Assembly (NCBI GenBank): GCA_017304845.1
Contig: JAFKLL010000017.1
Coordinates: 1-64,000 of the forward strand
Direction of reading: 5' to 3'
Length of the DNA stretch: 64,000 nt
DNA from: Solirubrobacterales bacterium
GTDB taxonomy: Bacteria > Actinomycetota > Thermoleophilia > Solirubrobacterales > 70-9
The notes under the pieces were generated by a model that did not search any database, had not been told where the DNA came from, and saw only the letters and a list, made by a program, of their open reading frames with translations. Both the position numbers and the translations under genes were made by a program. Positions 1 to 64,000 of this stretch are shown here, in pieces. The stretch's first letter is position 1, and every line of letters begins with the position of its first letter.

Positions 1-694
1 AGTCGGTCGGGGGGACGATCGGGGCCGCGACCGCGATCGCCATGTCCTTGCCGTCGGGGCTCTTCCACGGGGCGAGCGAACCGTCGGGCAGCATGATCCG
101 GTCCTTGAGCGCGCCCAGGGACATCGACTTGGCGCCGCCGTAGGAGGCGCCGACGGTGCCGATCTTCTTCGGCTGGATCAGGCCCTCGTCGGCCAGGATG
201 CCGACCAGGTACTGGGCGTCACGGACCTCGTAGCGGGTGTCCATCAGGTGGATGAAGCCCTTGTCGCAGGCGCCGGGCGTGACGGCGTCGAGCGCCTCGA
301 TCGCCTCGGTCTTGCCACAGGACTTCTTGAAGCCCCGCTCGGTCATCGAGAAGGCGGCCATGCCGGCGTCGGTGAAGCGCTTCAGGTCACCGCCGAAGCC
401 CTCCTTGCCGCCGCCGAAGCCGTGGAAGTACATGGCAAGCGGGTAGGGGCCGGGGCCGAACTCGGCGGCGTCCGGGAAGGCGACGTTGACGTCGATCGGG
501 GTGCCGTCCCAGCTGGGGACGGTGTTGGCGGGAGCGTTCGAGTCGGCGCCGCCCGGGCCGGAGCACTCACGCACGCCACTGGGCTGGGTGGTGCAGGGGA
601 TTTTCCCGTCGAAGACCGATGTGATCTCGGCCTGTGCCGATGGCACGACGGCGAACATGAACAGTGCTGCAAGGGCTACGGCAAGCTTTCGCAT
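1..694 (-). CDS. Secreted CocE/NonD-type serine hydrolase, paralogue 1 (C-terminus outside window)
   Basis: Alpha/beta hydrolase of the S15/CocE superfamily, predicted to be exported. Only about 231 N-terminal residues are visible; the frame stays open to the left edge. The ATG at 694 opens a signal peptide (MRKLAV, hydrophobic core, AQA cleavage site). Then come the DGTPIDVNVAFP strand, the HGFGGG oxyanion loop and the nucleophile elbow GASYGG with Ser184. An AGGGA sequence lies just upstream of the ATG. It is the third member of a tandem array with the next two genes and shares their opening residues MRKLAV. The substrate is unknown; the family covers X-Pro dipeptidyl peptidases, esterases and cocaine-esterase-like enzymes. 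Confidence 0.88.
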   Translation of the reverse strand, partial: MRKLAVALAALFMFAVVPSAQAEITSVFDGKIPCTTQPSGVRECSGPGGADSNAPANTVPSWDGTPIDVNVAFPDAAEFGPGPYPLAMYFHGFGGGKEGFGGDLKRFTDAGMAAFSMTERGFKKSCGKTEAIEALDAVTPGACDKGFIHLMDTRYEVRDAQYLVGILADEGLIQPKKIGTVGASYGGAKSMSLGALKDRIMLPDGSLAPWKSPDGKDMAIAVAAPIVPPTD

Positions 695-836
695 GTGATC
701 CCTGATTCTCCCTAGTCGGTTTGGCGCCGCTCCCCGCGGCTCCCTCTTTTGAACACGGGCACGACCCGTTCGGCTCGCTCCCTGACCGGAGGAGGATAGC
801 ACCGGCCTTCGGGGTCGCCGGATGGGGCCGGATGCA

Positions 837-865
837 AGAAAAAGGGCCCCGCGAACGCGGGGCCC
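837..865 (-). terminator. Intrinsic terminator of hydrolase paralogue 2
   Basis: Nine-base-pair stem (GGGCCCCGC at 844-852 with its complement at 857-865), GAAC/GTTC tetraloop, followed on the minus strand by TTTTTCTTG. It sits 28 bases past the stop codon at 893. Confidence 0.88.
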
Positions 866-892
866 TTCTCCTTCGTTTGGACGAAACGAAAC

Positions 893-3361
893 TCAGCGAA
901 CCTTGCCGGTCCGCTTGACGACGACGAAGCGGGCCTGCTTGCCGCCGACCAGGACGCGGGAGCGGAGAGCCTTGAGGCCCTTGACCCGCTTGACCCGGAC
1001 CTTGCCGTGGCGGCGGATCCGCTTCTTGCTGTCCTTGAACAGCTTGCGGGCCTTGCCGGTCAGGTTGAACCGGACCGAGACCGTCTTGCCGGCCGCGGCG
1101 GTGACCCCGGCCTTGGTCGCCAGCACGACGCCCCTGCCCTTGCCGCGCTTGGGCGCGCCCTTGAACTGGACCCGCGCCTTGGCGCAGGAGTCGTTCGCGG
1201 CGGCGCACTTGACGCGGGCGATCAGGACCTTGCCCTTGACCGTCGCGCCGACCACGGCGATCTTGCCGATCACCGGGTAGGTCGCCTTGCGGTACTCGGC
1301 CAGGGTCTGCGAGCCGATCGCCTCGTTGCCCGGGGCGAGAGTCGCACCCGGCCGGTCGGGCAGGACCCGCTTGGCCGGAGCCTTCACGAGGCCACCCAGC
1401 GCGCCGGGCTGCTCCTGAACCGGGATCCTCAGCTCGAGGTCCTCGATCGTGGTGGGCTGCTGGTTGTTCGACGGACGGCTGTAGTTGTTGAATGTTCCGT
1501 CCGCTGCCTTCGCCGCTCCACCGTCGAAGGGCAGGATCTCGAGACGGAGCCTGTGGCCTTGCTTGACGGTCCAGCCGTTGGCGTTGAGCTGGATGATCTG
1601 GAGGCCATCACCGGGCGAGCGGTAGGCCGTCCGGGCGACGAGAGTCTTCGTCGCGCCGTCGGGTGAAACATCCACCAGCCGGAATGCGAGGGTCGATTCG
1701 TCGCCTGCCTGGGTGATCTTCGCGATCACCGTGGGCGAGCCCATCATCGTGTAGCCCGCCGCCGGTGCGGGGTCGGTCTCGTAGTTGGCGGTGCCGGTTT
1801 CCTTGGCGCCGGTGCCTTCGGCGCATGCCTGGCCATTGGGTGGCGGCAGGAGGCCGGCCGGATTGGGGCTGTACAAGGTGCCGTTAGCGCGGTCTCCGCC
1901 GTCCACCGCCACGGTCTGCGCAGCTGTGTCCTTGACGGTGACCTCGCCGGGGGCCTGATCAACCCAGTTGCCGGTCACGAACGGCCCGGCATCGGAATCG
2001 GAGTTGGGGCAGACCTGCGTGTAGGTCGTGACGTTCGACGCCGGCTGCGAGCCGGCGTTCTTCATGTAGTAGTCGAACCACTGATCTTCAAGGTCCTGAC
2101 GGGCCGAGGAGACCGCAGCCTTGTTTTGGCCACGCGGATGGCCGAACGAACCGAAGAAGAGGCCGATCGGCGAATTGGGGTACTCGGCCCTGGTTCGGTT
2201 GTAGAAGCGGAGCGCTTCGCCCGCCGGGAACAGGTCATCGGTGAACCCTGAGCTGATCAGCAGGGGCGCCGGGGCCTGGCCGTGATCGATGTAGTACGAC
2301 GAGTGGTACTTGGTGATCTGGTCCAGCATGTTCTGTGCCGCTGTCTGATCGAACGGTTCGCCGTTGTCCATCAAGGCCTTCCAGCCGGTGATGTCGGCTT
2401 CCGGGTCCTGGCCGATCGGCGCGTAGGCGCCGTTGATCTGACCACCGAGGTACAGCGCGCTGACGTAGGACTGCTTCATCACGCCGAACGGGCCGTAGTA
2501 CGGGGAATCCTTGATGTAGTCGAGATCGTTGCCATTCGGGTTCAGCGCGTAGGCCAGGTCGGTCCACGGAATCGTCGGGGCGGAGACCGCGATGCTCATC
2601 GGGGTGCCCTCGGGGCTGGTCCAGGCGGCGTAGCTGCCGTTGGGCAGCATGATCCGATCCTTCAGCGCGGCCAGTGCCATCGACATGCCACCGCCGTAGC
2701 TGCCTCCCTGGGAGGCGACGTCCGGCTTCACCAGTCCCTCATCGACCAGTTCGCCGACGATGCTCTGGGCATCACGCACTTCGAAGCGGGTGTCGTCGAG
2801 GTGGATGTAGCCCTTGGTGGCGCAGTCGGAGTCCGCGCTGATCGCGGCCGGCTTGCCGCAGGACTGATGGAATCCGCGGTTGGTCTGGGTGTAGACCGCG
2901 TAGCCCTTCTGGAGGTAGTGCTGGATCTCCTTGAAGTTGAAGCGTTGGCCGCCGTAGCCGTGGAACTCCATGACCAGGGGGTAGGGGCCCGGGCCGAACT
3001 CGCTTTCGTCCGGGAAAGCGACGTTGACGTCGATCGGCACGCCGTCGAAGCTTTCGACAGTGGCACGATCGTCCGAGGGGAGCGCCGGGGTGACGGTCGG
3101 AGCGAGGTTGCCAGCGGTCTGACCCGGGGCGCCGGCGAGCAGCAGTCCGTCGCCGTTGTCGCCGATGGTTCCGGACACGCCGGACCAAGTCCTCAGCGTG
3201 CCGCACCAAGTCTGACCTTCCGACCCGGAAACGCTGCCTTCGGCGGTCACCTGACCGCAATCGACGGCGCCATCGAAGACGGAAGTGGGGGGTGTCGCCT
3301 GGGCAGCCGAGACGATGAAAAGGCTGCCGATCAAGGCGAGAAGCACTGCAAGCTTGCGCAT
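893..3361 (-). CDS. Secreted CocE/NonD-type serine hydrolase, paralogue 2
   Basis: Exported alpha/beta hydrolase of 822 residues. The start at 3361 is preferred over an upstream in-frame ATG because GGAGA lies 4 bases before it and a signal peptide (MRKLAV...AAQA) follows directly. The nucleophile elbow GGSYGGG carries Ser221; likely partners are the Asp in FTDDLFP and the His in FGSFGHPRG. A jelly-roll domain of the PepX C-terminal type covers roughly residues 470-690. The last 110 residues form a Lys/Arg-rich, Gly-poor beta-type tail that recurs in paralogue 3 and in the repeat protein at 18894-20780, so it may be a cell-wall attachment module. A promoter-like sequence lies upstream and a strong terminator follows. 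The substrate is not known. Confidence 0.93.
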   Translation of the reverse strand: MRKLAVLLALIGSLFIVSAAQATPPTSVFDGAVDCGQVTAEGSVSGSEGQTWCGTLRTWSGVSGTIGDNGDGLLLAGAPGQTAGNLAPTVTPALPSDDRATVESFDGVPIDVNVAFPDESEFGPGPYPLVMEFHGYGGQRFNFKEIQHYLQKGYAVYTQTNRGFHQSCGKPAAISADSDCATKGYIHLDDTRFEVRDAQSIVGELVDEGLVKPDVASQGGSYGGGMSMALAALKDRIMLPNGSYAAWTSPEGTPMSIAVSAPTIPWTDLAYALNPNGNDLDYIKDSPYYGPFGVMKQSYVSALYLGGQINGAYAPIGQDPEADITGWKALMDNGEPFDQTAAQNMLDQITKYHSSYYIDHGQAPAPLLISSGFTDDLFPAGEALRFYNRTRAEYPNSPIGLFFGSFGHPRGQNKAAVSSARQDLEDQWFDYYMKNAGSQPASNVTTYTQVCPNSDSDAGPFVTGNWVDQAPGEVTVKDTAAQTVAVDGGDRANGTLYSPNPAGLLPPPNGQACAEGTGAKETGTANYETDPAPAAGYTMMGSPTVIAKITQAGDESTLAFRLVDVSPDGATKTLVARTAYRSPGDGLQIIQLNANGWTVKQGHRLRLEILPFDGGAAKAADGTFNNYSRPSNNQQPTTIEDLELRIPVQEQPGALGGLVKAPAKRVLPDRPGATLAPGNEAIGSQTLAEYRKATYPVIGKIAVVGATVKGKVLIARVKCAAANDSCAKARVQFKGAPKRGKGRGVVLATKAGVTAAAGKTVSVRFNLTGKARKLFKDSKKRIRRHGKVRVKRVKGLKALRSRVLVGGKQARFVVVKRTGKVR

Positions 3362-3421
3362 CTGTTCTCCGGTTCTCTCCTGGTTTCCCTGGCCCCGGGG
3401 TGCTTCCCGGAGCCGGGCCAC

Positions 3422-3450
3422 TCTATAGAACGCGTGAGTACGCAACAAGT
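3422..3450 (-). promoter_or_regulatory. Candidate promoter of hydrolase paralogue 2
   Basis: On the minus strand a TATAGA hexamer (3422-3427) is preceded at 15-17 bases by TTGTTG/ACTTGT. The implied start is near 3415, giving a leader of about 54 bases that carries the ribosome binding site. The -35 match is modest. Confidence 0.45.
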
Positions 3451-3493
3451 TGCGAAGCCGGATACTGCCGGCGTTCATGGAGGTGCTTGACGG

Positions 3494-5800
3494 TCAGCGT
3501 TTTCGCGAGATCCGGGCGGAGCGGCGGAACGACGCGGCTTTCAGATCGCGCGGCCGCACGGTCACCCGGACCGCGATGCGACGGGCACGCGGCCGCTGCC
3601 GCAGCAGCTTGCGACCGCGAGGAGTCAGCCGGGTGCGGACCGTCCGGGCCCGGCCCGGAGCCACGGTCACACCCGCGAAGCGTGCGAGGGTGCCGCGGGT
3701 CCGACGGGTCGCGCCTTTCACCACGATCCTGGCTCGCGGGCAGGTCGAGGCGCTGGCCTGGCAACGGATCTTGAGTTGGAGTCGCTTGCCGACGATCCGC
3801 ACCGCTCCGACCGCGAGGCGACGCTTCCGAGGCGGCACATAGTCGTCGATCGGCGTGGCCGGCCCGTATCCGGGGGCGAGCTTCACGCCGGGCCGGTCGG
3901 GCAGGACCTTGGCCGCCGGGGCCTTCACCAGCCCGCCGGCCGCGCCGGGCATATCGGCGACCGGGATCCTCAGGTCGAGATCGCTGACGACCGCGTCGGT
4001 CTGGTCGTTGGAGGGGCGTCCGTAGTTGGCCACCAGCCCGGCGGGCACGGATGCGTCCTTGGGCAGCAACTCGAGCCGCAGGACGTGACCCTCCTCGACC
4101 TTCCAGCCGTTGGCGTGGAGCTGGAAGACCTGGAAGCCATCGCCCTGGGGGCGCCAGAGACCGCGGGCGACCAGCGTCTTCGTGAGCCCACCGGGGGCGA
4201 CGTCGACCAGCCGCGCGGCGAGCTGAGAGGTGTCGCCCGCCTGCTTGATCTTTGCGATCACGGTCGGCGCGCCCAGCACGGTGAACCCTCCGGCCGGAGC
4301 GGGGGAGAGCTCGTAGTCGGCGCTGCCGCTCTCCTTGCCTCCCGGCGCGGCGGCGCAGGCCTGGCCGAGCGGGGCCGGGTTGAAGATCTGGCCGCTCACC
4401 GGGTCGCCGCCGGTGGCGGAGACGATCTGCGCCGTCGAGGAGAGGAGTCGGATCTCACCGGGCGAGATCGAGGCCCAATCCTTGGCGACGTACGGGTCGC
4501 CCACGGGGGCCGAGGCCGGGCAGGTCTGGAGCAAGGCGTGGACGTTCGTGGCGGGCGCGGGACCCTGGCCGGCCAGGTAGTGGTCGACCCACTGGTTCTC
4601 GATGCTCTCCTGGTAGGCGGTGGCGTCGGACTTCGACATGCCCCGCATGTGGCCGGAGTTGGGGCCGAAGATCAGGCCGATCCGGGCGTCCGGGTACTGG
4701 GCCCGGGTCCGGTTGTAGAAGCGCGTGGCCTCGTCGACGGGGAAGAGGTCGTCGGTGAAGCCGGAGTAGATCAGGAGCGGGGCCGGCTGTTCGCCGTGAT
4801 CGATGTAGTAGGAGGAGTGGTGGGCCTTGATCTCATCGAGGATCGCCTGCGCTTCGGGGCGTCCGTCATAGGGCTCACCGGCGCTGAGCAGGCTCAGACA
4901 ACCGGAGAGGTCGGCCGACGGGTCCTCGCCCGCCGGGGCGTATCGGCCTTCCCCGACCGACAGGCCGATGCCGTAGAGCAGATTGACCCAGGACTCCTTC
5001 ATCACCCCGAACCGGCCGTGGTAGGAGGCGTCCTCGATGTAGTCGATGTTGGAGCCGTTGGGAACCAGGGAGTAAGCGAGGTCGGTCCAGGGGATGCTGG
5101 GGATCCCGACCGCGAGGCTCATCGGCTTGCCGTCGGGGCTTTCCCAGGCCACGAGGGTCCCGTCGGGCAGCATGGTCCGATCCTTGAGAGCGGCGAGGGC
5201 CATGGTCAGGCCGCCGCCGTAGCTGCCGCCCGTGGCGGCGATCCGCTGCGGCTGGACGAGCCCCTCGTCGGCCAGCATGCCCGCGAACAGCTGGGCGTCA
5301 CGGACCTCGTAGCGGGTGTCGAGGAGCCGGACCCATCCGTCGGCGCAGCCGGTTGGGTCGGCATCGCGGGAGGCGGTGCTGCCGCAGGACTCGTGGAAGC
5401 CGCGATCGGTCATCGAGAAGACCGCGTAGCCGCGCTGGAGCCAACGCTGCATCGCGGTGAAGTTGATCTTCGACTGGCTGTAGCCGTGGAAGATCATGAC
5501 CAGCGGGTAAGGCCCGTCGGGGCCGGACGTGGGGGCGGGAGGAAAGGCGACGTTGACGTCGATCGGCACGCCGTCGAAGGTCTTGGCCGTGCTTCGACTC
5601 AGAAGGTTTGAGGTGCCGGTGCCGCACCAGCGCTGACCGGCTGTGGACTGGGCACCGGACGGCAGCGGGATCAGCGGGTCGGTCTGCACTGCGCAGCTCA
5701 CGGCGCCGTCGAAAACATCGGGGATCGTGGCCTGGGCGGCACTCCCCTGTCCCAGGAGCAGGATGGCGGTGACGGCGACGGACACTGCGAGCTTTCGCAT
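3494..5800 (-). CDS. Secreted CocE/NonD-type serine hydrolase, paralogue 3
   Basis: Exported alpha/beta hydrolase of 768 residues, shorter than paralogue 2 mainly because it lacks the Gly-rich insert after the first Cys pair. The ATG at 5800 follows GGAGGGAATCG. Signal peptide MRKLAV...AQA; elbow GGSYGGG with Ser193; candidate acid in FTDDLFP and candidate His in NSGHMRG; PepX-C-like domain near 450-640; Arg-rich C-terminal tail. It is upstream of paralogue 2 on the same strand with a 132-base gap. The array looks like two rounds of tandem duplication with later divergence. The function is probably extracellular ester or peptide hydrolysis; the substrate cannot be read from sequence. Confidence 0.93.
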   Translation of the reverse strand: MRKLAVSVAVTAILLLGQGSAAQATIPDVFDGAVSCAVQTDPLIPLPSGAQSTAGQRWCGTGTSNLLSRSTAKTFDGVPIDVNVAFPPAPTSGPDGPYPLVMIFHGYSQSKINFTAMQRWLQRGYAVFSMTDRGFHESCGSTASRDADPTGCADGWVRLLDTRYEVRDAQLFAGMLADEGLVQPQRIAATGGSYGGGLTMALAALKDRTMLPDGTLVAWESPDGKPMSLAVGIPSIPWTDLAYSLVPNGSNIDYIEDASYHGRFGVMKESWVNLLYGIGLSVGEGRYAPAGEDPSADLSGCLSLLSAGEPYDGRPEAQAILDEIKAHHSSYYIDHGEQPAPLLIYSGFTDDLFPVDEATRFYNRTRAQYPDARIGLIFGPNSGHMRGMSKSDATAYQESIENQWVDHYLAGQGPAPATNVHALLQTCPASAPVGDPYVAKDWASISPGEIRLLSSTAQIVSATGGDPVSGQIFNPAPLGQACAAAPGGKESGSADYELSPAPAGGFTVLGAPTVIAKIKQAGDTSQLAARLVDVAPGGLTKTLVARGLWRPQGDGFQVFQLHANGWKVEEGHVLRLELLPKDASVPAGLVANYGRPSNDQTDAVVSDLDLRIPVADMPGAAGGLVKAPAAKVLPDRPGVKLAPGYGPATPIDDYVPPRKRRLAVGAVRIVGKRLQLKIRCQASASTCPRARIVVKGATRRTRGTLARFAGVTVAPGRARTVRTRLTPRGRKLLRQRPRARRIAVRVTVRPRDLKAASFRRSARISRKR

Positions 5801-5880
5801 CGATTCCCTCCGTTGGATTCCCCAGATGACTGTGGACTGCTTATCCGGCCCCGCCGATCTCCAAACAGCGAGGTACGTGA

Positions 5881-5953
5881 CTCCGGGGGGAGGACTCGAA
5901 CCTCCATTACCGGGACCAAAACCCGGTGGGTTAGCCAGTTACCCCACCCCGGA
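5881..5953 (-). tRNA. tRNA-Gln (anticodon TTG)
   Basis: Minus-strand cloverleaf of 73 bases. The acceptor stem TCCGGGG pairs with CCCCGGA, G is the discriminator, the anticodon loop is TTTTGGT within a GGG/CCC stem, and the T-arm carries GGTTCGAGTCC. CCA is not encoded. Confidence 0.95.
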
Positions 5954-5985
5954 ATCGCCGCGCACTCTACCTCCGACGGCCGGGG

Positions 5986-5997
5986 TAGGCTGCCGCC
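5986..5997 (+). promoter_or_regulatory. -10 element of a leaderless transcript (HdeD-like gene)
   Basis: TAGGCT at 5986-5991 lies exactly six bases before the ATG at 5998, so transcription should start at or within a base of the start codon. No ribosome binding site is present. Identical TAGGCT-N6-start arrangements occur at 15333-15344 and 44076-44087. Confidence 0.6.
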
Positions 5998-6555
5998 ATG
6001 ACCTACGAAGAGGAAGTCCAGAGGGAAGTGAAGCGGAGCACGGGCATCTTCACCGGCGTCGGGATCCTGATGATCCTGCTCGGCGCCTTCGCCGTCCTGA
6101 TCCCGAACGTCGCTTCCTGGGGCATGACCGTCCTGATCGGCTGGATCCTCGTGATCGGCGCGGCTTTCCTCTTTGCCTGGTCGTTCACCGCGCCGGGGGC
6201 GTTGAACGTGATCGCCCGCATCGCCTGGTCGATCCTCACCCTGGCAGCCGGCCTGTTCCTCTTGATCAACCCGGACAAGGGAGCGAAGGCGCTCACCTTG
6301 ATCCTGATCATCTACTTCCTGCTGGCCGGCGCGATCCGCCTCGGCGCGGCCTTCGCGCAGCGCGGCATCCCCGGGGCCGGCTGGCTCGGCCTGAACGGCG
6401 CCCTCTCCGTGATCATCGGCCTGATCTTCCTCGTGGACTACCCGGAGTCGGCCGACTGGGCGATCGGCCTCCTGGTCGGGATCGACCTGATCTTCTCCGG
6501 CTGGACCTTGATCCTCCTGTCCCAGGAGGCCAAGGATCAGGCGCTGGGCAACTAG
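5998..6555 (+). CDS. HdeD-like (DUF308) membrane protein
   Basis: Membrane protein of 185 residues with a short charged N-terminus (MTYEEEVQREVKR) and six hydrophobic helices in three repeated pairs, the pattern of the HdeD/DUF308 family. Each repeat has a glycine-rich turn followed by a polar patch, for example NPDKGAKA. Family members in enterobacteria are linked to acid resistance; in actinobacteria the role is not established. It appears to be a single-gene unit: a leaderless promoter in front and a terminator 22 bases after the stop. Confidence 0.85.
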   Translation: MTYEEEVQREVKRSTGIFTGVGILMILLGAFAVLIPNVASWGMTVLIGWILVIGAAFLFAWSFTAPGALNVIARIAWSILTLAAGLFLLINPDKGAKALTLILIIYFLLAGAIRLGAAFAQRGIPGAGWLGLNGALSVIIGLIFLVDYPESADWAIGLLVGIDLIFSGWTLILLSQEAKDQALGN

Positions 6556-6576
6556 CCCGAGTCGCTTCCGGCGGAG

Positions 6577-6617
6577 CCCGATCATCCATTCGAGGATCTC
6601 GTGATCGGGCGGGTTTT
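6577..6617 (+). terminator. Terminator with 17-base loop after HdeD-like gene
   Basis: CCCGATCA at 6577-6584 pairs with TGATCGGG at 6602-6609 around a 17-base loop, followed by CGGGTTTTCGTGG. The loop and the tail resemble those at 40148-40180, although the stems differ. Confidence 0.7.
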
Positions 6618-6665
6618 CGTGGCGATCCGGGCGCAGACCGGATCGCTGCTGTTTTAATGCGTCCA

Positions 6666-8069
6666 GTGACTGGGCCCCCCGTAACAGCGCTGATCATGGC
6701 GGCCGGTCAGGGCACGCGCATGCGCTCGTCCCTGCCCAAGGTGCTCCATCCCGTCTGTGGTCGGCCGATGATCGCCTGGCCGGTGCTCGCCGCCCGCGAG
6801 GCCGGGATCGACCGTGTGGCGGTGATCGTCTCGCCCGACCGTGACCTGGGCGGCGCCCTGCCGGATGGGGTCGAGACGGTCGCGCAGGAGACCTCGAACG
6901 GGACCGGCGGCGCGGTGCGGGCGGCGCTCGCGATCGTCCGCGAATCCGCCCGGGTCCTGGTCCTCTCCGGCGATGTCCCGCTGGTCTCGTCCGACGTGAT
7001 CGGCGGCCTGATCGGCGCCCAGGAGGAATCGGGCGCTTCGGCCACGGTCATGACCGCGGTGCTCGACGACCCCGGCGCCTACGGCCGCGTGGTCCGCGGC
7101 GCCGACGGCACGGTCTCGAAGATCGTCGAGGCGAAGGCCCCCGGCGACGCCACCGACCAGGAGCTGGCGATCAAGGAGGTCAACTCCGGCACCTACGTGT
7201 TCGACGGTCCCTCGCTGGCCTCGGCCCTGGACGAGATCGACTGCGACAACGCCCAGGGCGAGTACTACCTGCCGGACGTGATCAAGGTGATGCGGGCCCG
7301 TGGCGAGCTGGTCACCGCCCATGTCTCCGACGACCCGGCGATCAACCTGGGAGTCAACAACCGGGCCGATCTCTCCGTGGTGGAGACCGAGGCGCGGAAG
7401 CGGATCCTGACCCGCCACATGCTCGACGGCGTGACCATCGTCGATCCGGCCACGACCTGGATCGACGCCGGGGTGACGATCGGCAAGGACACCCGGATCG
7501 AGCCGGGCACTTCGCTGCGTGGGGCGACCGAGGTCGGGGAGAGCGCCGTGATCGGCCCACACTCGACCGTGATCGATTCCGGGATCGGGGATCGCTGTCA
7601 GGTGATCCACTCCTATCTGAACCTCTGCGAACTGGCCGCCGACAGCCTGGCCGGGCCGTTCGCCTACCTGCGTCCCGGCGCCAAGCTGGAGGACGGGGCG
7701 AAGGCCGGCACCTTCGTCGAGATCAAGAACTCGACCGTCGGGGCCGGCTCCAAGGTGCCGCATCTCTCTTACATCGGCGATGCCGAGATCGGGGCGGGCT
7801 CCAACCTGGGGGCCGGCACGATCACCGCGAACTACGACGGTGTGAACAAGCATCGGACCAAGATCGGGCCCGGCGTGAAGATCGGGGTGGACACCATGTT
7901 GGTGGCCCCGGTCGAGGTCGGCGAGGGGGCCTGGACGGGGGCCGGAGCGGTTATCCGGCAGAATGTCCCGCCGGGCGCACTCGCCGTGAGCAGTGGCGAC
8001 CAGAGAACCGTGGATGAATATGCCGAGCGGCGTGCCGCCCGTGAAGCAGAAGGGGAAAGCAGTCAGTGA
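6666..8069 (+). CDS. glmU: Bifunctional UDP-GlcNAc pyrophosphorylase / glucosamine-1-P acetyltransferase
   Basis: Makes UDP-N-acetylglucosamine for peptidoglycan by acetylating glucosamine-1-phosphate and then coupling it to UTP. The N-terminal uridylyltransferase domain opens with AAGQGTRMRSSLPKVLH, the nucleotide-binding signature. The C-terminal half is a left-handed beta helix of hexapeptide repeats ending in the acetyl-CoA site (GAGTITANYDG...TMLVAP). About 467 residues, close to the usual 450-460. I chose the GTG at 6666 because TTTAAT (6653-6658) sits seven bases before it; an in-frame ATG at 6657 would lie inside that hexamer but cannot be excluded. The stop overlaps the prs start by four bases (GTGA), so the two are translationally coupled and both supply activated sugar precursors. 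Confidence 0.95.
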   Translation: MTGPPVTALIMAAGQGTRMRSSLPKVLHPVCGRPMIAWPVLAAREAGIDRVAVIVSPDRDLGGALPDGVETVAQETSNGTGGAVRAALAIVRESARVLVLSGDVPLVSSDVIGGLIGAQEESGASATVMTAVLDDPGAYGRVVRGADGTVSKIVEAKAPGDATDQELAIKEVNSGTYVFDGPSLASALDEIDCDNAQGEYYLPDVIKVMRARGELVTAHVSDDPAINLGVNNRADLSVVETEARKRILTRHMLDGVTIVDPATTWIDAGVTIGKDTRIEPGTSLRGATEVGESAVIGPHSTVIDSGIGDRCQVIHSYLNLCELAADSLAGPFAYLRPGAKLEDGAKAGTFVEIKNSTVGAGSKVPHLSYIGDAEIGAGSNLGAGTITANYDGVNKHRTKIGPGVKIGVDTMLVAPVEVGEGAWTGAGAVIRQNVPPGALAVSSGDQRTVDEYAERRAAREAEGESSQ

Positions 8070-9097
8070 CCATTACCGAGACCTCAGTCAGCGTCTCCTC
8101 GACCATCCCTCACGACTATTCGAAGCGGGCGATGGTCTTCGGTGGCCGCAGCTCGAAGGACCTGGCGGCCAAGATCGCCGGCAAGCTCTCGCTCTCGGTC
8201 GGTGACGTCACCCTCAAGACCTTCTCGGACGGGGAGATCTACGGCCGCTACGAGGAATCGATCCGTGGCGCCGACGTCTTCCTGGTCCAGTCGACCTGCG
8301 CCAACGCCGAGACGGGCATGACCCCGAACGACGCCCTGATGGAGCTGATGATCATGGCGGACGCCGCCCAGGGCGCTTCCGCGCACCGGATCATCGCCGT
8401 GATGCCCTGGTTCGGCTACGCCCGCCAGGACAAGAAGTCGGCCCCGCGCGAGCCGATCACGTCGCGGGTCGTGGCCCGTTCGCTGGAGGCGGTCGGGATC
8501 GACCGTGTCCTCACCATGGACCTCCACGCCGGCCAGATCCAGGGCTTCTTCACGATCCCGGTCGATCACATGACCGCGCAGCCGATGCTGACCCAGTGGT
8601 TCGCCGACCAGTACGACCCCGAGGAGCTGGTCATCGTCTCCCCGGATGCCGGCCGCGCCAAGGCCGCCCGCAACTTCGCCCGCAAGGTGGGCACCGAGTG
8701 GGCGATCATGGAGAAGGAGCGGCCCAAGCAGCAGGTCGCCGAGATCGGCTACGTGGTCGGTGACGTCAAGGACAAGATCGCGATCATCTCCGACGACATG
8801 ATCGACACGGCCGGCACGCTCTGCGCCGCCGCCCGCACCGTCCTCGACGAGGGCGCCAAGTCGGTCATCGCCTGCGCGACCCACGGCGTCTTCTCCGGTC
8901 CCGCCTACGAGCGGCTCCCCTACGAGAACTCGGGCCTGGAGAAGATCGTCGTCACCGACACCATCCCGCTCCGTCCCGGCGCCCCGGACAACATCCAGGT
9001 CCTCTCGACGGCCGGCACCCTGGCCGACTCGATCCGCCGGATCTTCACCGACGACTCGGTCTCCGAGATCTTCGCCGGCGAGAACCAGCTCTTCTAA
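8066..9097 (+). CDS. prs: Ribose-phosphate pyrophosphokinase
   Basis: Transfers pyrophosphate from ATP to ribose-5-phosphate to give PRPP for nucleotide, His and Trp synthesis. 343 residues, slightly longer than the usual 315-330 because of an N-terminal extension before the KRAMVFGGRSS core. Visible signatures: PWFGYARQDKK near the ATP loop, TMDLHAGQIQGFF, SPDAGRAK, and the PRPP-binding motif IISDDMIDTAGT. The GTG start overlaps the glmU stop, with AGGGGAAAG upstream. The glmU-prs pair is a common bacterial arrangement. Two inverted repeats follow the stop. Confidence 0.97.
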   Translation: MTITETSVSVSSTIPHDYSKRAMVFGGRSSKDLAAKIAGKLSLSVGDVTLKTFSDGEIYGRYEESIRGADVFLVQSTCANAETGMTPNDALMELMIMADAAQGASAHRIIAVMPWFGYARQDKKSAPREPITSRVVARSLEAVGIDRVLTMDLHAGQIQGFFTIPVDHMTAQPMLTQWFADQYDPEELVIVSPDAGRAKAARNFARKVGTEWAIMEKERPKQQVAEIGYVVGDVKDKIAIISDDMIDTAGTLCAAARTVLDEGAKSVIACATHGVFSGPAYERLPYENSGLEKIVVTDTIPLRPGAPDNIQVLSTAGTLADSIRRIFTDDSVSEIFAGENQLF

Positions 9098-9107
9098 CCC
9101 ACCAACC

Positions 9108-9222
9108 GAAACTCGGTTCGGGTCATTCCGAAGCATTCCGAGTTTCACTTGGCGAGCGCTCCACGTCTGCGCTCAACTGAAACTCGGATCGTGTCGAAAC
9201 AACGCGATCGGAGTTTCAGTTC
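9108..9222. terminator. Double hairpin between convergent prs and TetR gene
   Basis: First dyad: GAAACTCGG (9108-9116) with CCGAGTTTC (9139-9147). Second dyad: 17-base arms at 9176-9192 and 9206-9222 with one mismatch and a 13-base loop. Both arm sets share the core GAAACTC/GAGTTTC, so four related arms lie within 115 bases. They can fold on either strand and probably stop transcription in both directions. Confidence 0.65.
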
Positions 9223-9791
9223 TGGGGGGTTGGGGTGTTTTGGATACCTCGGAGGACGAGGTCCGTGAAGCGGTGGGCTCGTTCGGCTCCTACTGAGCTG
9301 AACTCTCTCAGGGCGAAGAAGAGCAGGCGGAGGTCCTCGTGTGAGGCGTCCTCGTCGACCTGGCCGGCCTCGCGGGCGCGGTCGAACATGAGGGCGAGGG
9401 ACTCGGTCGCCTCCTGCCTGGCGGCCCGGACCTCCTCGCTGCCGAAGGCTGCCTCGTCCCAGGCGGTCTGGCTCAGGGCGTCGTTCAGGCAATCGTCCAC
9501 GGTCTCGTGGGTCGCCTCGACCACGGCCGCCCAGGGGTCGGCGTCTTCGAGCGTGGCCCGGAACCTGCGGCTGAGGACCTTCGATCGTTCGATCACCAGG
9601 GCGCCGATCAGCTCGTCCTTGGTCCCGACCTGGCGGTAGATGCTGCCGACCCCGATCCCCAGGGCCTCCGCCAGCGCGGGCATCGGAGCGTCCAGGCCTT
9701 CCCGGGAGAAGAGCAGGTCGGCCGCCTCGAGCGCCCGGTCGCGCTTCTCCTGCGGGGAGAGCGCGGTCCACTCTTGTGCCGGAATGGTCAT
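9216..9791 (-). CDS. TetR/AcrR-family transcriptional regulator
   Basis: 191-residue one-component regulator. The N-terminal TetR helix-turn-helix is visible around residues 15-60 ([22 protein letters not shown], then [18 protein letters not shown]); the C-terminal ligand domain is helical and acidic. It is divergent from ilvD with only 17 bases between the start codons, so it very likely controls itself and perhaps ilvD, but no ligand can be inferred. The -10 candidate TAAGAT ends six bases before its ATG. The last seven codons overlap the right arm of the downstream hairpin. Confidence 0.9.
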
Positions 9792-9808
9792 TCCGCTATC
9801 TTAGCCAC
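9774..9808. promoter_or_regulatory. Overlapping divergent leaderless promoters, TetR gene / ilvD
   Basis: Plus strand: TTGTGC (9774-9779), 17-base spacer, TATCTT (9797-9802), then six bases to the ilvD ATG at 9809. Minus strand: TAAGAT (complement of 9798-9803), six bases, then the TetR-gene ATG at 9791. The two -10 hexamers are one base out of register on opposite strands, so the two polymerases should exclude each other. Confidence 0.6.
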
Positions 9809-11704
9809 ATGCCAGCACTGCGATCGAAAACCGTTACTCATGGACGCAACATGGCCGGGGCCCGCGCGCTCCTTCGCGCCTCAGGCGTGGCCCGCGAGGA
9901 CTTCGGCAAGCCGATCGTGGCGGTGGCCAACTCGTACACCCAGTTCGTCCCCGGGCACACCCACCTGAAGCCGGTCGGCGAGGTCGTCTCCGAGGCGATC
10001 AAGGAAGCGGGCGGCGTCCCGCTCGAGTTCAACACGATCGCGGTCGACGACGGCATCGCGATGGGCCACGGCGGCATGCTCTACTCGCTGCCCTCGCGCG
10101 ACCTGATCTCCGACAGCGTCGAGTACATGGTCAACGCCCACTGCGCCGACGCGATGGTCTGCATCTCGAACTGCGACAAGATCACCCCCGGCATGCTGAA
10201 CGCCGCCCTGCGGCTCAACATCCCGACCGTCTTCGTCTCCGGCGGCCCCATGGAAGGGGGGACGGCGACTCTGGTCGACGGCACCGTCCGCAAGCGGGTC
10301 AACCTGATCTCGGCGATCGCCGACGCCGTCGCCGACGAGGTCTCGGACGAGGACATCGCGATCATCGAGGAGAACGCCTGCCCGACCTGCGGCTCCTGCT
10401 CCGGCATGTTCACCGCCAACTCGATGAACTGCCTCACCGAGGCGCTCGGCCTCTCGCTGCCGGGCAACGGCTCCACGCTCGCCACCCACACGGCCCGCAA
10501 AGAGCTCTACGAGGCGGCCGGCCGCACCGCGGTCGAGATCGCCGGCAAGTACTACGAGAACGACGACGAGTCCGTCCTGCCGCGTTCGATCGCGACCCGT
10601 GACGCCTTCGAGAACGCGATGACCCTCGACATCGCCATGGGCGGTTCGACCAACACGGTGCTCCACCTCCTGGCCGCCGCCCAGGAGGCCGGGGTCGAGT
10701 TCACGATGAGCGACATCGACGACCTCTCCCGACGGGTCCCCTGCATCTGCAAGGTCGCCCCGAACGGCCACTTCCTGATGGAGGACGTCCACCGCGCCGG
10801 CGGCATCCCCGCCATCCTCGGCGAGCTGCGCCGCGGCGGCCTGCTCAACGAGGGCGTCTCGACCGTCCACTCGGCCGACATGGACACCTGGCTCGGCAGC
10901 TGGGACGTCCGTGGCCCGAAGCCGTCCGAGATCGCGATCGACCTCTTCCACGCCGCCCCCGGCTGCGTGCGTTCGGCCAAGGCCTTCTCGCAGTCCGAGC
11001 GTTGGGAGTCACTCGACCTCGACGCGGCCGAGGGCTGCATCCACGACGTCGAGCACGCCTACTCGAAGGACGGCGGCCTGGCCATCCTCTACGGCAACCT
11101 CGCCGAGCGTGGCTGCGTGGTCAAGACGGCCGGCGTCGACGAGTCGATCCTGACTTTCAGCGGCCCGGCCTTCGTGGTCGAGTCGCAGGACGACGCGGTC
11201 GACGCGATCCTCAGCGGCCGGGTCAAGTCCGGCGACGTCGTCGTGATCCGCTACGAGGGGCCGCGCGGCGGTCCCGGCATGCAGGAGATGCTCTACCCGA
11301 CCTCCTACCTGAAGGGGCTCGGGCTCGGCAAGGAGTGCGCGCTGCTCACCGACGGCCGCTTCTCCGGCGGCACCTCCGGCCTCTCGATCGGCCACGTCTC
11401 GCCCGAGGCGGCGGCCGGCGGCGCGATCGCCCTGGTCGAGACCGGGGACGAGATCGCGATCGACATCCCCAACCGCACGATCGAGCTGGTCGTCGACGAC
11501 GAGACCCTGGCCATCCGCCGCGAGGCCCTGGAGGGCTCCGGCGGCTACCGCCCGGTCGACCGCGACCGGGTCGTCTCGCCGGCGCTCCGGGCCTACGCGA
11601 TGATGGCCACCTCGGCCGACACCGGCGCGGTCCGGGACGTCGACGGCGTGGAGCGGCTGGTCGACGCGGCCCGCCTCCTCGACACCGAGCACCTCGGAGC
11701 CTGA
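9809..11704 (+). CDS. ilvD: Dihydroxy-acid dehydratase
   Basis: Dehydrates dihydroxyisovalerate and dihydroxymethylvalerate in valine and isoleucine synthesis, using an iron-sulfur cluster and Mg2+. From the ATG at 9809 it has 631 residues (E. coli IlvD has 616). Visible signatures: [11 protein letters not shown] and [19 protein letters not shown], which supply cluster cysteines; [10 protein letters not shown]; and near the C-terminus [23 protein letters not shown] (split here for length: [10 protein letters not shown], then [13 protein letters not shown]). The upstream in-frame codon at 9776 would lie inside the divergent regulator, so 9809 is preferred. Whether the cluster is 2Fe-2S or 4Fe-4S cannot be decided by eye. 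Confidence 0.96.
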
Positions 11705-11714
11705 GCCCGCGAGA

Positions 11715-11752
11715 CCCGGATAGTCGGTGGCTATACCTGGCTATCCGGGTTT
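11715..11752 (+). terminator. Terminator with 17-base loop after ilvD
   Basis: CCCGGATAG (11715-11723) pairs perfectly with CTATCCGGG (11741-11749) around a 17-base loop, followed by TTTCGCGTG. Loop length and tail match the elements at 6577 and 40148. Confidence 0.7.
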
Positions 11753-11770
11753 CGCGTGATTCGGGTTTCG

Positions 11771-11783
11771 TAGGGTTGGGCTG
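11771..11783 (+). promoter_or_regulatory. -10 element of a leaderless transcript (glycerophosphodiesterase gene)
   Basis: TAGGGT at 11771-11776 ends seven bases before the ATG at 11784; there is no Shine-Dalgarno sequence in between. Confidence 0.45.
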
Positions 11784-12515
11784 ATGCTGCGGATAGGTCA
11801 CAAGGGGGCCGATGCCCTGGTCCCGGGCAACACGGTCGCTTCCTTCGAGAAGGCGGTCGAGATCGGCGTCGACGTGATCGAGTTCGACGTGCTCTGGACC
11901 GAGGACGGCCATCCGTCGATCCCGGAGGGAAAGCGGACCCCGCTGGTGGTCGCCCACGATTGGGAGGCGGCGGCGGCCGCCGAGCGGCGTGGCGAGCGCC
12001 TGACCCTGGACGAGGCGCTCGACGCCTACACGAGGCCGCCGCTCGACCGGGTGACGATCAACCTCGACATCAAGCTTCCCGGCCGCGACGACGAGGTGGT
12101 CGAGGCGGTCCGGCGGCACGGCCTGATCGACCGCACCACGATCTCGACCATGGAGACCTCGACCGTCAAGCGGATCGGCGAGATCGGATCGGGCATCGGC
12201 CTCGGCTGGACGGTGCCCAAGGTGACCAAGGACTGGCTCTCGATGCCGAAGGTGATCCGGCCCGCCCTGGCGATGGGCCTGGTCTCGGTCCGGGTGCGCA
12301 TGCCGGGGACCGTGCGGCAGGGCATCCCCGAGTACGGGGTCCAGTCGATCTGGGCCTTCTTCGGGGTAGTCACGCCGCGGCTGGTCGGGGTGGTCCACGA
12401 CGCCGGGGTGAAGCTCAACGTCTGGACCGTGGATGACCCGCGCCGAATCGAGTCCCTGCTCGAGCTGGGCGTGGACGGGATCTGCTCGAACGATCCCCGG
12501 CTGCTGAACGCCTAG
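11784..12515 (+). CDS. Glycerophosphodiester phosphodiesterase family protein
   Basis: 243-residue GDPD-family TIM barrel that hydrolyses glycerophosphodiesters to an alcohol and glycerol-3-phosphate. Signatures: the opening RIGHKGA (catalytic His), PGNTVASFEKAVEIGVDVIEFDV with the metal-binding acids, VVAHDW, INLDIK and a late NVWTVDDP. No signal peptide, so it is probably cytoplasmic and active on phospholipid turnover products. It ends five bases from the convergent ferredoxin gene with no obvious terminator between them. Confidence 0.92.
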   Translation: MLRIGHKGADALVPGNTVASFEKAVEIGVDVIEFDVLWTEDGHPSIPEGKRTPLVVAHDWEAAAAAERRGERLTLDEALDAYTRPPLDRVTINLDIKLPGRDDEVVEAVRRHGLIDRTTISTMETSTVKRIGEIGSGIGLGWTVPKVTKDWLSMPKVIRPALAMGLVSVRVRMPGTVRQGIPEYGVQSIWAFFGVVTPRLVGVVHDAGVKLNVWTVDDPRRIESLLELGVDGICSNDPRLLNA

Positions 12516-12519
12516 CTGC

Positions 12520-12780
12520 TCAGCGGCGGTAGTAGGCCGCGTTCAGCTCGATGAACCGCTGCCACTCCGGCGGCACCATGTCCTCCGGGGTGATCGCGTC
12601 GACCGGGCAGGCCTCCACGCAGGCGTCGCAGTCGATGCACTCGGAGGGGTCGATGAAGAGCTGATCCACCTCGTCGTACCCGGGCTCGTCCGGCGTGGGG
12701 TGGATGCAGTCGACCGGGCAGACCTCGACGCAGGAGTTGTCCTTGACGGCGATGCACGGTTCGTTGATCACGTAGGCCAT
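12520..12780 (-). CDS. Ferredoxin, 7Fe type (FdxA-like)
   Basis: 86-residue electron carrier. The Cys pattern is C9, C17, C21-P, C25 at the N-terminus and C48-x2-C51-x2-C54-x3-C58-P in the second half. That is the arrangement of mycobacterial FdxA-type ferredoxins with one 3Fe-4S and one 4Fe-4S cluster. A 28-residue acidic tail follows. AAGGAG lies six bases before the ATG. The upstream region is shared with the divergent membrane-protein gene and holds a perfect palindrome, so this gene may be controlled by the same regulator. Redox partner unknown. Confidence 0.95.
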   Translation of the reverse strand: MAYVINEPCIAVKDNSCVEVCPVDCIHPTPDEPGYDEVDQLFIDPSECIDCDACVEACPVDAITPEDMVPPEWQRFIELNAAYYRR

Positions 12781-12801
12781 CGGGGCTCCTTCGAGAAGAG
12801 G

Positions 12802-12838
12802 TTGAATTTACACAGTATCAAGTGTGTAAAATCGAGCC
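12802..12838. promoter_or_regulatory. Palindromic operator over a leaderless promoter
   Basis: TTTACACA (12807-12814) and TGTGTAAA (12823-12830) form a perfect 8-base inverted repeat with an 8-base spacer. On the plus strand TTGAAT (12802-12807) and TAAAAT (12827-12832) can serve as -35 and -10, the latter six bases before the ATG at 12839. A protein bound to the dyad would block the promoter. The best candidate protein is the Cys-rich winged-helix regulator two genes downstream. Confidence 0.65.
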
Positions 12839-13861
12839 ATGCCAGCAGACGGGATGCGGCCGACCGACCTTCTCCTCACCTTCATCCTTGCCGCCGTGGC
12901 CTGCTTCTCCGGCGCGGCGACGGTCGCGATTCTCGGCGCCGGCCTCGAGTGGGGATGGTCCGGCTGGGCGGCGCTTCACCTCTCGCTGCTCGGCGGCGTG
13001 TCGCTGCTGGTCATCGGCGTCAGCCAGTTCTTCGTCACCGCCTTCCTCGCGACGACGCCGCCCTCGCGCCCGATGATCACGGCGCAGATCGCGGCGTGGA
13101 TCGCCGGAGCGGTCGCGGTGGTGGTCGGGGTCACGGCCTCCGTGGACGCACTGATCCTCTCGGGCGCCGCGCTGCTCCTGGTGACGCTCGGGCTCTACGG
13201 CATCGCACTGGCCAGGCTTCGCTCCCGGTCCCTCCAGCGGGCCCCCTGGGCGAGCCGCTGGTACTCATGCGCGGCCCTCTGGCTGGTGCCGGGGATCGCG
13301 CTCGGGGTCATGATGGCTCTCCCGGTTCCCTGGGCCCACGGATCTCTGCTCGGGGCGCACCTCGCCTGCAACCTGGCGGGCTGGCTGGGCGGCGCGATCG
13401 TCGGCACCCTCCACACCTTCGCGCCGTCGCTGACCCAGACCCGTCTCCGCTTCGCGCGCCTTCAGCCCGTCACCTTCGCCGCCTGGTCCGCGGGCACGCT
13501 CGCCCTCGCGCTCGGCTACGGGTTCGGGTCCGGAGATCTGGTGACCGCCGGCTGGCTGCTCCTGATCTGCGGCGCCGGGCTGCTGGCGGTCAACCTGATC
13601 GCCTCGGTGCGCGCCTCCGAACGGCCGCTATCGCTGCCGGCCCGGCTGGTGATCGAGGCCCAGATCTTCCTCCCGCTCGGTCTCGGCGTCGGTCTGGTCT
13701 CGGCGCTCGGCCACCCGCTCGCACCGCTGGCCGGGAGAGACCGGACCGTGCTCGCGATCCTCCTGCTGGCGGGCTGGATCGGGATGACCGTGCTCGGCTC
13801 GATGCTCCATCTGCTCTCGGTCGTCGTCCACGTCCGGAAACTGACCCGCCCGGTCCGATGA
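12839..13861 (+). CDS. Polytopic membrane protein with conserved histidines (NnrS/heme-copper-like)
   Basis: 340 residues, about ten membrane helices. Histidines sit at helix ends in HLSLLGG, GAHLACNL, GTLHTFAP and MLHLLSVVVHV, a layout like NnrS and truncated heme-copper-oxidase-like proteins that handle heme, copper or nitric oxide. That assignment is tentative. The stop overlaps the next start (ATGA at 13858), so the protein is translated together with a Cys-rich regulator, which suggests a redox- or NO-controlled membrane function. Expression is probably leaderless from the operator region immediately upstream. Confidence 0.75.
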   Translation: MPADGMRPTDLLLTFILAAVACFSGAATVAILGAGLEWGWSGWAALHLSLLGGVSLLVIGVSQFFVTAFLATTPPSRPMITAQIAAWIAGAVAVVVGVTASVDALILSGAALLLVTLGLYGIALARLRSRSLQRAPWASRWYSCAALWLVPGIALGVMMALPVPWAHGSLLGAHLACNLAGWLGGAIVGTLHTFAPSLTQTRLRFARLQPVTFAAWSAGTLALALGYGFGSGDLVTAGWLLLICGAGLLAVNLIASVRASERPLSLPARLVIEAQIFLPLGLGVGLVSALGHPLAPLAGRDRTVLAILLLAGWIGMTVLGSMLHLLSVVVHVRKLTRPVR

Positions 13862-14487
13862 CGATCCTTGCGCAGCCGACTCGCGCCAAGCTGCTCGCGC
13901 TGCTCCGGGAGTCCGGAGGGCCGGTCGCCACGGCCGAGCTGGCCGAGCTGGTCGGGCTGCACCCGAACGGGGTGCGAAACCATCTCGAGCTTCTCGCCGA
14001 GGCCGGCCTGGTCGAGCGCGGACGCAGCGCCAGCCGTCGCGGGCGGCCCCGGGACGAGTGGACCGCCGCCGAGCCCGGTCCGTTCGAGGATCCGACCGGG
14101 AACCTCGTCCGTTGGCTGGCCCGCGCCTACCCCTCCGGGCGATCGGACCTGAAGCGGATCGAGTCGGTCGGGCGCCAGGCGGGCCTGGAGATCCCGGTCG
14201 AGGCGATGAGCGATTCGCGGCGCGCCTTCGTCCTCACCCTGAACTCGCTCGGCTTCGAGGCCGAGGACGAGGAGCGGGACGGCGGCTTCTGCTGCCGGCT
14301 CGGCCGATGCCCCTACCGCGAGGCGGTCCACGAGAACCAGGAGGCGGTCTGCGCCCTCCACCGCGGGCTCACCAGCGGTCTGCTCGAATCGACCGATCCC
14401 GGCTTCCGCCTGGAGGAGTTCCAGCCCCGCGACCCGGACCAGGCCGGCTGCCTGATCGGGGTCGGGGTGGAAACCGAGACTCTCTAG
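13858..14487 (+). CDS. Winged-helix regulator with C-terminal Cys cluster (ArsR/SufR-like)
   Basis: 209 residues. Residues 1-70 are a winged helix (TRAKLLALLRESGGPVATAELAE in outline, then GLHPNGVRNHLELLAEAGLVERG and an RRGRPRDEW wing). The C-terminal half carries FCCRLGRCPYREAV, a later VCALHRG and a final AGCLIGVG: five cysteines spaced as in SufR-type regulators that bind an iron-sulfur cluster. I infer a redox or NO sensor acting on the palindrome at 12807-12830. The ATG at 13858 overlaps the stop of the membrane protein gene. The stop codon shares a CTAG palindrome with the convergent next gene. Confidence 0.8.
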   Translation: MTILAQPTRAKLLALLRESGGPVATAELAELVGLHPNGVRNHLELLAEAGLVERGRSASRRGRPRDEWTAAEPGPFEDPTGNLVRWLARAYPSGRSDLKRIESVGRQAGLEIPVEAMSDSRRAFVLTLNSLGFEAEDEERDGGFCCRLGRCPYREAVHENQEAVCALHRGLTSGLLESTDPGFRLEEFQPRDPDQAGCLIGVGVETETL

Positions 14488-15332
14488 ATCGTGCCCGCCG
14501 CCGGGGTGGCGCCGCGCTTGAGCCGGACCGCGCTCTGCAGCTCCTCCTCGGTGAAGCCGCCAACCGCTTCCTGGCCCGCCACGTAGTGGTAGAGGGCGAC
14601 GCCGAAGATGGTCGCCAGCGACTGCTGGATCAGGGCGGCGATGATCAGGATGATCACGCCGAAGGCGATCAGGATCGCGCCGCCGACGCCGGAGGCGGCC
14701 CAGAGCGCGACCCCGGCCACGATCAGGAGGATGGCCGGCAGGAAGCCGATCAGGAAGACGATGCCGCCGATCGCGATGGTGCCGGTGATCTGCTCGCCCC
14801 AACGGCTCTTGACGAGACCGGCGCAGCGCTTGATCGTCTGCATCGGCCCGGTGCCCTCCAGGGCGATGACCGGGACGGCGAGGAAGGTGAGGATGCCCCA
14901 GGCGGCGCCGGCCAGCCCGCCGACGATCGCGCCGGCGATGCCGAAGCGCTCCTGGATCGCGCGGATGATGGTCATGACCACGGTCGCGACGAAGGCCCAG
15001 CCGGCCACCGCGCCCATGCGGCTCGAGGCGAGCGCCATGCCGTCCCCGAAGGTGGGGGACTCGCCCTGCATCTGCCGGTCGGCGTTGTGGGCCAGGCCGA
15101 CCGCGAAGTAGTAGGTGGCGAAGGCCGCCAGGTAGGCGCCGACCGCGACCAGGATCGCCCCGAGGACGGTCTGCTCGTCGTCGATCAGGTAGAGCCCCGG
15201 GCCGATCACCACGACCGCGACCAGCAGCGCGATCAGGCCACCGATCAGGGGGAACCGGATCAGTCCCGGTGAGTCGGAGAGGATCCGCCAGCTCTTCTTG
15301 GTCAACTGCCAACCAGACTTGATGCGCTTCAT
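14484..15332 (-). CDS. DUF6159-like polytopic membrane protein
   Basis: 282 residues: a cytoplasmic opening MKRIKSGWQLTKKSWRIL, then about six long hydrophobic helices rich in Gly, Ala and Ile, and a basic tail. The N-terminal pattern and a central GEQITGTIAIGG resemble the DUF6159 family of unknown function. No catalytic residues are evident. The ATG at 15332 is six bases after TAGGCT, whose first three bases are the stop codon of the upstream kinase gene. Confidence 0.75.
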   Translation of the reverse strand: MKRIKSGWQLTKKSWRILSDSPGLIRFPLIGGLIALLVAVVVIGPGLYLIDDEQTVLGAILVAVGAYLAAFATYYFAVGLAHNADRQMQGESPTFGDGMALASSRMGAVAGWAFVATVVMTIIRAIQERFGIAGAIVGGLAGAAWGILTFLAVPVIALEGTGPMQTIKRCAGLVKSRWGEQITGTIAIGGIVFLIGFLPAILLIVAGVALWAASGVGGAILIAFGVIILIIAALIQQSLATIFGVALYHYVAGQEAVGGFTEEELQSAVRLKRGATPAAGTI

Positions 15333-15344
15333 GCGATGAGCCTA
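15333..15344 (-). promoter_or_regulatory. -10 element merged with the upstream stop codon
   Basis: Minus-strand TAGGCT (15344-15339) followed by six bases and the ATG at 15332. The TAG is also the stop codon of the ABC1 kinase gene. No ribosome binding site. Confidence 0.55.
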
Positions 15345-16766
15345 CTCGCTGGGGGTGGAGGAGATTCCGGGCACCTGGAAAACCCCGCGCTCCTCGAAGT
15401 AGGCCCATTCCTCCCGGCCCAGATCGGTCGCCGGCGGGTCGGCGTAGACCCATTCCCGCATGATCCGATGCCAGTTGCGGCGGGCTCCCAGACGGCCCAG
15501 GACGGCCAGCACGCCGATCTCCATGCGGCGCCCCATCAACTCGTCGGCGGGGATCGATTCCCGGCGCATCAGGTCGAAGTACTCGGAGCGCGGGTCGTGG
15601 GTCGACTCGATCACCTTCATCACCCGGTCGCCGTCGATCTTGATCTCCCGGTCCTCCATGTACCAGCCGCCGATCGACTTGACGTGGTTCATCAGGTGCT
15701 CGGCGTCCAGCTTCGACGGCTTCTTCACGAAGCCGAGGTCGTGGAGGGCGTCGCGCAGATCCTCCGGGTCGTTGCGGACCGCCGCGTCGACCGCCCGCTG
15801 CTCCAGCTCGATCTGCTCCTTGTCCAGCTTCTTGGTCATCCCGAAGTCGAGGAAGGCGACCCGGCCGTCCGGCATCAGCAGGTAGTTGCCGGGGTGGGGG
15901 TCGGCGTTGAAGTGCTGCAGGTGGTAGATCGAGCCGAAGCTGCCCCGGAACAGGATCTCGCCGAAGCGGCTGCGCTCCTCCTCGTCCAGCTCGAGGATCT
16001 GCTCGAACCCGATCCCCTCCACGTACTCGGTGACCAGGACCCGGCGACGCGAGAGCCGGGTCACCACGTCGGGCACGTAGATGAACGGATGGCCCCGGTA
16101 GGCGCGGGCGAAGGAGCGCTGGTTCTGCGCCTCGTACTCGTAGTCGAGTTCTTCGAGGACCCGCTCGCGGAGCTCTCGGGTGACCTCGCGGGCGTCGAGG
16201 CCCGGGGCCAGGGCACGGGCCATGCGGACCAGCATGCCGGCGTTCTTGAGGTCCGATTCGAGCGCTTCGGCGATCCCCGGGTACTGGATCTTGACCGCGA
16301 CCTCGCGGCCGTCGATCAGCCGGCCGCGATGCACCTGGCCGATCGAGGCGGCGGCGAAGGCCTCGTGCTCGATCGAGTCGAAGAGCTGCTCGATCGGCTC
16401 GCCGTCGTATTCCTCGCGCAGGACCTCGACCACCTCGTCCCAGGGCATGGCGGGCGCCTCGCTGCGCAACTTCGCGAGTTGCTCCTGATAGATCTCGCGG
16501 TACTCGGCGGGAATGAAGTCGATGTCGATGAACGAGGCGAACTGGCCGATCTTCATCGCCGCGCCCTTCATCTGGCCCAGCGTGGCGACCATCTTCGCGG
16601 CCGTCTCGGCATGCCTTTCGTCCAGGCGATCCTGGCCCGCATCGCCGCCGCGAATCAGGTTCGAGGCTCGGGTTCCGGCGTACTTCGCGCCCTGCGTCCC
16701 GATCGCGGTACCGAGCTTGGCCGACCGACGGAGCCGCCCCTTGGGGATCTTCGAATCATCCGCCAT
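15342..16766 (-). CDS. ABC1/UbiB-family atypical kinase (AarF-like)
   Basis: 474 residues. Motifs of the family are in order: the KxGQ loop GAAMKIGQFAS near residues 70-80, the Ala-rich phosphate loop AAASIGQVHRG, VAVKIQYPGI with the nucleotide Lys, NADPHPGNYL with the catalytic-loop Asp and Asn, and FLDFGMTKKL with the metal Asp. Relatives support quinone biosynthesis or lipid homeostasis through ATPase activity. No membrane segment was seen, unlike enterobacterial UbiB. TACGCT ends six bases before the ATG, again without a Shine-Dalgarno sequence. Confidence 0.93.
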   Translation of the reverse strand: MADDSKIPKGRLRRSAKLGTAIGTQGAKYAGTRASNLIRGGDAGQDRLDERHAETAAKMVATLGQMKGAAMKIGQFASFIDIDFIPAEYREIYQEQLAKLRSEAPAMPWDEVVEVLREEYDGEPIEQLFDSIEHEAFAAASIGQVHRGRLIDGREVAVKIQYPGIAEALESDLKNAGMLVRMARALAPGLDAREVTRELRERVLEELDYEYEAQNQRSFARAYRGHPFIYVPDVVTRLSRRRVLVTEYVEGIGFEQILELDEEERSRFGEILFRGSFGSIYHLQHFNADPHPGNYLLMPDGRVAFLDFGMTKKLDKEQIELEQRAVDAAVRNDPEDLRDALHDLGFVKKPSKLDAEHLMNHVKSIGGWYMEDREIKIDGDRVMKVIESTHDPRSEYFDLMRRESIPADELMGRRMEIGVLAVLGRLGARRNWHRIMREWVYADPPATDLGREEWAYFEERGVFQVPGISSTPSE

Positions 16767-16778
16767 GCCTCAAGCGTA
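16767..16778 (-). promoter_or_regulatory. -10 element of a leaderless transcript (ABC1 kinase gene)
   Basis: Minus-strand TACGCT (16778-16773) then six bases to the ATG at 16766. The divergent rplY start is at 16805, with TATCCT (16789-16794) as its own -10 candidate ten bases before that ATG. Confidence 0.5.
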
Positions 16779-16804
16779 CGTCTTTCCCTATCCTGTTCTG
16801 TCCA

Positions 16805-17485
16805 ATGTCTTCTGAACGCGCAACTCTTACCGCCACTCCCCGTACCGATTTCGGCTCCCGCACCTCCAAGCGCCTCCGTCGCGACGGCAAGGTCCCCGGG
16901 GTCGTCTACTCGGACGGCAAGGAAGCGACCTCGTTCCAGGTCGAAAGCCGCGACGCCCGGATCATCCTGGGTGAAGGGCATGCGCTGTTCGATCTTCACA
17001 TCGAGGGCTCGGACACGGTCCCGGTCGTCGTCAAGGAGCAGCAGCACCACCCGGTGCGCGGCGATCTCCAGCACCTCGACCTCCAGCAGGTCGACCTGAA
17101 CCAGGCGATCCAGGCCGAGGTCGCGGTCGAACTGACCGGCGACGACGTCAGCCCCGGCGTCAAGCAGGGCGGCGTGCTCGAGCACGTGACCCGCGAGGTC
17201 ACCGTCGAGGCGCTGCCGACCGAGATCCCGGACTCGCTGACGCTCGACGTCTCCGAGATGGAGATCAACGACACCCTCACCCTCGAGGACCTGACCGCGC
17301 CGGAAGGCGTCACCCTGGTCTCCGACGATCCCGCCGAGGTCACGCTCGTCACCCTGTCGCCGCCGCGCGTCGAGGCCGAGCCGGAGACCGAGGAGCCCGA
17401 GTCCGAGCCGGAAGTGGTCGGCGAGGATGCCGGTGGCGAGGACGCCGCCGAGGGCGACGAGGGCGATTCCTCCGACGAGGAGTAG
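16805..17485 (+). CDS. rplY: 50S ribosomal protein L25, general stress (CTC) form
   Basis: 226 residues. The N-terminal 5S-rRNA-binding L25 domain is visible (RTDFGSRTSKRLRRDGKVPGV in outline, then VVYSDGKEATSFQ). A CTC/TL5 beta domain follows (QQVDLNQAIQAEVAVELTGD in part), and then a very acidic 40-residue Glu/Asp tail. It binds 5S rRNA in the large subunit. Leader of about four bases or none. The final codons GAG GAG double as the ribosome binding site for pth, and the TAG stop is in the same frame as pth. Confidence 0.95.
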   Translation: MSSERATLTATPRTDFGSRTSKRLRRDGKVPGVVYSDGKEATSFQVESRDARIILGEGHALFDLHIEGSDTVPVVVKEQQHHPVRGDLQHLDLQQVDLNQAIQAEVAVELTGDDVSPGVKQGGVLEHVTREVTVEALPTEIPDSLTLDVSEMEINDTLTLEDLTAPEGVTLVSDDPAEVTLVTLSPPRVEAEPETEEPESEPEVVGEDAGGEDAAEGDEGDSSDEE

Positions 17486-17491
17486 GCCCTG
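17477..17491 (+). promoter_or_regulatory. Ribosome binding site that fixes a CTG start for pth
   Basis: GAGGAG at 17477-17482, six-base spacer, CTG at 17489-17491. Between the rplY stop and the essential GLGNPG motif there is no ATG, GTG or TTG in the pth frame. Confidence 0.7.
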
Positions 17492-18097
17492 TCCCTGCTG
17501 CGCCGCTCCGGCCCCGAAGACGGGTCCGATGGCCCGATCCTGATCGTCGGGCTCGGCAACCCGGGACGGGAGTACGAGCGCAGCAGGCACAACGCCGGAT
17601 TCATGGTCGCGGCGCTCCTGGCCGAGCGCTGGGACCTGCCGCGGGCCAAGGACAAGTACAACGCCCGCATCACCGAGGGCCGCATCCGTCCGGGCGGTCC
17701 CCGGGTGGTGCTGATGACCCCGCTCACCTACATGAACGAGTCGGGCAAGTCGGCCGGCCCGGCGCGGGGCTCGAAGAAGATCCCCTTGGATCGGGTGATC
17801 GCGGTCTACGACGAGATCGACCTGCCCTTCGGCGAGATCCGCACCCGGATGGGTGGCGGCGCGGCCGGGCACAACGGCGTCAAGAGCCTCAAGCAGGGGT
17901 TCGGCAGCGCCGACTTCTGGCGGGTCCGGATCGGGGTCGACCGTCCCGATTCGACCGACCCGGAGCGGGTAGCCGCGTATGTGCTGGGTCGTTTCTCGGA
18001 GAGTCGGGACCAGGTCGAGGGCCTGATCGACGACGCCGCCCGCGAGACCGAGAGACTTGTCGAGAGAATCGCCGCCGGGGAAACCGGCGAGAACTGA
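17489..18097 (+). CDS. pth: Peptidyl-tRNA hydrolase, apparent CTG start
   Basis: Releases tRNA from peptidyl-tRNA that has dropped off the ribosome. From the CTG at 17489 it has 202 residues, normal for the family. Catalytic residues are all present: Asn in VGLGNPGREYE, His in RHNAGF, Asp in VYDEIDLPFGEIR and Asn in GHNGVKSL. Starting at the first ATG (17603) would remove GLGNPG and the catalytic His, so an upstream non-ATG start is required. The CTG at 17489 has a well-placed GAGGAG. Pairing with rplY is a common bacterial arrangement. The stop is eight bases before the next start, so the three genes look like one operon. Confidence 0.93.
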   Translation: MSLLRRSGPEDGSDGPILIVGLGNPGREYERSRHNAGFMVAALLAERWDLPRAKDKYNARITEGRIRPGGPRVVLMTPLTYMNESGKSAGPARGSKKIPLDRVIAVYDEIDLPFGEIRTRMGGGAAGHNGVKSLKQGFGSADFWRVRIGVDRPDSTDPERVAAYVLGRFSESRDQVEGLIDDAARETERLVERIAAGETGEN

Positions 18098-18104
18098 GGA
18101 GAAA

Positions 18105-18815
18105 ATGAGCCTTACCACCTACGAAGTCGACGACCGCGGGATCGCCATCATCCGGCTCGACCGGCCGAAGGCGATGAACGCGATCAACACCGAGATGCTG
18201 GTCGAGCTGGTCGAGCACGTCGCGGTCGCCCGCGGTGACGAGGACGTCCGGGTGCTGGTCTTCTCCTCGACCGACTACATGGCCTTCTCGGCCGGCGCCG
18301 ACATCAAGGAGGACATCGACGACGAGGCCAAGGTGAACAAGATGCAGCTGTTCGCCGACCTCTATGACGCGGTGGTCCAGTTCCCCAAGCCGACGATCGC
18401 GGCCTGCCACGGCTACACGGTCGGCGGCGGGGCGGAGATCGCGGTCGCCTGCGACATCCGGATCGGCGGCTCGAACCTGCAGATGCGCTTCCCCGGCGCG
18501 GCGCTCGGCGTGCCGGTCGGCCCGGCCCGCCTGGTCACCCTCTGCGGACTCAGCCACGCCAAGTACCTGCTGCTCTCCTCGAACACCGTCAAGGTCGACG
18601 AGGCCCTGCGGATGGGCCTGGTCAACCAGGTCGCCCCCGGCGCCGCGACCGAGAACACCGCTCTCGAGCTGGCCGGCCGCATCGCCGCCCACGAGCCCGA
18701 GGCGGTCGCGAACCTGAAGCGGATGCTCCACGAGTGGGACGACGTCGAAGGCCGCTCCGCGGCCGAAGGCAAGGGCCAGGTCGAGTGGCAAAGGTCCGGC
18801 CCTGGCCTTCATTGA
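18105..18815 (+). CDS. Crotonase-fold protein (enoyl-CoA hydratase/isomerase family)
   Basis: 236 residues from the ATG at 18105, which follows GAGGAGAAA; a longer frame from 18057 would overlap pth. Oxyanion-hole segments are present: FSAGADIKED and GYTVGGGAEIAVACDI. The Glu of GGGAE matches the first catalytic Glu of rat enoyl-CoA hydratase (Glu144). The second (Glu164, in QPEI) is replaced by Gly in RFPGAALG. So the classical hydratase mechanism is doubtful, and it could be an isomerase, a hydrolase or another crotonase-fold enzyme. No beta-oxidation neighbours are present. Confidence 0.88.
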   Translation: MSLTTYEVDDRGIAIIRLDRPKAMNAINTEMLVELVEHVAVARGDEDVRVLVFSSTDYMAFSAGADIKEDIDDEAKVNKMQLFADLYDAVVQFPKPTIAACHGYTVGGGAEIAVACDIRIGGSNLQMRFPGAALGVPVGPARLVTLCGLSHAKYLLLSSNTVKVDEALRMGLVNQVAPGAATENTALELAGRIAAHEPEAVANLKRMLHEWDDVEGRSAAEGKGQVEWQRSGPGLH

Positions 18816-18881
18816 CGTCGGAGGGGGTCGCGGATAGGGTCGGTTGATCCGTCCCGCTGGTCTCGGCAGGGACGCGCTACG

Positions 18882-18896
18882 AAGGAGGATCGCTTG
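18882..18896 (+). promoter_or_regulatory. Ribosome binding site supporting a TTG start
   Basis: AAGGAGG (18882-18888), five-base spacer, TTG at 18894-18896. The next in-frame ATG at 18909 is 20 bases away from the site. Confidence 0.7.
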
Positions 18897-20780
18897 ATTC
18901 CGAAGTCGATGAAGGTGCTGTTCGTGGCAGTCGCTCTTCTCGTCGGCTTCGGTTCCGGTTCGGCCCAGGCCGCACCCCAGGGGCCGTGGGTCCTTCCGGC
19001 CGGCAACCTTTCGGCGACCGGCCAGAATGCCCAGGCTCCGCAGGTCGCGGTCGCGGCGGATGGCACCGCGACCGTGGTCTGGTACCGCTTCGACGGATCC
19101 GACAACATCATCCAGGCCGCGACCCGTCCGCCGGGTGGCGCTTTCGGCACGCCCGTCGATCTGTCAGAGGCCGGCGAAGGCGCTCACGCACCTCAGATCG
19201 CGGTTGCCCCGGATGGCACCGTGACGGCGGTCTGGGTCCGATCCGACGGGAGCAAGGACATCGTCCAGGCGGCAACGCGACCGCCGGGAGGCGCTTTCGG
19301 GGCGCCGGTGAATATCTCCGCGGGCGGTCAGTACGCGCAAGCTCCCCAAGTCGCGGTCGCCGCGGATGGCACGGCGACCGTGATCTGGGTGCGCTCCAAC
19401 GGGGCCAACGACATCGTCCAGGCCGCGACCCGCCCGCCGGGTGGCGCTTTCGGCGCTCCGGTAGATCTTTCCGCGGCTGGTCAGTCCGCCTACATCCCCC
19501 AGGTCGCATTCGCTCCAGATGGCACGGCGACCGCGATCTGGGTGCGCTCCAACGGGACCAACAACATCATCCAGGCCGCGACCCGCCCGCCCGGCGGCGC
19601 TTTCGGCGCACCCGTCGATCTGTCGGCGACGGACCAAGCCGCCTACGGCCCCCATCTTGCCGTGGCGCCGGATGGCACCACGACCGTGGTCTGGGACGGC
19701 ACCGACGGATCCAACACGATCGCTCAGGCTGCGACCCGCGCGCCGGGTGGCGCTTTCGGCACGCCCGTCGATCTGTCGGTGGCAGGCCAAAGCGCTTCCA
19801 GCCCCCAGATCGCGGTTGCCCCGGATGGCACCGTGACGGCGGTCTGGGTCCGATCCGACGGGACCAACCTCATAGCCCAAGCGGCGACACGGCCACCCGG
19901 CGGGATCTTCGGCGCTCCGGTAGATCTTTCCGCGGCTGGTCAGAGCGCCCAGGACCCCCGACCAGCGGCCGCTCCGGACGGTACCGTCACCGTTGTCTGG
20001 ATCCGCTTCAACGGAACCAACAACGTCACCCAGGCGGCGACGCGACCGTCCGGTGGTGTCTTCGGGACACCGATCGATCTCTCGGCGGCGGGCCAGAACG
20101 CCTACTCCGCCCAGGTCGCGATCGCGCTGGATGGCACCGCGACCGCGGTCTGGATGCGCTCCAGCGATACCAACGTCTTCGTTCAGTCCGCATCGACCTT
20201 GCAGCCCGCCCCGCTCCTCCAGGTCAGCCGGACCGGCAACGGGGCCGGAACCGTGAGCTCCAGCCCGGCCGGGATCAGCTGCGGCGGCGACTGCGCGGAG
20301 ACCTTCCCCTCATTCACCAAGGTGACCTTGACCGCGACTCCGAAGCCGGGTTCGGTCTTCGCGGGCTGGTCGGGGGGATGCTCCGGAAAGGCGACCTGTC
20401 AGATCACGGTGCTCGACGCCACCCAGGTGAACGCCAAGTTCGAGAAGGCGAGAGCGAACCTGGGCGCCCTGAAGATCACCCCGAAGGCGAAGAAGCTCCG
20501 GGCCGGAAAGACGCAGACGATCAAGGTGGCGGTGAAGAGCATCGGCAACGTCAGCGCGAAGAAGGCCAAGGTCTGCGTGAAGGCGCCGAAGAAGCTGGTC
20601 AAGGTCAAGCGGTGCGCGAAGCTCGGCGGGCTGGCTGCCGGTGCGACCAGGATCGCCACCTTCAAGGCCAAGCTGACCAGGAAGGCCAAGGTCGGCAGGA
20701 AGGTGAAGCTCACCTTCACCGCCACCGCTCAGGGCGTCGCCAAACGGACCGCGGTGGCGAAGCTGACGAGACGACGCTAG
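18894..20780 (+). CDS. Secreted protein with eight 51-residue repeats
   Basis: 628 residues with a TTG start. Signal peptide to about residue 27 (SAQAAP). Residues 40-430 are eight gap-free repeats of 51 residues (consensus DGTATVVWVRSDG, QAATRPPGGAFG, PVDLSAAGQ), probably forming a beta-propeller or beta-solenoid. A Cys-containing InlB-type/DUF11-like domain follows (SCGGDCAETF, FAGWSGGCSG), and then a Lys/Arg-rich CARDB-like tail similar to the tails of the hydrolases at the left edge. It is probably an extracellular or wall-bound adhesin-like protein; no enzymatic motif is seen. Its TAG stop overlaps the convergent regulator's stop within CTAG. Confidence 0.85.
   Translation: MIPKSMKVLFVAVALLVGFGSGSAQAAPQGPWVLPAGNLSATGQNAQAPQVAVAADGTATVVWYRFDGSDNIIQAATRPPGGAFGTPVDLSEAGEGAHAPQIAVAPDGTVTAVWVRSDGSKDIVQAATRPPGGAFGAPVNISAGGQYAQAPQVAVAADGTATVIWVRSNGANDIVQAATRPPGGAFGAPVDLSAAGQSAYIPQVAFAPDGTATAIWVRSNGTNNIIQAATRPPGGAFGAPVDLSATDQAAYGPHLAVAPDGTTTVVWDGTDGSNTIAQAATRAPGGAFGTPVDLSVAGQSASSPQIAVAPDGTVTAVWVRSDGTNLIAQAATRPPGGIFGAPVDLSAAGQSAQDPRPAAAPDGTVTVVWIRFNGTNNVTQAATRPSGGVFGTPIDLSAAGQNAYSAQVAIALDGTATAVWMRSSDTNVFVQSASTLQPAPLLQVSRTGNGAGTVSSSPAGISCGGDCAETFPSFTKVTLTATPKPGSVFAGWSGGCSGKATCQITVLDATQVNAKFEKARANLGALKITPKAKKLRAGKTQTIKVAVKSIGNVSAKKAKVCVKAPKKLVKVKRCAKLGGLAAGATRIATFKAKLTRKAKVGRKVKLTFTATAQGVAKRTAVAKLTRRR
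19020..20205 (+). repeat. Eight tandem 153-bp coding repeats
   Basis: The codon for the Asp of DGT recurs every 153 bases from 19059 to 20130 without insertions or deletions. Copies 2 and 6 are identical over about 55 bases (from 19197 and from 19809, exactly 612 apart), while neighbouring copies differ at many positions. Confidence 0.9.
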
Positions 20781-23700
20781 CCGGAGCGGAGCTCGCTGGC
20801 TCCTCGTCGGTGGCGGGCGAGGAGCGGAGCCATCTCCAGCTCCTCCGCCGTCGCCAGCCCGGTCTTTCGCAGCTCGGCGGTGCGTTCCGGGCCGTCGGGG
20901 TCGTCGAGGCGGCGGAACGCCTCGGCCAGGCCGAGCTGGGCACGGGCGAGGAAGGGCCTCGCGGTCATCGCCTCGCAGGTCACGATCGCGTTCTCCAGCG
21001 CGGTCGCGGCCTCGCGGTCCTGACCCTGGACCAGGCACAGCTCGCCCTGAAGCAGGCTGCGTGGCCCGAAGGTCGGCGCTCCCGGCCCGAAGATCGCCCA
21101 CATGTCGTCCATCTCGCCCAGCAGGCCGCCGACCACGCGGGCCCGCTCGGCATCGCCCAGCTCGGTGATCAGCATCGTCGCCACGCCGCAGAAGACGGGC
21201 CTGAGCAGCTCCATCCTGGTGTCCGGACCGAGGGCTTCCATGTCGATCTCCTCGAGCAGCTCGAGGGCCCGGTCGCGGTCACCGGCCTGAAGGTGGCTCA
21301 GGGCCAGGCCGGTCTCCCAGGCGGGCCAGACCCCCCAGGACCTGGCCACGGCCGCCTCGACCTCGATCACGTCGACCACCTCGCCGAGCCGTCCCCGGTG
21401 GGCGTAGTCCATGTAGTGCATCGCGTCGAGCATCGCGACCCGGGCGGAGGAGGTCAGGTGCTCCCCGGCCAGGCATTCCTCGGTGATCCGCTCGCCCTCG
21501 GCCCAGCGGCCCTCGAGGAAGCAGCGGGAGGCCCGGAGCGAGTAGTTGGTGTTCCTGATCTGGGGCAGGGTGGTGCTGAGCGCGCCGTGCCGGGCGATGT
21601 CGGCCATCGCCTCGGCCCCCTGGCCGGCGTTGGCCAGCATCACCGCGCGCAGGGCCAGGGCCTCGCCGAGATCCTCGCGGTCGGCCGAGTCCTCGGCGAT
21701 CCGGACGGCGCGGTCCGCCGCCTCGATCCGGTACTCGGGTGAGGTGCTCTGCAGCAGGTAGAAGTGGAGCGAGACCAGCACCTTGAGGAGCGTCTCCTCG
21801 TCGAGCCGCTCGGCCATCGCCAGGGCTTCGCCGCAGAGCGCCGTCGCGTCGTTGGTCGGGTCGCCGCTGAAGAAGGTCAGGTGGCCGAGGTTGGCCAGGG
21901 TCTCGGCCCGCAGCGGGCTGTCGCCCGGGCCGAGCACCTCCAACGCCTCCTGAAGCAGCGAGATCGGCGTCTGGCGGATGTTGTCGAAGGTCTCCCAGCT
22001 GCCCCAGCTGGCGCCGTTCGCGGCCCGTGCGAAGAGCTCGGGGATGCCGGACTTGCGGGCGGCCTCGGTCGCCTCGACGAAGGTCGCCACGGCCTGGGGC
22101 AGGCGTCCCATCCGCCACTCGGCCTCGGCCCGGCTCAGCAGCAGCTCGGCCAGCAGGCTCTCGTCGACCGGCTCGTCCGCCTCGCAGGCGACGATCGCCC
22201 CCTCGTAGAAGTCGACCGCCTCGTCATAGGCGAGGCGGCCCTCGGCCTGGACGGCGGCCTGGGTCGCGTAGTGGATCGCCCGGTCCGCCTCGGCCGGGCC
22301 GGAGTGGGTGAAGTGCCAGGCGAGGGTCGGCAGATCGCGCTCGCGCTGATGCCCGAAGCGGTTCTGGTTGCGATGCTCGATCGCCTCGCCGATCCGCCGG
22401 TGGATCGCCGCCCGCCGGGTCAGGCTGAAGCCCTCGCCGAGCGAGCTGCGGACCAGGGCGTGGACGAATGAGTAGCGGCCCGGGATCGAGGTCGACTCGT
22501 CGAGCAGACCGGCGGCGGTGGCCGCGTCGAGCAGCTCGATCATCTGGTCCTCGTCCTCGGTCGTGGTCCGCTGCAGGATGTCGAGATCGAAGTCGCGGCC
22601 GATCAGCGCGGCCCGCCCCAGCAGCTCGGGGCCGCCGTCGGGCAGGCGGGAGACGCGCTGGGCGATGACCTCCCGGATCTCCGGCGGGACCGAGCCGGGC
22701 CGCTCCTCGCCGGATTCCTGCAGGTTGCGGATCAGCTGCTCGATGAAGAACGGGTTGCCGCCCGTCTGGTCACGGATCACCGGGGCGAGCGACTCGTCGA
22801 GCCGCCCGGCGATCAGGTCGCGGACGGCCTCGTCGCCCAGGGCGTCGAGCTGGAGGCGGGTGGTCGGCAGGCGCCGCTGCAGCTGGCTCAGGGTGTCGGG
22901 CAGATGGCTGTCGGTCGGCAGCTCCGTGTCGCGGTAGATGCCGAGCGCGAGGATGCCGCGCGGCGGGTCGTCCCCGGCCAGGCTGGCGAGCAGGCGCAGG
23001 GTGGAGCGATCGGCCCAGTGCAGGTCGTCGAGGATGATCAGCATCGGCTGCCGGGCCGAGAACCGGCCGATCATCCGCATCACCGCGCCGAACAGGGCCT
23101 GCCGCTCGGACTCGAGGTCCGAGGTCGGGCCCGGGGCGGGCAGGTTCATCCGGCCGACCAGCTCGGGCAGCAGGCGCGACAGGGTGGGGCCGTCGCCGCC
23201 GACGATCACGTCGAGGTCGACGTCGCCGGCCTGGCGCATCGCGGAACGGAGCAGGCCGGACCAGATTCGGAAGGGCCGGATCTCGTCCGGTTCGGAACGG
23301 CCGTAGAGGACGGTGACGTCGTCGCGGCTGGCCGCCAGCTCCGCCGCCATCCTGGTCTTCCCGACCCCGCCCTCGCCGGCCAGGAGCGCGATCCTCAGCT
23401 CCCCGGCGATCGCCAGGTCGAGCTCGTCCCGGAGCTCCCGGAGGATCCGGTCGCGCCCGACCAGGCCGACGTCGGCGATCCGGGGATCGATCTCCAAGCC
23501 AATCGCCTCCGGGCCGATCGGCTCCGGGCCGATCGGCTCCGGGCCGATCGGCTCGCCGCCGGCGCCGTTGTTCGTGGAGGTAGGGCCGCCGGTCTGCTCG
23601 GATCTCTCGTGGGCCTTGAGCAGGCGTTCGTGGATCGCGTTCAGCTCCGGCGACGGGAAGGTGCCCAGCTCGTCGCGGAGCAGGACCCGCAGCTCCTCGT

Positions 23701-24379
23701 AGGCGCGCAGGGCCTCGGCGATGTTGCCCTGGGACTCGAGCACCTCGATCAGGGCGGCCCGGGCGGACTCCCTGAAGGGTGAGGCCTCGACCGCGTCACG
23801 GGCGGCCCGTTCGGCCCGCGCGTGCTCGGCCGGCCCGAGCCGGGCCCCGATCCGGGCCAGGGTCTCCAGGGTCTTGAGGCGAAGCTCCTCGAAGTGGGCG
23901 CGGTGCTCATCGATCCAGCGGGCTTCGAGGCCGGGCAGCAGACCGCCCTCGAAGATCCGGGCGGCGTCCTGGGCGTTCTGCCAGCCGGTCATCAACTCGT
24001 CCTGGTCGGCGGCGGGATCGCCGGTCAGGGCCTGGGCTGAAGCGAGCCGTTCCTGGGCGACCTCCCAGTCGATCCGGGCGTCCTCGCCGAGGTTCAGGGA
24101 CAGCTCGGCCCGTCCTTCGAGCCGGTCCCGCCCGAGGGCCTTGCGCAGGCGCGAGAGCGGCGGGGCGAGCAGGGCCTCGCCGCCGCTGGGCAGCCCCTCG
24201 TCCGCCCACAGGGCTTCGACCAGCTCGTCGCGGCGCACCGGCCGGGAGCGGTTCAGGACGAGGTAGGCGAATATGAGTCGCCCCTGGCGGCCGGGGAGGT
24301 CACCCTCCAGCTGTTCGCCGTCCCAAGCCACGGCGAGCCGGCCGCAAACCGTTATTTCGGGATTTGCCACCGGCGGCAA
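20777..24379 (-). CDS. AfsR-like BTAD/AAA-ATPase/TPR regulator 1
   Basis: 1200-residue SARP-type regulator. Domains: an OmpR-like winged helix and BTAD in residues 1-255 (RRDELVEALWADEGLPSGGE in part, PLSRLRKALG, SPFRESARAALIEVLE), a linker of EPIGP repeats near 277-292, an NTPase with Walker A GEGGVGKT (335-342) and Walker B LIILDDLHWAD (447-457), and a long helical TPR-like C-terminus. Such proteins switch on biosynthetic or membrane-signal genes after ATP-driven oligomerisation. Apparent TTG start. No biosynthetic cluster is nearby, so the target is unknown. Fifteen bases separate it from its upstream paralogue. Confidence 0.92.
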   Translation of the reverse strand: MPPVANPEITVCGRLAVAWDGEQLEGDLPGRQGRLIFAYLVLNRSRPVRRDELVEALWADEGLPSGGEALLAPPLSRLRKALGRDRLEGRAELSLNLGEDARIDWEVAQERLASAQALTGDPAADQDELMTGWQNAQDAARIFEGGLLPGLEARWIDEHRAHFEELRLKTLETLARIGARLGPAEHARAERAARDAVEASPFRESARAALIEVLESQGNIAEALRAYEELRVLLRDELGTFPSPELNAIHERLLKAHERSEQTGGPTSTNNGAGGEPIGPEPIGPEPIGPEAIGLEIDPRIADVGLVGRDRILRELRDELDLAIAGELRIALLAGEGGVGKTRMAAELAASRDDVTVLYGRSEPDEIRPFRIWSGLLRSAMRQAGDVDLDVIVGGDGPTLSRLLPELVGRMNLPAPGPTSDLESERQALFGAVMRMIGRFSARQPMLIILDDLHWADRSTLRLLASLAGDDPPRGILALGIYRDTELPTDSHLPDTLSQLQRRLPTTRLQLDALGDEAVRDLIAGRLDESLAPVIRDQTGGNPFFIEQLIRNLQESGEERPGSVPPEIREVIAQRVSRLPDGGPELLGRAALIGRDFDLDILQRTTTEDEDQMIELLDAATAAGLLDESTSIPGRYSFVHALVRSSLGEGFSLTRRAAIHRRIGEAIEHRNQNRFGHQRERDLPTLAWHFTHSGPAEADRAIHYATQAAVQAEGRLAYDEAVDFYEGAIVACEADEPVDESLLAELLLSRAEAEWRMGRLPQAVATFVEATEAARKSGIPELFARAANGASWGSWETFDNIRQTPISLLQEALEVLGPGDSPLRAETLANLGHLTFFSGDPTNDATALCGEALAMAERLDEETLLKVLVSLHFYLLQSTSPEYRIEAADRAVRIAEDSADREDLGEALALRAVMLANAGQGAEAMADIARHGALSTTLPQIRNTNYSLRASRCFLEGRWAEGERITEECLAGEHLTSSARVAMLDAMHYMDYAHRGRLGEVVDVIEVEAAVARSWGVWPAWETGLALSHLQAGDRDRALELLEEIDMEALGPDTRMELLRPVFCGVATMLITELGDAERARVVGGLLGEMDDMWAIFGPGAPTFGPRSLLQGELCLVQGQDREAATALENAIVTCEAMTARPFLARAQLGLAEAFRRLDDPDGPERTAELRKTGLATAEELEMAPLLARHRRGASELRSG
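23511..23555 (-). repeat. 15-bp minisatellite encoding EPIGP
   Basis: Three units of GGGCCGATCGGCTCC/G in a row at 23511-23525, 23526-23540 and 23541-23555, with a degenerate fourth unit just before them. They encode a Glu-Pro-Ile-Gly-Pro linker between the BTAD and the ATPase domain. The paralogous regulator lacks it and has a different Pro/Ala linker. Confidence 0.9.
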
Positions 24380-24394
24380 CTTATCCGAGCCCGC

Positions 24395-27300
24395 TCACTC
24401 CCCGAGGTGTCGCCTCAGGATCGCTTGCATGTCCAGTCGGCGCGCGACCTCTTCTCCCTGCCGGCGGAGCTCCTCGCGACGTTCGGCCCCGTCCGGATCG
24501 CCGAGATGCTCCAGGGCGTTGGCGAGCGCCAGCCTGGTCCGGGCCAGGTACGGGGCCGACTCCATCGCCTCGCAGGTGACCAGGGCCCGTTCGAGGGAGG
24601 TGGCCGCCTCGCGGTCCTCGCCGACCTGGAGGTGCAGCTCGCCCAGATGCATGTCGACCGGGCCGAGGGTGGAGCCGATCCGGCCGATCATGATCCACTC
24701 GCCCGTGTAGGGGCCGAGCAGCTCGATCAGCTTCGCCGCGCCGCGCTGGTCGCCGAGCTCGCCGGCTAGGAGGTTGCCGACCGCGCAGAAGGGCAGCAGG
24801 GTGTTGTTGAAGTCCTTGGTGTCGTCGAGCCCGGTGTAGCCGATCTCGGCGATCGTCCGGCGCACCTCGTCGAGCTGCCCGGCCTGGGCCTTGGCGAGCA
24901 GCAGCCCGAAGCGCCAGGTCGGCCACATCTCCCAACCCTTGGCGCCCGCCTCGAAGAGCTCGAGCCGTTCCATGTGCTCGGCCAGACGCCCCTGCTGCGC
25001 CCGGACCATGAAGCGGAAGGCATCCTCGAGGAGGAGGGATCCTCGCCTCGGCATACCCGCCTCCGCCAACTCCAGGGTGATCCGTTCGCCCTCCTCCCAC
25101 TCGCCGGAGATGAACCGGGCCACCGCCTGCATCGATCCGGCGATGAAACGGATCTGAGGCAGGGTCGCGCTCATCGCCTGCTGGCGGGCGCGATCGACCT
25201 CCGCCTCCCGGCCCCGCCCCAGGTTGAGCAGGCTGAGCGCCCGCGAGGCCAGGCCCTGGGCCAGCAGCTCGGGGTCGTCCAGTGCTTCGGCCAGCTCGAC
25301 CATGCGCTCGGCGGCGGGCAGGCGCTCGGCCTTGTTCGGCGGCTCCCAGCGCAGGAAGGCGGTGGCCTGGATCACGTTCAGCTCGGCTTCCTTGTCGTCG
25401 ATCCGCCCCATCATGTCGGTCGCCTGATGGGCCAGTTCGCGGGCCTCGGCGGCCCGGCCGCTGCCGTAGTAGAGGCCGTGCCCGAGCATCGCCATCAGCT
25501 CGGCCCGCAACGGGCTGTCGACCGGCGGCAGGCTGCCGAGCGCCTGCCGCATCAGCATCAGCTGCTCGGCCGTGTCGGTGTCGAAGGCGTCCCAGCCGCC
25601 CCAGCTGCTGCCGACCGCGGCCTGGGCCGCCAGCTCAGGCAGGCCCGAGTCGCGGGCCGTCTTCGCCGCCGCCATGAAGGTGTCGCCCGCATCCTGGAGC
25701 GAGCCGTTCTTCCACTTCGCCCGCGCCTGGCTGAGCAGGAGCCGGGCCAGCAGACCGAGATCGACCGGCTCGTCGGCCCGGCAGGCGACGATCGCGGCCT
25801 CGTAGAAGTCGACCGCCTCGTCGTAGGCGAGCCGTCCCTCCGCCTGTTCGGCGGCGCGGGTCGCCCAGTGGATGGCCCGGTCCGCCTCGGCCGGCCCGGC
25901 ATGCCCGAAATGCCAGGCCTTCTCGCCGACCCGCCGGTCCGGGTTGCCGCTGGTCTGGCGTTCGATCGCCTCGCCGATGTCACGGTGGGTCAACGCCCTG
26001 CGGGTCAGGCCGAGCTCGTCTTCCAGGGTGGAGCGCAGCAGGGCGTGGACGAAGGAGTACCGGCCGGGGACGGTGGGGGACTCGTCCAGCAGCCCCGCCG
26101 CGACGGCGGCGTCGAGCAGGTCGATCACCCGGTCCTCGTCGAGGCTGGTGGTCGCGAGCAGGATCTGGAGGTCGAAGTCCCGGCCGATCAGGCTGGCCCG
26201 GCGGAGCAGGTCGGCGCCGCCCTCCGGCAGCCGGCTGACCCGCTGGGCGACGATCTCCCGGACCTCGGCCGGGGCAGAGGCGGGGTCGTCGGTCCCGGTG
26301 TCCTCGAGGTGGCGGACCAGCTGCTCGACCAGGAAGGGGTTGCCGCCGGTCTGGTCGTGGAGCGCGGCGGCGAGGTCGTGATCCAGGCGATCGCCGATCA
26401 GCTCGCCGACCTCCTCCGTGTCGAGCGCCTCGACTTCGAGCTTCAGGGTCGGCAGGCGCCGCTGGAGGTTGGCCAGCGTCTCGGGCAGCAGGCTGTCGGC
26501 CGGGAGCTCGGTGTCCCGGTAGAGGCCGAGCGCGAACACGCCGCCGGGCGGGTTGTCCCCAGCCAGGCTGGCCAGCAGCATCAGGGTCGAACGGTCGGCC
26601 CAGTGCAGATCGTCGAGCACGATCAGCATCGGCCGGCGGGCCGTGAGGCGGCCGATCATCCTCATCACGGCGCCGAACAGGGCCCGGCGCTCGGACTCGA
26701 GGTCACCGGCCGGGCCGGGCGCCGGCAGCTCCATGCTGCGGACCAGCTCGGGCAGGATCCGGGCGAGGGTGGGGCCGTCGCCGCCGACGATCTCGGCCGG
26801 CTCGATGTCCTCCGCCTGGCGCATCGCGGAGCGGAGCAGGCCGGACCAGATCCGGAAGGGCCGGATCTCATCCGGTTCGGAGCGCCCGTAGAGGACGGTG
26901 ATGTCGTCCCGCCCGGCGGCCAGCTCGGCCGCGATCCTGGTCTTGCCGATCCCGCCCTCGCCGGCCAGCAGGGCGATCCGCAGGTCGCCTTCGACCACCT
27001 GGTCCAGCTGCTCGTTCAACTGCCGCAGGATCTCCTCGCGCCCGACCAGCTCGATCTCGTCGATCCGGGGGTCGATCAGGCGGCTGATCGTGGCCGGGGT
27101 GGCGCGGCGTTCGGCCGGCGCCGCCGGCTGGGCGACCGGCGGGGCCTTCTCGGCCGGGCCCTCGTGGGCGTTGAGCAGGCGCTCGTGCAGGGCGGTCAGC
27201 TCGGGGGCGGGGAAGGTTCCCAACTGGTCGCGGAGCAGGACCCGCAGCTCCTCGTAGGAGCGGAGCGCTTCGGCGATGTTGCCCTGGGCCTCCATCACCT

Positions 27301-27910
27301 CGATCAGGGCGGCCCGCGCGGACTCGCGGAAGGGTGAGGACTCGACCGCGATCCGGGCCGAGCGTTCGGCCCGTGCCCGTTCGGCGTCGCCGAGCCGGCT
27401 GCCGGCCCGGGCGATCAGCTCCAGGGCCTGGAGCCGGAGGTCGTCGAGCTGGTTGCGGTGCTCGTCGATCCAGCTCGCTTCGAGCCCGGGCAGCAGCCCG
27501 CCGGAGAGGACCTTGTCGGCCTCCACGGCGTCGTCGTAGGCGGCCGCGTGCTCACCCTGAGCCAGGGCGGCGCGGGCCGCTTCGATCCGTTCCTGGGCGT
27601 CCTCCCAGTCGATCCATACCTCGTCGCCGAGGTTCAGGTTGAGCTCCGAGCGCCCTTCGAGGCGGCCGGGCCCCAGCGCCTTGCGCAGGCGGGAGAGCGG
27701 CGGGGCGAGCAGGGCCTCGCCGCCGCTGGGCAGCCCCTCGTCGGCCCAGAGCGCCTCGACCAGCTCGTCCCGGCGCACCGGACGGGTCCGGTTCAGCACC
27801 AGATAGGCGAAGAGGAGACGGCCCTGACGCCCGGGCAGGGCCTCGCCGAGCTCGTCCCCATCCCAGGTGACGGTCAGTCGTCCGCAGAGCGTGATCCGAG
27901 GGTCTCTCAT
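24395..27910 (-). CDS. AfsR-like BTAD/AAA-ATPase/TPR regulator 2
   Basis: 1171 residues from the ATG at 27910 (MRDPRITLCG aligns with ITVCGRL of the paralogue). A longer frame from 27994 would overlap the divergent oxidase gene. The winged helix plus BTAD fills 1-250, Walker A GEGGIGKT is at 317-324, Walker B is IVLDDLHWAD, and a TPR-like C-terminus follows. The first 700 residues are closely similar to regulator 1 and the C-terminal third is diverged, so the pair arose by tandem duplication with the sensor half changing faster. They may form hetero-oligomers; this is inference. Confidence 0.92.
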   Translation of the reverse strand: MRDPRITLCGRLTVTWDGDELGEALPGRQGRLLFAYLVLNRTRPVRRDELVEALWADEGLPSGGEALLAPPLSRLRKALGPGRLEGRSELNLNLGDEVWIDWEDAQERIEAARAALAQGEHAAAYDDAVEADKVLSGGLLPGLEASWIDEHRNQLDDLRLQALELIARAGSRLGDAERARAERSARIAVESSPFRESARAALIEVMEAQGNIAEALRSYEELRVLLRDQLGTFPAPELTALHERLLNAHEGPAEKAPPVAQPAAPAERRATPATISRLIDPRIDEIELVGREEILRQLNEQLDQVVEGDLRIALLAGEGGIGKTRIAAELAAGRDDITVLYGRSEPDEIRPFRIWSGLLRSAMRQAEDIEPAEIVGGDGPTLARILPELVRSMELPAPGPAGDLESERRALFGAVMRMIGRLTARRPMLIVLDDLHWADRSTLMLLASLAGDNPPGGVFALGLYRDTELPADSLLPETLANLQRRLPTLKLEVEALDTEEVGELIGDRLDHDLAAALHDQTGGNPFLVEQLVRHLEDTGTDDPASAPAEVREIVAQRVSRLPEGGADLLRRASLIGRDFDLQILLATTSLDEDRVIDLLDAAVAAGLLDESPTVPGRYSFVHALLRSTLEDELGLTRRALTHRDIGEAIERQTSGNPDRRVGEKAWHFGHAGPAEADRAIHWATRAAEQAEGRLAYDEAVDFYEAAIVACRADEPVDLGLLARLLLSQARAKWKNGSLQDAGDTFMAAAKTARDSGLPELAAQAAVGSSWGGWDAFDTDTAEQLMLMRQALGSLPPVDSPLRAELMAMLGHGLYYGSGRAAEARELAHQATDMMGRIDDKEAELNVIQATAFLRWEPPNKAERLPAAERMVELAEALDDPELLAQGLASRALSLLNLGRGREAEVDRARQQAMSATLPQIRFIAGSMQAVARFISGEWEEGERITLELAEAGMPRRGSLLLEDAFRFMVRAQQGRLAEHMERLELFEAGAKGWEMWPTWRFGLLLAKAQAGQLDEVRRTIAEIGYTGLDDTKDFNNTLLPFCAVGNLLAGELGDQRGAAKLIELLGPYTGEWIMIGRIGSTLGPVDMHLGELHLQVGEDREAATSLERALVTCEAMESAPYLARTRLALANALEHLGDPDGAERREELRRQGEEVARRLDMQAILRRHLGE

Positions 27911-27972
27911 CGCAAGGTGCCGATCATGTCGCCGCAATCCTGGGGCAAGGTGCCCCGGGGATTCTGCCAGCC

Positions 27973-29243
27973 ATGTCAAAGATCTCCTCCCCACATCACA
28001 TTCCGGCGGTGGCCGTCACGGCCCCGAAAACCACCGATGAGGTCGCCCGGGCCCTGGCCGTCGCCGCGAACTCCGGGCATCAGGTGACCGTGTTCGCGAC
28101 CGGGCACGGCATCCCGCCGCTCGGTGACACCTCGGACTCGGTGCTGCTCGACATGAGCGCCTTCGACCGGATCGAGATCGACCCCGACAGCCGCATCGCC
28201 CGCGTCGGCGGCGCCGTCAAGTGGCGCGATCTGCTCGAGGCGGCGGCCGAGCACGGCCTGGTCGGCCCGGTCGGCAGCTCCGGCTCGGTCGGCGTGGTCG
28301 GCTACTCGCTGGGTGGCGGTCTCGGTCCCTTCGGCCGGCACCTCGGTCTCGCCTGCTCGGCGATCCGGGCGGCCGAGCTGGTCACCCCGGACGGCCGGGT
28401 GCGTCGCATCGACCCCGGTTCGGACCCCGATCTCTGCTGGGCGCTCAAGGGCGGCGGCGGAGGCTTCGGCGTGGTCACCGAGCTCGAGATCCAGCTCTCG
28501 CCTATGCCGCAGATGGCCGGCGGCATGCTCGGCTGGTCGATCGAGTCGGCCCGCGAGGTGCTCGGCGTCTGGGCCGAGTGGACCCGCACGGCCCCGGCCG
28601 ACGTGACCAGCGGCGTCAGGCTGGTCCAGCCGCCCGAGGGCCCGGCCCTGGTCGTGCTCAACGTGGTCGGCGTGCGCTCCGGCGAGTCGCTGCGAGAGGA
28701 GCTGAAGCCGCTGCTGGACCTGAACCCGCTGGTCGACATGGTCGGCGACACCGATCCGGTCCGCTACATCGACGAGTGCGGCGACCCGGACATCGAGGGG
28801 CCGCCGATCGCGATCGAGCACGTGATGCTGGACCGGCTGCCGGTCGAGGCGCTCGACCACGTCGCCGATTTCGGCCACCCGGTCACCGGATGCGGCGCGA
28901 TGATGGTCGAGCTGCGGCACCTGGGCGGCGCTCTGGCCCGGCGCGACGAGAGCTGCGCGCTCGCGCATCTCGACGGCAACTTCTCGCTGATGGTCATGGG
29001 TGTCGAGCAGGGGGCGGAGGGCTTCGCCCACGTGGTCGACGTCCTCTCCGACTACGGCCGCGGCCGGACCTACTTCAACTTCATGACCGGCAAGGGCAGC
29101 CGCGAGACGGCCTACGAGAGCGATGCGCTGCGTCGCCTGGCCGAGCTCCACGAGGCGGTCGATCCGTCTCGCCGCCTGAAGCAGGCCCACCCGATCTCTC
29201 GCGGCGCCGTGGCCGGCGACGCCGAGGGCCAAGCCCTTGTTGT

Positions 29244-29247
<4 letters not shown>
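27973..29247 (+). CDS. FAD-linked oxidase, berberine-bridge/6-hydroxynicotine type
   Basis: 424 residues with an N-terminal PCMH FAD domain (ATGHGIPPLGD, DMSAFDRIEID, GGAVKWRDLLEAAAEHGL) and a C-terminal BBE segment (YFNFMTGKGSRETAYES, RLAELHEAVDPSRRLKQAHP). His45 in TGHG matches the His that carries FAD covalently. The Cys used by bicovalent relatives is Ser in GSSGSVGVVG, so attachment is at most monocovalent. No signal peptide. Substrate unknown. GATTCT lies seven bases before the ATG and no Shine-Dalgarno sequence was seen. The TGA overlaps a possible TTG start of mfd. Confidence 0.9.
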
Positions 29248-32630
<3,383 letters not shown>

Positions 32631-32669
32631 CTGCTAGCCACCACATGACCGTCGAGGAGGAGTCACTGC

Positions 32670-33950
32670 ATGAGCGGGGCACGCAAATTCGGGTTGTTCG
32701 TTTTCGGAGCCATTCTGGTCGTCCTTTTCGTGGGGATCGCCGTCGCACAGGGCATCGGACATCCAAGCGTCCCGTCGGGTGACATCGCCAAGGTCGAGGA
32801 CGTTCCGGACGGCAAGGGCGACATCAGCCAGGCGCAGTACGACCGCTCCTTCGAGCAGACCTGGAAGCGCGGCGGCCTGCAGTCGGCGCCGAAGCCGGGT
32901 GACGCCCAGTACGAACAGGTCAAGGAAGCCGCGATCAACGATCTGCTCGACCAGGCCTGGTTGACCGGCGAGGCCGACGAGCTCGGCGTGACCGCCACCG
33001 ATCGCGAGATCGACGGTGAGCTGGCGACCATCAAGAAGGACCAGTTCCCGACCGCCGCGGCCTTCCAGAAGTTCCTCAAGACCAGCGGCTTCACCGAGGA
33101 CGAGGTCCTCGACCGAGTCCGTCTCCAGGTGCTGAGCCGCAAGATCCAGGACAAGATCACCTCCTCGGTGACCGACGTCCCGGAGTCGGACATCAAGACT
33201 TTCTACGAGTCCTCGAAGGATTCGTTCACCACGCCCGAGACCCGCGACATCCGCCTGATCGTCACCGACAAGAAGGCCGACGCGGAGAAGGCGGTCCAGG
33301 AGCTGGGCGACGATCCGAGCGACAAGGAGTTCGCCGCGGTCGCCAAGAAGTTCTCCGTCCACGCCAGCAAGAGCGAGGGCGGCAAGACCGTGGCCACCGA
33401 GGGCGCCTTCCCGGACCCGGCGGGAGCCGACATCATGAAGGCGGAGACCGGCGTGATCGGCGGCCCGGTCGAGGCCGGCAAGCAGTTCTACGTCTTCCGC
33501 GTCACCAAGGTGACCCCGGAGGAGACCAAGGGCCTCGACGAGGTGCGCAACCAGATCAAGCAGCAGCTGCTGCCGACGCTGCAGCAGCAGGCCATGTCCG
33601 ACTTCGTCGCCGACTACAACTCGAAGTGGACTTCCCGCACCTTCTGCAAGTCCGAGTACACGGTCTCCCGTTGTGACAACTACGAGGGCGACGGCCGTCT
33701 CGACTCGGCCGATCCGAAGTGCTACAAGCCCGGCGCCGGCAAGGATCCGGACCTGAGCTGCCCCGCACCGATCGCCCTGCCGAAGCCGATGGCCCCGGGC
33801 GGCAACGCCTCGGCCGGCGCGCTGCTGGGTCAGACCCAGAACCAGCCGCAGCGCCCGGTTCAGCCCGCTGACGCCAATCCGGCCCCGGCCGGCGGCGCGG
33901 GCGGTGCCGGAGTCGATCTGAGCCAGCTCGGCGCCGCCGCGGGTCAGTAG
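32670..33950 (+). CDS. Membrane-anchored parvulin-type peptidyl-prolyl isomerase (SurA/PrsA-like)
   Basis: 426 residues. One N-terminal membrane helix (residues 8-28) with no lipobox Cys. A helical SurA-N-like chaperone region covers about 60-180 (NDLLDQAWLTGEADELGV in part, FQKFLKTSGFTEDEVLDRVR). A parvulin domain follows at about 190-290 (RDIRLIVTDKKADAEKAVQELG in outline, FAAVAKKFSVHASKSEGG). Then comes a four-Cys segment (CKSEYTVSRC, CYKPGAGKDPDLSC) and a Pro/Gln/Gly-rich tail. It should act outside the membrane on exported proteins. GAGGAGGAG precedes the ATG, and mazG starts nine bases after the stop. Confidence 0.92.
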   Translation: MSGARKFGLFVFGAILVVLFVGIAVAQGIGHPSVPSGDIAKVEDVPDGKGDISQAQYDRSFEQTWKRGGLQSAPKPGDAQYEQVKEAAINDLLDQAWLTGEADELGVTATDREIDGELATIKKDQFPTAAAFQKFLKTSGFTEDEVLDRVRLQVLSRKIQDKITSSVTDVPESDIKTFYESSKDSFTTPETRDIRLIVTDKKADAEKAVQELGDDPSDKEFAAVAKKFSVHASKSEGGKTVATEGAFPDPAGADIMKAETGVIGGPVEAGKQFYVFRVTKVTPEETKGLDEVRNQIKQQLLPTLQQQAMSDFVADYNSKWTSRTFCKSEYTVSRCDNYEGDGRLDSADPKCYKPGAGKDPDLSCPAPIALPKPMAPGGNASAGALLGQTQNQPQRPVQPADANPAPAGGAGGAGVDLSQLGAAAGQ

Positions 33951-33958
33951 GAGGGTCG

Positions 33959-35924
<1,966 letters not shown>

Positions 35925-35957
35925 AGGATTTGACCGTCCGGCCTAGAAGGGTCGGAC

Positions 35958-36323
35958 GTGTCAACACGTGCCCAGACCTATGGCGGGACCCGGCGGCCTC
36001 CGCGCCGCCGGCCCGCTCCGCGCCGCAACGCCGGCCAGCCCGGGGCGGGGCGGATCCAGTGGGATCGCTTCGGCCGCGTGGTGCTGGTGATCGTGATCGG
36101 CCTGCTCGTGCTGGCCATGATCAAGCCGGCCTGGAACATGCTCCACACCTACCGTCTCGCCGGCCAGAGCAAGGTCCGGCTGCACGAGGCGCAGGCGGAG
36201 AACGCGATGCTGGAACGACGGGTCAAACGGGCCCGGAGCGATGCGATGCTGAGCCGCGAGGCACGTCGTCAGGGCATGATCCTGCCCGACGAGCAGGCCT
36301 GGGTCGTCAACGGCATCAAGTAG
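35958..36323 (+). CDS. FtsB/DivIC-like septum formation initiator
   Basis: 121 residues: a basic Pro/Arg-rich cytoplasmic N-terminus of about 40 residues, one membrane helix (VVLVIVIGLLVLAMI), then a coiled coil (LHEAQAENAMLERRVKRARS) and a short EARRQGMILPDEQAWVV tail that matches the DivIC/FtsB family. It bridges early and late divisome proteins outside the membrane. GTG start after GAAGG; position right behind eno supports the assignment. Confidence 0.9.
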   Translation: MSTRAQTYGGTRRPPRRRPAPRRNAGQPGAGRIQWDRFGRVVLVIVIGLLVLAMIKPAWNMLHTYRLAGQSKVRLHEAQAENAMLERRVKRARSDAMLSREARRQGMILPDEQAWVVNGIK

Positions 36324-36342
36324 CGCCCGGGAGAGGCTGCCC

Positions 36343-38502
36343 GTGAGCGTCTCGACTTTCATCGCCGGCCTGGCCCTTCTAGTCCTGGCCGCCTTCTTCA
36401 CCGGCTTCACCGCGGTCAGGCTTCGCACCCGGCTGGTGCCCGGTTGGAGCGGCGCCCCGGCCCGCCTGATCGAGGCGGTTGCGGCAACCGGGCTGGTGGT
36501 CGGCTCGGCCGAGCTGCTCGGCCTCTTCGGCCTGCTCCAGGCCGCCCCGCTGATCCTCCTGCTCGGCCTGGTCGCCCTGGCCGCCTGGCTAGGGCTGACG
36601 CCTCGCCCGCCCGGCCCGCGGGACTCGGTGCCGCCCTCGCCGTCGGTCTCGACCGCCGCCCAGCTCCTGGCCGCGCTCGTCGCCTTCGCGCTCTTCGCGC
36701 AATGGGGCGCCTTCACCTCGTACAACCTGGACCACGGCATCACCAACTTCGATTCCGTCTGGTACCACATGCCCTTCGCGGCGGAGATCGCCCGCACCGG
36801 CTCGGTCACCGTGCTCCATCACACGGAGACGGTCTTCGTCAACTGGTTCTACCCGCAGAACTCGGAGCTGGTCCACGGGGTGGGGATGGTCCTCACCGGC
36901 CGCGACTTCGTCTCGATCTTCATCAACCTCGCCTGGCTCGGCCTGGGGCTGCTGGCGGGCTGGTGCGTGGGGCGGCCCTACGGCCGGCCGCACCTGACCC
37001 TGATCGGGGTGGCGGTGCTGATGGCGACCCACACCCTGGTCGTGCGCGAGCCGGGCACCGGCAAGAACGATGTCATGGCCGCCGCCCTGATCCTGGCGGC
37101 GGTGGCGATCATGATCAACCGATCCTCGTCCGGTCCGGAGGCGAAGGGGAGGGTCTCGCCCGACTGGGTGATGGCCGCCGGCGGGCTCGCGGTCGGTCTG
37201 GCGGCCGGGACCAAGGTCACGGCCCTGGCCCCGGCCTTCCTGGTCACCTGCGCGGTGCTCTACGCCACGGTCGGCGGCGCCCGGCTCAGGGCGGCCGCGG
37301 TCTGGTTCCCGGCGGTTCTTCTGGGCGGTGGCTGGTGGTATCTGCGCAACCTGATCCACACCGGCAACCCGATGCCGCAGGTGACCTCGATCGGCCCGAT
37401 CGACCTGCCGGGACCGGATCGGCTCCAGGTCGGACGGCCGGACTTCTCGGTCGCCCACTACCTGACAGACACCGGGATCTGGAAGGACTACTTCGTGCCC
37501 GGCCTCGAGCAGGGCTTCGGCCAGGTCTGGCCGGTGCTGCTCGCGGCCGTGGTCGCCGGGCTGGTCCTGGTGATGATCAAGGGACCGGGTCGGCTGACCC
37601 GCACCCACGGCTTCGTCGCCCTGCTGGCGATCGGCGCCTACCTGATCACCCCGTTGGGGGCGGCCGGCCCGGAAGGCGAGCCGACCGCCTTCGCGATCAA
37701 CCTCCGCTTCCTGATCCCCGCCCTCGGGCTGGCAGTGGTGCTGATCCCGCTCGCCTCGTGGTTCGACCGCGGCTGGCCCCGGTTCGCCCTGGGGGCGCTG
37801 CTGGTCGCCCTGATGGTCGGCACCAGCGCCAGCGATCCGGTCCTCTCCGCTCCCGGCCGCGGCTTCGGGATCGCGATCGCCCTGCTCTTCGTGGCGTTGC
37901 CAGCGGCCGCCTGGTTCGGCCGGGAGAGGCTGGCCGGGCTGACCGGGAGACTGTCCCCGCCGGCGGTCGGGTTCGGCTTGGCCTTCGTGATCCTCGCGGT
38001 CGTCTCCTGGCCGATCCAGAGGAGCTACTTCGAGAACCGCTACGCCGACTTCGAGCCGGAGGCCGGCCTCGCCCAGGCCTACGACTGGGCGAACCACACG
38101 AAGGACGCGAAGATCGCCCTGGCCGGCACCACGGCCGGCTTCAAGGAGTACGGGTTCTTTGGGTCGGACCTGTCGAACGAGGTGGTCTACGTCGGCCGTG
38201 ACGCCCCCCACGGCGGCTTCGACGCGATCGGCGAGTGCGCGGCCTTCGCCCGCGCGGTGAACGAGATCGGGCCGGACTACCTGGTCACCTCCTCGTACCT
38301 CAACTTCGACGACTACGAGCACCCGATCCGCTCGCCTGAGACTTCCTGGGCCGAGAACGACGCCGCCGCCCTGCGGCCGGTGGTCCGGTCGGATCGGCCC
38401 GAGGCGCCGGTGGTCTGGCGGGTGACCGGCGAGATGGATCCGGCGCTATGCGCCCGGCTCGGGCCGGAGGCCGACTACGTCCCCGGCCTGAAGGATCAGT
38501 AG
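36343..38502 (+). CDS. Polytopic membrane glycosyltransferase-like protein (GT-C fold)
   Basis: 719 residues with about 12-14 membrane helices. The first extracytoplasmic loop (YNLDHGITNFDSVWYHMPF) has paired acidic and His residues, as in GT39/GT83-type enzymes that use polyprenyl-phosphate sugars. REPGTGKNDVM is in a later loop, and the C-terminal region is a soluble outer domain with several Cys (GECAAFARA, CARLG). The sugar and acceptor are unknown. GTG start after GAGAGG; the stop overlaps the convergent phosphoesterase gene by seven bases. Confidence 0.78.
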   Translation: MSVSTFIAGLALLVLAAFFTGFTAVRLRTRLVPGWSGAPARLIEAVAATGLVVGSAELLGLFGLLQAAPLILLLGLVALAAWLGLTPRPPGPRDSVPPSPSVSTAAQLLAALVAFALFAQWGAFTSYNLDHGITNFDSVWYHMPFAAEIARTGSVTVLHHTETVFVNWFYPQNSELVHGVGMVLTGRDFVSIFINLAWLGLGLLAGWCVGRPYGRPHLTLIGVAVLMATHTLVVREPGTGKNDVMAAALILAAVAIMINRSSSGPEAKGRVSPDWVMAAGGLAVGLAAGTKVTALAPAFLVTCAVLYATVGGARLRAAAVWFPAVLLGGGWWYLRNLIHTGNPMPQVTSIGPIDLPGPDRLQVGRPDFSVAHYLTDTGIWKDYFVPGLEQGFGQVWPVLLAAVVAGLVLVMIKGPGRLTRTHGFVALLAIGAYLITPLGAAGPEGEPTAFAINLRFLIPALGLAVVLIPLASWFDRGWPRFALGALLVALMVGTSASDPVLSAPGRGFGIAIALLFVALPAAAWFGRERLAGLTGRLSPPAVGFGLAFVILAVVSWPIQRSYFENRYADFEPEAGLAQAYDWANHTKDAKIALAGTTAGFKEYGFFGSDLSNEVVYVGRDAPHGGFDAIGECAAFARAVNEIGPDYLVTSSYLNFDDYEHPIRSPETSWAENDAAALRPVVRSDRPEAPVVWRVTGEMDPALCARLGPEADYVPGLKDQ

Positions 38503-39743
38503 AGCGTCTTGACCCGGTAGCCGGCCCGGACCCGTGTCACCTTGCGCAGGGTGACCCTGAGCGGGCGGATGCGCCGATTCACGGCCTTGCGGCGGGTCAG
38601 CTTGCGGATCCGCTGGTTGAGCTTGCGGACGCGCCCGTCGAGATGGCGCATACGGGCCATGTGCGCCGCGTAGCGGGCGATCCGGGGCGCCCGACGGTCC
38701 GCACCCTCGTTCGGGCTGTGGCAGGGCGTCTCGCCGTTCGACTGGTCCCAGACGTTGCCTTCGATGTCGCGGAACTCCCAGCTGTAGCTGTCCGGCCCGA
38801 GCGTGAAGAAGGTGGCGCCGAGGCCGCGCTTGGAGAAGATCGAGTTGCGGGCGCGGTTGCCGTCCTCATCCTTGGTCGGGAAGGTCGAGGCGCCCCCGGT
38901 GCCGGTGATGAACTGGGTCAGCCCGCTCGGGTCCTCCTCGCCGTCCGGGTCCTGGGGCAGGTAGCGCTGGTAGAAGTGCTGGTGCCCGGTGACGACCACG
39001 TCCACCCGGTAGCGGTAGAGCAGCTCCCAGATGTTGACCAGCAGCATGCGGTCGCCGGTTCGTCCCAGCTCGATCCCGGCCGAGAACCTGGGGTGATGCA
39101 GGTAGGCCATGGTGCATTGGGTACCGGGGTTCTGGCGGTTCGCCTTCAGGTCCTTGAGCAGCCAGCGCAGCTGAGGCCCGGAGAAGGTGCAGTCGACCCG
39201 GTTGCAGTTCGAGTTCAGGTTGACCATGTGCCAGGTGCCGGTGTTCCAGCTGGACCAGCTCGCGTCGGGCGCGCCGATCCGCCAGCGCGGGGTGCCGGCG
39301 TTCGTCCAGTAGTCGAAGTAGCCGGAGGGGGCGAGGGAGCCGTCGGGTTGCCGCAGGTAGTCGTGGTTGCCGATGGTCGGCATGATCTTGCCGCGCAGCT
39401 TCCCCCAGGTCGCGTCGAAGTCGTCGTAGGCGCGGGTGGTCGACGGCTGGCTCTGGATGAGATCGCCGAGCGCCAGCACGATGTCGGGGTCGGCCGCCGC
39501 GATCAGGTCATCAACCCGCTCGCCCTGGCAGCGCATCTCCTTCATGGGAACTTCTGGGTCGTCGAACTCGCCGGCGGCCGCCTCGGTCATGTCGGCCGGG
39601 CAGGAGATGTCGCCGGCGGCGGCGACCGTGACGGTCGGCCCGGCAGGGTCGGCGGCCCCGCTCTGGGCAGGCATGAGGGCGGTCAACGCGACACAGGAGA
39701 CCAGCAGGACGAAGGCCGGGGCTAGACGGTGGGGGGAGGACAC
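38496..39743 (-). CDS. Secreted metallophosphoesterase (calcineurin-like)
   Basis: 415 residues with a signal peptide (SGAADP cleavage region). Metal-binding motifs in order: AAAGDIS, LALGDLIQSQ, TIGNHDYLRQ, TMAYLHHPRF and VTGHQHFYQR, the full dinuclear set of the calcineurin-like superfamily and closest in layout to purple acid phosphatases. A C-terminal Arg/Lys-rich helix-like tail follows residue 350. It probably releases phosphate outside the cell or acts on wall polymers. GTG start; divergent from the small gene to the right. Confidence 0.92.
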   Translation of the reverse strand: MSSPHRLAPAFVLLVSCVALTALMPAQSGAADPAGPTVTVAAAGDISCPADMTEAAAGEFDDPEVPMKEMRCQGERVDDLIAAADPDIVLALGDLIQSQPSTTRAYDDFDATWGKLRGKIMPTIGNHDYLRQPDGSLAPSGYFDYWTNAGTPRWRIGAPDASWSSWNTGTWHMVNLNSNCNRVDCTFSGPQLRWLLKDLKANRQNPGTQCTMAYLHHPRFSAGIELGRTGDRMLLVNIWELLYRYRVDVVVTGHQHFYQRYLPQDPDGEEDPSGLTQFITGTGGASTFPTKDEDGNRARNSIFSKRGLGATFFTLGPDSYSWEFRDIEGNVWDQSNGETPCHSPNEGADRRAPRIARYAAHMARMRHLDGRVRKLNQRIRKLTRRKAVNRRIRPLRVTLRKVTRVRAGYRVKTLY

Positions 39744-39813
39744 GCACCTCTTGTAACAGGTGCCCCCGTTGACGGTTGCGGTGCCGGAGACCGCCGAGTG
39801 CGAGAATCCGCGC

Positions 39814-40140
39814 GTGGGTTATCCGCTGGAAAACGCTCTCTTCCACTGGGAGGCCGGTATCGAACGTCTCCGCGAGCTCGAACGCCAGGGCCTCTTGCGC
39901 GGCGATCAGGTCACGGTCCCGGTGCGCGAGGAGCTGCGCCGCCGCCTCGGCGCCACCTTCACGGCCGAGGAGCTGGCCGACCTCTACGGCCGGGGGACGG
40001 ACTGGGCGACCCTGCTGCCCGGGATCGACCCGGGCATGTCGGACCTGCAGGATCTGGTCGACGCCGCCTTCTGGCTGCACCTGCAGGCCGCCGGCGACTA
40101 CGCCGGCGGCAGACTGGTCACCGACCTCGAACCCAGCTGA
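39814..40140 (+). CDS. Small conserved-looking protein of unknown function
   Basis: 108 residues from the GTG at 39814 (126 if the GTG at 39760 is used). I favour 39814 because GAGAAT ends six bases before it, matching the leaderless pattern elsewhere in the window, and because 39760 is only 16 bases from the divergent start. Soluble and helical: WEAGIERLRELERQGLL, an ELRRRLGATFTAEELADLY core and AAFWLHLQAAGDYAGG. No recognised domain. Confidence 0.7.
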   Translation: MGYPLENALFHWEAGIERLRELERQGLLRGDQVTVPVREELRRRLGATFTAEELADLYGRGTDWATLLPGIDPGMSDLQDLVDAAFWLHLQAAGDYAGGRLVTDLEPS

Positions 40141-40147
40141 GCCGGAG

Positions 40148-40186
40148 CCCTCCCAACCATTCTTTGGCTCAGTGGGAGGGCGGGTT
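40148..40186 (+). terminator. Terminator with 17-base loop after the 108-residue protein gene
   Basis: CCCTCCCA (40148-40155) and TGGGAGGG (40173-40180) around a 17-base loop, then CGGGTTTCCGTGG. Loop start CCATTC and the tail are shared with the element at 6577. Confidence 0.65.
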
Positions 40187-40218
40187 TCCGTGGCGGTCGG
40201 CGATCGCCGACCGCTTGC

Positions 40219-40845
40219 TTATTCCTCGTTCTCGGGCTCGCCGGCCCGACGAATGACGATCTGGTCCGCTTCGACGGTGACGGTGACGTCACGCTTGTCG
40301 GCCCAGTTGTCGGTGTAGACCTGCATGTCCTGGATCGAGGGATCGAGCCAGAGGCCGTATCCCTCGTCGCCGTGATCGAAGGTTCCGTCGAGACGGTTGG
40401 AGCCGCGTCCACGACGACCGCGACGACCGCGGCGGCGACGACGGGGCCGGCCTTCGGCTTCACCGCCGTCGGTCTCGGTGTCGTCTCCTTCGTCGTTTTC
40501 GTCACCTTCGTCGCTGTCCTCGCCGGCGGCCTCGCGGGCTTCGCGCGCAGCCTCACGTTTGGCTTCGCGTTCGGCGCGTTCCGCGGCGGCCTTGGCTTCG
40601 GCCTCGGCGTGAGCGGCTTCCTCTTCGGCAGCGGCGGCCTCGATCTCAGCTTCGATCTCGTCGCGGAGGTCTACCTCGGCGGCGGCGTCGACGTCATCGT
40701 CGGGCGAAAGATCGTGCTGGCGGCGGAACTCGCGGAGTTCCGAGGCGCTCACTTCGAGCTGATGGGCGATCCAGGCATCGGTGCGACCCTGGCGGACCCA
40801 GGACCGAATCTGGTTGAGTTGTGGGCGTAGTGATCGACGAGCCAT
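40219..40845 (-). CDS. Charged HTH/coiled-coil protein with RGG-like patch
   Basis: 208 residues from the ATG at 40845; a longer frame to 40929 lacks support. Residues 1-50 look like a small helix-turn-helix (LNQIRSWVRQGRTDAWIAHQ, then LEVSASELREFRRQH). Next is an 85-residue Glu/Ala-rich coiled coil, an acidic block, an arginine/glycine block (RPRRRRRGRRGRRGRGS) and a conserved-looking 55-residue end (YGLWLDPSIQDMQVY). The basic RGG-like patch suggests nucleic-acid binding. Function unknown. Confidence 0.75.
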   Translation of the reverse strand: MARRSLRPQLNQIRSWVRQGRTDAWIAHQLEVSASELREFRRQHDLSPDDDVDAAAEVDLRDEIEAEIEAAAAEEEAAHAEAEAKAAAERAEREAKREAAREAREAAGEDSDEGDENDEGDDTETDGGEAEGRPRRRRRGRRGRRGRGSNRLDGTFDHGDEGYGLWLDPSIQDMQVYTDNWADKRDVTVTVEADQIVIRRAGEPENEE

Positions 40846-40933
40846 AGCGGGTTCCGAGTCTATTGGACCCGCTTGGCGCGGCGCTGTACGGGGTAAGCAA
40901 CAATTGGTTCCTGCCCCCGTCGGAGCCAATACC

Positions 40934-40979
40934 TATTATTTGGTAGAGACCCGACTAAAAGAGATTCGAATGGAGTCTG
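40934..40979 (+). promoter_or_regulatory. csrA promoter and leader
   Basis: A good -10 hexamer TATTAT at 40934-40939 gives a start near 40946 and a leader of about 34 bases with GGAG four bases before the ATG. No convincing -35 was found. Confidence 0.45.
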
Positions 40980-41162
40980 ATGCTGGTACTGACCCGCAAA
41001 AAAGAACAGAGCATCATCATCGGTGAGAACGTGGAGATCATGGTTCTCGGAGTTTCCGGTGACAAGGTGCGTCTGGGCATCACCGCCCCACGCGAGGTCG
41101 ACGTCTTCCGCAAGGAAGTGATTGACGAGCGGGGAGTGCAGGTAGAAGCCGAAAAGGCCTGA
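40980..41162 (+). CDS. csrA: Carbon storage regulator / translational repressor
   Basis: 60-residue CsrA. All core strands are present: [44 protein letters not shown], including the RNA-binding residues of the first strand and the RE segment in the PREV region. It binds GGA motifs in mRNA leaders and blocks translation. In other bacteria it is usually next to fliW and flagellar genes; no such genes are here, so its targets are elsewhere. CsrA is uncommon among actinobacteria. Confidence 0.95.
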
Positions 41163-41220
41163 AGGGCCAGGGACCCCGGGGGCTGTGGGGAGCCCTCGGC
41201 GTGACCTCAGCCGGCGACGG

Positions 41221-41460
41221 CTAGGACATGACGAGCAGGAGCGCCTCGAACATGGCGATGGTCACAACGACCACCGTCACGGTGAGGCAGACGGCGAGCA
41301 CGCTGAAGCGCACCTTGCCCTGCTGCTGGCTGCGCGTCACCCGACGGGTGCGCGAACGGTGAACGGCGCGGGTTCGAAGCTGCTCTCGACGACGCTGCTC
41401 GAGAACCTTCTGCTGTTCGAATGCCGCTTCGAACTGGTTGATGCTCTGACGCATTCTCAT
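41221..41460 (-). CDS. Small single-span membrane protein
   Basis: 79 residues or so from the ATG at 41460 (MRMRQSINQFEAAFEQQK). A charged Arg/Gln-rich cytoplasmic part is followed by a C-terminal membrane helix (FSVLAVCLTVTVVVVTIAMF), so it is probably tail-anchored. An upstream in-frame start at 41514 lies before the predicted transcription start, so it is not used here. A CRP-type palindrome sits about 60 bases upstream of that start. No family recognised. Confidence 0.65.
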   Translation of the reverse strand: MRMRQSINQFEAAFEQQKVLEQRRREQLRTRAVHRSRTRRVTRSQQQGKVRFSVLAVCLTVTVVVVTIAMFEALLLVMS

Positions 41461-41505
41461 AATCGGTAAACCTGCCGGGGAAGCGATGCTTCGGCGAGCA
41501 GGCCG

Positions 41506-41540
41506 TCCGGTCACCGTAGCAAATGATCGCTCGATCTCAA
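41506..41540 (-). promoter_or_regulatory. Promoter of the small membrane protein gene
   Basis: Minus-strand TTGAGA (41540-41535), 16-base spacer, TACGGT (41518-41513), implied start near 41506, leader of about 45 bases to the ATG at 41460. Confidence 0.5.
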
Positions 41541-41557
41541 GTATCGCGTGACGATTC

Positions 41558-41573
41558 TGTGACCTGAATCACA
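41558..41573. promoter_or_regulatory. CRP/FNR-family palindrome TGTGA-N6-TCACA
   Basis: TGTGACCTGAATCACA is a perfect match to the cAMP-receptor-protein consensus half sites. Its centre is about 60 bases upstream of the predicted start of the small membrane protein gene, the class I activation position. Confidence 0.6.
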
Positions 41574-41640
41574 TACCTACGCCCACGCCCCGCGGGGGCC
41601 GCGGCCCGAGTCGTCACCCACACCCCGAGCCACCCCCTCG

Positions 41641-41693
41641 GCAAATCCTGCTTCGAAACATACGCCCGGCGTATGTTTCGAAGCAGGATTTGC
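41641..41693. terminator. 53-bp near-perfect palindrome downstream of the thermonuclease gene
   Basis: Two exactly complementary 26-base arms (41641-41666 and 41668-41693) flank a single C. Outside them the G-rich and C-rich flanks (about 41617-41640 and 41694-41720) can extend the pairing imperfectly. It lies 26 bases past the minus-strand stop at 41719. It could terminate transcription, but there is no T-run and the size is unusual. Confidence 0.6.
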
Positions 41694-41718
41694 GGGGGTG
41701 GGGGTGGCTCGGGGTGGG

Positions 41719-42276
41719 TCAGCAGGCTGACCAGAGGCCGCGGCCGGCGGACCGGGCCTCGTCCTCGAGCTTGGCGAACTGGTTCGCCTTGGAGTCGTTG
41801 GGCTCCACGACCAGCGTCGTGGCGTAGCCCCGCCGCAGCAGCTCCGCGTTCAGGAGCGTGCCCCCGGAGTAGACGTAGGCGAGCAGTCGGCCGTAGTGGT
41901 CCCGGCGTTCCCGGTCGAAGACCAGCTTCACCTTCGGGTTCCGGGCCAGCAGCCGCGCGTTGAACGCCTTGGCCTGCTCGCCGTAGCACTCGACCGGGGA
42001 GTCGGGCTTGACCGACTCCGGCGTGTCGATGCCGATGTAGCGGACGTACTCGGAGCGGCCGCCGTAGAAGACCTTGGCGGTGTCGCCGTCGACCACCCGA
42101 TCGACCTTGACCAGGCTCGACCCGCCGGCCGGGGCCCGGTCCTCATCGTCCTGAAAGAAGAGGGCGGCCACGGCCAAGACCGCGACCACCCCCAAGCCCA
42201 ACAGCCCGCGACGGAAATGCACGGGAAACAGATTCCCGAACTGCCCGGGCGAAGTCGGAATGCGTCCCTGCCGCAC
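41719..42276 (-). CDS. Membrane-anchored thermonuclease (SNase-like)
   Basis: 185 residues: an N-terminal membrane helix (LLGLGVVAVLAVAALFF, about 25-41) and then a staphylococcal-nuclease OB fold from about 55. Catalytic layout is visible: VDGDTAKV with the metal Asp, VRYIGIDTPES with the Arg and Asp, and FDRERRDHYGRLLAYVY with Glu and the second Arg. It probably cleaves DNA or RNA outside the membrane for nutrient use or competition. GTG start seven bases after the aldolase stop, so the two are likely one transcript; a later GTG before HFRRG is an alternative start. Confidence 0.9.
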   Translation of the reverse strand: MRQGRIPTSPGQFGNLFPVHFRRGLLGLGVVAVLAVAALFFQDDEDRAPAGGSSLVKVDRVVDGDTAKVFYGGRSEYVRYIGIDTPESVKPDSPVECYGEQAKAFNARLLARNPKVKLVFDRERRDHYGRLLAYVYSGGTLLNAELLRRGYATTLVVEPNDSKANQFAKLEDEARSAGRGLWSAC

Positions 42277-42282
42277 CCCCGG

Positions 42283-43203
42283 TTACGGGGTGCGCTTGAC
42301 GTTGGCGAGCAGGGTCTCCTTGATCTGGGCGATGATCTCGAGAGCCTCGCTCCACTCGCGCTGCCAGACGTTGCGGCCGAAGATCACACCGGAGCCGCCC
42401 GCGTCCAGGACGGACTTGGTGTGGCCGAGCACGGTGGCGTCGTCGGTCTTCGAACCGCCCGAGAGCACGACCAGCGAACGGCCGGCCGACTCGACGCACT
42501 GACGCATCGCCTCTTCGGCGGTCACGTCGAACTCGTTGTACGGAGGCTGCGTGGCCTTGTCCTTCTCGGCGTCGATCTTCGGGTAGTTCAGCTTGACGAC
42601 GTCGGCGCCCATCTCCATGGCGAGACGCGCGGCGTAGTCGATCGCGTAGAACGAGTTGGCGCCACCCTTGGCGTCGACGGCCTCGCCGCGCGGGTACGAC
42701 CAGACGACCAGCGGCATGCCGAAGCGGTCGCAGTCCTGACGGACCTGACGCAGCTGGGCGAGATCCTCGTCCTGACGGGAGGAGCCGACGTAGAGCGTGT
42801 AGCCGATCGCGTCGGCGCCGAGCCGCACGGCGTCCTCGACGCTCGCGTTGCAGGCGGAGAAGGCGTGAGCCGAGGAGGGGATGTCGGTCTTGCCGTTGAC
42901 CTTGAGGATCAGCGGCACCTCACCGGCGTAGTCGGGGTAGTACTTCTCGGCCATCCCGATCTGGCAGGCGAGGGCGGAGTAACCGGCCTCGGCGGCCAGC
43001 TTGAACTGGTACTCCGGATCCTTCGACGCCGGGTTGGGGAAGAAGTCGCGCGGGCCGTGCTCGATTCCCTGGTCGATCGGCAGCAGCATCAGGGTCCCGT
43101 TACCCGGCCCGAACTCGAAGAGAAGGCGGTGAAGCCTGGCACGCTTGCCGGGAGGCAGCGTCGCGAGCAGGGACTTCTGTTCGGTCAGGGTGTTGGCTTC
43201 CAT
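42283..43203 (-). CDS. Class I fructose-bisphosphate aldolase, DhnA/FbaB type
   Basis: 306-residue Schiff-base aldolase that cleaves fructose-1,6-bisphosphate. Signatures: MLLPIDQGIEHGP near the N-terminus, LKVNGKTD, the Schiff-base Lys in GADVVKLNYPK, and phosphate-binding LSGGSKTDD and GVIFGRNVWQ. The family is typical of archaea and some bacteria and is unrelated in sequence to class II Fba. AGGAGGACCGAG lies upstream of the ATG. The thermonuclease follows in the same direction. Confidence 0.93.
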   Translation of the reverse strand: MEANTLTEQKSLLATLPPGKRARLHRLLFEFGPGNGTLMLLPIDQGIEHGPRDFFPNPASKDPEYQFKLAAEAGYSALACQIGMAEKYYPDYAGEVPLILKVNGKTDIPSSAHAFSACNASVEDAVRLGADAIGYTLYVGSSRQDEDLAQLRQVRQDCDRFGMPLVVWSYPRGEAVDAKGGANSFYAIDYAARLAMEMGADVVKLNYPKIDAEKDKATQPPYNEFDVTAEEAMRQCVESAGRSLVVLSGGSKTDDATVLGHTKSVLDAGGSGVIFGRNVWQREWSEALEIIAQIKETLLANVKRTP

Positions 43204-43298
43204 TTGCTTCTCGGTCCTCCTGGGGGGATTGGCACAAGTCTTGATCCGCAGTATGTCAATGCCGGAGCGGATCGGGCGGCTATCCTCGGGGGACGGCG

Positions 43299-44078
43299 AT
43301 GAGTGAGACCGAACTCAGTGTTGTCTGCAAGTCATGTGGGGCTGAAGTCAGCCCCTATGTCACCGAGTGCCCGTACTGCGGCGCCCGGGTGCGCAAGCGT
43401 GCCCCCGACCTCGAGCGCAAGGACGGCGGATTCGAGGCGAAGCAGTCCCGCCGGGAGAAGCGGCGCGAGCAGAAACGCCGTCAGAAAGCCGAAAGGGCCC
43501 CACGCGCCGCGATCCTCGGCGCCCGCCCCTGGGCCACGATCTCGCTGATCCTGATCCCGGCCGTGGCGATGCTGGTGCGGATCGCGCTCGGCAACCAGCT
43601 CGATGGGTTCGGCGGTGTCCTGGTCCCTCTCGACAACGAGTGGTGGCGTTTCATCACCGCCCCCTTCGCCTACCTGAGCGTCGGCTACCTGTTCGCCGTC
43701 GGCCTCGCCCTGGCGTTGTTCGCGCCCGGCCTCGAGCGTCGCTTCGGCTCGCTCCCGACCCTGATCCTGCTGGTCGCCTGCGGGGCGCTCGGCACCCTCG
43801 CCGCCTACGCGATCGCCGACGCCCGCGACGCCTTCGAGGTGATCGCCGGCGGCAACGGCATCGCCCTCGGCGCGATCGCCGCCTGGTTCACCGCCGCTGC
43901 CGCCGAGGCCCGGCGGACCGGCGAGGAGGTCGATGTCGCGGGAGTGGCGATCGCGGCCGCCGTGATCCTGCTGCTGCCGGTCGTGGTGCCCACCGCCGAC
44001 TTCTGGAGCGGCCTGGCGGGCGGCCTGGTCGGTGCCGTGGCGGGATTCACCGCCGCCCGGGTTTCATCACCTCGCTAG
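43299..44078 (+). CDS. Zinc-ribbon rhomboid-fold membrane protein, catalytic residues absent
   Basis: 259 residues. An N-terminal zinc ribbon (C10-x2-C13, C24-x2-C27), a very basic linker (REKRREQKRRQKAER), then six membrane helices with rhomboid hallmarks: WWRFITAPFAYLSVGYL and LERRFGSLPTLILL. The active-site Ser motif GxSG is replaced by GGNGIALG, and the helix that normally carries the catalytic His reads DFWSGLAGGLVGA. It should therefore be a pseudoprotease, perhaps binding or sorting membrane proteins. TATCCT at 43281 is a possible -10, and GGGGGA lies before the ATG. Confidence 0.85.
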   Translation: MSETELSVVCKSCGAEVSPYVTECPYCGARVRKRAPDLERKDGGFEAKQSRREKRREQKRRQKAERAPRAAILGARPWATISLILIPAVAMLVRIALGNQLDGFGGVLVPLDNEWWRFITAPFAYLSVGYLFAVGLALALFAPGLERRFGSLPTLILLVACGALGTLAAYAIADARDAFEVIAGGNGIALGAIAAWFTAAAAEARRTGEEVDVAGVAIAAAVILLLPVVVPTADFWSGLAGGLVGAVAGFTAARVSSPR

Positions 44079-44087
44079 GCTGACCCG
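44076..44087 (+). promoter_or_regulatory. -10 element merged with the upstream stop codon
   Basis: TAGGCT at 44076-44081, of which TAG is the stop codon of the pseudo-rhomboid gene, then six bases to the GTG at 44088. Confidence 0.55.
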
Positions 44088-44444
44088 GTGCCCGAGGAGA
44101 TCTTCTCTGATGAGCAGTTGGCCGCCGCCGTGGAGCGGCTCAGCGACCCCGACCGCTTTCGCGAGGCGGAGCAGCTGGTCTCCCGAGTCGCGCCCGGCCT
44201 GCCGGCGGTGTTGGTCACCGCGCTCGGCAGCGGCGGTTGGTTCGGCGAGTCCCACCAGTCGGAGACCCTCAAGGCGGCGACGATCCCGGACGAGGATCAG
44301 CGCCTGGCCGCGATCCGCGCCCTGCTGACCGAGGAGACCCAGATGGGGATGATGGTCGGCGTCGCGGTCGGCTGGGCATTGCGGGAGGAACTTGGCAATG
44401 AGGGCCCGTCGGGCACCCCGGAAACCGAAAACGAGGAGAGCTGA
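44088..44444 (+). CDS. Small soluble protein of unknown function
   Basis: 118 residues, acidic and helical: DEQLAAAVERLSDPDRFREA, a VTALGSGGWFGES turn, and an Asp/Glu-rich end. No signal peptide or membrane segment and no family recognised. It appears leaderless. The next gene follows after three bases and has its own GGAGAG, so the two are probably co-transcribed and the protein may work with the hydrolase. Confidence 0.75.
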   Translation: MPEEIFSDEQLAAAVERLSDPDRFREAEQLVSRVAPGLPAVLVTALGSGGWFGESHQSETLKAATIPDEDQRLAAIRALLTEETQMGMMVGVAVGWALREELGNEGPSGTPETENEES

Positions 44445-44447
44445 ACC

Positions 44448-45158
44448 ATGGACATCCGCTACCACGGCCATTCGTGCTTCGAGCTGATCGACGGCGACAC
44501 GAAGCTGATCGTCGACCCGTTCCTGGCCCCGAACAACCCGATCGCCGACGTGACGGCCGAGGAGATCGAGGTCACCCATCTCGCCCTGACCCACGGCCAT
44601 GCCGACCACGTCGCCGACGCGGTCGCGGTCGCGACCAAGAACCAGGCGCAGTGCGTGGCGATGGTCGAGGTCGCGAACTGGCTGGAGATGCAGGGCGTCG
44701 AGAACGTCTCCGACCCCAACCTGGGCGGGACCGTCCGCTTCGACGAACTCTCGATCAAGCTGGTCCAGGCCTGGCACACGAACACGCTGCCCGGCTCCGA
44801 CGAACGCCCGTTCAGCGCTGAGCTCGGCACCCCGATCGGAACCCCTGCCGGCCTGATCATCAAGATGGGCGGTCTGACGATCTACGACGCGGGCGACACC
44901 TGCCTGTTCGGCGACATGGAGCTGATCGGCAAGCGCCACGGCGTCGATGTCGCCCTGCTGCCGATCGGCGGCCACTACACGATGGATCGCGAGGACGCCG
45001 CCTACGCCGCCGAGCTGATCGGCGCCAAGCGGGTCATCCCGATCCACTACGACACCTTCCCCCCGATCAAGACCGATGCGAAGGCCTTCGCCGACGACGT
45101 CGCCGCGAAGGGCATGGAGGCGATCGTCCTCGACCCGGGACAGACCGTCACGCTCTGA
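44448..45158 (+). CDS. Metal-dependent hydrolase, UPF0173/UlaG-like beta-lactamase fold
   Basis: 236 residues. Metal ligands of the metallo-beta-lactamase fold: GHSCFEL opening, THGHADHV, a His in VQAWHTNT, Asp in YDAGDTCLFGD and His in PIHYDTFP. The compact size and the opening MDIRYHGHSCF fit UPF0173, which is related to UlaG lactonases and RNase Z-like proteins. The substrate is not known. Cytoplasmic. The gene ends at a bidirectional terminator. Confidence 0.92.
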   Translation: MDIRYHGHSCFELIDGDTKLIVDPFLAPNNPIADVTAEEIEVTHLALTHGHADHVADAVAVATKNQAQCVAMVEVANWLEMQGVENVSDPNLGGTVRFDELSIKLVQAWHTNTLPGSDERPFSAELGTPIGTPAGLIIKMGGLTIYDAGDTCLFGDMELIGKRHGVDVALLPIGGHYTMDREDAAYAAELIGAKRVIPIHYDTFPPIKTDAKAFADDVAAKGMEAIVLDPGQTVTL

Positions 45159-45184
45159 GCGACGGCCGAAAGCCTGATGCAATG

Positions 45185-45211
45185 AAAACGCCGCCCGAGG
45201 GGCGGCGTTTT
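45185..45211. terminator. Bidirectional terminator
   Basis: AAAACGCCGCCC (45185-45196), three-base loop, GGGCGGCGTTTT (45200-45211). A perfect 12-bp stem with A-run and T-run at its ends works on both strands, between the convergent hydrolase and sigma-factor genes. Confidence 0.93.
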
Positions 45212-45233
45212 CATTTGGTGTTCCTTGGAGGAG

Positions 45234-46808
45234 CTACTGCCCCTGGGAGGGGGTGACGTTCTGCTGCCCGCTCTGATCGGTCGGCATCGGGGCCGGGCTC
45301 GGTGAGACCGGAACCACCGGAGCGGTCGGGGTGCTGACCACCGGGGCCGACGGGGTCGAACCCGGGACCTGGCTGGTCGTGTCCGGCGCGCTCGGGGTCG
45401 GCGCCGAGGCCGGGGTCTCGCTGACGATCTCGTCGGGCGGGTAGGTGGTGTGGCCCTGGAGGCCGTCGCCGCTGTCAGAGGTGGCGGGGGAGGTCGAGGT
45501 CACCGGCTGCTCGGTCGGCGCGGTGGTCTCGTCGACGCCCGGATGGGCGACCGGCGGGATCGTGCTGTCCGAGGTCTGGGTGGCCGGGGCCGTCGGATCG
45601 ACCGGAGGCACGTCCGTGGCGGGCGTCTCGGTCTCGGCGGCGGCCTTGTCCAGCTCCGGCTCCACGGCGACGTTCGGCGTCACCGGGACGACCGCCGGAG
45701 CAACCGGGTCGGCGGAGGCGACGGTACGGGTGGTCGTCGCGCCGTTGTCGGCGACCGAGTGGGTGGAGACCTTGTCCTTGACCTCGACCGCACCGGCCGT
45801 GATCACGGCCGCGGTGACGACGCCGGCCAGAGCCTTGGCTCCGACCGCGCTGGTCACGGCGCCGATCCCGGAGGCGGCGGTGCCCGCGCTGATCGCGGCG
45901 CCCGTGCCGGCGGCACCGGCACCCGCGGCACCTGCGCCGGCCCCGGCGGCGCCCGCTCCGGCCGTACCGGCCGCGCCGGTGCCGGCAGCGGATCCACCGA
46001 TGCCGAGCTTGGCGGCGAGCGTGCCCTTGAGGGCGGCCAGGAAGCCGATCGGCATCATCGCGGCCAGCGCCTTGTTGTCGTTTCGAAGTTGCTTGCGGAA
46101 GGCGGCGCATTCCTCGCAGTCGCGAACGTGGCGCCGCACCGGGCCGGAGGCCTTGGTCAGGCCTTCGGCGGCCTCGGCCAGCTCGACCCGGACCTCGCCG
46201 CAGGTCAGCATGCGGGCCTGGCTCGCCTCGGCGAGCGAGATGCGGGCCCGGACCAGCAGCGACTTGACGGAGGGCACCGTGGTGTCCATCGCCTCCGCGA
46301 TCTCCTCGTAGGAGAGGGCGTCGATCTCACGCAGCAGCAGGGCGGCGCGCTGGGTCTCCGGCAGCTTGGTCACGTCCTGCAGGAGCTGGCGGAACTCCTC
46401 GCGGTTGTGGACCTTCTCCGCGGTCGAGGCGGCCTCGACCATCGGCACCATGTCCATCGACTCCTGGGCAACGGCCTTGGGCTTGCGCAGATGATTCAAA
46501 GAGCGGTTGCGGGCGATCCGGTACAGCCAAGGACGCAGGTTGATCTCCCGGTTGTCGGCCAACATCGCCTTGTAGGCGTTGACGAAGACTTCCTGGAGGA
46601 CATCCTCCGCGTCCTCGGTCGAACCGATCATCTGTCGGCAGAAGCCGAGCAGTCGCGCCTGGTAACGGTCGACGATGGTGTCGAAGGCGCCGCTGTTGCC
46701 GGCCCTGACCATCGCCACCAGCTTCTCGTCGCCTTGGAGCTTCAGCAGGGGCGACTTCCTGGCGAGTAGACCTCGTCTTGCCGCGTGATTTAGAGCTGAT
46801 GCTTCCAA
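45234..46808 (-). CDS. ECF sigma factor fused to a zinc anti-sigma domain, membrane helix and Pro/Thr-rich tail
   Basis: 524 residues, far longer than the usual 180-200. Sigma region 2 is at about 35-105 (FDTIVDRYQARLLGFCRQ, DAEDVLQEVFVNAYK, PWLYRIARN) and region 4 at about 145-200 (LPETQRAALLLREIDALSYE in part, VPSVKSLLVRAR). A zinc anti-sigma motif follows directly: C203 and H227-x3-C231-x2-C234. Then a Gly/Ala-rich stretch (270-325), a membrane helix (about 323-342) and a 175-residue Pro/Thr/Ser-rich part that should lie outside. The protein probably holds itself silent at the membrane until cut or unmasked. Similar sigma/anti-sigma fusions are known in some actinobacterial ECF groups. GAAGGAG lies upstream. 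Confidence 0.92.
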   Translation of the reverse strand: MEASALNHAARRGLLARKSPLLKLQGDEKLVAMVRAGNSGAFDTIVDRYQARLLGFCRQMIGSTEDAEDVLQEVFVNAYKAMLADNREINLRPWLYRIARNRSLNHLRKPKAVAQESMDMVPMVEAASTAEKVHNREEFRQLLQDVTKLPETQRAALLLREIDALSYEEIAEAMDTTVPSVKSLLVRARISLAEASQARMLTCGEVRVELAEAAEGLTKASGPVRRHVRDCEECAAFRKQLRNDNKALAAMMPIGFLAALKGTLAAKLGIGGSAAGTGAAGTAGAGAAGAGAGAAGAGAAGTGAAISAGTAASGIGAVTSAVGAKALAGVVTAAVITAGAVEVKDKVSTHSVADNGATTTRTVASADPVAPAVVPVTPNVAVEPELDKAAAETETPATDVPPVDPTAPATQTSDSTIPPVAHPGVDETTAPTEQPVTSTSPATSDSGDGLQGHTTYPPDEIVSETPASAPTPSAPDTTSQVPGSTPSAPVVSTPTAPVVPVSPSPAPMPTDQSGQQNVTPSQGQ

Positions 46809-46828
46809 GGGACTCCTTCAGACTGGGA

Positions 46829-46911
46829 ACCTTGCGGTTCGGGTTTCCTCCTGTGCTTACGGAAACACCGTACTCATGCAAATGTAGCGGTCCTTAAAGG
46901 CGAACATTTGC
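46829..46911. promoter_or_regulatory. Dyad-rich upstream region of the sigma-factor gene
   Basis: Three inverted repeats: GAACC-N4-GGTTC at 46829-46842, TACGG-N5-CCGTA at 46858-46872, and GCAAATGT (46878-46885) with ACATTTGC (46904-46911). Two copies of a GCGGTCCTTAAAGG-like sequence flank the last one. Operators and a structured leader are both possible; no clear -35/-10 pair was found. Confidence 0.4.
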
Positions 46912-46965
46912 GTTCCTAAAGGTCGGGGCGGGGAATGCCGGGCTCTCGCGCTCTAGGCTTGATGG

Positions 46966-47048
46966 GCCCGGATGGCGGAATGGTAGACGCCGCGGCCTTA
47001 AAAGCCGCTGTTCTTCGGGACGTGCGGGTTCGAGTCCCGCTCCGGGCA
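46966..47048 (+). tRNA. tRNA-Leu (anticodon TAA)
   Basis: 83 bases. Acceptor GCCCGGA pairs with TCCGGGC, A is the discriminator. The anticodon loop CTTAAAA, a long variable arm (TGTTCTTCGGGACGT) and the GGTTCGAGTCC T-arm make it a class II leucine tRNA. CCA is not encoded. Confidence 0.95.
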
Positions 47049-47250
47049 CTGACGCAGATTCGATCTTGATCGAGGATCCCGTCTAACATCCACCGAGTCG
47101 GACGGAGCCGCTTCGCGATCTGAGAAGCATGGGAGCCACTTTGCCTCGCCGGAGGGACCATCCCTCTGCGCAGGGGAGCGTGGAACGGCCCGGCCGCCGC
47201 TGCGAATCCGTTCGCAGCATCCGTGAATCGTCCAACAGGAAGGAATCCCA

Positions 47251-47907
47251 GTGAGTCTCGAACAAGCCCCGCCGCCCGAAAACACCGACAAGGGATGGAA
47301 GCCAGATCCGCTCGGTGCGGGTGACCAACGATGGTGGGATGGGGAGAAGTGGGGAACCCAGGTCACCAAGCGAAAGAACAAAGACGGCAAGATGGGCGCC
47401 GGGAAGAAGTGGCTGATCGGAATCGGGATCGGTTTCGTCGTCCTCGTCGGGATCGGCGCGCTGGTCGGCGACGATGAGAAGAGCAACGACCCGGCCACGA
47501 CCGAGAAGACGGCGAACAACAACTCGAACGAGGCGGCGAACGCGACCGACGTGGCCGACGAAGAACCGGCCCCGGTCGAGAAGCCGGAACCCGAAGAGCC
47601 CGAGATGACGCCCGGCCAGGAGAACGCGCTGGAGTCCGCATCCGACTACCTCGACTACACCGCCTTCTCGAAATCCGGGCTGATCGACCAGCTCGCCCAG
47701 TTCGAGGGCTTCTCGAAGGCCGACGCCACTTTCGCGGTCAACCAGCTAGATGTGGACTGGAACGAGCAGGCGTACAAGTCCGCGAAGGACTACCTCGACT
47801 ACACGTCGTTCTCGCTGTCGGGGCTGATCGACCAACTCACCCAGTTCGAGGGCTTCACCGACGCCCAGGCGGAGTACGGCGCGAAGAAGGCCTACAACGG
47901 CGGCTAG
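47251..47907 (+). CDS. DUF2510 membrane protein with two Ltp repeats
   Basis: 218 residues. The N-terminus has a DUF2510 motif (GWKPDPLGAGDQRWWDG, WGTQV), then a basic patch, one membrane helix (about 53-72), an acidic Asn/Glu/Pro linker, and two copies of the Ltp motif (SASDYLDYTAFSKSGLIDQL and SAKDYLDYTSFSLSGLIDQL, each followed by FEGF). Ltp modules occur in a lipoprotein of Streptococcus phage TP-J34 that blocks DNA injection, and in many actinobacterial surface proteins. It could be a superinfection-exclusion factor or a housekeeping surface protein. GTG start after AAGGAA, 200 bases downstream of tRNA-Leu. Confidence 0.88.
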   Translation: MSLEQAPPPENTDKGWKPDPLGAGDQRWWDGEKWGTQVTKRKNKDGKMGAGKKWLIGIGIGFVVLVGIGALVGDDEKSNDPATTEKTANNNSNEAANATDVADEEPAPVEKPEPEEPEMTPGQENALESASDYLDYTAFSKSGLIDQLAQFEGFSKADATFAVNQLDVDWNEQAYKSAKDYLDYTSFSLSGLIDQLTQFEGFTDAQAEYGAKKAYNGG

Positions 47908-47943
47908 GCCCCGCGACCTACGCGACGTACGGAGAAAGTGACC

Positions 47944-47986
47944 GGCGGGCCCTGCTTCACCCGAACGATGTGAAGCAGGGCCCGCC
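47944..47986 (+). terminator. 17-bp stem hairpin after the Ltp-repeat gene
   Basis: Perfect 17-base arms (47944-47960 and 47970-47986, ending CTTCAC/GTGAAG) around a nine-base loop. No T-run follows. It separates two genes of the same direction. Confidence 0.7.
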
Positions 47987-48025
47987 GCTTCGGAATAGGC
48001 TGCGTGCGTAACGGTGGATCTGATC

Positions 48026-48045
48026 GGAAGGGGAGCAGCGAATTG
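48026..48045 (+). promoter_or_regulatory. Ribosome binding site supporting a TTG start
   Basis: GGAAGGGGAG at 48026-48035, seven-base spacer, TTG at 48043. The GTG at 48004 in the same frame has no such site. Confidence 0.65.
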
Positions 48046-49476
48046 ACCAAAGAGCGACCGCATCTCGGATGGGTCAGGTTCATCACCATCTTGGCCGGGA
48101 TCGTCACGGTCCTGGCGATCCTCGCGACCTGGGTCGACCGGCAGGTCTTCGACTCCCAGGAATGGGGCGACACCTCCCTCAAGGTTCTGCAGAACCCGGA
48201 GATCCAGCAGCAGATCGCCAACTACGCGGTCGACGAGCTCTACGCACAGGTCGACGTGCAGGCGGAGCTGAAGAAGAACCTCGATGACATCAACAACAAC
48301 CTCGGCGACGCGCTCGCCGGGCCGCTGTCGGGCCTGGGTCGTCAGGGAGCCGATAGCCTCGCGCTGAGGGCGCTCAAGAACGACAAGGTCCAGAACATCT
48401 GGCGCGACGCCAACCTCGCCGCCCACAAGACGCTGATCAACATCATCGAGGACAAGGGCACCTACACCAGCACCAGCGGTGGCCAGGTCGAGCTCAAGCT
48501 CCAGCCGCTGATCATCGAGATCGCCGATCAGGTCGGTCTCGGCAACCAGGCCCGCGACAAGATCCCGGACTCGGTCGGCAACATCAAGATCGTCGACTCC
48601 GAGGAGCTCTCGCAGGTCCAGACGGCGGCCAAGCTGATCCACGGCCTGGCGCTGGTCACCGCGCTGCTCGCCCTGGCGCTGATCGTGCTCGCGGTCTACC
48701 TCTCGCCGGGCTACCGCTGGCTGACCCTGTTCTGGCTGGCCGTGTCGCTGATATTCGCGGCGCTCTTCGTGATCATCATCCGGTCCGTGGCCGGCAACGT
48801 GCTGATCCCCGAGCTGGCCGACCCCGACATCCAACCCGCCGCCCATGCGGCCTGGAACATCATCACGGACCTGCTCAAGTCGGTGGCCTGGACCGTGATC
48901 TGGTTCTCGGTCGCCCTCCTCGTGGTCGCCTGGGTGATCTCCCCGGTGAAGGCTGCCGCCAAGGTCCGCGAGTTCCTGGCGGTCCCGTTCGGTCAGTACC
49001 CGGGCGCCACCTTCGGCCTGCTCGGCCTGGTCGCCTTCATCTTCCTGATCATGGGCGCCGGCGACGGGCGCGAGTTCCTGATCCGGCTGATGGTCGTGGT
49101 GATGGCAGGGGCCGGCTTCTGGTTCTTCCGCCGCCAGGTCATGCTCGAGTACCCCGACGCCAACTACTCGAGTCTGAAGGAGTTCGGCGAGCGGACCCGC
49201 GACCGGGCCAAGGGCGCCTGGGCGGGCCGACCGAAGAACATCAACCTGCCGAAGATCGGCGGCAAGGACGAGAAGGGCGAGGGCGAGGCCGAGACCGCGG
49301 TGCTCGGCGGGCCTTCCGCCCCGGCCGCTGCCGCCCCGCCGGCCCCGGCTCCGGCCGCGGCGCCCGAGGGCAGCCGGCTCGATCGGCTCGAGCAGCTCGG
49401 CCGTCTCAAGGACGCGGGCGTGCTCGACGACGAGGAGTTCGCCGCCGAGAAGAAGAGGATCCTCGGCTCAGAGTGA
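48043..49476 (+). CDS. Membrane protein with C-terminal SHOCT domain
   Basis: 477 residues from the TTG. One helix near the N-terminus (FITILAGIVTVLAILATWV), a 170-residue extracytoplasmic helical region (NPEIQQQIANYAVDELYAQV in part), then five membrane helices, an Ala/Pro linker and a SHOCT motif at the end (RLEQLGRLKDAGVLDDEEFA, then AEKKRIL). SHOCT modules end many actinobacterial membrane and phage proteins and may aid oligomerisation. No catalytic motif. Function unknown. Confidence 0.8.
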   Translation: MTKERPHLGWVRFITILAGIVTVLAILATWVDRQVFDSQEWGDTSLKVLQNPEIQQQIANYAVDELYAQVDVQAELKKNLDDINNNLGDALAGPLSGLGRQGADSLALRALKNDKVQNIWRDANLAAHKTLINIIEDKGTYTSTSGGQVELKLQPLIIEIADQVGLGNQARDKIPDSVGNIKIVDSEELSQVQTAAKLIHGLALVTALLALALIVLAVYLSPGYRWLTLFWLAVSLIFAALFVIIIRSVAGNVLIPELADPDIQPAAHAAWNIITDLLKSVAWTVIWFSVALLVVAWVISPVKAAAKVREFLAVPFGQYPGATFGLLGLVAFIFLIMGAGDGREFLIRLMVVVMAGAGFWFFRRQVMLEYPDANYSSLKEFGERTRDRAKGAWAGRPKNINLPKIGGKDEKGEGEAETAVLGGPSAPAAAAPPAPAPAAAPEGSRLDRLEQLGRLKDAGVLDDEEFAAEKKRILGSE

Positions 49477-50418
49477 GGCGGCGGCTGTGATCGCGCAGCC
49501 GTAGAGGATGTCGTGCTCGGATACTGCGACCTCGAGCAGGTCGAAGTTCCGCATGATCTCGATCAGGATCACGACCCCGGCGACGATCGCCTGGGCGCGG
49601 TCCGGATGCAGCCCGGTCACCTGCTTGCGTTCCTCCAGCGGCATCGACGCCAGCCGGGACAGCCACCACTGGATGGTCGTCAGCGGCAGGCGGTGGCCCT
49701 CGACGGCGGCGGAGTCGTAGGGCTCCAACTCAAGGTCGATCGCCGCCAGCGACGACGGTGTGCCGGCGACCGCGACGGCACGGTCGATCGGGGGCAGGGA
49801 GACGTCGGCCAGGGCGGAGGAGACGAGGCGGTTGATGTCCTTGGCCAGTGACTCCAGCTCGGCCGAGGTGGGCGGGTCCCCGGTCAGCAGCCGTTCCGTG
49901 TGGCGCACGACCCCGGCCTGGAGCGAGGTGTGGAAGGTCGGTCGCGATCCGTGCCCGACGATCATCTCGGTCGAGCCGCCGCCGATGTCGATCACCAGCA
50001 GGCTCTCGTCGCCGGAGCGCCCGGAGACGGTGCCGACGTAGGTGAGGTTCGCTTCCTCGTTGCCGTCGATGATCTTCGTCTGAAGGTCGAACCGCTCCCG
50101 GAGCTCGGCCGCGAAGGCGTCCCCGTTCTCGGCGTCGCGGACCGCGCTGGTCGCGATCACCATCACGTTCTCGGCTTCCTGCTCCCGGATCCGGGGCAGA
50201 TAGTCGGCGATCGCGGCGCAGACCGCCTCGATCCCTTCGGGCGAGAGCTGCCCGGAATAGTCGACGCCACGGCCGAGTTTGGTGACTCGACTCTCGCGTT
50301 CGATCTCGTCGACTTCGCCGTGATCTACGTCGGCGATCAGCATCCGGGTCGAGTTCGTGCCTATGTCGATCACGGCGACCCGGCGGGACGACGCGCTCTT
50401 GGGATGGGTAGCGGCCAA
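49468..50418 (-). CDS. ppx: Exopolyphosphatase / Ppx-GppA phosphatase
   Basis: 316 residues from a TTG at 50418, about the size of the short mycobacterial Ppx proteins. ASKHA-fold motifs: VAVIDIGTNSTRMLIAD (phosphate 1), ATSAVRDAENG, VIDIGGGSTEMIVG (phosphate 2) and VAGTPSSLAAIDL. It degrades polyphosphate or hydrolyses pppGpp, affecting stringent-response signalling. The frame is open far upstream to 51198, but that part is antisense to the SDR gene and unlike the family. TATTCT ends six bases before the TTG. The 3' end overlaps the SHOCT gene by nine bases. Confidence 0.92.
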   Translation of the reverse strand: MAATHPKSASSRRVAVIDIGTNSTRMLIADVDHGEVDEIERESRVTKLGRGVDYSGQLSPEGIEAVCAAIADYLPRIREQEAENVMVIATSAVRDAENGDAFAAELRERFDLQTKIIDGNEEANLTYVGTVSGRSGDESLLVIDIGGGSTEMIVGHGSRPTFHTSLQAGVVRHTERLLTGDPPTSAELESLAKDINRLVSSALADVSLPPIDRAVAVAGTPSSLAAIDLELEPYDSAAVEGHRLPLTTIQWWLSRLASMPLEERKQVTGLHPDRAQAIVAGVVILIEIMRNFDLLEVAVSEHDILYGCAITAAASL

Positions 50419-50430
50419 GGTTGAAGAATA
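50419..50430 (-). promoter_or_regulatory. -10 element of a leaderless transcript (ppx)
   Basis: Minus-strand TATTCT (50430-50425) and six bases to the TTG at 50418; no ribosome binding site. Confidence 0.45.
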
Positions 50431-50481
50431 TTCCGCAGGGCTATTCTCGGTCGTGAACCACAAGCGAACGAAGGGTGTGAG

Positions 50482-51243
50482 ATGGCGGACAGGCTGAAGG
50501 GCACGGTGGCGTTGGTGACCGGAGCTAGCAGCGGGATCGGTGAAGCCACCGCCCGTTCGCTTGCCTCGGAGGGCGCCAAGGTGGCGTTGATGGCGAGGCG
50601 CGCGGAGCGCCTGGAGAAGCTGGCGAAGGAGATCGCCGGGAACGGCCACACGGCGCTCGCGATCGAGGGCGACGTGACCGATCAGCGCGAGGCGATCGCC
50701 GCGGTCGAGCGGACCGTCGGCGATTTCGGCCGGCTCGACATCGTCGTGAACAACGCGGGCGTGATGCTGCTGGGGCCGATCCACGGGGCGCCGACCGAGG
50801 AGTGGGACCGGATGGTGGACGTCAACGTGAAGGGGCTGCTCTACATCACGCATGCCGCCCTGCCGCATCTGTTCGCCGCCGCGCAGGATTCCGAGCGCGA
50901 GGTCGCCGACGTGGTCAACATCAGCTCGGTGGCAGGCCGGGTCGCGAGCGCGGGGGCCGGGGTCTACAACCTGACCAAGCACGGGGTCGGGGCGGTCAGC
51001 GAGGCGCTGCGCCAGGAGGCGAGCCGCAAGGGCGTCCGGGTCACGATCATCGAGCCCGGATTCGTCGACACGGAGCTGCAGAGCCACAATCGGCCCGAGG
51101 TGCACGAGAAGCTCAAGGAACGCACGGCCAAGATCGAGCCGCTCCACGCCCATGACATCGCCGACGCGATCGAGTACGCGGTCACCCGGCCCGCCCACGT
51201 CTCACTGAACGAGCTGCTGATCAGGCCGACGCTTCAGCCCTAG
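50482..51243 (+). CDS. Short-chain dehydrogenase/reductase
   Basis: 253-residue classical SDR. NAD(P) motif TGASSGIGEATA at 14-25, RR after strand 2 (ALMARRAER), which suggests NADP preference, NNAGVM, catalytic Ser in VNISSVAGR, YNLTK (Tyr and Lys of the active site) and EPGFVDTEL. The substrate cannot be inferred. Divergent from ppx with 63 bases between starts. Confidence 0.92.
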   Translation: MADRLKGTVALVTGASSGIGEATARSLASEGAKVALMARRAERLEKLAKEIAGNGHTALAIEGDVTDQREAIAAVERTVGDFGRLDIVVNNAGVMLLGPIHGAPTEEWDRMVDVNVKGLLYITHAALPHLFAAAQDSEREVADVVNISSVAGRVASAGAGVYNLTKHGVGAVSEALRQEASRKGVRVTIIEPGFVDTELQSHNRPEVHEKLKERTAKIEPLHAHDIADAIEYAVTRPAHVSLNELLIRPTLQP

Positions 51244-51250
51244 GGCTTCG

Positions 51251-51293
51251 GAAACGACGACTTGCCCCGGCATGCGGGGAAAGTCGTCGTTTC
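51251..51293. terminator. Bidirectional hairpin between SDR and DoxX genes
   Basis: GAAACGACGACTT (51251-51263) pairs with AAGTCGTCGTTTC (51281-51293); an inner CCCC/GGGG pair tightens the loop. It lies between convergent stops at 51243 and 51297. Confidence 0.85.
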
Positions 51294-51296
51294 TCT

Positions 51297-51707
51297 CTAG
51301 AACAACGGGCCGGTGATCATCAGGCCCAGGTCGTCTCCGTACTGCTGGAAGAGGACGAAGGCGATCAGGGCGGCGCCGAGTAGGGCGATGTCCTTCTGGA
51401 AGTGGATCATGTCCCCCTGCCTTGCCTGCGGGTCTTCGACCTTCCAGTAGGCGTGCATGATGAACGCGGTCGGGAGGAGGAAGAGCGCGATCAGCAGGGC
51501 CCCGGCGTCCGCCCAGATCCCGAGCAGGATCAGGACCGAGCCGAGCAGCAGCTGCAGCCCGGTCAGCGGCACGAAGAGGCTTGGCGCGGGCAGGCCCATC
51601 TGACCGGCGTAGCCCGCCATCATCTCCCGGTTCTTGAGGTGGCCGATCCCGGAGCTGATGAAGAGGATCACGAAGAGGATCCGCCCGACGAGAAGAACGA
51701 TGTCCAT
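51297..51707 (-). CDS. DoxX-family membrane protein
   Basis: 136 residues and four membrane helices. Family features: RILFVILFISSGIGHLKNRE near the N-terminus, a LTGLQLLLGSVLILLG middle and FLLPTAFIMHAYWKVEDPQA in the third helix and loop. The ATG at 51707 follows AAGGAGACAGCTC; an upstream ATG is not supported. Related proteins help thiol or redox homeostasis in mycobacteria and others; the exact role here is unknown. Confidence 0.9.
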   Translation of the reverse strand: MDIVLLVGRILFVILFISSGIGHLKNREMMAGYAGQMGLPAPSLFVPLTGLQLLLGSVLILLGIWADAGALLIALFLLPTAFIMHAYWKVEDPQARQGDMIHFQKDIALLGAALIAFVLFQQYGDDLGLMITGPLF

Positions 51708-51788
51708 GAGCTGTCTCCTTACGAGTCGTTGCCGACTCAACATCTATACCCGCGGGGGGAACCCTGAATCAGGTACGAGTCGGCAGCG

Positions 51789-53318
51789 TCACTCGTGCCC
51801 GGGCGGGGCGATGAAGTCGCTCTGCCTGACCAGCAGGAAGGCGCCGATCGAGCCGATCAGCGCGACCGCGCAGGTGACCAGGAAGAGCGTGTTGAGCCCG
51901 CCGATGAAGGCGAGGTGGGCGGCGTCGCGGATCTGGTCGACCTGGGCGAGCCCGGCCGTGTGGGGGATACGTGAGATCGCCTGCTCGGTCTGGCCGGCGG
52001 TGACCGCCGCGGACAGCTGGTCGGCATGGGCGGCGGCCGGGGTGCCGGCCACTTTCTCGGCCAGCAGGTCCGTGACCCGGCTCTGGAAGATCGCCCCGAG
52101 CCCGGCGACGCCGGCCGCGATCCCGACCTGGCGGAAGGTCGCGTTGATGCCGGACGCCATGCCGGAGCGGCGCTGTTCGACCACTCCGATCGCGGTCGAG
52201 GCGAGCGGCGGGTTGACGAAGCCGCTGCCGATGCCGGCGACGACGAAGCCGAGGATGAGCGCCGACCAGCCCGAGTCGAGGTCGATCCCGTGCATGAGGA
52301 AGATGCCGACCGCGACGGCGAGCAGCCCGCCGCTGAGCAGGTAGCGGACCTGGACCTTGGTGGTGAGCCGGCCGGCGATCGGTCCGACCACGAGCATCAT
52401 CCCGGTGATCGGGAGGAACCTGAGGCCGGCCTCGAGCGGGCTGTAGCCGAGCACGCCGCCCTGGATGTAGAAGGTGAGGAAGAGGAAGAGAGCGAACAGC
52501 GACGCCGACATGCAGAAGGCGACGATGCAGGCCCCGACGAAGGCCGGTCGTCGGAAGAGGCTCATGTCGAAGAGAGGGTGCTCCTTGCGGGTCTCGACCC
52601 CGCCGAAGATGATCATCAGCACGGCCGCGAGGACCAGGGCGCCGACGATCTCGAAGCTGCCCCAGCCCTTGTCGTTGCCGTGGACGAGCGAGTAGATGAG
52701 GAGGAAGAGGGCGCCGGTGAAGAGGATCGCCCCGACCCAGTCGATGCCGGCCGGGTGCGGGTCCTTCGACTCGTCGACGTTGCGGAGGGTGAGCAGCAGG
52801 GCGGCCGCGCCGATCGGCACGTTGACGAAGAAGATCGCCTCCCAGCCGAAGGCGTCGGTGAGCAGGCCGCCGACCAAAGGTCCGATCGCCACCGCCGCGC
52901 CGGTGGTCGCGCCGACGATCCCGAAGGCGACGCCGCGCTCATGGCCGTGGAAGGTCTGGGCGATGATCGCGAGGGAGGTCGAGAACATCATGCCGCCGCC
53001 GATGCCCTGGACCGCTCGCATCAGGTTCAGCATCAGCGAGGAGTCGGAGAGGCCGCAGCCGAGCGAGGCGAGCGAGAAGCCGACCAGGCCGATCGCGAAG
53101 ACCTTCTTGCGCCCGATCAGGTCGGCCAGCGAGCCGGAGACGAGAAGCGACGAGGCGAGGGTCAGCGTGTACGCGTTGACCACCCATTCCAGGCTGGAGA
53201 ACGAGGCGCCCAGGTCGGTCCCGATGTCCGGCAGAGCGACGTTCACGATGGTGACGTCGATCAGCAGCATGAAGATGCCGGTGATGATCGCGACGAGAGA
53301 CAGCCACTTCTTTTCCAT
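51789..53318 (-). CDS. DHA2-family (EmrB/QacA-like) 14-helix drug transporter
   Basis: 509 residues from the ATG at 53318. Helix 1 carries LLIDVTIVNVALP, the motif D1 of 14-helix MFS exporters; LADLIGRKKVF is motif A; RAVQGIGGGMMFSTSLA is motif B; and GIVGATTGAAVAIGPLVGG is the antiporter motif C. It exports hydrophobic or cationic compounds with protons. TAGCCT ends seven bases before the ATG; an in-frame start at 53372 would overlap the tRNA region. No regulator is adjacent. Confidence 0.93.
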   Translation of the reverse strand: MEKKWLSLVAIITGIFMLLIDVTIVNVALPDIGTDLGASFSSLEWVVNAYTLTLASSLLVSGSLADLIGRKKVFAIGLVGFSLASLGCGLSDSSLMLNLMRAVQGIGGGMMFSTSLAIIAQTFHGHERGVAFGIVGATTGAAVAIGPLVGGLLTDAFGWEAIFFVNVPIGAAALLLTLRNVDESKDPHPAGIDWVGAILFTGALFLLIYSLVHGNDKGWGSFEIVGALVLAAVLMIIFGGVETRKEHPLFDMSLFRRPAFVGACIVAFCMSASLFALFLFLTFYIQGGVLGYSPLEAGLRFLPITGMMLVVGPIAGRLTTKVQVRYLLSGGLLAVAVGIFLMHGIDLDSGWSALILGFVVAGIGSGFVNPPLASTAIGVVEQRRSGMASGINATFRQVGIAAGVAGLGAIFQSRVTDLLAEKVAGTPAAAHADQLSAAVTAGQTEQAISRIPHTAGLAQVDQIRDAAHLAFIGGLNTLFLVTCAVALIGSIGAFLLVRQSDFIAPPGHE

Positions 53319-53396
53319 TGATCGCAGGCTAACCAGTCCCACCCCTCGGCCCACAAAGAGCCACCAGCCCAACCAGTGCTAGAATCCACGATCCGC

Positions 53397-53470
<74 letters not shown>

Positions 53471-53491
53471 TTCGAGATACAAAGCCAGAAG

Positions 53492-53517
53492 CGCCACCTT
53501 CGCAGGTGGCGTTTTTT
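53492..53517 (+). terminator. Terminator after tRNA-fMet
   Basis: CGCCACCT (53492-53499), TCGC loop, AGGTGGCG (53504-53511), then T6 (53512-53517). Confidence 0.93.
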
Positions 53518-53522
53518 GTGCC

Positions 53523-53542
53523 AGGGCAACGCCTAGGGCAAC
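53523..53542. repeat. Direct repeat AGGGCAAC x2, possible integrase arm sites
   Basis: AGGGCAAC at 53523-53530 and 53535-53542, 12 bases apart, 53 bases from the tRNA end. Short direct repeats at this distance from the core are typical arm-type sites of tyrosine integrases. The remaining DNA to 53735 shows only an inverted repeat CTAGACC/GGTCTAG at 53627-53662 and the ribosome binding site of the next gene. Confidence 0.4.
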
Positions 53543-53735
53543 AGGCGGTTCGCCGTACTTGCTCGTTTGCGAGCCTCAGCAGATACCGCTGCTATAAGTA
53601 GGCCACGCACGCAGAACCGTGCCGAACTAGACCAGTCTGGCATCGTCAGAATTTCGGTCTAGACGTACATACTTTTCCGGGCGTTCTTCGGATTAAGGGT
53701 CGGACAAAAGTGCAGTTCGACCTAAGGAGAAATAG

Positions 53736-53999
53736 ATGAACGTCCAAGAAATCGCATCGTTTGTCGTTGGCAATGATGCTCTGGTCAGCCGGGAGAGGTG
53801 GACCCTCATTGTCCTGGCTGCCCACGCCGATGACGAAGGCTGGATCCAGGTTCCGTACGACGATCTCTGTCAGGCGGTAGGAGTCTCGGGACCGACGTTG
53901 AGGCGATCCATCAAGGAGCTAGAGGCATCCGGTCTAGTCGAGGACTTCGGCACCAAGGGATCGGCCAGGATCAGGCGTCTGACGGTAGGACGAGTCTGA
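53736..53999 (+). CDS. Small winged-helix DNA-binding protein
   Basis: 87 residues. A winged helix fills almost the whole protein: SRERWTLIVLAAHADDEGW, IQVPYDDLCQAVGVSG, PTLRRSIKELEASGLVEDFG. AAGGAG lies six bases before the ATG. Its stop shares one base with the next start (TGATG), so it is made together with the initiator. The likely role is regulation or assistance of replication; an excisionase-like role is also possible. Confidence 0.8.
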   Translation: MNVQEIASFVVGNDALVSRERWTLIVLAAHADDEGWIQVPYDDLCQAVGVSGPTLRRSIKELEASGLVEDFGTKGSARIRRLTVGRV

Positions 54000-54841
54000 T
54001 GGCCGGTGCACTAAAGCGGTTCGAGGTCTACTCGCCGGAAATCTTCATCACCTTGACGAACTGGGTCTGGCATGATGCGCCAGCCTTGGACTCGAAGGCG
54101 AGGGCCGTGTTCCTTGCGCTGGCTGGGAGCTTCAACGCGGACCTCAAGACCCACATCGGGATCGACCGAATGGCGGACCGAACCGGATGGAGTCGCAAAT
54201 CGGTACAACGAGGGCTGGCCAAGCTAGAGGATGCCGGTGTCATCGAGGTCCAGAGGCGCTTTGCCAATTCATCCGAAATCACGCTGGCTGACGAGGTTGC
54301 CTGTTCGGTCAACCTGATTAAAAGGAGAGATAGTCTATTCGGTCAGAGTGACCGAAGCAAGGATGATAAACATTCACATTCAGGTCAACCTGACCGAAAG
54401 GGAGACGACTGTTCGGTCAACCTGACCCCTCCTTTGGGTCAACCTGACCTACAAAATACCGATGTATGTATCTCAGAGTTGAACTCTAATAACAACGTTA
54501 ACAGTGAATCGGCTTTTATGAGTCAGAGTGACCGAAAGGGAGGCGACTCGAAATCCTCAGCCGGATCCGGGAGTGTCTGGGAAGATCTGAGACGGGACCA
54601 GGTTCGACGGGCCGAACGGGCCAAGTCTTCGGAATCCGAGAAACCCTCCGGAGGCATCAGACGGCAGCCAGGTGAATCTCTGCTCGGTGCCAAGCTCCGG
54701 GAAATGGAGTCCGCTCGACCGACTCCGGGATCACCGTTCCCGGACTCGAAGGATGAGGCCGTGGAACCGGAGGGACCAACCCTCAGCCCGTTTGAGCGGG
54801 CTAAGCAGCGACTGGCCGAGGAAGGACGGTCGGTTCGATGA
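53999..54841 (+). CDS. Lambda-O-like replication initiator with embedded origin
   Basis: 280 residues. The N-terminal winged helix (about 1-105) contains RAVFLALAGSF, IDRMADRTGWSRKSVQRGLAK and LEDAGVIEVQRR, the layout of phage O/RepA-type initiators. Residues 105-185 are a low-complexity polar linker. The DNA of this linker holds six iterons and an AT-rich stretch, exactly where oriLambda lies in gene O. The C-terminal 95 residues are charged. The next gene overlaps by ATGA, in the position of lambda P. I infer that the protein binds the repeats in its own gene and starts replication of the element. Confidence 0.75.
   Translation: MAGALKRFEVYSPEIFITLTNWVWHDAPALDSKARAVFLALAGSFNADLKTHIGIDRMADRTGWSRKSVQRGLAKLEDAGVIEVQRRFANSSEITLADEVACSVNLIKRRDSLFGQSDRSKDDKHSHSGQPDRKGDDCSVNLTPPLGQPDLQNTDVCISELNSNNNVNSESAFMSQSDRKGGDSKSSAGSGSVWEDLRRDQVRRAERAKSSESEKPSGGIRRQPGESLLGAKLREMESARPTPGSPFPDSKDEAVEPEGPTLSPFERAKQRLAEEGRSVR
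54307..54533. other. Candidate replication origin: six iterons plus AT-rich segment
   Basis: Consensus GGTCAACCTGACC or GGTCAGAGTGACC (a GGTCA-N3-TGACC dyad, often flanked by TTC and GAA). Copies: 54307-54317 (partial), 54341-54353, 54383-54395, 54415-54427, 54437-54449 and 54521-54533 (first base changed). Between the last two lies a visibly AT-rich 70 bases (54450-54520) with the palindrome AGAGTTGAACTCT, suitable for unwinding. Confidence 0.75.
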
Positions 54842-55236
54842 GTTACACCGGGCCGTCGTACTCGCCGGAATGGAAAGAGCTTCATCAACCTCTGGTCGAT
54901 CTCATGATTGACTCGCTGGTCGAGCTTGGCCTGAAATCTGAGAAGTGGGCCAAGCAGGACCGGCTCTCAGATGAGTGGCACTACGTTGGCGACAAGATCA
55001 CCTTCTACGAAACCGGGATGCCATACGGCTACATGCTTCTCCCGGATGATCCAGCTTGGCGGGAGATCATCCAGCTTGCTATCGGCCGAATGGTCGAGGT
55101 CGGAGCACGGACCATCAAGCCCAATGGACCCGGTTCCGACATCGTTCGTCAGCTTGAGATAGCTCGGGACGATTACCTGGCCACTCAGGAGCCGTCCCCG
55201 GCCTTTATAGAGGCTCAGAGGCGTCGGACGAGGTAA
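54838..55236 (+). CDS. Unknown protein in lambda-P position
   Basis: 132 residues, soluble, Trp- and Pro-containing: YSPEWKELHQPLVDLMIDSL, SDEWHYVGDKITFYETGMPY and a helical EIIQLAIGRMVEVGAR part. Starts with ATGA overlap on the initiator stop. No family recognised. By position it could load the helicase as lambda P does, but it is shorter and shows no P or DnaC motifs, so this is only positional. Confidence 0.65.
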   Translation: MSYTGPSYSPEWKELHQPLVDLMIDSLVELGLKSEKWAKQDRLSDEWHYVGDKITFYETGMPYGYMLLPDDPAWREIIQLAIGRMVEVGARTIKPNGPGSDIVRQLEIARDDYLATQEPSPAFIEAQRRRTR

Positions 55237-55880
55237 GTTCACCATGCGGTCTCAGTGAAAGTCTCTAAGGGCCTCTCAAGGCGTCGAGGTGCGAATGTGT
55301 AAGCGAAAGAAGCGCCATCGGGACAAGCTACTCATGAACGGTAGCTTCGAAGATGAGGCCGAGTCCATCCTAGGGGCGAACAGAAAGACATTTCATAAGA
55401 CTCAGCCTCATAGTGGTTCCCCAAGACCTCAAAACCACTTAGATGAATTCAGGTCCGGAGAGCGCAACGTCTCAGTTCAAGAATATGAATGCCTGTCGAG
55501 CGACAACTGGAATTAAAGAATGGGTCTTGGCTAGGGATAATAGTATGAGCAAGAGACCAAGCATGGAGAGGATGAGGATCCACAAGGCCAAGAAGTGAGC
55601 CTGGAAGGCGGAGAATGCCAAGCGGCAAACTCTTCCCCTACCACCAATCAGACATCGGTTTTAGCTCGTCATGGTTTCACGGCTAACACAAGGGGGGAAG
55701 CATCCGATCTGATAGAGGAGCTTTCTGGAACCAAGAGTAGGGTCACCTCGGACGCTAGGCGTCTCGGTGGGTTCGTTCGATGCTTCTGAATCTCGAAGCC
55801 CACATCTAACCTCACATCTGCCCTTCAACCTCACAGGTCCAACCAGGGTCAATCCCAGTTCCAGAGCTAAAGCATGCAAA

Positions 55881-55925
55881 CGAACCTACCGGAAGTTCAC
55901 AGGGTCAGAAATGTGAACTTGCAGC
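55881..55925. ncRNA. Structured repeat element, copy 1
   Basis: AAGTTCAC (55893-55900) pairs with GTGAACTT (55913-55920) around the 12-base loop AGGGTCAGAAAT. Copy 2 at 56074 has the same loop at 10 of 12 positions and a different but still paired stem. Strand of transcription unknown; could be RNA or a DNA site. Confidence 0.45.
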
Positions 55926-56073
55926 TATCGCCGTCAGCATTGACCCGCGTAGACGACGCTGATCTGGGCCGTGAAGATCGATCCGGCCAACTCGACACCT
56001 TCGACGGTTTGGATACCTGAACTCTACAGGTGCAACTAAAATCAAACACAGTGTCAGAGCCAAAAGTGACGAA

Positions 56074-56118
56074 CGAAGTCTACGGAAGTCTGCAGGGTAG
56101 AAAATGTAGACTTGCCGC
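56074..56118. ncRNA. Structured repeat element, copy 2
   Basis: AAGTCTGC (56086-56093) pairs with GTAGACTT (56106-56113), with one G-T wobble, around the loop AGGGTAGAAAAT. The flanks (CGAA, then TACGG before; GC, then GC after) also match copy 1, and similarity continues about 20 bases upstream (CAGAGC near 55863 and 56055). Confidence 0.45.
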
Positions 56119-56264
56119 GTTCAGCCTGGGTTTCCCCCTTCAAAGGCTTTGTCTTCCCGCGCACGTATAGGGCGTAGTTCGACAGGGACCCGACAAGCTT
56201 CGCGGCGGATGTGGGAAGCAGAAGCGGCGGAGACTTCCGAGCGCAGCCCATTCTCCGAGTACTA

Positions 56265-56528
56265 CTAGCCGACTGCCCCGGTGTCGTCTTCTTGCTCCAA
56301 CAGACCTTCGGCGGTTGAGATGATCCGGGAAGCCTTTACTTCCAATGCGGCTGCGAGCTTCAGGATGCTGCTGTAGCTGAGGTTTCGCCTTCCTCGTTCG
56401 GCTGACGAGACGAAAGTCCTGTCGAGTCCTGCTTCGAGTCCGAGGGCTTCTTGTGAGAGTCCGCGCTCGGTGCGGATCTGTCGTATGGCCCGGCCCAGGG
56501 CTTGGTATTCGGGTACGGGCTGTGCCAT
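56265..56528 (-). CDS. XRE-family regulator
   Basis: 87 residues with a Cro/CI helix-turn-helix: ALGRAIRQIRTERGLSQEAL, GLEAGLDRTFVSSAERGRRN, LSYSSILKLAAAL. It is a single DNA-binding domain with a short tail, typical of element-encoded repressors. Divergent from the 292-residue protein gene with a twin palindrome between them. Probably autoregulated and controlling the small-protein and restriction operon. Confidence 0.92.
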   Translation of the reverse strand: MAQPVPEYQALGRAIRQIRTERGLSQEALGLEAGLDRTFVSSAERGRRNLSYSSILKLAAALEVKASRIISTAEGLLEQEDDTGAVG

Positions 56529-56551
56529 GCCCCGAACCCTTCCGCTCCGTG

Positions 56552-56577
56552 GACTCTGAGTCTACGGACTTTGAGTC
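56552..56577. promoter_or_regulatory. Twin operator for the XRE regulator
   Basis: GACTCTGAGTC (56552-56562, perfect palindrome) and GACTTTGAGTC (56567-56577, one mismatch), 15 bases centre to centre. TATTCT at 56587-56592 is a rightward -10 nine bases before the ATG at 56602, so the operator covers the -35 zone. Confidence 0.65.
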
Positions 56578-56601
56578 ACGTTTTGATATTCTTGGTGTCT
56601 G

Positions 56602-57480
56602 ATGTGGGGGGCTGCACTTGACAAGGAGGAGTTGGCTGCCCGGTCTGAGGCCGGTGCTCAGACCTTGGTGGGGGCAGGCCCTCGTTGTCGATCCATCTTC
56701 GTCCTGCCTGGCGTGGCTTTAGTGCTCTTCGTGCTGCTCCTTGGAGCAGTCAACGCGGATGAGGCGGTTGCCTACGAAACGTGGGACGAGTGTTACTTGA
56801 TCTCGCCTGAGCCGTGGCTATGCGACCCAGCGGATTACCCGACCGACCCTTACCCAGATTGGTCGGAGAACGAGAAGCCTGCGTACATGGGTCAGGACAG
56901 CAACTGGTCTCCCTCACCTGGGGCCGTGATCCAAGGCTACGGGATCGAGTGGGGCGTCCTGGTTCATTTTCGATTCTCATGTAATGCCATCGATGATGAC
57001 CAGTACGACGCCCAGTACCGCCTGAAGATCTTCACACGCTCATCAACATACGAATGGCCGGTAGATGAGTTTAGAAACAACGGGTGTCGGATCCTTTGGG
57101 TCTTCGACAGAAGTGATGTGGGTCGAATCTCTTGGCAGGTTTTCAGAGGTGACACCGCAACCTCGGCAAAGACGAGCTTTCGATTGACGGCGAAACGTAT
57201 GAAGATGAAAGCGAACCTTCTCCGTTCCAATCCGGGTACTGCTTTGAATGAATATCTCTGGTACGGCCTGAATGTGAGAGCGCGAACACGATGTGCTCCA
57301 AGCGCAACACTGTTTGTATATCGATGTGTATCTAGGTGGAGGAAGAAGGGCAAGCCGCGCAGGTGGGTTACCTTCATGAGGAGGCATGGTGCGTTCGATA
57401 GTTGGGATCCGAGTAGCGGACCTTCAGGACCCCTGAATCGCTGGGCTGCTTGGTACAAGCGGAAGCCACGCGGACTCTAG
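56602..57480 (+). CDS. Membrane-anchored or secreted protein of unknown function
   Basis: 292 residues. One hydrophobic segment at about 31-52 (IFVLPGVALVLFVLLLGAVN), then an outer domain with CYLISPEPWLCDPADYP, several Trp/Tyr and Cys, and a basic C-terminal third (TRCAPSATLFVYRCVSRWRK, KGKPRRWVTF). The DPADYP motif recurs in the protein encoded at 59006. Very short or no leader. No family recognised. Base composition is lower in GC than the chromosome. Confidence 0.7.
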   Translation: MWGAALDKEELAARSEAGAQTLVGAGPRCRSIFVLPGVALVLFVLLLGAVNADEAVAYETWDECYLISPEPWLCDPADYPTDPYPDWSENEKPAYMGQDSNWSPSPGAVIQGYGIEWGVLVHFRFSCNAIDDDQYDAQYRLKIFTRSSTYEWPVDEFRNNGCRILWVFDRSDVGRISWQVFRGDTATSAKTSFRLTAKRMKMKANLLRSNPGTALNEYLWYGLNVRARTRCAPSATLFVYRCVSRWRKKGKPRRWVTFMRRHGAFDSWDPSSGPSGPLNRWAAWYKRKPRGL

Positions 57481-57507
57481 ACCTACGGCAAGGAGACCGG
57501 AGAATCT

Positions 57508-57864
57508 ATGAAGAGTGAATGGATCAAGAAACATCCAGTCATCAGCGGAATCGTTGGATTCCTTGCCGCGCTGACGACTGCGCAGGGCATATACGAATGG
57601 GGAATGCCGCTAGGTCTCTTGTCTATCCCAATTCTGCTGGTGGCCTTTTCCCCGTTTATCGCTCTCTTTGCGCTCGCGGCCCTAGCCATTACTGCTGGGC
57701 CAATACGTGGCGGTCCTTCGAACTTGAGTAGTCGCACCGTGGTTTACGCGGATCCGCGTTCTGCGAGAGGTGACGACGATGGATGGGAGACCAATCCTGA
57801 GGACAGACGGATTCCCCCTCGTGCTCCCGGTACCCGTCACACCCATCTGCGGAGCGGACGGTGA
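57508..57864 (+). CDS. Small membrane protein with WETNPExR motif
   Basis: 118 residues: two to three membrane helices in the first 68 residues (GIVGFLAALTTAQGIYEWG, ILLVAFSPFIALFALAALAI) and a polar C-terminal tail ending in GWETNPEDRRIPP. AAGGAGACCGGAG precedes the ATG. The stop overlaps the next start (GTGA), so both are made together. No known family. Confidence 0.7.
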   Translation: MKSEWIKKHPVISGIVGFLAALTTAQGIYEWGMPLGLLSIPILLVAFSPFIALFALAALAITAGPIRGGPSNLSSRTVVYADPRSARGDDDGWETNPEDRRIPPRAPGTRHTHLRSGR

Positions 57865-58166
57865 ACAGGTCGAACCCGCTCTACCAACAGCTAGACCGGA
57901 AGCGGTGTCGGATGGCCTCCGACATGGGGCGGTACGGATCCGAGGACGAAAACTACGACTGGGAGACCAACCCAGAGAACCGCTGGATTCCTCCACTCAC
58001 CCTCGGAAACCAAACCAACCACCCGCTGGCCCGAAACCGTGCACAGAACTATCACGCCGAAGAGGGGCGCCCGAAGCTGATCATCGAAGACTTCCCCATC
58101 TGGCTACGGATCCCTCTAGCCATTGGATTTCTTCTCATGATCATCATCGGCTCACTCGGCAACTGA
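57861..58166 (+). CDS. Small membrane protein with WETNPExR motif, inverted layout
   Basis: 101 residues: polar N-terminus with DWETNPENRWIPP at about 33-45, then EEGRPKLIIEDFPIW and a C-terminal membrane helix (LRIPLAIGFLLMIIIGSL). It shares the motif with the preceding gene, where the order of helix and motif is reversed. GTG start, coupled to the previous gene. Unknown function. Confidence 0.65.
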   Translation: MNRSNPLYQQLDRKRCRMASDMGRYGSEDENYDWETNPENRWIPPLTLGNQTNHPLARNRAQNYHAEEGRPKLIIEDFPIWLRIPLAIGFLLMIIIGSLGN

Positions 58167-58176
58167 ACAGGTTCGG

Positions 58177-58908
58177 ATGGACGATTCGGGCGAAGAGACT
58201 AGACAGAGCTACGTCGTCAAGGGGAACAGGTCGGTAGTCGAAGTCGTCTTTGATCGCAAAGCCGAGACGGGCCAGCGGCCTGTGATCAGGTGCTCGGCAC
58301 CGGACGGCTACGGAGGACTGGCAGGCCAAGCCCAGGGACACGAACACGAAGATCAGGTCTTGTCGTTGGCAGGCTGGATGACCACATCCACGGACGGAGC
58401 CTTCATCGCCGTCCTCGACGCTGCGGTTTGGCCCGGTGGGTTGGTCCTGGTTCAGGCCGACCACGACGGACGAGGCAGCCAGACCTTCTACCAATCAGTT
58501 CACGGCGACTCTCCCGGAGTCTGGCTTGATTTCTATTTCCGGGCGGTTTTCACGGCCATCAAGGCTGCCGACGACACTTTCTCGACGCCTGACCTCGTTC
58601 TCAGGCACCCAACGAACGGATCGTGGAGCCAACCACTCTTCACCCTTTCACTAGAAGCAATCCGGCACCTGGCCGACCAGACAAATCTGAGCGTCGAAAG
58701 GATCCATATTGGCTGCATCCACGGAATCGACACAGATCGAAGCTTCCGCCAAGCCGTTGATCACCTAGAAAATGAGATCGAGAACGGAACCGCCCCGGAG
58801 TTTCGACCGTTCAGGATCGAAGAGCGTGATCTACCGAACGAGGTAGGAAGTCTTTCCGGCGCTCGCCTCTTTCGAATCCCCCTTGGCCGTCAAAGACAAC
58901 CACGATGA
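58177..58908 (+). CDS. Unknown soluble protein
   Basis: 243 residues without membrane segments. Appears beta-rich (RSVVEVVFDRK, DQVLSLAGWMTTSTDGAFIA, GGLVLVQADHD) with a helical C-terminal third (SLEAIRHLADQTNLSVERIH, RQAVDHLENEIENG). No recognised domain. It lies between the small membrane proteins and the DUF1040-like protein with short gaps, so it is probably part of the same operon. Confidence 0.7.
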   Translation: MDDSGEETRQSYVVKGNRSVVEVVFDRKAETGQRPVIRCSAPDGYGGLAGQAQGHEHEDQVLSLAGWMTTSTDGAFIAVLDAAVWPGGLVLVQADHDGRGSQTFYQSVHGDSPGVWLDFYFRAVFTAIKAADDTFSTPDLVLRHPTNGSWSQPLFTLSLEAIRHLADQTNLSVERIHIGCIHGIDTDRSFRQAVDHLENEIENGTAPEFRPFRIEERDLPNEVGSLSGARLFRIPLGRQRQPR

Positions 58909-59005
58909 GGCCGTCAGGTTTCTCTCCCAGACTCGACTCTCACATCACCACCGAGACCTACTTTGGAAAACAAGGTACGCCAGTCCAACACCGATGGAGA
59001 ACAGC

Positions 59006-59536
59006 ATGAGCGACGAGGAAGACGTGAACTGGCGAGATCGAAGCACCTGGACCCGTGATCCCGCCGACTACCCAGACTATCCGTCTCGAAGTGTCAGGAG
59101 TGGATTGAGATGGAGTTCAGCCGGGATCGCCCACCTCAACAATTGGCACAAGTTCTTTGCTGGTCTCCGGGAGAAGCCACCCGAGAAGAGCGGCCTGTTT
59201 CGTCCCGTCGATAAGGATGGCAACCTCTACTTTGGGCAGGCCGAGGACAGTCCAGGCGGAGTAGGCCGTCACGAGAGCAACGACAGCGAGGAAAAGGAGA
59301 CCCAAACGATGTGGGACCAGCCGCGAGATGAATCACGGATTCCTCAAGTGATCGAAGCCCTTGAGGCACGGTGGCAGGAGACGCCCGACCAGCGGCTCGG
59401 CCAATTCTTGATCAATCTTGTGCGTCGGGAACTCGCTCCCGATCCCAACGACGAGGCAAACAGGTTGTTTTCCCTGGAAGACGACAAGCTGCTTGAGATC
59501 TTGGGGAAGCCAACGGGCAGGCCGTCAGCCAGTTGA
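59006..59536 (+). CDS. Protein with DPADYP motif and DUF1040/YihD-like C-terminus
   Basis: 176 residues from the ATG at 59006, chosen because GGAG is six bases before it; an in-frame ATG at 58883 would overlap the previous gene. The N-terminal part has TRDPADYPDYPSRS and WDQPRDESRIP. The last 60 residues (RIPQVIEALEARWQETPDQR, LGQFLINLVRRELAPD, EDDKLLEILGK) resemble the small DUF1040/YihD family. It lies 46 bases before the restriction enzyme gene. Function unknown. Confidence 0.72.
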   Translation: MSDEEDVNWRDRSTWTRDPADYPDYPSRSVRSGLRWSSAGIAHLNNWHKFFAGLREKPPEKSGLFRPVDKDGNLYFGQAEDSPGGVGRHESNDSEEKETQTMWDQPRDESRIPQVIEALEARWQETPDQRLGQFLINLVRRELAPDPNDEANRLFSLEDDKLLEILGKPTGRPSAS

Positions 59537-59582
59537 TCGGGCTGGGGTCCTGGCCTTGACCGAACCGGAATACTTCCCTTCG

Positions 59583-62500
59583 ATGGGAGAGAGCAAGACG
59601 TTCCACGACATTCTCGCTGAGCTAGAGGCTGCGTCCCTCGATACCGCCGAGAAGGGCAACCGTTTCGAGCGGTTGATGCAGGCGTATCTGACCACGGACC
59701 CTGAGTTCGCCCAGATCTATGAGCAGGTGTGGTTGTGGATGGACTATCCGGGCAGGGACGGTCGCCCGGATACGGGGATCGATCTAGTGGCGAAGTCGTG
59801 GGATGGCGAGTTCACTGCGATCCAGTGCAAGTTCTTCGCACCGACCACGACGGTGGACAAGAAGATGATCGATAGCTTCCTCGCGGCGTCTTCGAAGGTG
59901 GAGTTCGATCAGCGGCTGATCATCTCGACCTCGGACAAGTGGGGAAAGAACGCTGAGGCTGCGATTCAGGACCTTCATCCTCCGGTTGCCAGGCTTCGCG
60001 CTCAAGATCTGGCGAACTCTCCGATTGATTGGTCTCAGTTCTCGCTCGACAGGCCCGGCGAGATGGTCAGGGTTGAGCGGCATGGTCCAAGGCCGTATCA
60101 GCAGGCAGCTATCGATGATGTGATCAAAGGGTTCGAAACCAGTGATCGGGGCAAGCTGATCATGGCTTGCGGTACCGGCAAGACGTTCACTTCGCTGAGG
60201 CTGGTGGAGGAGTTTGTTCCTGCCGGTGGATCGGTGCTGTTCCTCGTCCCGTCGATCTCGCTTCTGTCTCAGACGGTCAGGGAGTGGACTGCTCAGGCCC
60301 AGAGGCCGATGCGGTCGTTTGCGGTGTGTTCGGATGTGAAGGTCGGGAAGCGCAAGAAGTCCGATTCCGAGGACATCTCGGTCACCGATCTCGCTTTCCC
60401 CGCTACGACCGATGGAGAGCGCCTGGCACAGAAATTCTTCGAGTTCCCGGACCTGACCGACGAGAACGGTTTCACGGCGGTCTTCTCGACCTACCAGAGC
60501 ATCGGAGCGATCACTGAGGCGCAGAGTCGAAAGCATGGTCACGGGATTCCTGAGTTCGATCTGATCGTCTGCGACGAAGCCCACCGCACCACCGGGGTGA
60601 CCCTTGAGGGTGAGGACGAGTCAGCCTTCGTTCAGGTCCACTCGGACGCGCATGTTGAGGGTAAGAGGCGTCTCTACATGACAGCAACACCGAGGGTTTA
60701 TGGGGATGGTGCGCAGGAGAAGGCGGATCTAGCTAAGGCAATCCTCGTGGACATGAATGATGAGACCCGCTATGGCCCGGAGTTTCACCGCCTGGGATTC
60801 GCCAAAGCGGTGGAGGAGGGGATCCTCACCGACTACAAGGTCCTCGTGCTCGCAGTGGATGAGGGACATGTCTCGCGGCAGTACCAGAGCTTGCTCAAAT
60901 CTGGCGACGGTGAGATTGGTTTAGAGGATGCAGCCAAGCTGATCGGCTGCTGGAACGGACTGGCGAAAAGAGCGAACCCTGAGCACCTGGATGAATTCGC
61001 CACGGACCCGGAGCCAATGAAACGGGCGGTGGCGTTCGCGGGGAACATCAAGAACTCAAAGATGATCGCCAACTCCTTCAACGAAGTCGTTGAAGATGAA
61101 GGCACCGGCACAGCCCCCGAAGGAGAGGCTGACCTCCACGTTCAGGTTCGGCATGTGGACGGAACCCAGAACGTGCTGGTCAGAAACGAAGCTCTCGACT
61201 GGCTCAAAGAAGATCCCGGTGACGGGGAGTGCCGGATCCTCTCCAACGCCCGATGCCTCTCAGAAGGTGTCGATGTCCCGGCACTTGACTCGGTGTTGTT
61301 CCTCGCTCCCCGTAAGAGTCAGGTTGATGTGGTCCAGTCGGTTGGCCGGGTGATGCGGAAGCTCGAAGGCAAGAAGTACGGGTACGTGATCCTCCCAATA
61401 GCCGTACCTGCCGATCAGAAGCCCGAGGACGCTCTTTCCAACAATGAGAAGTACCGAGTGGTCTGGCAGGTCCTGCAAGCCCTTAGATCGCACGACGAAC
61501 GGTTGAACGCGGTGATCAACAAGTTAGACCTCACCGGCCACACTGAACAAACCAAGATCTCCGTGATCGGTGTCGGCGGAGGCGAAGACGAAGAAGATCG
61601 GGGAAGCAAGACCGCTGGGACCGGGGAGCAGTTGGTGATGAGCTTCCCCAACATCGATGACTGGCGAGACTCAATCTTCGCCCGGATCGTCAAACAAGTC
61701 GGGGACCGTCGCTACTGGGAAACCTGGGCGAAAGACATCGCAGACATCGCCGCCAGGTACGTCACCCGAATCACCGCACTCATCGAAGGCGACGACAAGA
61801 AGATCCGCGATGAGTTCGAGATCTTCCTGAAGGGCTTGCAAGACAACCTCAACCCGCAGGTCGATGAGAAGCAGGCCGTGGAGATGCTGGCCCAGCACCT
61901 CATCACCCGACCCGTCTTCGACGCCCTCTTCGACGGGTACTCGTTCTCGGATGAGAACCCAGTGTCGATCTCGATGCAGAGGATGCTCGACCTGCTTGAT
62001 CTCGAACGGCTCGACAAGGAAACCACCGACGAACTCGACTCCTTCTACAAGTCGGTTCGCCTCCGAGCCGAAGGCATCTCCGACCCGGCAGCCAAGCAGG
62101 AGATCGTCAAGGACCTCTACGAAACGTTTTTCCGTACGGCCTTCAAGGACATGGCCGACCGACTGGGGATCGTCTATACGCCGGTCCAAATCGTGGACTT
62201 CATCCTCAACAGCGCCGACCAGGCCCTCAAAGAGCACTTCGGCAAAGGCATCACCGACGAAGGCGTCCATGTACTCGACCCGTTCACGGGAACCGGCACC
62301 TTCATCGTCCGGCTCATCCAATCCGGCTTGATCAAACCCGAAGACCTCGAACGAAAGTTCCGGTACGAACTCCACGCCAACGAAATCGTCCTGCTCGCCT
62401 ACTACGTCGCAGCGATCAACATCGAAGAAGCCTTCCATGGCCAGCAAGGTGGCGGCTACCAACCCTTCGACGGCATCGTCCTAACCGACACGTTCCAGAT

Positions 62501-64000
62501 GCACGAGGACGACGACAAAGATGAGCTTCCCGGCATGGAACGCTTCCCCGAAAACAACGAGCGGGTCAAGCGCCAGAAAGAGCTTCCGATCCGGGTAATA
62601 GTTGGCAACCCCCCCTACTCGGTTGCGAAGGGCACCTCATATCCAACGTTGACAGAGAGGATCAAGGGAACCTACGCGGCTGAATCGAGCGCAACGCTGA
62701 AGAAGTCTCTTGATGATTCGTACATCCAGTCTGTCAGGTGGGCTTCGGATCGCATCGGTGATCGAGGGATCATCTGCTTTGTTTCCAACGGCGGCTACCT
62801 GGACGGCAACGCTGCAGATGGCCTGCGTAAGCACCTGACCAAAGAGTTCAGCCAGATCTCGGTCTTCAATTTGAGGGGAAACCAAAGAACTGCTGGGGAA
62901 CAGTCTCGGAAGGAAGGGGGCAAGATCTTCGGATCTGGCAGCCGTGCGACTATCGCCATCACCCTCTTGGTCAAGGATCCCGACTCGCCCAGCAAGGGAA
63001 AGGTCCTCTACCGAGACATAGGTGACTACCTCACCCGCGACGAGAAACTAGCCATCGTGTCCGAACACGGTGACTTCGATCACCTCGATCTCACCGAGAT
63101 CGTTCCGAACGATGAAGGCGACTGGCTGAACCAACGAGATCCCGCGTTCGACGCCTACCCACCCATCGGTGCCAAAAACGGAGGTGCCGAGGACGGATTG
63201 AGAGTGTTCCGAACCTACTCGGCAGGGTTGAAGACCAACCGAGACCTCTGGGCATACGGAAGCTCCGGTGCCCAAGTGGAGAATCAAATGCGACGCTTGG
63301 TGTCCACCTACACCGAAGCTGTCGAGAGTATTCGGAATGAGCTTCCGATGTCTGTAGATGACCTCCGGTCAGCGGTCACCCAAGACCCAACAGAAATCAA
63401 ATGGGACGGAACGCTCGAAGATGAAGCCCGAAAAGCCGTCCCAATCAACTTCGAGGCGGAAGCCATTCGGACAAGCTGCTACCGCCCGTTCTTCAAGCAG
63501 AAGGTCTACTTCAACCGCAAGCTCAACAACAGCGTCTACAAGCTGCCAGAGCTTTTCCCGACGCCCGAACAGGAGAACTACGGCTTCTACCTGAACGGCA
63601 TCCATGCAACGTCCGAGTTCGCTGCTCTGATGGTTGACGAAATTCCGTGTCTTGATCTATTCGGTAAAGGAGGCCAGTTCTTCCCGCGCTACACCTACGT
63701 CGAGCGCGGCAAGGCCGACAACCTTCTCGACGCAGTCGAAGACGATGGGTCTCCGTACCGCCGCGTAGACAACATCACCGACGAGATCCTGGCCGATTAC
63801 CAGGCTGCGTACGGCGGAGAGGTCACGAAGGACGACATCTTTTTCTACGCCTACGGCCTCCTCCACAGCCCCGACTACCGGGAACGCTTCCAGGCAGACC
63901 TTAAGAAGATGCTGCCCCGAATCCCCAAGGTTGCGCGGTTCGAGGATTTCGAGGAGTTCACTGAAGCAGGTCGCAGACTCTCGGATCTTCACATTGGCTA
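59583..64000 (+). CDS. Type ISP restriction-modification enzyme (C-terminus outside window)
   Basis: 1472 residues visible and still open; relatives such as LlaGI and LlaBIII have about 1570. One chain holds everything. An Mrr-like nuclease (D67 in TGIDLVA, Q81 and K83 in IQCKFF) is followed by an SF2 helicase with Walker A ACGTGKT (195-201), DEAH (331-334), MTATP (366-370) and QSVGRVMRK (585-593). Next are a helical coupler, an N6-adenine methyltransferase with DPFTGTGTF (899-907) and NPPY (1009-1012), and part of the target-recognition region. It protects against phage DNA: the enzyme methylates one strand of its site, translocates and cuts between converging complexes. The ATG at 59583 gives the expected FHDILAE start; TTG at 59556 is an alternative. 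Confidence 0.92.
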   Translation, partial: MGESKTFHDILAELEAASLDTAEKGNRFERLMQAYLTTDPEFAQIYEQVWLWMDYPGRDGRPDTGIDLVAKSWDGEFTAIQCKFFAPTTTVDKKMIDSFLAASSKVEFDQRLIISTSDKWGKNAEAAIQDLHPPVARLRAQDLANSPIDWSQFSLDRPGEMVRVERHGPRPYQQAAIDDVIKGFETSDRGKLIMACGTGKTFTSLRLVEEFVPAGGSVLFLVPSISLLSQTVREWTAQAQRPMRSFAVCSDVKVGKRKKSDSEDISVTDLAFPATTDGERLAQKFFEFPDLTDENGFTAVFSTYQSIGAITEAQSRKHGHGIPEFDLIVCDEAHRTTGVTLEGEDESAFVQVHSDAHVEGKRRLYMTATPRVYGDGAQEKADLAKAILVDMNDETRYGPEFHRLGFAKAVEEGILTDYKVLVLAVDEGHVSRQYQSLLKSGDGEIGLEDAAKLIGCWNGLAKRANPEHLDEFATDPEPMKRAVAFAGNIKNSKMIANSFNEVVEDEGTGTAPEGEADLHVQVRHVDGTQNVLVRNEALDWLKEDPGDGECRILSNARCLSEGVDVPALDSVLFLAPRKSQVDVVQSVGRVMRKLEGKKYGYVILPIAVPADQKPEDALSNNEKYRVVWQVLQALRSHDERLNAVINKLDLTGHTEQTKISVIGVGGGEDEEDRGSKTAGTGEQLVMSFPNIDDWRDSIFARIVKQVGDRRYWETWAKDIADIAARYVTRITALIEGDDKKIRDEFEIFLKGLQDNLNPQVDEKQAVEMLAQHLITRPVFDALFDGYSFSDENPVSISMQRMLDLLDLERLDKETTDELDSFYKSVRLRAEGISDPAAKQEIVKDLYETFFRTAFKDMADRLGIVYTPVQIVDFILNSADQALKEHFGKGITDEGVHVLDPFTGTGTFIVRLIQSGLIKPEDLERKFRYELHANEIVLLAYYVAAINIEEAFHGQQGGGYQPFDGIVLTDTFQMHEDDDKDELPGMERFPENNERVKRQKELPIRVIVGNPPYSVAKGTSYPTLTERIKGTYAAESSATLKKSLDDSYIQSVRWASDRIGDRGIICFVSNGGYLDGNAADGLRKHLTKEFSQISVFNLRGNQRTAGEQSRKEGGKIFGSGSRATIAITLLVKDPDSPSKGKVLYRDIGDYLTRDEKLAIVSEHGDFDHLDLTEIVPNDEGDWLNQRDPAFDAYPPIGAKNGGAEDGLRVFRTYSAGLKTNRDLWAYGSSGAQVENQMRRLVSTYTEAVESIRNELPMSVDDLRSAVTQDPTEIKWDGTLEDEARKAVPINFEAEAIRTSCYRPFFKQKVYFNRKLNNSVYKLPELFPTPEQENYGFYLNGIHATSEFAALMVDEIPCLDLFGKGGQFFPRYTYVERGKADNLLDAVEDDGSPYRRVDNITDEILADYQAAYGGEVTKDDIFFYAYGLLHSPDYRERFQADLKKMLPRIPKVARFEDFEEFTEAGRRLSDLHIG

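What the first reader, a model, noticed from the sequence alone, without database searches (positions are those of the whole stretch)
53999..54841. A lambda-type replication origin embedded in its own initiator gene, on an actinobacterial element
Six copies of a GGTCA-N3-TGACC dyad lie inside a 280-codon gene for a winged-helix protein, all within the low-complexity linker. An AT-rich 70-base segment with its own palindrome sits between copies 5 and 6, and a small gene overlaps the stop. This matches the logic of lambda O: iterons and unwinding region inside the gene, with P next. The initiator itself has no obvious sequence relation to O, so the layout may be convergent or a distant relative.
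Basis: partly seen in the sequence, partly recalled or inferred. Interest (0 to 1): 0.85.

Follow-up and report, generated by a model that had tools for sequence, protein, structure and literature searches.

The report
Replication origin inside its initiator gene
A mobile element inserted next to a tRNA gene carries a phage-type replication starter protein whose gene also holds, in its middle, the DNA sites where that protein very probably starts copying the element; the same sites, and the protein residue that goes with them, recur in phages of many unrelated bacteria.

Summary
ORF 53999-54841 has a confidently predicted winged helix (pLDDT 89). Its linker DNA carries six GGTCA-N3-TGACC dyads: four exact, one with one mismatch, one with two. 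Both reading phases that avoid a stop codon are used; 0 of 2000 synonymous-codon shuffles reach four exact copies. The lowest-GC 68 bases of the whole 18.8-kb element lie between dyads 5 and 6. The element is integrated at tRNA-Met (45-bp direct repeat, tyrosine integrase at the far end).

The protein is not unrelated to O: it matches phage initiator and O-like profiles (E 1e-9 to 1e-8). A blind search for paired GGTCA dyads in viral contigs landed in winged-helix initiator genes, near codon 110, in 82 of 120 contigs; a permuted control dyad did so in 0 of 15. A second dyad (GCAGA-N1-TCTGC) behaves alike. The recognition helix separates the two classes: residue 71 is Arg in 43/43 versus 0/43 non-redundant genes; residue 67 is Arg in 43/43 of the second class. 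This is strong indirect evidence that each initiator binds the dyads in its own gene.

Not supported: a P-like gene next door. Host lineage not established. Origin activity is inferred, not shown.

The parts
53397..53470 (+). tRNA-Met (CAT), integration target
   Evidence: ARAGORN; Rfam
53429..53473 (.). attL: 45-bp exact direct repeat of the tRNA 3' end; the other copy (attR) is at contig 72225-72269, outside the window (L002:8225-8269)
53474..53735 (.). non-coding leader before the replication cassette; holds no GGTCA/TGACC half-site
53736..53999 (+). 87-aa stand-alone winged-helix protein, same profile families as the initiator (phrog_270, E 7e-9); possible co-factor or competitor
53999..54841 (+). 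rep: 280-aa O-like replication initiator gene containing the putative origin
   Evidence: PHROGs; fold
54047..54289 (+). winged-helix domain, residues about 17-97
   Evidence: AlphaFold2
54194..54232 (+). recognition helix, residues 66-78 (Arg71 codon 54209-54211)
54307..54319 (.). iteron 1, GGTCAACCTGATT (two mismatches)
54341..54353 (.). iteron 2, GGTCAGAGTGACC (perfect 19-bp palindrome with flanks)
54383..54395 (.). iteron 3, GGTCAACCTGACC
54415..54427 (.). iteron 4, GGTCAACCTGACC (other codon phase)
54437..54449 (.). iteron 5, GGTCAACCTGACC
54450..54518 (.). AT-rich tract, putative unwinding element; lowest-GC 68-mer of the element; palindrome AGAGTTGAACTCT 54475-54487
54521..54533 (.). 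iteron 6, AGTCAGAGTGACC (one mismatch)
54838..55236 (+). 132-aa ORF overlapping the rep stop; function unknown, not recognisably P- or loader-like
53429..64000 (.). part of the integrated element inside the window (runs to contig 72269; tyrosine integrase at contig 70737-72161)

Best explanation
The gene encodes a phage-type (O-like) winged-helix replication initiator, and its linker DNA is the replication origin of an 18.8-kb integrative element. After excision as a circle, dimers of the N-terminal winged helix bind the six dyads (Arg71 in the recognition helix contacting the GGTCA half-sites), wrap the region and open the adjacent AT-rich tract; the C-terminal part or a partner then brings in the host replicative helicase. 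Shown: layout, statistics, family relation, predicted fold, and the covariation between recognition helix and dyad sequence in relatives. Inferred: binding in this case, unwinding, helicase recruitment, and that the excised element replicates.
For: Dyads beyond chance and in two codon phases. AT-rich minimum of the element inside the dyad block. Profile matches to replication initiation and O-like families, E 1.6e-9 to 1.2e-8. Winged helix, pLDDT 89.3, with structural neighbours among phage HTH/initiator proteins including a phage O protein. In 44 non-redundant genes the first dyad lies at codon 110 (median), and the AT minimum is downstream rather than upstream in 33. Dyads occupy both phases in 60 of 98 genes. 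Recognition-helix residue 71 is Arg in 43/43 GGTCA genes and 0/43 GCAGA genes, with a profile masked at that position; the class changes at least 4 times on supported branches (18 on the best tree) and Arg71 follows in all counted pairs. No half-site lies in the leader where an operator would be.
Against: No experiment. No homologue closer than about 35% identity. Arg71 is not sufficient: about nine Arg71-bearing relatives found without using the motif have no GGTCA dyads, and 14 of 18 motif-blind relatives lack three or more recurrent in-gene dyads. The neighbouring gene is not recognisably a loader, and the genes scanned in the element include no helicase of the DnaB type or DnaC. The C-terminal third of the protein matches nothing.
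Confidence: 0.85

Rival explanations
1. The protein is a transcription regulator and the dyads are its operators: binding inside its own gene represses the cassette by roadblock.
For: Winged-helix regulators (CodY, ArsR/MarR types) are the nearest solved folds; dyads are typical operators; a second winged-helix gene lies upstream.
Against: Profile hits are to replication families, not regulators; no half-site in the leader; six sites plus the AT-rich minimum, about 110 codons into the gene, is the recurrent initiator layout. Autoregulation as a side effect is compatible with the origin model.
Confidence: 0.07
2. The dyads are a centromere bound by a TubR-like winged helix for partition, not an origin.
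For: TubR is among the structural neighbours; partition sites are also repeated dyads.
Against: No TubZ or ParA/ParM-like partner among the element genes scanned; partition sites usually lie outside the gene; families matched are initiators.
Confidence: 0.02
3. Decayed relic: a former phage or plasmid initiator with its origin, kept in an element that now spreads only by integration.
For: Two of six dyads are imperfect; no helicase or recognisable loader; sparse distribution (no relative in 49 family genomes).
Against: Open reading frame intact, four dyads exact, AT tract and phase use intact; integrase and 45-bp att repeats intact.
Confidence: 0.06

Closest known systems
Phage lambda O / ori-lambda (and Stx-phage O)
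   Same: Initiator gene with dyad iterons and an AT-rich tract in its middle (PMC7466680; PMC6022878; lambda record); in Stx phages six iterons, as here; shared O-like profiles.
   Different: Iteron sequence and half-site spacing differ; lambda O itself is not found by the winged-helix profile built here; here the AT tract lies between dyads 5 and 6; no P gene.
SPP1 G38P-oriL-G39P-G40P (replisome organiser)
   Same: Origin repeats and AT-rich region inside the initiator gene (PMC6316719); small gene behind the initiator.
   Different: Next gene is not recognisably a G39P-like loader and no DnaB-type helicase follows.
Staphylococcal phage DnaD-like initiator cassette (e.g. phages 96, 42E, P954)
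   Same: Same family level (phrog_428/678/270), the GGTCA dyad type in close relatives, same position, Arg at the recognition-helix site.
   Different: Those are followed by a 118-aa helicase loader and DnaB; protein identity under 25%.
Streptomyces phage TurkishDelight gp71 and Microbacterium phage DelaGarza gp45
   Same: Actinophage winged-helix genes of the same families with in-gene dyads; DelaGarza has two GGTCA-type dyads.
   Different: TurkishDelight dyads are GTCACG-type with an 11-nt spacer; both are lytic-phage genes annotated only as HTH proteins.

Membership tests
Phage O-like / replication-initiation family (PHROG) | Significant match to the family profiles | tested here: met
   phrog_1032 1.6e-9, phrog_270 3.5e-9, phrog_678 1.2e-8, phrog_391 3.5e-6
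Phage O-like / replication-initiation family (PHROG) | N-terminal winged helix | tested here: met
   AlphaFold2 pLDDT 89.3; viral structural neighbours
Lambda-type in-gene origin | Several dyad iterons inside the initiator gene, beyond chance | tested here: met
Lambda-type in-gene origin | AT-rich tract next to the iterons | tested here: met
   lowest-GC 68-mer of the element at 54450; same order in 33 of 44 relatives
Lambda-type in-gene origin | Initiator binds the iterons | tested here: inconclusive
   No binding assay; recognition-helix/dyad covariation in relatives supports it indirectly
Lambda-type in-gene origin | Region supports autonomous replication | not testable with these tools
   needs an experiment
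Lambda O-P module | Helicase-loader gene (P, G39P-like or DnaC-like) directly downstream | tested here: not met
   132-aa ORF: no family, no fold match with a weak model, no similarity to the DelaGarza loader
Integrative element | Integrase plus direct repeats at a tRNA gene | tested here: met
   45-bp repeat and tyrosine integrase

The most novel reading that the evidence does not exclude
Winged-helix phage initiators across phyla follow a simple recognition code: Arg at helix position 71 goes with GGTCA-N3-TGACC dyads, Arg at 67 with a non-Arg 71 goes with GCAGA-N1-TCTGC dyads, and the dyads sit inside the initiator's own gene. The origin and its iteron class could then be read from the gene for very many phages and elements, of which this element is one; the class has switched repeatedly, with helix and in-gene DNA changing together.
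Probability: 0.65. Interest if true: 0.8.

Novelty: new member of a known kind. Interest (0 to 1): 0.6.

Why it matters
The object itself extends the lambda/SPP1 way of hiding an origin in the initiator gene to a small tRNA-borne element that carries a restriction system and no phage structural genes that were recognised. What makes it worth attention is the comparison it opened: the same dyad marks initiator genes in staphylococcal, enterobacterial, actinobacterial and uncultured phages, and a single helix position separates two dyad classes without exception in 86 non-redundant genes. That turns many genes annotated only as 'helix-turn-helix protein' into predicted initiators with a mapped origin, and predicts which residue swap should change iteron choice. 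A search of the held paper library found no description of this code, though the library lacks most subscription journals.

Tried and rejected
Close homologues by tblastn or pattern search in viral contigs, genome contigs and plasmids: none; hits in related genomes (L003, L004) were chance matches to unrelated genes. Relatives of the 132-aa protein: none; its fold model is weak (pLDDT 68.5) and matched nothing. The 87-aa gene as a recent duplicate of the rep domain: no BLAST similarity, only shared profiles. An alignment-based locus search failed for lack of conserved stretches. Solved-structure sequence search gave only generic winged-helix regulators. WhiB as an actinobacterial marker: not found. 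DnaB N-domain not found in the 75%-complete assembly, so nothing can be said about the host helicase; DciA is present. No sigma-70-type promoter pattern before the cassette.

Full report
Observation. ORF 53999-54841 encodes 280 residues. Six dyads of the form GGTCA-N3-TGACC start at 54307, 54341, 54383, 54415, 54437 and 54521; the four in the middle are exact, the first has two mismatches and the last one. The whole 64-kb window has no other exact copy. Shuffling synonymous codons of this gene 2000 times never gave four exact dyads (mean 0.19, maximum 2). In the 2.49-Mb assembly a pair of such dyads occurs only here. The copies lie in two codon phases, so the encoded peptides differ (GQPD, SVNLT) while the DNA is the same; the third phase would read TGA as a stop. 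Between dyads 5 and 6 lies the lowest-GC 68-mer of the whole element (GC 0.34 against 0.57), with the palindrome AGAGTTGAACTCT.

Setting. The cassette starts 262 bases inside an integrated element. A 45-bp exact repeat of the tRNA-Met 3' end lies at 53429-53473 and at contig position 72225-72269, which makes the element about 18.8 kb. A tyrosine integrase lies just inside the far repeat. Other genes: an 87-aa winged-helix protein directly before rep, a Cro-type regulator, a Type ISP restriction-modification enzyme, an HTH/IrrE-like regulator, a serine resolvase. No phage structural, conjugation, DnaB-type helicase or DnaC gene was recognised among the ORFs scanned.

What the protein is. Pfam gives only generic winged-helix hits. 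PHROGs gives replication initiation families: phrog_1032 1.6e-9, phrog_270 3.5e-9, phrog_678 (O-like) 1.2e-8, phrog_186 (DnaD-like) 8.8e-8. Lambda O matches phrog_678 over an overlapping stretch of the profile. AlphaFold2 on an alignment of 32 sequences gives a winged helix with pLDDT 89.3 and the recognition helix at residues 66-78. Structural neighbours among viral models include phage HTH/initiator proteins, TurkishDelight gp71 and a phage replication protein O. The two best BLAST relatives, TurkishDelight gp71 and a Vibrio phage gene, both have recurrent dyads in the same part of the gene, but with other sequences.

Blind test with the DNA motif. I scanned viral contigs for two GGTCA-N3-TGACC dyads 5-35 bases apart. 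A permuted dyad of the same composition and spacing, GCTGA-N3-TCAGC, gave 15 contigs in a complete scan. A winged-helix initiator ORF covers the dyad pair in 82 of 120 viral contigs, 16 of 115 genome contigs and 0 of 15 controls. Of 74 non-redundant covering ORFs (the window's own included) 48 match phrog_270; none of 11 control ORFs matches a replication family. In 44 non-redundant genes the first dyad starts at codon 110 (median; quartiles 98 and 127), and the AT-richest 50 bases lie downstream rather than upstream of the dyads in 33. The genes behind these initiators are often DnaB, DnaC-like or small helicase loaders.

The recognition code. In a motif-blind set of O-like relatives from the same phylum other dyads appear; one gene from the same order has five GCAGA-N1-TCTGC dyads, the same half-site as in the Vibrio phage gene, and both lack Arg at position 71. 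I therefore scanned viral contigs for GCAGA-N1-TCTGC pairs. With a profile masked at position 71, the aligned recognition helices divide completely: Arg71 in 43 of 43 non-redundant GGTCA genes and in 0 of 43 GCAGA genes; Arg67 in 43 of 43 GCAGA genes and in 6 of 43 GGTCA genes. On a tree built without the recognition helix the class changes at least four times on supported branches (18 on the best tree, which is poorly resolved), and Arg71 goes with it in every counted pair. The window protein (Lys67, Arg71) falls in the GGTCA class although its best match outside the helix is a GCAGA-class gene (33% identity). The simplest reading is that each initiator binds the dyads in its own gene.

Limits of the code. 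Arg71 is not sufficient: about nine Arg71 relatives found without the motif have no GGTCA dyads. Only 4 of 18 motif-blind relatives have three or more recurrent perfect dyads in the gene, where 100 shuffles of each give none; many may have degenerate iterons or origins elsewhere. Both motif scans were capped, so counts are lower bounds, and non-redundancy at 60% identity does not remove all kinship.

Mechanism. Most likely the excised circle replicates from this block: Rep dimers on the dyads, opening of the AT tract, then helicase delivery. The last step is open. The 132-aa neighbour stands where loaders stand in related cassettes, but shows no AAA+ motif, no family, no similarity to a loader and no fold match. 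The host has DciA. An operator role is less likely, since the leader before the cassette holds no half-site.

Comparison. An origin inside the initiator gene is known from lambda and Stx phages (PMC7466680, PMC6022878) and SPP1 (PMC6316719); for mycobacterial prophages with RepA it was only suspected, without iterons found (PMC7157519). The object is therefore a new member of a known kind. The helix/dyad code was not found in the papers searched.

Noticed in passing
53736-53999: An 87-aa stand-alone winged-helix protein of the same profile families overlaps the rep start by one base; it could compete with or assist Rep at the dyads.
   Followed up: partly
59418-64000 and on into L002:1-382: A Type ISP restriction-modification enzyme (Mrr nuclease, helicase, N6-methylase, specificity domain) is the main cargo of the element.
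   Followed up: partly
L002:1176-2534 (contig 65176-66534): HTH plus IrrE-like peptidase fused to DUF2188; matches the RmrA/PDC-S16 models of PADLOC and holds the only other exact GGTCA-N3-TGACC dyad of the element (contig 66054).
   Followed up: no
L002:8420-14374 (contig 72420-78374): Directly beyond attR lie an OLD/AriA-like ATPase, an integrase fragment and a large methylase-type gene: apparently a second, neighbouring defence-type insertion.
   Followed up: no
L281 (same order as the host): O-like initiator gene with five GCAGA-N1-TCTGC dyads: same layout, other iteron class.
   Followed up: yes
[quoted passage not shown] DelaGarza gp45 and TurkishDelight gp71 have in-gene dyads.
   Followed up: partly
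53492-53525: A hairpin followed by a run of T lies just inside the element behind tRNA-Met, so the element seems to supply the tRNA gene's terminator.
   Followed up: no
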